DNA of 24,322 nt from a virus. The first letter of the stretch is position 1; each line of letters starts with the position of its first letter. The DNA is taken from IMG/VR virus record IMGVR_UViG_3300006919_000426, positions 1-24,322 of that record, one strand, 5' to 3'. The notes beneath the pieces were generated by a model. The model ran no database searches. It saw only the letters and a program-made list of their open reading frames with translations, and was not told the origin of the DNA. Shown here one piece after another: positions 1 to 24,322 of this stretch. The position numbers and the translations under genes were made by a program.

Positions 1-138
1 CACCGCAAGGCGCTGCACTGGATCGCGGCGAATGACCGTGACGCCATCACCGCGTTCATCGAGGAGTATGTCCGCAAGCATCACCGCGACAGCGAGATTG
101 ATGGGGTGCGGACGTGGACGGAGAAGGAGGCGTTTTGA
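1..138 (+). CDS. C-terminal fragment of an unidentified early gene
   Basis: An open frame runs from the left edge to a TGA at 136-138 and gives 45 residues that end in VRTWTEKEAF. The start lies outside the window, so length and family are unknown. The piece is hydrophilic and helical-looking, with an acidic/basic stretch (ITAFIEEYVRKHHRDSE) and no recognisable catalytic motif. It sits directly upstream of a small gene and a NinB-like gene, so a role in phage DNA metabolism or recombination is a guess from position only. Its TGA overlaps the ATG of the next gene (TGATG), which argues that it is genuinely translated and coupled. Confidence 0.65.
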   Translation, partial: HRKALHWIAANDRDAITAFIEEYVRKHHRDSEIDGVRTWTEKEAF

Positions 139-341
139 TGAAGACATACAAAATCGACGGCAGATATTATATTCTGCCGGATACCATACGCGAGATGGAG
201 GCCGAGATCGAGCGGATGCGGAAAGCCCTGCGCCCCTTCTCTGCGGCAGTCTTCGACGACAACGGAGACGTGACGATCAGCACCGGCCACATTACACGAC
301 ACGACTACATGGCCGCGCAGCGGGCGCTTAGGGGCGTCTGA
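138..341 (+). CDS. Small hypothetical protein, 67 aa
   Basis: I chose the ATG at 138 because a perfect AGGAGG lies at 125-130, seven bases upstream, and because the ATG overlaps the upstream stop as TGATG; an in-frame GTG at 114 lacks this support. The product begins MKTYKIDGRYYILPD and contains a charged helix (REMEAEIERMRKAL) that could form a short coiled coil. I do not recognise the family. It is part of a tightly packed early operon, with one base between its stop and the next start. Confidence 0.7.
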   Translation: MKTYKIDGRYYILPDTIREMEAEIERMRKALRPFSAAVFDDNGDVTISTGHITRHDYMAAQRALRGV

Positions 342-342
342 C

Positions 343-744
343 ATGCCCCAAGGCCAGACCGTCATTCTGAGAGGCGAGCGCCAGCGCAAACTTGCCCATG
401 CGCTGGTGGACGCCGCGCCCGTGGATGCGGTCGTGAATATCCGTGAGGCCAAGCGGACGCTGGATCAGAACGCCAAGCTATGGGCCATGCTCTCTGACGT
501 GAGCCGCGCCAAGCCGGGCGGGAGAAAGCACACTGCCGACGAATGGAAGGCGCTATTCATGCACGCCTGCGGCCACGAGGTGCAGTTTGCCGAGGGGCTG
601 GACGGGCGCCCGTTCCCGACCGGGTTCAGATCGTCCAGGCTCACAGTGCGGCAGATGAGCGACCTGATAGAGTTTGTTTATGCGTGGTGTGGAGACTACG
701 GGGTGCAGTGGTCTGATGATATCTATGACGAGAGGAGTGCATAA
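343..744 (+). CDS. ninB: NinB-like recombination protein
   Basis: This 133-aa protein matches the NinB/Orf family of lambda-type phages in length and in the diagnostic segment RTLDQNAKLWAMLSDVS (about residues 38-54), followed by KHTADEWKALFMHAC. Family knowledge: lambda NinB (Orf) is a small DNA-binding recombination mediator that assists loading of recombinases on SSB-coated single strands and can stand in for RecFOR. The gene starts one base after the preceding stop and sits with small unknown genes and an HNH-like gene, as in the nin regions of other phages. The family call is confident; the biochemical role here is inferred. Confidence 0.88.
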   Translation: MPQGQTVILRGERQRKLAHALVDAAPVDAVVNIREAKRTLDQNAKLWAMLSDVSRAKPGGRKHTADEWKALFMHACGHEVQFAEGLDGRPFPTGFRSSRLTVRQMSDLIEFVYAWCGDYGVQWSDDIYDERSA

Positions 745-746
745 CG

Positions 747-968
747 ATGGAAGTTAAGATCGAGTTTGGCAAGTTGGTTGTCGTGACATCGGCGGGCGTC
801 GAGTACGTCGTGGGAGAACACCGTGACGACCCGTTTTGCCTTGAGGTCAGAATCAAGGGGTCTACCTCGCTCGCGTGGGAAGAGGTGGCGCGCATCTACA
901 TGCCGTGCGCTAATCAGATCGAGATCCGACCGACCATGAAGGATATCCATGATGAGAGGAACACATGA
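747..968 (+). CDS. Hypothetical protein, 73 aa
   Basis: The ATG at 747 is preceded by AGAGGAG (730-736). The product is mixed alpha/beta-looking, with beta-type runs such as KLVVVTSAGVEYVV and EEVARIYMPCANQIEI. I cannot assign a family. Its stop overlaps the ATG of the next gene (ATGA within 965-968), which marks it as a coupled member of the early operon. Confidence 0.65.
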   Translation: MEVKIEFGKLVVVTSAGVEYVVGEHRDDPFCLEVRIKGSTSLAWEEVARIYMPCANQIEIRPTMKDIHDERNT

Positions 969-1177
969 TGAGCGATAAAGACAACGGCGGCCCGGCATTT
1001 GCACATGGAGACCCGCACCACGGCGGCGATCCCGGCATGACCCTCCGCGACTGGTTCGCGGGACAGGCGCTGTCGGGGATGTCGGCCAACCCCGAAATAT
1101 ATGGGAAACCATCGACCTATGCAGCGGATGCCTACAAGTGCGCAGACGAGATGCTCGCAGCGCGGCGCAAGCCATGA
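965..1177 (+). CDS. Hypothetical phage protein with GMTLRDWFAGQAL motif
   Basis: A 70-aa protein whose core reads GMTLRDWFAGQALSGM and later YAADAYKCADEML. This arrangement (a G-M-T-L-R-D-[WY]-F-A-[AG]-Q-A-L motif followed by an alanine-rich helix ending in AD.ML) is common in small accessory proteins of phages and prophages; no function is known to me. The start at 965 overlaps the upstream stop; a second ATG at 968 is possible and changes only one residue. The stop overlaps the ATG of the next gene at 1174. Confidence 0.7.
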   Translation: MMSDKDNGGPAFAHGDPHHGGDPGMTLRDWFAGQALSGMSANPEIYGKPSTYAADAYKCADEMLAARRKP

Positions 1178-1566
1178 AACGCAACGCCACCCGCCGCCGC
1201 CAGGAACACGCCCTATTCGCCGGCTACCGCGAATGGCTCGGCGCGCTCCCCGCTACGTGCGTGGTCTCAGGCCAGCCCGCGGTTGACCTGGCCCACATAC
1301 GCAACCACACCGGCGCGGCGATGAAGCCCCCGCCGTGGCACTGCCTGCCGATGGCGCGGGAGTACCATGACCGGCAGGAGACGATGGGGCTGGAGTTCTT
1401 CACGGCCATCGGAATCGCCAACCCGATCCGCGAGGCGGAGGAGCTGTTCGCGATCTACAACACCCGCGATCTGATCAGCGCGGCGGAATGGGCAAGCGCC
1501 CGGCTGCTGGCGATCAGGGCGCAGGTGGTGCCTGAGAAACTGCAACTGTTAATGGAAGGAGAGTGA
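1174..1566 (+). CDS. DUF968/HNH-like putative nuclease
   Basis: I chose the ATG at 1174 because it overlaps the upstream stop (ATGA); a GTG at 1138 in the same frame would overlap the upstream gene by 40 bases. The 130-aa product shows the pattern seen in DUF968-type phage proteins: TCVVSGQPAVDLAHIRN, then PPPWHCLPMAREYHDRQ and a conserved MGLEFF. The spaced His residues (AHIR, WHC, EYHDRQ) resemble the metal and catalytic positions of HNH endonucleases, but only one Cys of the usual Cys pair is present at the first site, so metal binding may be reduced or altered. It may act in recombination or DNA processing next to ninB. Nuclease activity is inference. Confidence 0.65.
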   Translation: MKRNATRRRQEHALFAGYREWLGALPATCVVSGQPAVDLAHIRNHTGAAMKPPPWHCLPMAREYHDRQETMGLEFFTAIGIANPIREAEELFAIYNTRDLISAAEWASARLLAIRAQVVPEKLQLLMEGE

Positions 1567-1567
1567 G

Positions 1568-1867
1568 ATGGACCCCAATATCAGGGTGACTGGCGACGGC
1601 GAGCATATGCGCTACGAATGGCAGGACAAGATCTGGATATGCCGAGACGCTGATGTTCATCCGATAATCGACATGGCGCCCGACAGCGTCGAGGTCATCG
1701 GCTTTGTCGTTTTGAACCACGACACCGGCGAGGGCGCGTTTGTGGAGGCGCGGGACTTGCGCGGCGTGACGGATGCAGATGCCCTGCAAGACGCCGGCGG
1801 AGACATCGAGCATTGGCGCAAGCGCGCATTCCACCGAGACTTTACGAATGGAGGCCACGATGACTGA
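1568..1867 (+). CDS. Hypothetical protein, 99 aa
   Basis: An acidic 99-aa protein starting one base after the upstream stop region, with AAGGAGAG just before the ATG. It contains GDGEHMRYEWQDKIWICR near the N-terminus and a run of beta-type residues (VEVIGFVVLNHDTG). I do not recognise it. Its last codons overlap the start of the LexA-like gene by eight bases. Confidence 0.6.
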   Translation: MDPNIRVTGDGEHMRYEWQDKIWICRDADVHPIIDMAPDSVEVIGFVVLNHDTGEGAFVEARDLRGVTDADALQDAGGDIEHWRKRAFHRDFTNGGHDD

Positions 1868-2063
1868 GCGCCAGCGCACCGCCTTGGACTTCATAGAGGC
1901 ATACATCGCCGAGAACCGCTATAGTCCGTCTTACCAGGAGATCGCCGATCACATGGGGTTGGCCTCAGTGGGGAACGTCCACCGCCTCGTCCACGCGCTG
2001 CGGAAAAGGGGCTTCATCCGGTTCAACGACGGCTTGGCGCGGGGGATTGAGTTGGTCGAGTGA
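1860..2063 (+). CDS. Stand-alone LexA-type DNA-binding domain
   Basis: The 67-aa product is almost a textbook copy of the LexA N-terminal winged helix: MTERQRTALDFIEAYIAENR, then SPSYQEIADHMGLASVGNVH (helix-turn-helix at about residues 22-41) and a wing around GFIRFNDGLARGIEL. LexA is normally about 200-240 aa, with a C-terminal Ser/Lys autoprotease that also dimerises; here the gene ends after the DNA-binding domain, so no cleavable repressor domain exists. I used the ATG at 1860, which follows GGAGG; an ATG at 1773 in this frame lies inside the upstream gene. It is the last + strand gene before the convergent junction. It could bind host LexA sites or a phage operator without being cleaved in the SOS response (inference). 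Confidence 0.88.
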   Translation: MTERQRTALDFIEAYIAENRYSPSYQEIADHMGLASVGNVHRLVHALRKRGFIRFNDGLARGIELVE

Positions 2064-2159
2064 CGACAGGTGCGCCTCGTTCATGCGGCGCACCACACCG
2101 CCAGCGTATAGCTCCAGCACATGCTTGATGGCCATAGCCTTGACGGTTGGGCAGGTCAT
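1965..2159 (-). CDS. Possible small protein, 64 aa, overlapping the LexA-like gene
   Basis: An open - strand frame starts MTCPTVKAMAIKHVLELYAG and its ATG overlaps the stop of the upstream 55-aa ORF (ATGA, 2156-2159). The first ~32 codons fill otherwise empty sequence and look protein-like; the rest runs antisense through the end of the LexA-like gene, where composition is less convincing. The unknown is whether the ORF is used at all. It would be the last gene of the late unit. Confidence 0.3.
   Translation of the reverse strand: MTCPTVKAMAIKHVLELYAGGVVRRMNEAHLSSLDQLNPPRQAVVEPDEAPFPQRVDEAVDVPH
2069..2094. terminator. Hairpin at the convergent junction
   Basis: Perfect 8-bp inverted repeat GGTGCGCC / GGCGCACC (2069-2076 and 2087-2094) with a 10-base loop, six bases beyond the stop of the last + strand gene. 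There is no T-tract on either side, so it is not a standard Rho-independent terminator. Its place between the early + strand and late - strand units suggests a role in ending or blocking transcription. It also falls inside a possible small - strand ORF. Confidence 0.3.
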
Positions 2160-2323
2160 TCCTCGCCAACCTCCACGCCCGCCTCGATGGCGAGGTCTAT
2201 GGCGGCGCGCAGGGCTTCCCGGTTCTCAGGCGTGTCGGGGCGGCGGTTGAGCCGCTCGATCTCGGGAGACGTGCCGCCCATGGCGAGGAAGGCCCAGCGC
2301 TCGCCGTCTGTCCGGTCCGTCAT
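2156..2323 (-). CDS. Small acidic hypothetical protein, 55 aa
   Basis: The product reads MTDRTDGERWAFLAMGG and ends in an acidic helix (REALRAAIDLAIEAGVEVGE), with a composition typical of a real soluble protein. The ATG at 2323 overlaps the stop of the proline-rich ORF upstream (ATGA) and has no clear Shine-Dalgarno sequence, so translation would depend on coupling. The same frame stays open upstream for a further ~45 codons with an Ala/Pro-rich sequence but without any usual start codon, which raises the possibility of a frameshifted longer gene (see findings). Function unknown. Confidence 0.5.
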   Translation of the reverse strand: MTDRTDGERWAFLAMGGTSPEIERLNRRPDTPENREALRAAIDLAIEAGVEVGEE

Positions 2324-2409
2324 GTCGGCGGGCGGGGCGGCAATGGTGGCCTCGGCGGGGTGGGTGGCCTCGGCGGCAGGGGGTCGCGCGGCGGGAGAGG
2401 TTCGGGCAT
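2320..2409 (-). CDS. Proline-rich mini-ORF, 29 aa
   Basis: The ATG at 2409 overlaps the stop of the upstream lipoprotein gene (TAATG) and the TGA overlaps the next ATG (ATGA). More than half the residues are proline, arranged as PPR/PPT/PPL units. It may be an expressed leader peptide, or the first part of a longer gene broken by a frameshift, since the neighbouring frame is open and leads directly into the 55-aa ORF. I cannot decide between these. Confidence 0.35.
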   Translation of the reverse strand: MPEPLPPRDPLPPRPPTPPRPPLPPRPPT

Positions 2410-2855
2410 TAGCGGCAGAACTCAGCAGAGCCGCCGGTCCCTGCGGCCTCGATGCAGGACGCCATCAGCACCAGCCGGTCAGCAGCGGCGCCCACGGCGG
2501 CGGCGCTCTCGATGCCGGTGCCGGTGTCAGCGTCGCCAATGCCGAAGTCGATCAGCGCGGTGCTGTTCCCCTCGAAGAACGCAACGGCGCTACGGGTGTC
2601 CAAACTCTCCGCAGTGACAGCGCCGTCAGCACCATAGGTGCGGTTGGTCGCGGTCAGCACCTGGCCGTTCTTCGTCTCGTTTGGAGCCATCAGAAAGTCG
2701 GACTTCACCGTGCCGGCGCCCAGCTTGTAGCTGTTCGCGTTCGGCTGCACGTCGAGATAGAGGCCCGCACCGCCGCTCGACTGCACGATGGTCGGATTGG
2801 TCGAACAGGCCGCCATCAGGACGGTCGCGACGAACAGGTACAGGATCTTGGCCAT
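2409..2855 (-). CDS. Putative lipoprotein, 148 aa
   Basis: The ATG at 2855 follows AGGAGAG by six bases and gives an N-terminus MAKILYLFVATVLMAACST: one Lys, a hydrophobic core and a lipobox-like LMAAC, so lipid modification at Cys17 and export are likely. The mature part is Gly/Ala/Thr-rich and looks beta-structured, with no recognised domain. It is one of two consecutive lipoprotein genes behind the endolysin, separated by one base from the first. An outer-membrane spanin subunit is a possible role from position; a lysogenic-conversion surface protein is another. Family unknown. Confidence 0.7.
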   Translation of the reverse strand: MAKILYLFVATVLMAACSTNPTIVQSSGGAGLYLDVQPNANSYKLGAGTVKSDFLMAPNETKNGQVLTATNRTYGADGAVTAESLDTRSAVAFFEGNSTALIDFGIGDADTGTGIESAAAVGAAADRLVLMASCIEAAGTGGSAEFCR

Positions 2856-2856
2856 T

Positions 2857-3171
2857 TCACTCTCCTGAGCATGGGCGCCACAGCGCCTCGGGGATAAGGT
2901 CGGGCCGGTCAGTCTCCAGCTCAAGCGCCAGCCCGCAGTCATCTGCAAATACCGTGCGCGTATAGTACCACCCTACGGTTGCATGTCCACCATATTGACC
3001 GGCAGCGACCGCAGCGCCTACGCCCTGAACCGTCTGGATATCGCCGGGACCGGCTGACGGGGTGATGACGATGGGGCCGACGCCTAGCCGTTCCTCGGTG
3101 TTTCCGGTGCGGTCAGTTGTCTTGATGTACACGCAGCCGGAGAGCAGGAGGACGAGGATCAGCCGAGCCAT
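2857..3171 (-). CDS. Putative small lipoprotein, 104 aa
   Basis: The N-terminus MARLILVLLLSGCVYI is a short, clear lipoprotein signal with lipobox LLSGC (Cys13). The remaining ~90 residues contain GWYYTRTVFADDCGLALELE and two further Cys. The start overlaps the end of the endolysin gene by 13 bases, which suggests a lysis role such as an o-spanin (Rz1-like); however it lacks the proline-rich body typical of Rz1, so this is positional inference only. Confidence 0.7.
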   Translation of the reverse strand: MARLILVLLLSGCVYIKTTDRTGNTEERLGVGPIVITPSAGPGDIQTVQGVGAAVAAGQYGGHATVGWYYTRTVFADDCGLALELETDRPDLIPEALWRPCSGE

Positions 3172-3551
3172 CTGGCCCTCAGCGGACGCACGTCAAGATG
3201 GATAAACCGGCGATAGAGGCCCATGCCATACTTCTTGGGCCATCGGTCGTCCATCTGTGCATACACTTCCTCCAGATCCACGTCGCCGCGCGGGAACCAG
3301 AAGTCCGCCGCCTTGCCGAGAAGATGCTGCGAGTGGGGCGATCCATTAACCTTGTGGTGGGTGTTCCACAGGTGGCAGCGGTTGCCGCTGTTGATCTGCA
3401 CCGGCGACCCGCCAGCCATGTCCCGCCGGATGGTCTCCAGCGCGTTCACCAGCTCGACATCCACGGCGTCGCGACCACAACCGCAGTTGATTTCCTCAAT
3501 GCCGTTGCATCGGAATTCGCTGCGGCTGAAATTCTGGGAAACGTTACCCAC
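3159..3551 (-). CDS. M15 family peptidase, phage endolysin
   Basis: A 130-aa protein of the Peptidase_M15_3 type: NFSRSEFRC at the N-terminus, INSGNRCHLWN in the middle, and the zinc site in SPHSQHLLGKAADF (His76, Asp83) with FIHLDVR (His118) at the end. The family cleaves peptide cross-links of peptidoglycan (D-Ala-D-Ala or L-Ala-D-Glu type bonds). There is no signal peptide, so it needs a holin to reach the cell wall. The start is GTG at 3551, overlapping the end of the 52-aa membrane protein gene. With that gene upstream and two lipoproteins downstream, it is the core of the lysis block. Confidence 0.88.
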   Translation of the reverse strand: MGNVSQNFSRSEFRCNGIEEINCGCGRDAVDVELVNALETIRRDMAGGSPVQINSGNRCHLWNTHHKVNGSPHSQHLLGKAADFWFPRGDVDLEEVYAQMDDRWPKKYGMGLYRRFIHLDVRPLRARWLG

Positions 3552-3702
3552 CGGCCTGCGCCCCGCCGAGGTAGCCTACTGCGGTTCCCCACACGTCTTC
3601 TGTGAGGAACGTCCAGACGTTGTCCGCTCCGAATAGCCAGACCAGAATGACGACGGTCGCAACGCCCATCGCCCACTTCACTATCGGATAATCGCTCGGC
3701 AT
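3544..3702 (-). CDS. Small membrane protein, 52 aa, holin candidate
   Basis: A short gene with a strong ribosome site (AGGAGG, six bases before the ATG at 3702). The protein starts MPSDYPIVKW and continues with one hydrophobic segment, AMGVATVVILVWLFG (about residues 11-25), then an amphipathic tail ending GGAQAGG. A Lys before the segment predicts the N-terminus inside and the C-terminus outside. It lies immediately upstream of, and overlaps by eight bases, the endolysin gene, the usual place of a holin. At 52 aa with a single segment it would be an unusually small one; it could also be a holin accessory protein. Confidence 0.72.
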   Translation of the reverse strand: MPSDYPIVKWAMGVATVVILVWLFGADNVWTFLTEDVWGTAVGYLGGAQAGG

Positions 3703-3711
3703 GTCTGCCTC

Positions 3712-4140
3712 CTAGTCCTTCGGGTGTCTAAGCGCGGCGGCCATGAACTTTGCATTCTCCTTGCGGAAGTCGGTAAGCGCCAGCCCCAAGTCCGTACGAA
3801 TAAGGTGCAGTTCATCTCTCACTTCATTCCGCACCTCGGTCAACTGCTTGCCGAACTCGCCGAGCGCGATGCGGTGATCTTCACGGGCTTCATCCTGACG
3901 CTTGCTGATATCTCTGCGGTCTTCCTCCTGCCGCTTGCTGATGCTCCCGACGCGGCTTTCCACGACGGAGATGCGGGCGTGAACGTCGGTAATCATCTTG
4001 CCATGCGTGTCGGACTTTGCATCGGCGTCCTCACGGTCCTTCCGCTGTTGGCGCCACATCAGGGCAAGGACGGCGACAAGGCCAGTCCATGCGTGATCCA
4101 GCAGCCAAGCCACCGAGAGACCGCTGGTGGGTTCAGCCAT
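3712..4140 (-). CDS. Membrane-anchored coiled-coil protein, lysis region
   Basis: I chose the ATG at 4140, which overlaps the stop of the upstream gene (8 bases). The 142-aa product has one transmembrane segment near the N-terminus (HAWTGLVAVLALMW) followed by a basic patch (RQQRKDRED) and then about 100 residues of charged heptad-like helix, including a near-repeat SKRQEEDRRD / SKRQDEARED. The positive patch after the segment predicts that the coiled coil is cytoplasmic, which speaks against a periplasmic i-spanin and resembles DUF2730-like phage membrane proteins. Its stop overlaps the ribosome site of the 52-aa membrane gene. Likely a lysis or holin-accessory protein; not certain. Confidence 0.7.
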   Translation of the reverse strand: MAEPTSGLSVAWLLDHAWTGLVAVLALMWRQQRKDREDADAKSDTHGKMITDVHARISVVESRVGSISKRQEEDRRDISKRQDEAREDHRIALGEFGKQLTEVRNEVRDELHLIRTDLGLALTDFRKENAKFMAAALRHPKD

Positions 4141-4357
4141 TGGCGCCCGCCATCGGATATACGGCGTGGAAAGCGGCGTCTTTCTTCGCCAGTTTGTCAC
4201 GCTTGCGCGCGGTCTTCGCGGCGTCTGGGTGGCCGGTGTACTCCTGAAAATAGGCGAGCAGGGCGATATCGCGCCGGTCCGTCCCGACCCGCCCTCGCAT
4301 CTTGTGGCGGATCAGACGCTCGATGGCCGCCGCTACTTTCTTGTCGTGGTCCGTCAT
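4133..4357 (-). CDS. Hypothetical basic protein, 74 aa
   Basis: A small basic protein starting MTDHDKKVAAAIERLIRHKM and containing TDRRDIALLAYFQEYTG, then a Lys/Arg-rich helix. No signal, membrane segment or known motif. It lies between the fibre-like gene and the coiled-coil membrane gene, and its stop overlaps the start of the latter. Function unknown. Confidence 0.65.
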   Translation of the reverse strand: MTDHDKKVAAAIERLIRHKMRGRVGTDRRDIALLAYFQEYTGHPDAAKTARKRDKLAKKDAAFHAVYPMAGANG

Positions 4358-4405
4358 TGTGCTGCCCTTGCCGTTGCGTCAGCTAGCTACACTCTACCAG
4401 AGGCC

Positions 4406-5149
4406 TCAAACGTAGGCATACCCCACCACAGTGACGCGCCCGGAGATTGTACCAGACGACATGCGGAGCTGGAAACCGTCATTCGCCTCAGCCGTGGTGT
4501 ACTCCGCAGAGCCGTTGCACCGCATCCACACGCCGGACGCGGCGCGCCGGTATCCGCCGTCGATGGTCATGCGAGTGCGATAAGATCCCTCGGCCATGTT
4601 GTGCAAAAATATCGTGCCGCTCCAGCCTTCTTCGCCTGCTGCATTGCCGATGCTCTCAGGGTTCAGCACAACCTGCGCCGCCGCCGCGCTCCCCGTTTCA
4701 TTCGAATTGACGCCGACGCCATCCCCCCACACCAGGTAGGAGTAGTCCGACGCGCCGTCCTTGAACGTGCCGCTGGTCGATACGCGGGCGTAAAGGTTCG
4801 TCCCATCCGTCCCCGGAATGATCCGCTCAAGGTGCAGCCCGTAGAAGTCATAATCCGTCGTGTTCAGGTGGGTGTCGGTCAAGGACAGCGTGGACGCGCC
4901 GCTCGCCGTCACCGATGCCAGAACAGTCGCGGTCTGGACCTGCGCATCATAGAACTGCTGCGTACGCAGCGGGTTCATGAACCGCTGCGCCTCGGTCCCG
5001 GCTTCCGCCTCCGCCTGCGTGGCGATGATCTCCGAGATCAGGATGCGTTTCGTGACATTGCCGGTCGCGTCGAGGACCAGCAGGCTGTCGCCGCTTGCAA
5101 GGTCAGTCCCGGCCAACGCGGTCAGGTCTTTGAATTCGGTGTCAGCCAT
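4406..5149 (-). CDS. Tail fibre / receptor-binding-like protein, 247 aa
   Basis: A clear ribosome site (AGGAGA) precedes the ATG at 5149. The N-terminus (FKDLTALAGTDLASGDSLLV, then TGNVTKRILISEI) is a conserved segment found at the start of many siphophage fibre proteins, followed by EAGTEAQRFMNPLRTQQF, a linker typical of fibre proteins. The C-terminal ~150 residues are beta-rich, with Gly/Ser/Thr-rich strands ending SGRVTVVGYAYV, as expected for a receptor-binding head. It follows directly after the tail tip gene. Which receptor it binds cannot be read from the sequence. Confidence 0.72.
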   Translation of the reverse strand: MADTEFKDLTALAGTDLASGDSLLVLDATGNVTKRILISEIIATQAEAEAGTEAQRFMNPLRTQQFYDAQVQTATVLASVTASGASTLSLTDTHLNTTDYDFYGLHLERIIPGTDGTNLYARVSTSGTFKDGASDYSYLVWGDGVGVNSNETGSAAAAQVVLNPESIGNAAGEEGWSGTIFLHNMAEGSYRTRMTIDGGYRRAASGVWMRCNGSAEYTTAEANDGFQLRMSSGTISGRVTVVGYAYV

Positions 5150-5161
5150 CGCTGTCTCCTA

Positions 5162-7050
5162 TCATGTTGAGGCCGTCACTATTCCAGTGTCGCCCAGGTC
5201 GGCGTCCCAGAGAATGTCCTCTTCGGACGTGCTCATCGTGCTGGACCAATCAACATCGGCTGCGCTAAGATCAGGAACGCCGGGCGAGGCCACGGCGGTC
5301 TCTGCGGTGCCGCTCAGCGCGATGTTCATCTCCGATGCGCTGAGCCGCCACGCCACATTGAGGCTCTTGTTTATGCCGGGGGTCAACTCAGCGGTGGCGG
5401 AGACGCTGACAGAGGACGCGGCATTGACCACGGTGAGCGTGACGGTCCCGGTCTTCGCGCCATCGGTGTCGAGCGTGATGGTAATCCGATTGTTGGCGTC
5501 GGAGCGCCAGTCGAAGATGGTTTCCTGAGATGCGGCCCCTTCGTCGGCGTAGGTGATCACCGCCTTATGCGACCCCGACATGCCGGAGGCGCTGTACGGC
5601 GCATCGACAGCGTCGGTTGTCCGCGACTCGGCTGCTCTCGCCACAGTCGCGCCAGATGTGGGGATGTAGCTGGAGGGGGTGGAGCCATCTTCGAACTGAG
5701 CACCGAAGATGAGAATTGAAGACGTGCCGTCAAGATCCACGGTGATGTCCCCGTCAGCATCAGCCAGGTAGATCCCCACCGCCCCCGAAGTGTCCGCGGC
5801 GTCCGTGGTGAACGTGATCGAGCAGCGATACCAGCCGCCGCCAAAGTCCTCGACCCTACCAGTCAGCCCTGCATCTTCTGTGCCGACAGACCCCGTGGAC
5901 AAGTCGAAGTAGACGCTGCCGGTCGCTGGCGTGGTAAAGTTTATCGCCCGGAGAGCAGCCCATGAAAGCTGGTCGGCCTTGAGAAATGCAGAGAAAGTGT
6001 AAGCAGTCGTAGTCGAAACGGTGAATGTATTATTGGACACCCCCGCGAACCCCGTCCCCGTTGCCCCGCTATCGACAAGCGTTACCGCTGAAGTCTGCCC
6101 ATCCGGGCCGGTCGCATCGACTGCCAGCGTCCCGGCGTTTTGCTTCGACCATGTCGCGTCGGTGAAGTCTTCCGAATATGTCAACAGGTTCGTCCGCGCC
6201 TCGCTCTCCAACAGCAGGCCGCTCTTGACGTAGTTGCTGCCGTCGTATGTGTACGCCTGACGACGAGGCTTGTAAGCGGCGGTGGATGTTGTTTCGACGT
6301 ATGTACCGGGGCGACTGGGATTGTCGGCCATGCCACCGAGGCTTGATTGGAAATAGTGAACGCCCCAGAAATAAGCCCCGGATGTCCCGTCGCCCGCGAA
6401 TGTGTCATGACCAGTCGTGGTTTCTGACCTGCTGCCGTTGTTCGAGAAGTTAATGTCGATCTCGGTCAGAGAGTCATAATCATATTCGACCCTGACAATA
6501 TACCAGCCGTCCGAAGCCTCTGTGCTGGTCCCTGTGACGCTTGTCGCCGTGCTGCTCGACCCTGATTCATAACTGACAGCGCCATCGGACAATTGGACGA
6601 AGACATCTTCCCAGTTATTGCTTCCAACGTAGAGCCTGACGAAAACATAATAGCCGGCTGCCGCGTTCTCCTTGACCCAGAAGGCCAGCGTCGCCTTGGG
6701 CAAAAAGCTGCCGGAAATGCTAGGGGCTACTTTGTGACTCACATCCACCACCGAGGGGACAACCAGATCGGCACTGGTGTCGCCGTCCGGGCTTGTCGTT
6801 GCGTTAGATGTGACCGTGACGTTGGTTCCGGTCCATGACCCGGACGAGAGATCTTCACTCTGCAAGAGCAGGTTATGGGCGGCCCATTTCAAGCTTCCAT
6901 CGCTGTCCACCATAGTCCTGAGGGATTCCCCCGTGTGGGTGAACAGGTCATCGAATGTCGATGTGATTTCGGATGCGCTATAATACTCCGTCGCCGCATC
7001 GAAGTCGGCGACCAACTTAGGCAATGATTCACCAATGGCGTAGGCGGCCA
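5162..7050 (-). repeat. Adhesin module, copy 1 (fused to tail tip protein)
   Basis: This C-terminal segment of the tail tip gene is homologous to the whole gene at 16206-18005 and in the same orientation. Matching protein blocks are SLPKLVADFDAATEYY, LFTHTGESLRTMVDSDG, LLLESEARTNLL, and the last 40 residues ending WDADLGDTGI. DNA identity is patchy but includes exact runs of 21 bases (5189-5209 with 16233-16253) and 25 bases (6186-6210 with 17122-17146). Confidence 0.85.
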
Positions 7051-8542
7051 AGGCGCTTGGGGCAAATACAAAGCTATCGATCTCTCTCAAGATCATGGCG
7101 ATGTTGATATCCATTTCGTTGGTGAAGATCATCTTCCAGTCCACCACCTCGAACACCTTTTCCGTCCACCCGGCGTAGGCGTTCGTCAGCTTGATCGTGT
7201 CGCCCACCCTGACCAGCAGGGCGCGCAGGCCGAATTGCCCGCTGACCGTGATCTGCCGGCAGTTCCGCTCAAGGAAGATGGTCGCGATGCGCCGGGCCAT
7301 CACCTCGGTATCAGTGAAGATCAGCGGCAGGTCGGTGAACGCCTCCGCCCCGTTGTCCTCGGTGACATAGGTCGCCCCCACAATCGGCTCATAGTCGGCC
7401 TCGGCATAGTCTGTATCGGCCCCGCGATAGACGCCGGTCACGCCGTTGAAGTTGTCACGGCGGGATTGCCTCGTGCTGATCTTGAGATTCCCGCGCAGGT
7501 CATCCTCGGTGAATGTGTAAACCGGCGTGATGTACTCCGCCGCTTGCATCCCCCACTTGCCATTAGCGTACCAGAACGTGCCGCCCATCGAGGACAGCAG
7601 GTTCCGCAAGATATCCTCCGGGCGACTGTCCAGCAAGATCGCTCCGTTGCATGTAAACCGACTCCCGCCGTCTGTCGTTTCATCGCAGACATTTGCAGCC
7701 GCTATAACCAGATCGTCATCTATTTCGTCGGCGGTCTGCGCCAGGCCATAACCTGCCGTAAGATAGTCGCGAAGGACCAGCGCCGAATTGCTGCTCCACG
7801 ATGTTGTCCCGTCGCGCGGATCATAGATCTTCTTGCCGCGGATCTTGGCTGTTACATTCGGAACGCCGTTTGCAAAGGCCGTCGCGTCGTAGTCAAATCG
7901 GATGTAGATATACGCCACGCCACGCGCGCGGTGAGCGGCAGTCCATTCGCTGACCTCGCTCACAAGATCCGCGTCAGCGCCCTGCCCGTCCCCGCCAGTG
8001 TGCAACTTGATCCGCGCCACCCCATTCCATCGAGACGGAGCAGTCACGTTACCGCTTGCATCAATCGTCAATTCGTCGTCGTCAAAATAGATCGCTTGGA
8101 AGCTGTCGATCTCATGGCCCGCGACCGCGATGACCATGTGATAATACTCGTTCACCTCCCCGCCCTTGTCGGTCAGCGTCTGATAGAAGATCACGCCACC
8201 CACGCGGGTCTCGCCATAGACGACGGTGTGGGGCAGGGCCGGCCCCAGTTCGTTGATCGTATAGCCGCCAGCAACGCCGCGCCCCTTGGACATGAGGGCA
8301 TTCATCGCGAAGCCCAGCGCGGCGCGCACGGCGAAGGATGCGAAGACGGCAGGTGCGCCGAGCAGCGTGAACCCGAACGCGCTTATGGAATAGGTCGCGA
8401 TGCCAGCAATCGACCCCACCGAGGATGCCGTCGCCACCGCGGCAACGGACAGCGTGATCGGGTCCGCCTGCGCCTTCTCCGGGAAGTGGGTAAACATCGT
8501 CGTGCCGAGCAGGAACGCGGCGAGGGGACGGCGCAATCTCAT
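5162..8542 (-). CDS. Tail tip (J-like host specificity) protein with C-terminal adhesin module
   Basis: A 1126-aa protein in two parts. Residues 1 to about 500 are a tip/host-specificity protein of the lambda J/GTA gp15-like type: a hydrophobic N-terminal region, then ALPHTVVYGETRVGGVIFYQ, RGVAYIYIRFDYD, RPEDILRNLLSSMGGTFWYA and FGLRALLVRVGDTIKL. From about residue 500 (SLPKLVADFDAATEYY) to the end is a ~620-aa beta-rich adhesin region of the kind often labelled head-spike or LamG-like, with LLLESEARTNLLTYSEDF as a hallmark. That region is paralogous to the 599-aa protein at 16206-18005. The first 26 residues look like a Sec signal peptide ending AQA, although tail proteins are not normally exported. 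The gene overlaps the DUF6950 gene by ATGA. Confidence 0.85.
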   Translation of the reverse strand: MRLRRPLAAFLLGTTMFTHFPEKAQADPITLSVAAVATASSVGSIAGIATYSISAFGFTLLGAPAVFASFAVRAALGFAMNALMSKGRGVAGGYTINELGPALPHTVVYGETRVGGVIFYQTLTDKGGEVNEYYHMVIAVAGHEIDSFQAIYFDDDELTIDASGNVTAPSRWNGVARIKLHTGGDGQGADADLVSEVSEWTAAHRARGVAYIYIRFDYDATAFANGVPNVTAKIRGKKIYDPRDGTTSWSSNSALVLRDYLTAGYGLAQTADEIDDDLVIAAANVCDETTDGGSRFTCNGAILLDSRPEDILRNLLSSMGGTFWYANGKWGMQAAEYITPVYTFTEDDLRGNLKISTRQSRRDNFNGVTGVYRGADTDYAEADYEPIVGATYVTEDNGAEAFTDLPLIFTDTEVMARRIATIFLERNCRQITVSGQFGLRALLVRVGDTIKLTNAYAGWTEKVFEVVDWKMIFTNEMDINIAMILREIDSFVFAPSALAAYAIGESLPKLVADFDAATEYYSASEITSTFDDLFTHTGESLRTMVDSDGSLKWAAHNLLLQSEDLSSGSWTGTNVTVTSNATTSPDGDTSADLVVPSVVDVSHKVAPSISGSFLPKATLAFWVKENAAAGYYVFVRLYVGSNNWEDVFVQLSDGAVSYESGSSSTATSVTGTSTEASDGWYIVRVEYDYDSLTEIDINFSNNGSRSETTTGHDTFAGDGTSGAYFWGVHYFQSSLGGMADNPSRPGTYVETTSTAAYKPRRQAYTYDGSNYVKSGLLLESEARTNLLTYSEDFTDATWSKQNAGTLAVDATGPDGQTSAVTLVDSGATGTGFAGVSNNTFTVSTTTAYTFSAFLKADQLSWAALRAINFTTPATGSVYFDLSTGSVGTEDAGLTGRVEDFGGGWYRCSITFTTDAADTSGAVGIYLADADGDITVDLDGTSSILIFGAQFEDGSTPSSYIPTSGATVARAAESRTTDAVDAPYSASGMSGSHKAVITYADEGAASQETIFDWRSDANNRITITLDTDGAKTGTVTLTVVNAASSVSVSATAELTPGINKSLNVAWRLSASEMNIALSGTAETAVASPGVPDLSAADVDWSSTMSTSEEDILWDADLGDTGIVTAST

Positions 8543-8946
8543 TCGGTCCTCCAGTACAGCGCCGCGCCGTCAGGCTCACGCGAGACAATACCGTCCTCGC
8601 TCATGTACCATTCCAGCCCGCCACAGACGATGCCGAATGACCAGCGCAGCACCCCATCCTCGGGAACCGCGCAGACCATGCCGTCGCGCGGCCAGAGCGT
8701 GTCTACCCGCTCCAGCCGGCTGTCCACCCCGTCGATGAAGTCCGCCTTCCCCTCGGCCCGCAGGTGGCGCGCATAGGCCACCAGCGCCGTCTGTGGATCG
8801 CTGTAGCTGCCGAGCCAGTCGTCGCACCAGCCCTCGCCGCGCACCGCCGCGACAGCCCCGTTGCTGAACGTCAGGCAGTCATGGGCGCCCCAGTCGAACG
8901 GGACGCCCTCAAACGAGGCGATGTATTGACTGAGCGCGCCGGTCAT
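8539..8946 (-). CDS. DUF6950 (NlpC/P60-like) tail protein
   Basis: I chose the ATG at 8946, which overlaps the upstream stop (ATGA); an ATG at 8961 in the same frame is less likely. The 135-aa product has the family signature PFDWGAHDCLTFSNGAV, where the Cys corresponds to the nucleophile of NlpC/P60 peptidases, then DDWLGSYSD. An obvious catalytic His is not visible in the second half, so activity is uncertain; DUF6950 members generally look this way. In related phages and gene transfer agents a cell-wall hydrolase sits at this position and helps the tail cross peptidoglycan. The gene overlaps the tail tip gene by ATGA. Confidence 0.8.
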   Translation of the reverse strand: MTGALSQYIASFEGVPFDWGAHDCLTFSNGAVAAVRGEGWCDDWLGSYSDPQTALVAYARHLRAEGKADFIDGVDSRLERVDTLWPRDGMVCAVPEDGVLRWSFGIVCGGLEWYMSEDGIVSREPDGAALYWRTE

Positions 8947-9587
8947 ACGTCCACATTCCATGGCAATGTTTCATTCTGCAACCGGGTCACGAACTCGAAT
9001 GCCAAGTCGCCGGGGTATCTCAACTGGTGGTTCTCGTCCGTGTATCGCCGGATCCGCGGGCGCTCCAGATCGATCAGCTTGTTCTCGACCGCCAGCGAGA
9101 TGGTGCAGGACTCCGGCCCCTGGTCGATGGTCATCTGGTCAATGTAGCCGGAGAAGAGCGTGTACATGGTCGTGGGGAAGTTGGACGCGATGCCAAGCTT
9201 GCTGGTCGCATCGATCAGCAGGTAATCAGTCGCGTTGATCTTCAGCGTTGAGCCGGCTTCGACCGGATCATTCAGAAAGCCGATATGGATGCGCGCAAGC
9301 CGCCCTTGGTACGGCTCGTCAAGCGCCAGGTCCACAAGACTGGATGGCAGGCCGGTCAGGCTCATCGTCGCGCCCTTGGCGCTGATGTCGGAGCCTTCCT
9401 GGATGTCGCTTATTTGGAGCATCCATGACGCGCCGGTGTAGGTGTACCCGTCGTACTCCAGCGGATAGGAGCCGGTCCAGAAATGCAGGTCGTTCGGGCT
9501 ATCCAGCAGCACGTCAACGGCCAGGAAGACGCGCACGTGGTCATTGCCGATCACGTCGATCACGTCAGAAGGAAGCCCGCGCGCCAT
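8943..9587 (-). CDS. Minor tail protein, distal tail
   Basis: A 214-aa protein with beta-rich blocks: FWTGSYPLEYDGYTYTGASW, then SLTGLPSSLVDLALDE, LFSGYIDQMTIDQGPESCT and ERPRIRRYTDENHQLRYPGD. This pattern is characteristic of a conserved siphophage tail protein encoded between the tape-measure-proximal minor tail protein and the NlpC-like protein, where it builds the distal tail or hub. The start overlaps the stop of the upstream gene (TAATG). The exact structural position is inferred from order. Confidence 0.78.
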   Translation of the reverse strand: MARGLPSDVIDVIGNDHVRVFLAVDVLLDSPNDLHFWTGSYPLEYDGYTYTGASWMLQISDIQEGSDISAKGATMSLTGLPSSLVDLALDEPYQGRLARIHIGFLNDPVEAGSTLKINATDYLLIDATSKLGIASNFPTTMYTLFSGYIDQMTIDQGPESCTISLAVENKLIDLERPRIRRYTDENHQLRYPGDLAFEFVTRLQNETLPWNVDV

Positions 9588-10207
9588 TAGATCGCCTCCA
9601 CCGCCGAGAAGCTGAGACCATAGATCGCCGCCGATCTCACGTCCCAGTCCGTATTCGGTCCATTGAGCCGGAACAGGCCCTTGGGATTGATGATCGTCAG
9701 CGCCGCGTCGTCGTCCTGGGCGGTGCGGATCTCGGGGAATATCTCCAGCGTCACGTTGCCGGAGCCGTCCGCATCCGCGTCCTGCGTCACCATATGCAGC
9801 GTGGACGTGGACCCGCTGCCAAGCTGGAAGTAATCCCCCGCCAGCAGCCAGCCCGTTGACCCTGCCGACGCGCCGTCAACGGTCAACGTCGATCCGGTCT
9901 GGCCCGCGCCATTCACCAGCGGCGTACCGCCCGCCGTACCCATCGGCAACGCGCCGTCAGGGTCTCCCATCAGGAACGTCCCCTGGTACCCATTCAGTGA
10001 CGCGAGCCAACCAATCCACGCCTTAGCCCGCGCCTTGTCCATCGGCGGCAAACTGATGTCAGCCTCCCACCGCTGCCCGGAGTGCTGGAGCGTCTGCTGG
10101 GCAAAGGTGAACGGCGACATGGACAGGACCGAGGCGCGGATCATCCGCATACGGACGGACGCGATGCCGGTGTGTGTCGGGAACGTCAAAGGGTAGGTGA
10201 TAGCCAT
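9587..10207 (-). CDS. Minor tail protein downstream of tape measure
   Basis: A 206-aa protein of a conserved tail family: FTFAQQTLQHSGQRWEADIS, LPPMDKARAKAWIGWLASL, YQGTFLMGDPDG, LLAGDYFQLGSGS and a C-terminal YGLSFSAVEAI. Homologous positions in other siphophages are taken by distal tail proteins that cap the tube at the tip. It directly follows the tape measure gene, with TAATG overlap, as expected for a distal tail protein. Confidence 0.8.
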   Translation of the reverse strand: MAITYPLTFPTHTGIASVRMRMIRASVLSMSPFTFAQQTLQHSGQRWEADISLPPMDKARAKAWIGWLASLNGYQGTFLMGDPDGALPMGTAGGTPLVNGAGQTGSTLTVDGASAGSTGWLLAGDYFQLGSGSTSTLHMVTQDADADGSGNVTLEIFPEIRTAQDDDAALTIINPKGLFRLNGPNTDWDVRSAAIYGLSFSAVEAI

Positions 10208-12183
10208 TACCTGAACGCCCCCGCGAATGCGCCGCCGCGCTGCCTCGCCTCAAGCACGGCAAGCTTGGAACTCTCCGCGATCTGCGGCATGAGCGACATG
10301 ATCTCGGAGCGGACAGTCGCTTGGACGCCGGTGCTGATCTGGATCGTCTGATTGACCGTCACGCCACCACCGCCGCCGCCTCCGGCCTGCGTGTGGTCCA
10401 CGACGGTCTCCTTGGGGTGCAGAATGGCAGGGAAGCCGCCGCGGCCATCAACGCCGCCGGAGCGGGCGCCCATGCCAGTTGATCCACCGCCAGCGAAAGA
10501 CAGGGGTGTGAACATAGGCCCGCCTGCCGGCCACGTCGGCAAGAAGCCCGATGTCCCTCCAAGTCCAGAACCAAAGCCGACGCCGTCGCCAATGCCGAAC
10601 AAGCCGCCGATCGCGCCCAAGATACCAGAGCCGCCCCGCCCCCCGACGCCATAGGAGCCGACCAACTGCTGAACAACGAGGACGCGATAGAGTTCGCGGA
10701 TGATGTCCTTGGCCATCGTCCTGAATGCGTCCTTGGTGGAACTGACCCCGTCAAGCGTTGACATGAACGCATTTGTCATCCCGTCTTCAATAGTGGACGC
10801 CAGGCCCTCCCACTTGTCTTTCATCGTAACAGCAAGGTCGCTGACCGCATCCTTTGCCCCCCCGAGCGCGTCCTTGGCCCCGGTCATGCTGTCTTCGATA
10901 ACCTTGCCGCCAATCCTCGTCGCTCTAGCGATGTCGCCGAAGATCAAAACAAGATCGTCGCCCAACTCGTTCAGGCTCTCCATCGGCATCAACGCGCCCC
11001 GGAACGCATCGGCTGAAACATTGGCGAATTCCTCCGCCTCTGACCTCATGCCACCTATTGCGCGCTGCGACGCGAGCATGGACGCATTCATCGCGGCGGC
11101 GCTCTCAACCAGGTCAGCAGCCCATTCCGGGGAGACCCCAGCGATTGCACCGCTCAACTCAAGAAGAAAGCCTTCCGTCTTGGCCAAGATCCAATCCATC
11201 GCCTCGGTCCAGGCTATTTTCATCTGGACCGCCAGCGCCTTGAACGCGTATTCAATTCCGCCAAGCCCGGCAATCACGCGGTCCCATGCCTCCGCTGCGA
11301 TGCCGGGGATCGCGGCAATAATGGCGATGAACGCAGACGCGGTCTGGATAACGTCCCTGATGACGCTCCCCATGAACGCCATCACCTTGTTGAGCGCCCC
11401 GCCCTCCTTCGCGCTTTCAGCCAGCAAATCGGAAACCCTCTGCAGCGTCGGCGCAAGCTGTATCGCCAGCCGGTTGCCGATGCCGGTGATGACCGTGGAT
11501 AGCTTGGTCATGGCGTCGTTGGCCGCCTCGACCTTGGCCGCGTCCACGTCGGACAGCAACACGCCCAACTCGCGCAGTTCGTCATTCGCCTGACTGATCG
11601 TATCCGCATCAAGGCGGGTCAGCAGCAGCGACGCCTTTTCGCCGAATAGCTGCCCCGCGACAGCCGCGCGCTGCGCCGCCGGCACGAACTCCCGCAGCCG
11701 CTCGTTGACCAGCGCCACCCGCTCGTCCAGCGGCAGCGCGTTCAGCTCGCTGATGTTTGTCTTGATCGCCTTGAACGCATCGACCACCGGCCCCTTGCCC
11801 GCAGCCGCCGCCTGCGACGTGCGGCGGAAGAAGTCGCGGAGGCCGACCGAAAGCTGCTCAAAGCTGACGCCCTGAAGTTCAGCCGCCCGCTCAAGCGTCT
11901 GCATGGACGCGACCGTGGTGTTGAGCGTTCGCGCCAGCTTGGCCTGTGCGTCGATGTTTGCAAGGCTGGACTTCAACAGCAGCCCGGACGCAGCCGCCGC
12001 AGCCGCTGCCGCCGCCGCTGCAATCTGCCCAACCCTTTTAAGGGCAGGGCCAAGACGCCTCATTGCCCTTCGTGATTTATCCGCGGCGCGGGCGGTGCGG
12101 CTCAACTTGTCACTGGTGCGCTCAAGACCCTTTTCAGCGTCCTTGGTGTCGGCGCCGATTTTAAGCTTTAGCTGTGGAAGCAT
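10207..12183 (-). CDS. Tail tape measure protein
   Basis: A 658-aa, mostly helical, Ala-rich protein that begins LPQLKLKIGADTKDAEKGLE, the usual tape-measure N-terminus, with a poly-Ala helix near residue 55 and hydrophobic stretches around residues 280-310 (VIQTASAFIAIIAAIPGIA). The C-terminal part is Gly-rich and contains GGFPAILHPKETVVDHTQ, a hallmark of tape-measure C-termini, followed by a Gly run and TVNQTIQIST. It sets tail length as an extended helix; at about 0.15 nm per residue this predicts roughly 100 nm. It overlaps the chaperone frameshift ORF by 23 bases and is followed by the distal tail genes. Confidence 0.92.
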   Translation of the reverse strand: MLPQLKLKIGADTKDAEKGLERTSDKLSRTARAADKSRRAMRRLGPALKRVGQIAAAAAAAAAAASGLLLKSSLANIDAQAKLARTLNTTVASMQTLERAAELQGVSFEQLSVGLRDFFRRTSQAAAAGKGPVVDAFKAIKTNISELNALPLDERVALVNERLREFVPAAQRAAVAGQLFGEKASLLLTRLDADTISQANDELRELGVLLSDVDAAKVEAANDAMTKLSTVITGIGNRLAIQLAPTLQRVSDLLAESAKEGGALNKVMAFMGSVIRDVIQTASAFIAIIAAIPGIAAEAWDRVIAGLGGIEYAFKALAVQMKIAWTEAMDWILAKTEGFLLELSGAIAGVSPEWAADLVESAAAMNASMLASQRAIGGMRSEAEEFANVSADAFRGALMPMESLNELGDDLVLIFGDIARATRIGGKVIEDSMTGAKDALGGAKDAVSDLAVTMKDKWEGLASTIEDGMTNAFMSTLDGVSSTKDAFRTMAKDIIRELYRVLVVQQLVGSYGVGGRGGSGILGAIGGLFGIGDGVGFGSGLGGTSGFLPTWPAGGPMFTPLSFAGGGSTGMGARSGGVDGRGGFPAILHPKETVVDHTQAGGGGGGGVTVNQTIQISTGVQATVRSEIMSLMPQIAESSKLAVLEARQRGGAFAGAFR

Positions 12184-12388
12184 TCGCCCGATCCATCCAG
12201 TTTTTAAGCGCCGTGGCCTGCCTCTTCGTCAGCGGGGCTTTGGAACGTCCCGCCCGCCTCTGTCGCCCCTCCGCCGCCAGGTGCAGCCACCAGAAATGGC
12301 GGGGTCTCATCCGCCAGAACTCCGATGGCGCAACGCCTAAGCTGCCGACTGCCCGGACATAGCAGTCACGGACGAAGGGGCGTCCCGG
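12161..12388 (-). CDS. Tail assembly chaperone, frameshift extension (GT-like)
   Basis: This open frame is -1 relative to the chaperone ORF upstream and has no good start of its own. It carries the TAC_6-type (GTA gp10.1-like) signature GVAPSEFWRMRPRHFWWL, then a basic helix. Read through the CCCAAAC heptamer at 12388-12394, the upstream 117 residues are joined to 75 new ones, giving a 192-aa fusion protein. By analogy with lambda gpG/gpGT the extended form, made in smaller amounts, would bind the tube protein and tape measure during tail assembly. The stop at 12161 lies inside the tape measure gene. Confidence 0.82.
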   Translation of the reverse strand, partial: PGRPFVRDCYVRAVGSLGVAPSEFWRMRPRHFWWLHLAAEGRQRRAGRSKAPLTKRQATALKNWMDRANASTAKA

Positions 12389-12738
12389 TTTGGGTCAGTC
12401 CCCCCGGCTTCCGCATCGTCCCCATCCGGCGCACCGTCCATCAGGATGGATATCAGCGTATTGACCACCGTCATGACGACATCGGCCCCCGCGCTTTCGC
12501 CAGCCTTCACCCCGTCCATGATGGCGCCATGAACCTCGGCAGGCGTCGCGTGACCCCCGGCGAAGGTGATGATTGCCGCATAGGCGCGAGACAGCTTGTA
12601 AAACTTCGGCTTGTCGCCCATCGCCGCCAGTTCGGTGATGGTCACGATGTCCTCAAGTTCCTCCCCCAGAGCGAAAGCCTGTTCCTCGCGGATTACGTAG
12701 CTTTTGCCCTTCCACTCAAGTTCGATGCGCTGGGCCAT
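12337..12738 (-). CDS. Tail assembly chaperone (G-like)
   Basis: A 133-aa protein, starting MAQRIELEWKGKSYVI at the ATG at 12738, which overlaps the stop of the tail tube gene (TAATG). It lies between the tube and tape measure genes, the standard place of the lambda G/GT chaperone pair, and it resembles the GTA gp10 type in length and in its FALGEELEDIV and PKFYKLSRAYAAIIT segments. It keeps the tape measure soluble and helps start tube assembly. The acidic, low-complexity C-terminus (DGAPDGDDAEAGGTDPN) holds the frameshift site. Confidence 0.82.
   Translation of the reverse strand: MAQRIELEWKGKSYVIREEQAFALGEELEDIVTITELAAMGDKPKFYKLSRAYAAIITFAGGHATPAEVHGAIMDGVKAGESAGADVVMTVVNTLISILMDGAPDGDDAEAGGTDPNRDAPSSVTAMSGQSAA
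12388..12394 (-). other. Programmed -1 frameshift slippery site CCCAAAC
   Basis: On the - strand the heptamer reads C CCA AAC in the zero frame of the chaperone ORF (codons 116 and 117, Pro-Asn), a perfect X XXY YYZ heptamer. A TGA in the -1 frame lies immediately before it, so this is essentially the earliest position at which a -1 slip can enter the downstream frame. The zero-frame stop is 12337-12339, so the allowed slip window is about 55 bases. Confidence 0.82.
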
Positions 12739-13133
12739 TACACAGCCGTGTTGTAGGTCCACGCACCGGACGACTGGAGCGTGGCGGTGAAGGTCACAGC
12801 GCCGTCATGGGCGCCGGTCTCATCATAGCTGGCGAGGAAGAAGTTGCCCGAGATGTCGCCGCCGTCCGCGAAGTCCAGCGTGATGTCGGTCAGCAGAAGC
12901 GCCGACTGGGTGCTGGTCAGCGCGGCGTCGCGCATGACCTTGTCGTCCCAGATGCCGCTGACGTTCATATCCAGCTTACGGTTGCCGGCGAAGTCCGCCA
13001 GTTCGCGATAGCCGCCCGACGCGATGTCGGAGATGTCGACGGGGGAATTGTCGATGCTGATGCCGTTTTCCTGGGCGCCGGCGATGGCCGTTCCGCCCTT
13101 CTTGATCAGCAGCGAGCGTCCTGTATCTGCCAT
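12738..13133 (-). CDS. Major tail (tube) protein
   Basis: A 131-aa protein of the TP901-1/GTA gp9 tail tube family: LLIKKGGTAIAGAQENGISI, DISDIASGGYRELADFAG, KLDMNVSGIWDDKVM and a C-terminal HDGAVTFTATLQSSGAWTYN. The family forms stacked hexameric rings that make the tail tube. An AGGAAAGG ribosome site precedes the ATG at 13133. A 96-base gap upstream holds a promoter/operator-like element (13169-13222), so the tail genes from here on may be expressed as a separate unit. Confidence 0.88.
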   Translation of the reverse strand: MADTGRSLLIKKGGTAIAGAQENGISIDNSPVDISDIASGGYRELADFAGNRKLDMNVSGIWDDKVMRDAALTSTQSALLLTDITLDFADGGDISGNFFLASYDETGAHDGAVTFTATLQSSGAWTYNTAV

Positions 13134-13168
13134 GGTTCGAGGCCCTTTCCTGAGTGCGCCACATGCAC

Positions 13169-13222
13169 GTGCATCCTAGCGGGTTTTGCACCCGAGGAAA
13201 AGAATTTTCATGTCAGGCAACT
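13169..13222 (-). promoter_or_regulatory. 54-bp promoter/operator-like element, copy 2
   Basis: Read on the - strand it starts AGTTGCCT, has the dyad GAAAA-TTC-TTTTC, then TTTTCC, a 17-base spacer and TAGGAT followed by GCAC. It matches the element at 21367-21420 at 45 of 54 positions with no gaps. The TTTTCC-N17-TAGGAT spacing fits a sigma70-type promoter with a possible activator or repressor site over the -35 region. It would give a ~30-base leader in front of the tail tube gene. Confidence 0.68.
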
Positions 13223-13229
13223 TGAGACG

Positions 13230-13649
13230 CTACCGCAGGCCGTAAACCACCACGCGGTACAGCATCAGCGCGCGCTTGGTGTGGCCGTCCACATCGGGCG
13301 TCACGGTCACGCTCTCGCACGTCGTCATGACGTGTTCGCAGTCGTCAATGTTCAGCTTGGTATGGTGCAACAGCGCGTGGATGCGATCCGCGATCTGCTC
13401 CACTTCAAGATAGTTGTTCGACCGAGACCATGCGTCAATCTGCATGGAAAGCTGCCCGCCGAAGTTCGTCTTGCTGTCCCAAGGCGAGGTGACGTTGCGC
13501 CCGAATGTGACATAGGGAAACGCCGTGGCGTCGCCTGCATCCGTCGGCTGCGCCTTGTCCGCGTGAATGCCGCCGGTCGCCAGCGCGGCCAGCGCGGCAT
13601 CGCCGCTCAACTTGGTGTAAACCGCCTGATGAATGTTGTGCTGTCTCAT
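13230..13649 (-). CDS. Tail terminator / completion protein (DUF3168)
   Basis: A 139-aa protein of the DUF3168 family: HNIHQAVYTKLSGDAALAAL, FPYVTFGRNVTSPWDSKT, QIDAWSRSNNYLEVEQIADR and a C-terminal MLYRVVVYGLR. The family includes the tail terminator that caps the upper end of the tube and joins it to the head. Start and upstream stop overlap by ATGA. It is the last gene before the gap with the promoter-like element, so it ends the neck block. Confidence 0.88.
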   Translation of the reverse strand: MRQHNIHQAVYTKLSGDAALAALATGGIHADKAQPTDAGDATAFPYVTFGRNVTSPWDSKTNFGGQLSMQIDAWSRSNNYLEVEQIADRIHALLHHTKLNIDDCEHVMTTCESVTVTPDVDGHTKRALMLYRVVVYGLR

Positions 13650-14116
13650 CGGATCGCCTTCTTTATCGCGTCCTCAATCCACCCGACGAAACGCGGGCGG
13701 ATCTTCTCGATGGCCGGGCGCCATGCCGGGCGCTCCTTTATCCGGCCATCCCGCGAACCGAACTCCAGGATGAAGCCGTAGAAGTGTCGCCCGTTCTTGG
13801 TCTTCGTAGTGTTCTCGACCTCGACGGCCAGTTCCCCCGGTACGCGGTTGTAAACCGTGCCGCGCACAAGGTCGCCGCTATCCGTCATCGGCGCTTCGCC
13901 TGGTGCGGATGCGCGGCTGGCCCCGGCCCTGCCCTTACCGGAACGCGGCTCACCCGTCGCCGGGCCGCGCTGGTATCGCTTGATGATGTCGCCCCGCAGC
14001 GTCAGCCCGGTCTTGTCCAGCGCCTTCTCGATCTCGCGCTCCATCTCCGGCGTCAGCTCCTTCAGCGCGCGCTCAAGTTCAGGCCCGCCCTCCAGCCTCA
14101 ACTCGGTGCGGCTCAC
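13646..14116 (-). CDS. HK97 gp10-like neck/tail protein
   Basis: A 156-aa protein with the HK97-gp10 hallmarks: a helical N-terminus (GPELERALKELTPEMEREIE), ASAPGEAPMTDSGDL in the middle and FILEFGSRDGRIKERPAWRP near the end. The family acts at the head-tail joint or in tail completion. The start is GTG at 14116, overlapping the upstream stop as GTGA, and the end overlaps the DUF3168 gene by ATGA, so the neck genes are translationally coupled. Confidence 0.9.
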   Translation of the reverse strand: MSRTELRLEGGPELERALKELTPEMEREIEKALDKTGLTLRGDIIKRYQRGPATGEPRSGKGRAGASRASAPGEAPMTDSGDLVRGTVYNRVPGELAVEVENTTKTKNGRHFYGFILEFGSRDGRIKERPAWRPAIEKIRPRFVGWIEDAIKKAIR

Positions 14117-14460
14117 GTCGCCACCCCGCGCGTGGCCGTGACCACCATCCAGCGATCTGCGAACTCCACGTTGTCAATATGCGTGATGTTGTAGGCGATG
14201 GATCGCATGACGATCCGGTCACTCTCCAGCAGCCCCGACCAGTAACGCATCGTGAATTTCCACGTCGCCACCGCCTCCGTCCTCTCGCTGGCCCATCGCT
14301 CCGACCCGCCAGACGCCTTGACGCCCGCCCTTGTCGGCGACCCGGAAGGCGCGGCCCATGTCTCGGTGTAGCCGCCCGCGCCGTCAGAGACCTTGGTGGG
14401 GCGCTGGATGCTGATCGGCTCCCGCAGCATCCCGGCGTTGATGTCGCAGCACTTGACCAT
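14113..14460 (-). CDS. Phage head-tail adaptor (H_T_join family)
   Basis: I used the ATG at 14460, which overlaps the connector gene stop as TGATG; the frame is open further upstream only as antisense-like basic sequence. The 115-aa product shows the head-tail joining family pattern: LREPISIQRPTKVSDGAGGY, ETWA near residue 35, a middle strand WKFTMRYWSGLLESDRIV and ITHIDNVEFADRWMVVTATR. The family forms the stopper ring below the connector in HK97/SPP1-type necks. Confidence 0.9.
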   Translation of the reverse strand: MVKCCDINAGMLREPISIQRPTKVSDGAGGYTETWAAPSGSPTRAGVKASGGSERWASERTEAVATWKFTMRYWSGLLESDRIVMRSIAYNITHIDNVEFADRWMVVTATRGVAT

Positions 14461-15140
14461 CAGAGCCGCACCACGCGATATTGCTGGAGAATGTGACGGG
14501 CGCCAGACCCGGTGAAGATATCCTCCGGCCCCTCGCAGTCGCCCCGATGCGTGATCAGATACGCCGCGATGTTCCTGATCGCCCGACGTAGCGGGGCAGG
14601 CACGTCCGCGGCGCTGGCGCCATATCCCGCGACATAGACGATCTCGATGGCGTTTGTCGGGCGCAGCGCCACCGGCCACGTTGATCCTGACTGCAGGGCA
14701 AGGCGACCGGGAGTGGAGGCGGTGTCGGTGTCGAACACATTAGCAACAGTAACAGCAGTGGAGTTGCTCCCCTCATCATAGGTCGTCACGCTGGTGATTG
14801 ATGATAGCGGCCAGCGAGGAATGACCACGCTGCGGCTGCCGGGCGCGTGGAGTTCTCGGATATGGCCGTCGCGCGTCCCGCTCCACCACTGATCCCGATC
14901 ACCGCCGGGCCAATTGTCAAAGGTCACCTTCCACGTCGTGTTGATCAGCGAGCAGCCCAGATAATCCTCGACCATCTCGCGCGCCTCGGTGATCGCGTCC
15001 ACGGCCAGGCTGTCTTCTGCGTCGTCGCTGATCCTGGCTTGCAGCTTCACGTCATGGAGCGTGACAGGCTCCAGGGCGGGCGCAGTGACAACCACGTTGG
15101 CGCGGTGCTGGAAGCGGTCTTCTGGCGGGTTCAGGCTCAT
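14460..15140 (-). CDS. Head-tail connector (phiE125 gp8 / gp6-like)
   Basis: A 226-aa protein typical of the phiE125 gp8 family: PALEPVTLHDVKLQARI, DAITEAREMVEDYLGCSLI, TTWKVTFDNWPGG, then IPRWPLSSITSVTTYD and VPAPLRRAIRNIAAYLITHR. The helical part resembles HK97 gp6, the ring that docks under the portal. Start overlaps the upstream stop (ATGA), and the end overlaps the adaptor gene. Confidence 0.9.
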   Translation of the reverse strand: MSLNPPEDRFQHRANVVVTAPALEPVTLHDVKLQARISDDAEDSLAVDAITEAREMVEDYLGCSLINTTWKVTFDNWPGGDRDQWWSGTRDGHIRELHAPGSRSVVIPRWPLSSITSVTTYDEGSNSTAVTVANVFDTDTASTPGRLALQSGSTWPVALRPTNAIEIVYVAGYGASAADVPAPLRRAIRNIAAYLITHRGDCEGPEDIFTGSGARHILQQYRVVRL

Positions 15141-15463
15141 GCCAAATCATCCTCGATGATGACGAGGTTGTATCCGCTCGTCGGGAATGTGCCGACCGTC
15201 GCGTCGGAATAGGTCACTTCCCATTCGTAATTGTACGCGCCCACAGTCGCAGTGTCGCCGGCCTGCCATGTGTATTTGACGATCCCGCTGGTCGCCGTGA
15301 CGATGGCGCCCGCTGCGTCAATCGATTCCTCGCCAGTGCGCCGGTCGAACATGTGGAAGCGGATCGTCGCCCCGGTCACGTCCACCGCGTTCCCGTCAGC
15401 GTCGGTCAGCGTGTTTTGGATGATCGGGCTGGTGTCGCCCTGCTTGACCGTGACAGTCGTCAT
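15137..15463 (-). CDS. BppU/Ig-like small virion protein
   Basis: I chose the ATG at 15463, overlapping the upstream stop as ATGA. The 108-aa product has the fold signature of BppU N-terminal or Ig-like phage proteins: KQGDTSPIIQNTLTDADGNA, VDVTGATIRFHMF, GIVKYTWQAGDTATVGAYNY and a C-terminal TFPTSGYNLVIIEDD. In this class the domain attaches fibres or decorations to the particle. Here it lies between the fibre-associated genes and the connector, so an attachment point for the fibre is plausible but unproven. Confidence 0.72.
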   Translation of the reverse strand: MTTVTVKQGDTSPIIQNTLTDADGNAVDVTGATIRFHMFDRRTGEESIDAAGAIVTATSGIVKYTWQAGDTATVGAYNYEWEVTYSDATVGTFPTSGYNLVIIEDDLA

Positions 15464-15669
15464 TTGCCGGCCTTCGTTTCGCGAGGACGCCGCGCCTTGT
15501 TCTCTGGCGCCGGTCCCTTCTTCACCATGCGTGATGCAGCCTTGTCGGCCAGCGCCCATTCGGCAATCTGCCCGGTGACGATCTCCCCAAAGGGGATCGT
15601 CTCGATGGTTGATCCGCGCGGCGCGCAGCGATAGCCGTCCTTCGCCGTGATCTTCGCCGTGACAGTCAT
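15460..15669 (-). CDS. Hypothetical small protein, 69 aa
   Basis: Starts MTVTAKITAKDGYRCAPRGS at the ATG at 15669, with AAGGAG six bases upstream. The N-terminal half (TIETIPFGEIVTGQIAEWAL) looks ordered, while the last 25 residues are Lys/Arg/Pro-rich and likely flexible. I know similar proteins only as unnamed neighbours of head-tail connector genes. Function unknown. Confidence 0.65.
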   Translation of the reverse strand: MTVTAKITAKDGYRCAPRGSTIETIPFGEIVTGQIAEWALADKAASRMVKKGPAPENKARRPRETKAGK

Positions 15670-15679
15670 CGCGATCTCC

Positions 15680-16156
15680 TTAGCCTACATTCCCGCCGAG
15701 CCACTCATGGCCAGGAACGTCCCATTCGGCAATCTTGGCCTGCAAATCAGCATAGCGGAACAGCCGAACGCCGTCCAATTCGTAATAGCTGACCCCGCTA
15801 TCCGTACCGGGCGCACCGTTGTTCTTAACGTAGCGGGAGAACTTGGAATGCGCCCACTGCTCCGCAGCGTCGGGGTTGGCCTCGTCAGGGACCAGAACGT
15901 CATCGCCAAAGAAGCTGCTATGGATGCGGCAGAGAGCCACGAAGCCGGGCAGGAATGTCGGCGGGGTGATCTCGGCCCCCTCTCCATCGTAAGTCCCCTT
16001 GGCCGTCATCAGCTTGCCCGAGCCAGCCCACCACGAATACTCGAAGCCCTCGCGCGTGGTGTATCCCCCGTCGCCGCCACTGACCATCATATTGTTGGTG
16101 ATGGCGAAGGTGTGGAAGGTGGCCTTGTCGTTGGCCCATAGCACTAGGTCAATCAT
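15680..16156 (-). CDS. Hypothetical protein, 158 aa, next to fibre gene
   Basis: Starts MIDLVLWANDKATFHTFAI, then TTREGFEYSWWAGSGKLMTA and a C-terminal FRYADLQAKIAEWDVPGHEW. Rich in aromatic residues, no signal or membrane segment. It follows the fibre gene through an 18-codon micro-ORF and has no strong ribosome site of its own, so its translation is probably coupled. It may be a fibre partner or assembly factor by position; family not recognised beyond similar unnamed proteins in alphaproteobacterial phages. Confidence 0.65.
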   Translation of the reverse strand: MIDLVLWANDKATFHTFAITNNMMVSGGDGGYTTREGFEYSWWAGSGKLMTAKGTYDGEGAEITPPTFLPGFVALCRIHSSFFGDDVLVPDEANPDAAEQWAHSKFSRYVKNNGAPGTDSGVSYYELDGVRLFRYADLQAKIAEWDVPGHEWLGGNVG

Positions 16157-16209
16157 GCTGGTTGTCTTTCAGCAGCGACAAGGATCAGGGGGATCGCCAG
16201 CCACCTCAT
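16153..16209 (-). CDS. Micro-ORF, 18 aa, hydrophobic
   Basis: The ORF encodes MRWLAIPLILVAAERQPA. Its ATG overlaps the fibre stop (ATGA) and its TGA overlaps the next ATG (ATGA). A strong GAGGAGG lies seven bases before its ATG, inside the end of the fibre gene, which is better than the ribosome site of the 158-aa gene itself. It could be a coupling leader or a tiny membrane peptide. Confidence 0.5.
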   Translation of the reverse strand: MRWLAIPLILVAAERQPA

Positions 16210-17940
16210 GACGTGGCCTCCTCTATGCCAGCGTCGCCCAGGTCGGCGTCCCACATGAGGAACTGTTCGATGGTTCCCATGAAATCGTAACCAAGATCAA
16301 GATCGGTTGCGGACAGATCGGGAAGGCTGGTGGGTGTCGTGTCTTCCGTCGCGGCTGTGCCATCCTTGGCGACGTTGATTGCGCCTGCCGTGTTACGCGA
16401 CGCGATGTTGAACGCTACATTTATGCCAGGGCTGTACTCGGCTCCGGCGACGACCGTATCAAGCGGCGCGGTCGCCGCCTTCTGGTTGGCGTTCACCTCA
16501 CCCGTAGCCGCCGCATCAGTGTCCAGATCAAGAGAGAGGTAATTGCTCCCGTCGGCGCGCCACCGCATCCACGTCTGCTGCGCCCCTGCGCCCTCATCCG
16601 CATAAGTCGTCGTCCCCTTCATCGCGATGCTCATGTTCGTCGCGTCGTAGGGCAGATTAGCAGCAGGGACCGTGAGGGTCTCAGCAGCGCGGGTGACGGT
16701 GGAACCGCTGGTGGGAATCGGCGAGGATATCTTGCCGGAGGTCTGCTCAAGCTGGTTGATCTGTACAGCGATCTCATCGCCGCTCGTCACGATGCGGAAC
16801 CCGATCTGAGGGTTCGTCACAGTCTGCGCGTCGGTGCAAACTTGCGTATATACGCTGGTGTTGATGTCGCTGGTGACCGCGTCCCACGTCGTGCCACCAT
16901 CGACCGTCACCTCGATAACCCCGGTCCCGGTCACGCGCTTGACCAGCGCGCCGAATACGTGCGGATTAGAGGCGGCGGTAACAGTCAACAGGACGGTGCT
17001 GTTGGCCCCGGTCGCGGTCAGGCGGTTGGCGCTGTTCGCGATTCCGTCCGCGCCTGTCTGATCCTTTGTGACGGTTAGCGTGGACGTGGTCCAGCCACTC
17101 ATGTCATCGGAGGAAGCGACAAGGTTCGTCCGCGCCTCGCTCTCCAGAAAGATGCCTTTGTTCGCCCACGTCGAGCCGTTGTAGATGTGGTGGCCGCGGC
17201 GCGGGAGGTGGACGGCGGCGGAGGTCGTCGGGACGTAGGAACTCAAGGCAGCCAACGTGCGGGCGTCAGAAGGCACGTTAACCATGCCGCCGAGGTCATT
17301 GCGGAGGCAGTGCATGTTGACGACGTAAATGCCATCGGTCCCGTTTGCGGTGCTTGTCGTCGATGCATCGCCGTCAACCGGCGACAGACAGGTATACTGA
17401 TTGAACCCAGTGCTGACCTCCGCCGTGCAGAGATACCAGCCGTCCCCGAGGTCGGTCATCGTGCCGGTCCAGTTGGCCGTCTCTGTACCCTGGACCCCTG
17501 TGGATAGGTTGAACCAGACGCCGCCGCCAGTCGTGTCTTCCTGAAGGATGCAGAGCCAGTCCTTACCCGCAGCCTTCGCGACGACAGAATGTTTCTTTTT
17601 GACAGCGGGGAGGCTCCCCTGATAAATACATACATCGATATGTGTCGATGTAGGATAAATCAAATCAGCGGACGCGCCGTCAGGCCCAGTTGCTTGATCC
17701 ACCACAACAGTGACGAGGTACTTCGGCCAGCTATTTGCGTCGTCTGAGTATGGGATCAGATTATGCGGCGCCCACGTCAGCGCCCCGTCGCTGTCCACCA
17801 TCGTCCTGAGGGACGCCCCCGTATGCGTGAACAGCCCGTCAAACGTGGTCGCGGACCCCGCCTTGCGGTAGTACTCCGTGGCCCCGTCGAAGTCGGCCAC
17901 GAGTTTGGGGCTGGAGCCAGCGACGGCGTAGGCGTCAGCG
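16206..17940 (-). repeat. Adhesin module, copy 2 (free protein)
   Basis: The second copy of the module described at 5162-7050. Both copies are on the same strand, about 11 kb apart, with exact DNA matches of 21 and 25 bases. The middle third has diverged much more than the N-terminal 60 residues, the ESEARTNL block and the C-terminal 40 residues. Confidence 0.85.
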
Positions 17941-18005
17941 TCAGCGTCCGCCCCTTGCGTAAAGGGCGTCCGCATTCCGAAGATCGGAGATTCAAGGCCG
18001 CGCAT
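16206..18005 (-). CDS. Head-region fibre / adhesin protein, 599 aa
   Basis: A beta-rich protein whose sequence from about residue 26 (AYAVAGSSPKLVADFDGATE) to the end is paralogous to the C-terminal ~620 residues of the tail tip protein. Shared hallmarks are LFTHTGASLRTMVDSDGA, IFLESEARTNLV and a terminal LPDLSATDLDLG with WDADLGDAGI. Proteins of this type are often named phage head-spike fibre or LamG-like adhesins and are thought to bind surface glycans. The gene sits among head genes, between small capsid-proximal proteins and the connector, so it may decorate the head or neck. It starts at an ATG overlapping the upstream stop (TGATG). Confidence 0.75.
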   Translation of the reverse strand: MRGLESPIFGMRTPFTQGADADADAYAVAGSSPKLVADFDGATEYYRKAGSATTFDGLFTHTGASLRTMVDSDGALTWAPHNLIPYSDDANSWPKYLVTVVVDQATGPDGASADLIYPTSTHIDVCIYQGSLPAVKKKHSVVAKAAGKDWLCILQEDTTGGGVWFNLSTGVQGTETANWTGTMTDLGDGWYLCTAEVSTGFNQYTCLSPVDGDASTTSTANGTDGIYVVNMHCLRNDLGGMVNVPSDARTLAALSSYVPTTSAAVHLPRRGHHIYNGSTWANKGIFLESEARTNLVASSDDMSGWTTSTLTVTKDQTGADGIANSANRLTATGANSTVLLTVTAASNPHVFGALVKRVTGTGVIEVTVDGGTTWDAVTSDINTSVYTQVCTDAQTVTNPQIGFRIVTSGDEIAVQINQLEQTSGKISSPIPTSGSTVTRAAETLTVPAANLPYDATNMSIAMKGTTTYADEGAGAQQTWMRWRADGSNYLSLDLDTDAAATGEVNANQKAATAPLDTVVAGAEYSPGINVAFNIASRNTAGAINVAKDGTAATEDTTPTSLPDLSATDLDLGYDFMGTIEQFLMWDADLGDAGIEEATS

Positions 18006-18286
18006 CAGCCATGCCCGACGCTAACGGTCGCCACCCCATCGCAGTATGCATAGACGCGGACAGCGGCAATGCCGGGGAACATGTCCGACAGGCTCTTGTT
18101 AAGTTCGCCCTGGCCCGACCAGTAGACAATCGCCCCGGTCGTATCAGTGGGCGCCACTGCGCCGGTCGTCCCCTTGATGTAGACCGCATCATTCGCGCGG
18201 ACCTGAAACGTGATCGAGGTCACGTCCGCATCAGTAACCTGCGTCCACGTCTGCGCCGGAACGCTGATGTCTGTCTGCTGGGCCAT
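18005..18286 (-). CDS. Hypothetical small virion-type protein, 93 aa
   Basis: A Thr/Val-rich, beta-type protein: SVPAQTWTQVTDADVTSITF, then GAIVYWSGQGELNKSL and a C-terminal VRVYAYCDGVATVSVGHG. Coupled on both sides (TAATG with the gene upstream, TGATG with the fibre gene). It may be a small structural or attachment protein; no family assigned. Confidence 0.68.
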   Translation of the reverse strand: MAQQTDISVPAQTWTQVTDADVTSITFQVRANDAVYIKGTTGAVAPTDTTGAIVYWSGQGELNKSLSDMFPGIAAVRVYAYCDGVATVSVGHG

Positions 18287-18801
18287 TACGCGCTCCTGCC
18301 AACGATTGCGATCTGGTAGGTGTTCGACGCCCCCGCCGAATTGGTGATGCGGAGAATGTCGCCGGTCCCCGCGGTGACGGTGCCGATGCCAGCCGCGTCA
18401 GGCGACATCAACATGAACATGCCGCCGGGCTTGATCGGGCCGACAGTCGGGGTCGTGCCGCCGAGGAAGCCGACGAAGGGGTTGGAGCCGCCGCCGATGG
18501 TCAGGTCGGTCGTGTTGGCGGTCCCGTCCTTCTGCTTGTTGATGATGAGGATGCCAACCAGCTCGGCGAAGGTCAGCGTCGTGCCGAACACGTCGGACAG
18601 GACGCCCGCCAGGTCGATGTCGTCATCGGTCGCAGTGGCCACGGTCCGCTCGGCGACATAGAGCAGGTCGGCGTTGCCCGCCCCGGTCCCGTCGGTCAGC
18701 TTCTGCGAGAACGCCACGTCATCAGACAGGCGGTCGGCGAAGGCGTTGGCCCCGCTCTGAATCATGTTCAGGTTGGCGGTGAATGTCGCTTGCAGGGTCA
18801 T
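18286..18801 (-). CDS. Putative virion structural protein, 171 aa
   Basis: The ATG at 18801 has AGAAAGGA seven bases upstream. The N-terminal ~80 residues are helical (LNMIQSGANAFADRLSDD) and the rest is Gly/Thr-rich beta sequence (GGGSNPFVGFLGGTTPTVGP, then KPGGMFMLMSPDAAGIGTV, DILRITNSAG). Such proteins follow capsid genes in several phages and are likely part of the particle; function not known. A hairpin with an anti-Shine-Dalgarno-like loop lies just upstream of its ribosome site. Confidence 0.7.
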   Translation of the reverse strand: MTLQATFTANLNMIQSGANAFADRLSDDVAFSQKLTDGTGAGNADLLYVAERTVATATDDDIDLAGVLSDVFGTTLTFAELVGILIINKQKDGTANTTDLTIGGGSNPFVGFLGGTTPTVGPIKPGGMFMLMSPDAAGIGTVTAGTGDILRITNSAGASNTYQIAIVGRSA

Positions 18802-18830
18802 GCGTCAGTCCTTTCTGATGGTCTCTGAAA

Positions 18831-18866
18831 GACAGCCGGGCAGAAAGGAGGAACCGCCCGGCTGTC
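18831..18866 (-). terminator. 11-bp stem hairpin between two virion genes
   Basis: Perfect inverted repeat GACAGCCGGGC / GCCCGGCTGTC around a 14-base loop, GGTTCCTCCTTTCT on the - strand, 15 bases after a stop codon. The stem is followed by TTTC only, so termination would be partial at best. The loop contains TCCTTTCT, complementary to the AGAAAGGA ribosome site at 18809-18816, so it may instead control translation of the next gene. Confidence 0.55.
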
Positions 18867-18880
18867 CTCAGAACTCACCG

Positions 18881-19327
18881 CTAGGTCCGGGCCACGGCGG
18901 TTCCGATCAGGGTGGGCGGCGCGGTGTGCGGGTCCTCGAGGATCGCGTACACGCTCAGGTCCGCGTCGGTGCCGGTGGTGCCGACCGCCGAGACGCCAAC
19001 ATAGCGATCCGTCCCGAGGTAGCCGAAGCTGCCCAGCACGGTGTTGTCGTCGCCATCGGTGACTTCCGTCAGCGTCAGCGTGTCGTTGACCGCATCAGCC
19101 GCCACAACAGAGGCCGCAGCCGCCGCCGTGGTGTCCGCCGAGTCCTGGAAGGTCACGGTGTAGCCGCTCGCCGTGCCGGCGTCGGTGATCGTGTTCGAGA
19201 CCACAACCAGCGTCACCTTGTTGAAGCCCTTCACGTCCGCATAGCTGGAGACCGCCGGGGTCGTGCCGGAAAGAGCGAGGTTCCCGAGGTGAACCACCTG
19301 CTTTCCATTCAGTCCATCACAAAGCAT
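18881..19327 (-). CDS. Hypothetical capsid-proximal protein, 148 aa
   Basis: An Ala/Thr/Val-rich beta-type protein with FNKVTLVVVSNTITDAG, YTVTFQDSADTTAAAAAS and SFGYLGTDRYVGVSAVGTTG. The ATG at 19327 follows AAGGAG by eight bases. Its place directly after the major capsid gene and its composition fit a head decoration protein, but I cannot name the family with confidence. Confidence 0.72.
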   Translation of the reverse strand: MLCDGLNGKQVVHLGNLALSGTTPAVSSYADVKGFNKVTLVVVSNTITDAGTASGYTVTFQDSADTTAAAAASVVAADAVNDTLTLTEVTDGDDNTVLGSFGYLGTDRYVGVSAVGTTGTDADLSVYAILEDPHTAPPTLIGTAVART

Positions 19328-19350
19328 ATCTCATGCTCCTTGTGTTGAGC

Positions 19351-19370
19351 GGGAGGGCCGAAGCCCCCCC
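19351..19370 (-). terminator. TTCG-loop hairpin after the major capsid gene
   Basis: On the - strand an 8-bp G/C stem (one G-T pair) closes a TTCG tetraloop, ten bases after the capsid stop. No T-tract follows, so it is not a standard terminator; it may stabilise the 3' end of the capsid mRNA or act as a weak attenuator, which would keep capsid expression above that of later genes. Confidence 0.5.
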
Positions 19371-19379
19371 GGCAGATGG

Positions 19380-20702
19380 TTACGCCTTGAAGTTGATGAC
19401 CTTCAGGGCTTCGTAGTCGATCACGTCGCCGCCAACCCGCTTCGTGCTGTAAAAATGCACGTAGGGCTTGTTGGAATACGGATCGCGCAGGGTGCGGATG
19501 CCGACCCGATCAACGATCTGGTAGGCCGCCCGCATGTCGCCGACAGCGATGGACAGCGAACCCGTCGCTGGGTCAGGCATGTCCTCGAACGAGGCGACCG
19601 GATAGCCGAGCAGGGTGGCCGGCTGACCAGCCGCGATGCCCGGCGTCCAGATGTAGGCGCCGTCGCTGTCCTTCAGCTTGCGCGTCAACGCCGCCGTGGC
19701 TCGGTTCATGAACCAGACCGCGTTGGCCCGGTAGACCGACTTGAGGCCATAGAGCGCGGTTATCAGCACATCGCCGCCAGCCGGAGCCGCTGCGAAGCCC
19801 CCGTTGACGCCGGTGTCGAACTGCTCGATGGCGCCCTGCTCGTAGGTGCCGGCAGAAGCCCAGTCGGCGTAATCCAGGAAGCCGCGAGGCTTGCCGACGC
19901 CGGTGCCGGTGCAGAACGCCGCATTCTCCGCGCGGGCAAACTTGTCGGCCACCTTGTCGGCGAGCCAGCTTTCGACGTTGACCATCCCGTCATCCAGGAT
20001 GCCCTGCGTCGCCGCCGGGTTAGCGTACATTTCGTGAACCGGGATGCTCCACTTGCCGAGCGTCGGCGTGTCGGTCTCGGACCGGGCGCCCTTCTCGCTG
20101 ACCCAGCCATAGGCCGCTTCGTCATTGTCGTGGATGCCCTCCAGCGAGGACGTGGAGATCGCCTGAATGGAGGCATAGGCCCGCATCGGGGAGGTCTCGT
20201 AGACACGCTGAACGGTGCGGCCCGACATGTCCGGGGTCACGACGTAGCCGCCGTCCGGGTTGGTGCCGGCGGACAGGGACTTCATCTCGTTCAGATGACG
20301 GACCTCGCCCGGCTCCAGAACCTCGGTGCCGGCGCGGACCCACTTGACGAACACGTCACGATAGCTGTCCATCTGATCCGGGGTCCACTCGCCGCCGCGC
20401 CCGCCCGCCTCGAAGCGATGCCAGTCGGCAGCCTTCTTGGTCAGGTCGATCTGCTGGCCGTCGGCGGTCTGTTCGAACCGGGACAGGCCGCGCAGCTTCA
20501 GCTCAAACGCGTCAAGCATTTGCTGCTGCTTGGTCATGTCGGCGTTGATCTTCTCGACCACCTCGACAGTGATGGGATCTTCGCCGCGCGTCTCAAGCTG
20601 CTTCAGGCGCTCGTCGTTCTTGGTCTTGAATTCCTCGAAGCCGCCCTGAAGGCCTTCCATCGCCTTCGCGACATCCACGAGGGTGGGGTCATGTTCGCTC
20701 AT
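19380..20702 (-). CDS. HK97-type major capsid protein
   Basis: A 440-aa protein with the two-part layout of the family: an N-terminal coiled-coil scaffold-like delta region (about residues 1-115, e.g. EGLQGGFEEFKTKNDERLKQ) and the HK97 fold after it. Diagnostic blocks are SAGTNPDGGYVVTPDM, GWVSEKGARSETDTPTLGK, AFCTGTGVGKPRGFL and LLGYPVASFEDMPD, ending YEALKVINFKA. The delta region would be cut off by the protease encoded just upstream. Start overlaps the protease stop (ATGA), which fits coordinated synthesis. Whether it cross-links, as in HK97, cannot be decided here. Confidence 0.95.
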   Translation of the reverse strand: MSEHDPTLVDVAKAMEGLQGGFEEFKTKNDERLKQLETRGEDPITVEVVEKINADMTKQQQMLDAFELKLRGLSRFEQTADGQQIDLTKKAADWHRFEAGGRGGEWTPDQMDSYRDVFVKWVRAGTEVLEPGEVRHLNEMKSLSAGTNPDGGYVVTPDMSGRTVQRVYETSPMRAYASIQAISTSSLEGIHDNDEAAYGWVSEKGARSETDTPTLGKWSIPVHEMYANPAATQGILDDGMVNVESWLADKVADKFARAENAAFCTGTGVGKPRGFLDYADWASAGTYEQGAIEQFDTGVNGGFAAAPAGGDVLITALYGLKSVYRANAVWFMNRATAALTRKLKDSDGAYIWTPGIAAGQPATLLGYPVASFEDMPDPATGSLSIAVGDMRAAYQIVDRVGIRTLRDPYSNKPYVHFYSTKRVGGDVIDYEALKVINFKA

Positions 20703-21337
20703 CGGATGATCTCCGTTGCGTGGTTGATGTTTGCAAGAAGCCTCGCGACCACTGCGTCATCCGCGCTTCTACCCTCTCGGCAGTCCCGCAGACCTGTGAA
20801 ACCACGAGCCGCGATGGCCTTGGCTTCGGCACGAGAAAACCCTGCATCCCGCAGGGCAGTCTCAAACTCTCTGATCGTGTCCGACTTCGCAGCCGTGACA
20901 TTCGCTTTCGGATTGCTGGGGAACGTCACCGCGGAGATTTCCCAGAGATCAACCTCGGTCAGCCGGCGCACCGATCCATTCGCCTCCGGCTCCGCGCTGA
21001 TGGTGCGGAACCCGATGGACAGGCCGGAGATTGCCCCCGCCTTGTACAGCGCCATCGCCTCGGCACCGCGCCGCACGTCCTTCAGGACGCGCCCCTTCAC
21101 GCGCAGGCCGTGTTCGTCCTCGGCCAGTTCGTCCCATATACCAATCGGCTCGTTGGGGTCATGCTGCCAGAGCATCTTCGGCTTACGAACACTGAGGCTC
21201 TTGGCGAACGCGCCCGGCGCGATGATGTCGGAATCGCTGTCCACATTCCCGAAGACTGCGCCATACCCCTCGAAGGTGCCGTCTTGATCCGGCTCCTTCT
21301 TCAGGTCCAGGTCCATCTTGAAAGTGAGTGTTTCCAT
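20699..21337 (-). CDS. HK97 family prohead maturation protease
   Basis: A 212-aa S78-family protease: GTFEGYGAVFGNVDSDSDII near the N-terminus, the catalytic His in MLWQHDP (His59), the catalytic Ser in AISGLSIGF (Ser107) and WEISAVTFPSNP with the likely third residue. It trims the capsid delta domain during head maturation. I chose the ATG at 21337 rather than the in-frame GTG at 21355, because the promoter-like element upstream (-10 box at 21371-21376) would place the transcript start only about nine bases before that GTG. It has about 30 bases of leader and overlaps the capsid gene by ATGA. Confidence 0.93.
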   Translation of the reverse strand: METLTFKMDLDLKKEPDQDGTFEGYGAVFGNVDSDSDIIAPGAFAKSLSVRKPKMLWQHDPNEPIGIWDELAEDEHGLRVKGRVLKDVRRGAEAMALYKAGAISGLSIGFRTISAEPEANGSVRRLTEVDLWEISAVTFPSNPKANVTAAKSDTIREFETALRDAGFSRAEAKAIAARGFTGLRDCREGRSADDAVVARLLANINHATEIIR

Positions 21338-21366
21338 TTCGCCCGCTGCCGCCACTGCGATTACGG

Positions 21367-21420
21367 GTGCATCCTAACCGCATTTTCCCCCGAGGAAAAG
21401 AATTTTCCTGCGAGGCAACT
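21367..21420 (-). promoter_or_regulatory. 54-bp promoter/operator-like element, copy 1
   Basis: On the - strand: AGTTGCCT, then a perfect 17-bp dyad AGGAAAA-TTC-TTTTCCT, then a 17-base spacer from TTTTCC to TAGGAT, followed by GCAC. It fills the 92-base gap before the prohead protease and repeats at 13169-13222 (45 of 54 identical). It is a likely promoter with an overlapping regulator site for the protease-capsid block. Confidence 0.7.
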
Positions 21421-21429
21421 ATCCGGCGG

Positions 21430-22194
21430 TCAGTCCTTGACGATATGGGAGATGCTGCAACGGCAATTAATGATGTTGCCCGCGCTGCCATTCGGGTCGC
21501 CGGGATACATCAGCCGCTCGCCGCCCACATCGAATGGCTCATCAAGTTCGCGGACCTGCTCATCAATAGAACTGTGCGACGTGCGGGTGCGGTCATCCTC
21601 AACCGCCACCCACTCCTTCTGGAGGTCCAGCCCGGTCTCCTTCGCCGCGCCATGCGCTCCGTAGTTGGCCGCGCCATGCACCTCGGTGCGGGCGATCAGC
21701 ATCCCCCGCGTCTTGCTGATCCTGGGGACCGCCCTTGCAATCGCCTCTGCAATGGCCGGGAAGCTGTCCGCGTCCTGCCGCGTCCTGTTGATCGCGGTCA
21801 CGATGTCCTCGCGCGTCGTCTCCGACACCTTGGTAATGCGCCGGCGGATCATCTCCAGCGAGATGTATTCCTCCGACAGCCGCAGGAAGTAGTCGAGGAA
21901 GTCCTTGCGCTCCAGATCACGCCCCATCGCCTTGCCCTGGCCGAGGATGCGCGAGCCAAACGCCTGCACGGTGAATGCCACCATGTCGCGATAGATCGTC
22001 AGCAGCCGTTGCTCATGGCCTTCAGGGATGGACGGGATGGCGCCAGACCGCGCGTAGCTGGCGAGCATCGCCACAGACGCCGCGCGGATCTCCGCCGTGA
22101 ACTTGCGGCCATACCTGCGCTCGATGATCAGCATCAGGCGGGACTGCCGCCTCGCCTCCCGATGGCGATCAGCGTCAAGGAGTCGTCTTGCCAT
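21430..22194 (-). CDS. Head morphogenesis protein (SPP1 gp7 / Mu gpF type)
   Basis: A 254-aa protein with the Phage_Mu_F domain in its C-terminal 110 residues: MLIARTEVHGAANYGAHGAA, LQKEWVAVEDDRTRTSH and GDPNGSAGNIINCRCSIS, where the Asp-Arg-Thr-Arg, His and Cys-Arg-Cys residues are conserved family positions. Family members are minor head proteins bound near the portal and take part in head assembly or DNA ejection. The N-terminal half is helical. The gene overlaps the portal gene by 20 bases and is followed by the gap with the promoter-like element. Confidence 0.9.
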   Translation of the reverse strand: MARRLLDADRHREARRQSRLMLIIERRYGRKFTAEIRAASVAMLASYARSGAIPSIPEGHEQRLLTIYRDMVAFTVQAFGSRILGQGKAMGRDLERKDFLDYFLRLSEEYISLEMIRRRITKVSETTREDIVTAINRTRQDADSFPAIAEAIARAVPRISKTRGMLIARTEVHGAANYGAHGAAKETGLDLQKEWVAVEDDRTRTSHSSIDEQVRELDEPFDVGGERLMYPGDPNGSAGNIINCRCSISHIVKD

Positions 22195-23521
22195 AGACCA
22201 CCCGCATGACCTGCTTTACCTCATCGTCGATCTCAGCGTCAGTCATCGGGTCTTCGCCCTCGCCGGAGCCGGTGTCGTCGCCAAGATCAAGCGACACCTC
22301 GGACAGCGAGATCTGTCCGGAGTTGATCAGCACCACGTCGCCTTGCCCATCGGGCCGAGGCTCGTAGCCTTTCAACTCGCGCTTCTCATCCACGGTCAAC
22401 TCGTTTGACAAGTTGGCCATAGCCCAGAATTGGGCGCGCTTCTCGGCAATGGCGGGGATCGCGTCGAGGTTCGGGCGCAGTTTGACGCCGTCGTAGTAGT
22501 AGGCGAGCCAGCGGTTCATGGCGTCGGTGAACATCGACACCAGCGGGATCACGGTGTCCTCCCAGAAGGCCAGCCGCGCTTCCTGGTAGTTGCTATAGGT
22601 GTTGTCGCCGGGGATGCCGAGAAGCTGCGGGGGAACGCCGAGCGTCACGCAAATCTCCCGAGCCGCCGCCGCCTTGGTATCGACCACGCCCATGTCGGAT
22701 GGGGAGAACGCCAGCGACTGCCAGTTCATCCCGCCCTCCAGCAGCATCGGGCGCCCCGCGTTGGCCGCGCCGGAATGGTGCTTCTCAATCGCTGCGGTCA
22801 GGCGCGCGTACTGATCGTCCGTCAGGTTCTTGTCCGCGTCGGTCGCCAGGATGCCCGAAGACACCGCGCCATTCTGGAGCAGCCCCATGATCCACTTCGA
22901 CGCCTCGTTGTGCTGGTCGATGGCGTAGGCGGCGGGCCGGACGGGAGACATGCCGATCCAGTCGTCAAGCGGGTTGAACTCCCGCAGGTGCAGGATCTCG
23001 CTGCGGCCATCTTCCTCGACCATGAACGTGATGTCGCGCTGGTTCAGGCTGTAAACGAACTTCTCAGCGTGGCCATAGGGACCGGCGTGGACCGTCACCC
23101 GGTCGGGGCGCAGCGCATAGAGTTCCTTGGGAACGCCGCCTGCAATCGCCCCCTCGATATAGCAGTTCCCGTCCAGCTTGAGATAACCGACTGCGGCCAT
23201 CGCAAACTCGAACCACCCCTGCCGCGGATTCGGGCGCTTGAGCAAGTCCAGCACCGGATGCGCGTCCAGTTCCGTCTCGCCCTTCCACGCCTCGAAGTCG
23301 ATTGTTGCAAACGCCTCGCCGATGCGGCTGATCGCCTGATAGGTTACCGAGTTCTGGGTGTATCCCTCTTGGGCGAAGGCCTCGAAGTTCCGGCTTGACC
23401 ATTTCGCCACCGGCCCCGGCCTGACCAGCGTGGCCGCGCGGCTGGCCTTGGTCTCGATGGGCGATCCGGCGTCATGCGTTGTCGGCGCTGGTCCGCGCCG
23501 CAGGAAGTCGAATATGGCCAT
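22175..23521 (-). CDS. HK97-type portal protein
   Basis: A 448-aa portal protein: NSVTYQAISRIGEAFATIDF, HPVLDLLKRPNPRQGWFEF, LDGNCYIEG, LHLREFNPLDDWIGMSPV, LLGIPGDNTYSNYQEARLAF and FWEDTVIPLVSMFTDAMN are all family landmarks. It forms the dodecameric ring at the head vertex through which DNA is packaged and leaves. The acidic tail (DLGDDTGSGEGEDPMTDAE) is likely flexible. The ATG at 23521 follows a purine-rich GAGGG sequence. A 178-base gap with a hairpin separates it from the terminase gene. Confidence 0.94.
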   Translation of the reverse strand: MAIFDFLRRGPAPTTHDAGSPIETKASRAATLVRPGPVAKWSSRNFEAFAQEGYTQNSVTYQAISRIGEAFATIDFEAWKGETELDAHPVLDLLKRPNPRQGWFEFAMAAVGYLKLDGNCYIEGAIAGGVPKELYALRPDRVTVHAGPYGHAEKFVYSLNQRDITFMVEEDGRSEILHLREFNPLDDWIGMSPVRPAAYAIDQHNEASKWIMGLLQNGAVSSGILATDADKNLTDDQYARLTAAIEKHHSGAANAGRPMLLEGGMNWQSLAFSPSDMGVVDTKAAAAREICVTLGVPPQLLGIPGDNTYSNYQEARLAFWEDTVIPLVSMFTDAMNRWLAYYYDGVKLRPNLDAIPAIAEKRAQFWAMANLSNELTVDEKRELKGYEPRPDGQGDVVLINSGQISLSEVSLDLGDDTGSGEGEDPMTDAEIDDEVKQVMRVVYGKTTP

Positions 23522-23597
23522 TGCGCCCTCGTTACGGATTGCCGCGCCATGCTACCCGCTTCCGGCGCGGAAATCAATCAAACACACTGAACGAGAA
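23522..23597 (-). promoter_or_regulatory. Possible portal promoter region
   Basis: Between the hairpin and the portal ATG the - strand reads TGATTT, 16 bases, then TAGCAT, a weak sigma70-like pair about 25 bases before the start. A promoter here would make sense after a terminator, but the boxes are poor and the 54-bp element found before the protease and tail tube genes is not present. Confidence 0.25.
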
Positions 23598-23628
23598 ACG
23601 CCGCCCGAGACGGATGGCCGGGCGGCGT
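23598..23628 (-). terminator. Hairpin between large terminase and portal genes
   Basis: Perfect 10-bp inverted repeat ACGCCGCCCG / CGGGCGGCGT with an 11-base loop, about 70 bases after the terminase stop. On the - strand the stem is followed by TTCTCGTT, a weak T-rich tract, while on the + strand no T-tract follows, so a - strand terminator is the best reading. It would separate terminase from portal expression. Confidence 0.62.
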
Positions 23629-23699
23629 CATTGGTAAGGGCGCTTGGGAAGCACCGGTGAGGGTCCACTATGCCAACCAATCATGCCCCACGCAAGCAA

Positions 23700-24322
23700 T
23701 TAAAGCGACCTGATGCGGATCTCCGCCCCACCAGCCCCGGCGATCCCCAGCATCTCGCCCACCGCATCCATCATGGGATCGATCTGGTCATCGTGTGGCG
23801 CATCGGGGAACGCCGCCGCCTCGGCCAGGAAGTCAGCGAGCCACGGCTGGCGGTCAAGGATGTACACATGCCCCGCCTCGATATGCGGCGACACGTCCTG
23901 CGCCCGGCTCACCTTGTCCCGGTTCCGGGGAATGCCGATGATCGGCAGGCTGTAAGGGCGCTCCCGCAGTTCCTGTATCAGCCCGGTGCCGCTGCTCTTG
24001 TCCTCGACCTTGAACGCGCGGATGGGCGCCCGGTAGTTGCGCGCCTTGTGCTTGTCCCAGAATGCCGTTGCCTCGCGCCGCAGTTCTGGCGCCGACCATC
24101 TGCCACGCGCCTGGTCGATCAGGATGCAGCCGCCGTTCTTCATCTTGCCCCACAACTGGAAGACGGAATAGTCGTGCCGCTGGTCCTTCTTCTGAGCGGT
24201 GTCGCCATAAACGGTCAGATACTCCAGTTCGGGGATGGCCCGGCGGAACTGCCACCAATCTTCCTGGAAGATGTTGCCCCCGGCGATCACGGGGTTCTGC
24301 TGATACAGCGCCTCGAAGTTGG
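23700..24322 (-). CDS. terL: Large terminase subunit, C-terminal part
   Basis: The frame is open to the right edge, so only the last 206 residues are seen, beginning NFEALYQQNPVIAGGNIF. This is the end of the ATPase domain and the whole RNase H-fold nuclease: TVYGDTAQKK (Asp40 of the fragment), AFKVEDKSSG (Glu106) and PHDDQIDPMMDA (Asp pair) supply the metal-binding acids. Together with the ATPase it cuts concatemeric DNA and drives it into the prohead. A GTG at 24290 is an internal Val codon, not a start. The gene is the most upstream one visible of the late unit; the small subunit would lie further right. Confidence 0.93.
   Translation of the reverse strand, partial: NFEALYQQNPVIAGGNIFQEDWWQFRRAIPELEYLTVYGDTAQKKDQRHDYSVFQLWGKMKNGGCILIDQARGRWSAPELRREATAFWDKHKARNYRAPIRAFKVEDKSSGTGLIQELRERPYSLPIIGIPRNRDKVSRAQDVSPHIEAGHVYILDRQPWLADFLAEAAAFPDAPHDDQIDPMMDAVGEMLGIAGAGGAEIRIRSL

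Follow-up and report, generated by a model that had tools for sequence, protein, structure and literature searches.

How the late genes are controlled has not been established for the majority of uncultured phages, and a pair of closely similar sequences in one environmental viral record raises the question of whether two blocks of structural genes, one for the head and one for the tail, may be started together by a single regulator. The record (IMG/VR IMGVR_UViG_3300006919_000426) is a 24-kb fragment, so that further copies of the sequence, as well as the regulator, may be unseen; the whole stretch of 24,322 nucleotides that was analyzed is referred to here as the window. The reading developed below, which on balance appears probable, is that the two sequences are late promoters sharing one phage-specific operator and one regulator.

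A matched pair before the head and tail genes

Two minus-strand copies of a 54-bp element had been noted in the initial annotation, at 13169–13222 and 21367–21420, identical at 45 of 54 positions without gaps, and both the coordinates and the strand proved to be exact. The gap coordinates likewise bear out that each copy, on the same strand, lies in a true intergenic gap. The tail copy is found in the 96-nt gap 13134–13229, between the gene for the tail terminator (13230–13649; phrog_176, E=1e-18) and that for the major tail (tube) protein (12738–13133; phrog_1407, E=2e-14, and PF06199), which is the first gene downstream. The head copy is found in the 74-nt gap 21356–21429, between the gene for a head morphogenesis protein (21430–22194; phrog_2468, E=7e-46) and that for the head maturation protease (20699–21355; phrog_80, E=1e-62), again the first gene downstream, beyond which lies the major capsid protein gene (19380–20702; phrog_10, E=6e-69). 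All five genes are encoded on the minus strand.

The similarity of this pair is far outside chance. Its local score is 31.5, as compared with a maximum of 13.5 in 150 dinucleotide shuffles across all 28 gap pairs and with 8.0 for the second-best real gap pair in the window, and outside the 54 bp the flanking sequences are identical only at the random level (13/60 and 11/60). A third copy is absent from the 24-kb record, in which the best other match agrees at 23 of the 45 conserved positions. The dyad contained in the element, GAAAANNNTTTTC, is also absent from 2.45 kb of the neighboring early region (contig G409) and from 1.3 kb past the right end (contig G410).

The gap upstream of the portal gene (23522–23699, minus strand) contains no copy of the element. 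By eye, a terminator-like hairpin in this gap is followed by a promoter-like pair, TTGATT-N17-TAGCAT, with a TTCCG-CGC-CGGAA dyad, and the gap is a candidate for a third late promoter, one without the element. Elsewhere in the window, the tail-region genes at 5162–8542 and 16206–18005 share stretches of about 70% identity (6866–7046 with 17754–17934, and 5162–5283 with 16206–16330) which gives the appearance of a copied end domain. The phage putatively infects aquatic bacteria. A scan of bacterial genomes with the tail-tube alignment returned one weak match, in Asticcacaulis; in the class to which Asticcacaulis belongs, 44 of 385 genomes gave matches, which probably represent gene transfer agents.

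Anatomy of the predicted promoters

Both copies present the same order of parts: AGTTGCCT comes first, followed by the dyad and TTTTCCTCGGG, after which a variable spacer leads to TAGGATGCAC. The upstream block AGTTGCCT has the same letters in both (13215–13222 and 21413–21420, minus strand). The dyad, a putative operator, reads GAAAA-TTC-TTTTC with 5-bp arms in the tail copy (13197–13209, minus strand) and AGGAAAA-TTC-TTTTCCT in the head copy (21393–21409, minus strand). The latter had been described as a perfect 17-bp palindrome, a description that does not hold, as AGGAAAATTCTTTTCCT at these positions is a 7-bp inverted repeat around 3 bp with a non-palindromic TTC center (14/16). Allowing up to three mismatches, only two dyad sites occur in the record, and both are inside the elements.

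The proposal that the element contains a sigma70-type promoter stands in part. The promoter-like pair TTTTCC-N17-TAGGAT (13173–13201 and 21371–21399, minus strand) has the expected N17 spacing and is matched exactly nowhere else in the record, but its hexamers are weak (3/6 for TTTTCC and 4/6 for TAGGAT) and are missed by a consensus scan. If the promoter is real, the center of the dyad falls at about −37 from the predicted start, overlapping the −35 box in a position that would suit activation and repression alike. ATG 21337 is the most likely start of the protease, in preference to GTG 21355, and the end of TAGGAT then lies about 33 and 39 nt ahead of the start codons of the two genes. The variable bases do fall mostly in the spacer, as had been stated, but their clustering alone is not significant (longest run 19, P = 0.13).

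Near relatives provide a further view of these hexamers. By tail-tube protein, the closest are L114 (77% identical), L101 (72%), L105 (69%), and L102/L103 (68–69%). With the same N17 spacing, L101 reads TTTGCA-N17-TAGGATGCAAAC (10/12 identical to the hexamers of the window), L105 reads TTTTCA-N17-TACTAT before the protease (9/12), and L102 reads TTTCCA-N17-TACAAT twice (8/12 each time). The support that they lend to a promoter is moderate because a blind test of spacer length across all relatives gives only a slight peak, at 17–18. The two elements are likely to be a pair of promoters.

A quite different role for the elements, as signals in RNA or in DNA processing (a terminator, an mRNA leader, or a recombination or packaging site), would accord with the intergenic location of both copies and with the 7-bp hairpin that the 21367 copy can form. 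Folding of the two copies is little better than that of shuffles, however (z −0.75 and −1.6), which gives no support to a terminator or leader structure and on which such RNA structure was rejected. In addition, a U tract is absent after the element, the predicted structure is unlike between the copies, and both are sense-oriented just upstream of genes for many-copy products, so that a role of this kind is extremely improbable.

Within the phage species, the element is retained. Contigs of the same phage (L003, L004, L005, L083, L094, and L096) are 97–99.9% identical; among them L005, which comes from another sample and is 99.7% identical over 12.8 kb, keeps both copies, with a single spacer base changed in the protease copy. 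In the tail gap of the most divergent, L096, 1 of 54 element positions is changed as compared with 5 of the 42 remaining gap bases, a suggestive but small difference. A search of all viral contigs for the dyad plus TAGGAT, which had been proposed as a check, recovered these same-phage contigs and elsewhere only scattered matches that are probably due to chance. The element sequence is confined to one phage species, so that conservation across divergent phages lends it no support.

Late-gene slots in related phages

Although the sequence of the element is unconserved in related phages, its arrangement is not, as relatives fill the same slots. This was examined by comparing, within each phage, the gap upstream of the protease with the gap upstream of the tail tube, using 80 relatives with a 58–62% identical capsid protein (three same-phage contigs apart) and 80 with a related tail-tube protein. 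Matched pairs of their own occur in the window, L014, L050, L124, L065, and L102, and the sequences in the relatives are unrelated to those of the window. Upstream of both protease and tail tube, L014 has TTTGCAAGTTTGCAA..GGTATAA..TTTGCAAA, L050/L051 has TGTTATGTTATAACGTAAC, L065 has CTTTGCAACTTT, and L102/L103 has CAATTACAATNCAANCA; in L124/G008, GTTATGTGATAATATAAC is upstream of the protease and a similar site follows directly after the tail terminator. When scores were compared with those of 600 cross-phage pairs (25 independent groups), the own pairs of the window, L014, and L050 were exceeded by none, that of L124 by 5, and those of L065 and L102 by 16. Most of the 25 groups have no matched pair, in some cases owing to a short tail-tube gap; in many relatives and isolates the tail-tube gene is preceded by no more than about 10–40 nt. 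A fuller run that adds the portal gap also takes in loci fetched by motif, so that shared motif classes inflate its null and the proportions obtained are not readable as frequencies.

Several relatives carry more than two sites. In G004, the contig of L050, the 18-bp GTTATGTTATAACGTAAC or a close variant is present four times, always intergenic and on the late strand, preceding the portal, protease, and tail-tube genes and a tail-region gene whose 824-aa product has no PHROGs family. G008 has one site before the portal, one before the protease, and one immediately following the tail terminator, and its tail region contains two further, weaker matches. L309 has three identical sites, before the portal, protease, and tail tube (products checked on L309 and its relatives L302 and L273). 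These multisite arrangements look like a late regulon, which makes the same reading of the two sites in the window the most economical.

The relatives also bear on a simpler explanation of the pair, that it consists of two ordinary host sigma70 promoters, one of which was copied to a second place, the shared dyad being inherited and served by no dedicated regulator. Duplication of a 54-bp block would likewise yield 45/54 identity, and the nonsignificant longest-run test of the mismatches and the restriction of the sequence to one species are both compatible with it. Yet the hexamers are weak for an unaided promoter, and the same slots in several relatives hold matched pairs of unrelated sequence. 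As identical 18-bp cores are found inside different flanks, repeated accidental copying explains the data poorly, and this explanation is considered unlikely.

Two further features of the relatives were observed by eye. In several late promoters (L050, L340, L273, and L124), a CTAGCGC-like block recurs some 11 bases ahead of the palindrome, where it replaces the usual −35 box. A stretch resembling GCTGTNAAGCG..CCCTTAGAAGGA recurs ahead of the ribosome site in the leaders of different phages (L014 4910–5000, L008 before both protease and tail tube, L139, L140, and L142).

One palindrome of the relatives, the 18-bp GTTAYGTTATAACRTAAC, is strongly enriched in environmental phages, being present in at least 120 viral stretches as compared with 6 for a composition-matched palindrome. 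It is often seen before structural genes (L309, L302, L050 on G004, L063, L058, L047, and many loci among L231–L348), and among the genes that follow it in other phages are head protease-like, major head protein-like, and portal-like ones as well as several without a PHROGs match. At 15–16 of 18 positions it is identical to the Zur box of the Rhodobacter group, GATATGTTATAACATATC, and its putative binder would be Zur or a phage protein; the literature provided nothing specific on Zur boxes in phages. Such a match in one operator class of the relatives, together with the absence of FUR-family genes from 11 phage records of relatives, raises the alternative that a host global regulator, rather than a phage protein, binds the elements. 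In the window gaps, however, the likeness to a palindrome of the GATATGTTATAACATATC type is 10/18 at best, no other host box tested fits the dyad of the window, and the operator varies between phages, all of which leave binding by a host regulator very doubtful.

The putative regulator and comparable systems

Under the favored reading of shared operator and shared regulator, the two elements would serve as late-gene promoters in a siphophage that has the common HK97/GTA-like order of structural genes, and each promoter would bear the same phage-specific operator, a dyad over the weak −35 box of TTTTCC-N17-TAGGAT. Both dyads would be bound by one DNA-binding regulator, probably encoded by the phage, which would start the protease-capsid block and the tail-tube/tape-measure block simultaneously and so supply additional transcripts for the most abundantly required proteins. 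Weighing against this reading are the weak hexamers, the restriction of the sequence to one species, the many groups that have no matched pair, and the portal gap devoid of a copy. The observed part of this explanation is the matched pair, its positions, and the pairs that relatives have of their own in the same slots. These relatives strengthen the proposal of the initial annotation that one regulator serves head and tail blocks alike, but a dedicated regulator is only putative; its sharing by both elements is the simplest account of the pair and seems reasonably probable. That it is an activator rather than a repressor is less sure, this preference being based on the weakness of the hexamers.

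Among the window proteins scanned, the only one found to be DNA-binding is a LexA-type winged-helix protein of 67 aa (1860–2063, plus strand; PF01726, E=8e-17; transcriptional repressor phrog_362, E=5e-13), in which the LexA DNA-binding domain is present without a protease domain. Its gene is the last of the early block, which runs rightward and contains ERF and NinB. This location is like that of late regulators in lambda-type phages, and the protein is a positional candidate for the regulator. It shares the LexA DNA-binding domain with LexA-type phage repressors (phrog_362), but remains no more than a candidate, as the known LexA boxes, GTTC-N7-GTTC and CTGT-N8-ACAG, are absent from both gaps of the window. 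Neither the lambda CII site (TTGC-N6-TTGC around −35) nor the CtrA operator is present.

The same protein would also serve an explanation with the opposite sign, in which the regulon is unchanged but the dyads are operators of a prophage or LexA-type repressor that silences the late promoters until induction. Consistent with this, operator classes, like repressor specificities, vary between phages, and a site of the GTTATGTTATAACGTAAC class covers the −10 box, a repressor-like position. Besides the missing LexA boxes, repression is disfavored in that neither an integrase nor a full repressor is seen in the fragment and that the dyad of the window is at −35, where activators bind too; it is regarded as somewhat unlikely.

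Phage P2 offers a precedent for control by a common activator, as its four late promoters (PP, PO, PV, and PF) share the operator TGT-N12-ACA, to which Ogr binds (PMC3931495). As in the window, the late operons that share a single short operator include those for both head and tail, and in P2 one phage activator binds it (PMC3931495); an operator common to several late operons is found at 2 sites in the window and at 3 or 4 in relatives. P2 differs in being a myophage with another gene order. TGT-N12-ACA has no match in either gap of the window on either strand, and no gene for an Ogr-type zinc-finger activator was found among the window proteins scanned (part of the ORFs of a fragment record), so that the window would work like the P2 system without being a member of it.

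In its structural genes, the window is like the RcGTA-type and alphaproteobacterial siphophage blocks (terminase-portal-protease-capsid-adaptor-tail tube-tape measure). A matched promoter pair was not found in the literature consulted on such blocks, where the comparative paper PMC10783043 mentions promoters once, and nothing specific was found there on late promoters of this phage type. The nearest isolates are 28–38% identical at best by tail-tube protein. Pq0 (Pseudoalteromonas), P12026 (Marinomonas), and 1N2-2 (Idiomarinaceae) share the late gene order and have tail-tube proteins about 32% identical, but unlike the window they have only 11–15 nt between tail terminator and tail tube, which leaves no room for a second element; in the isolate GJ44, just 2 nt precede the tail tube.

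A broader and quite improbable generalization is that environmental siphophages keep fixed late-promoter slots (portal, protease, tail tube, and tail gene) while swapping the operator in all of them together, the late genes of each phage thus obeying a different regulator, and that one widespread set imitates the host Zur box, tying late expression to a metal regulator of the host or else to a phage-encoded protein with like specificity. A matched operator at fixed slots provides a route to late operons, and possibly to a regulator and a link to the host, by sequence alone. The recurrence of such pairs with different sequences amounts to a natural experiment in the joint change of a regulator and the several sites that it binds.
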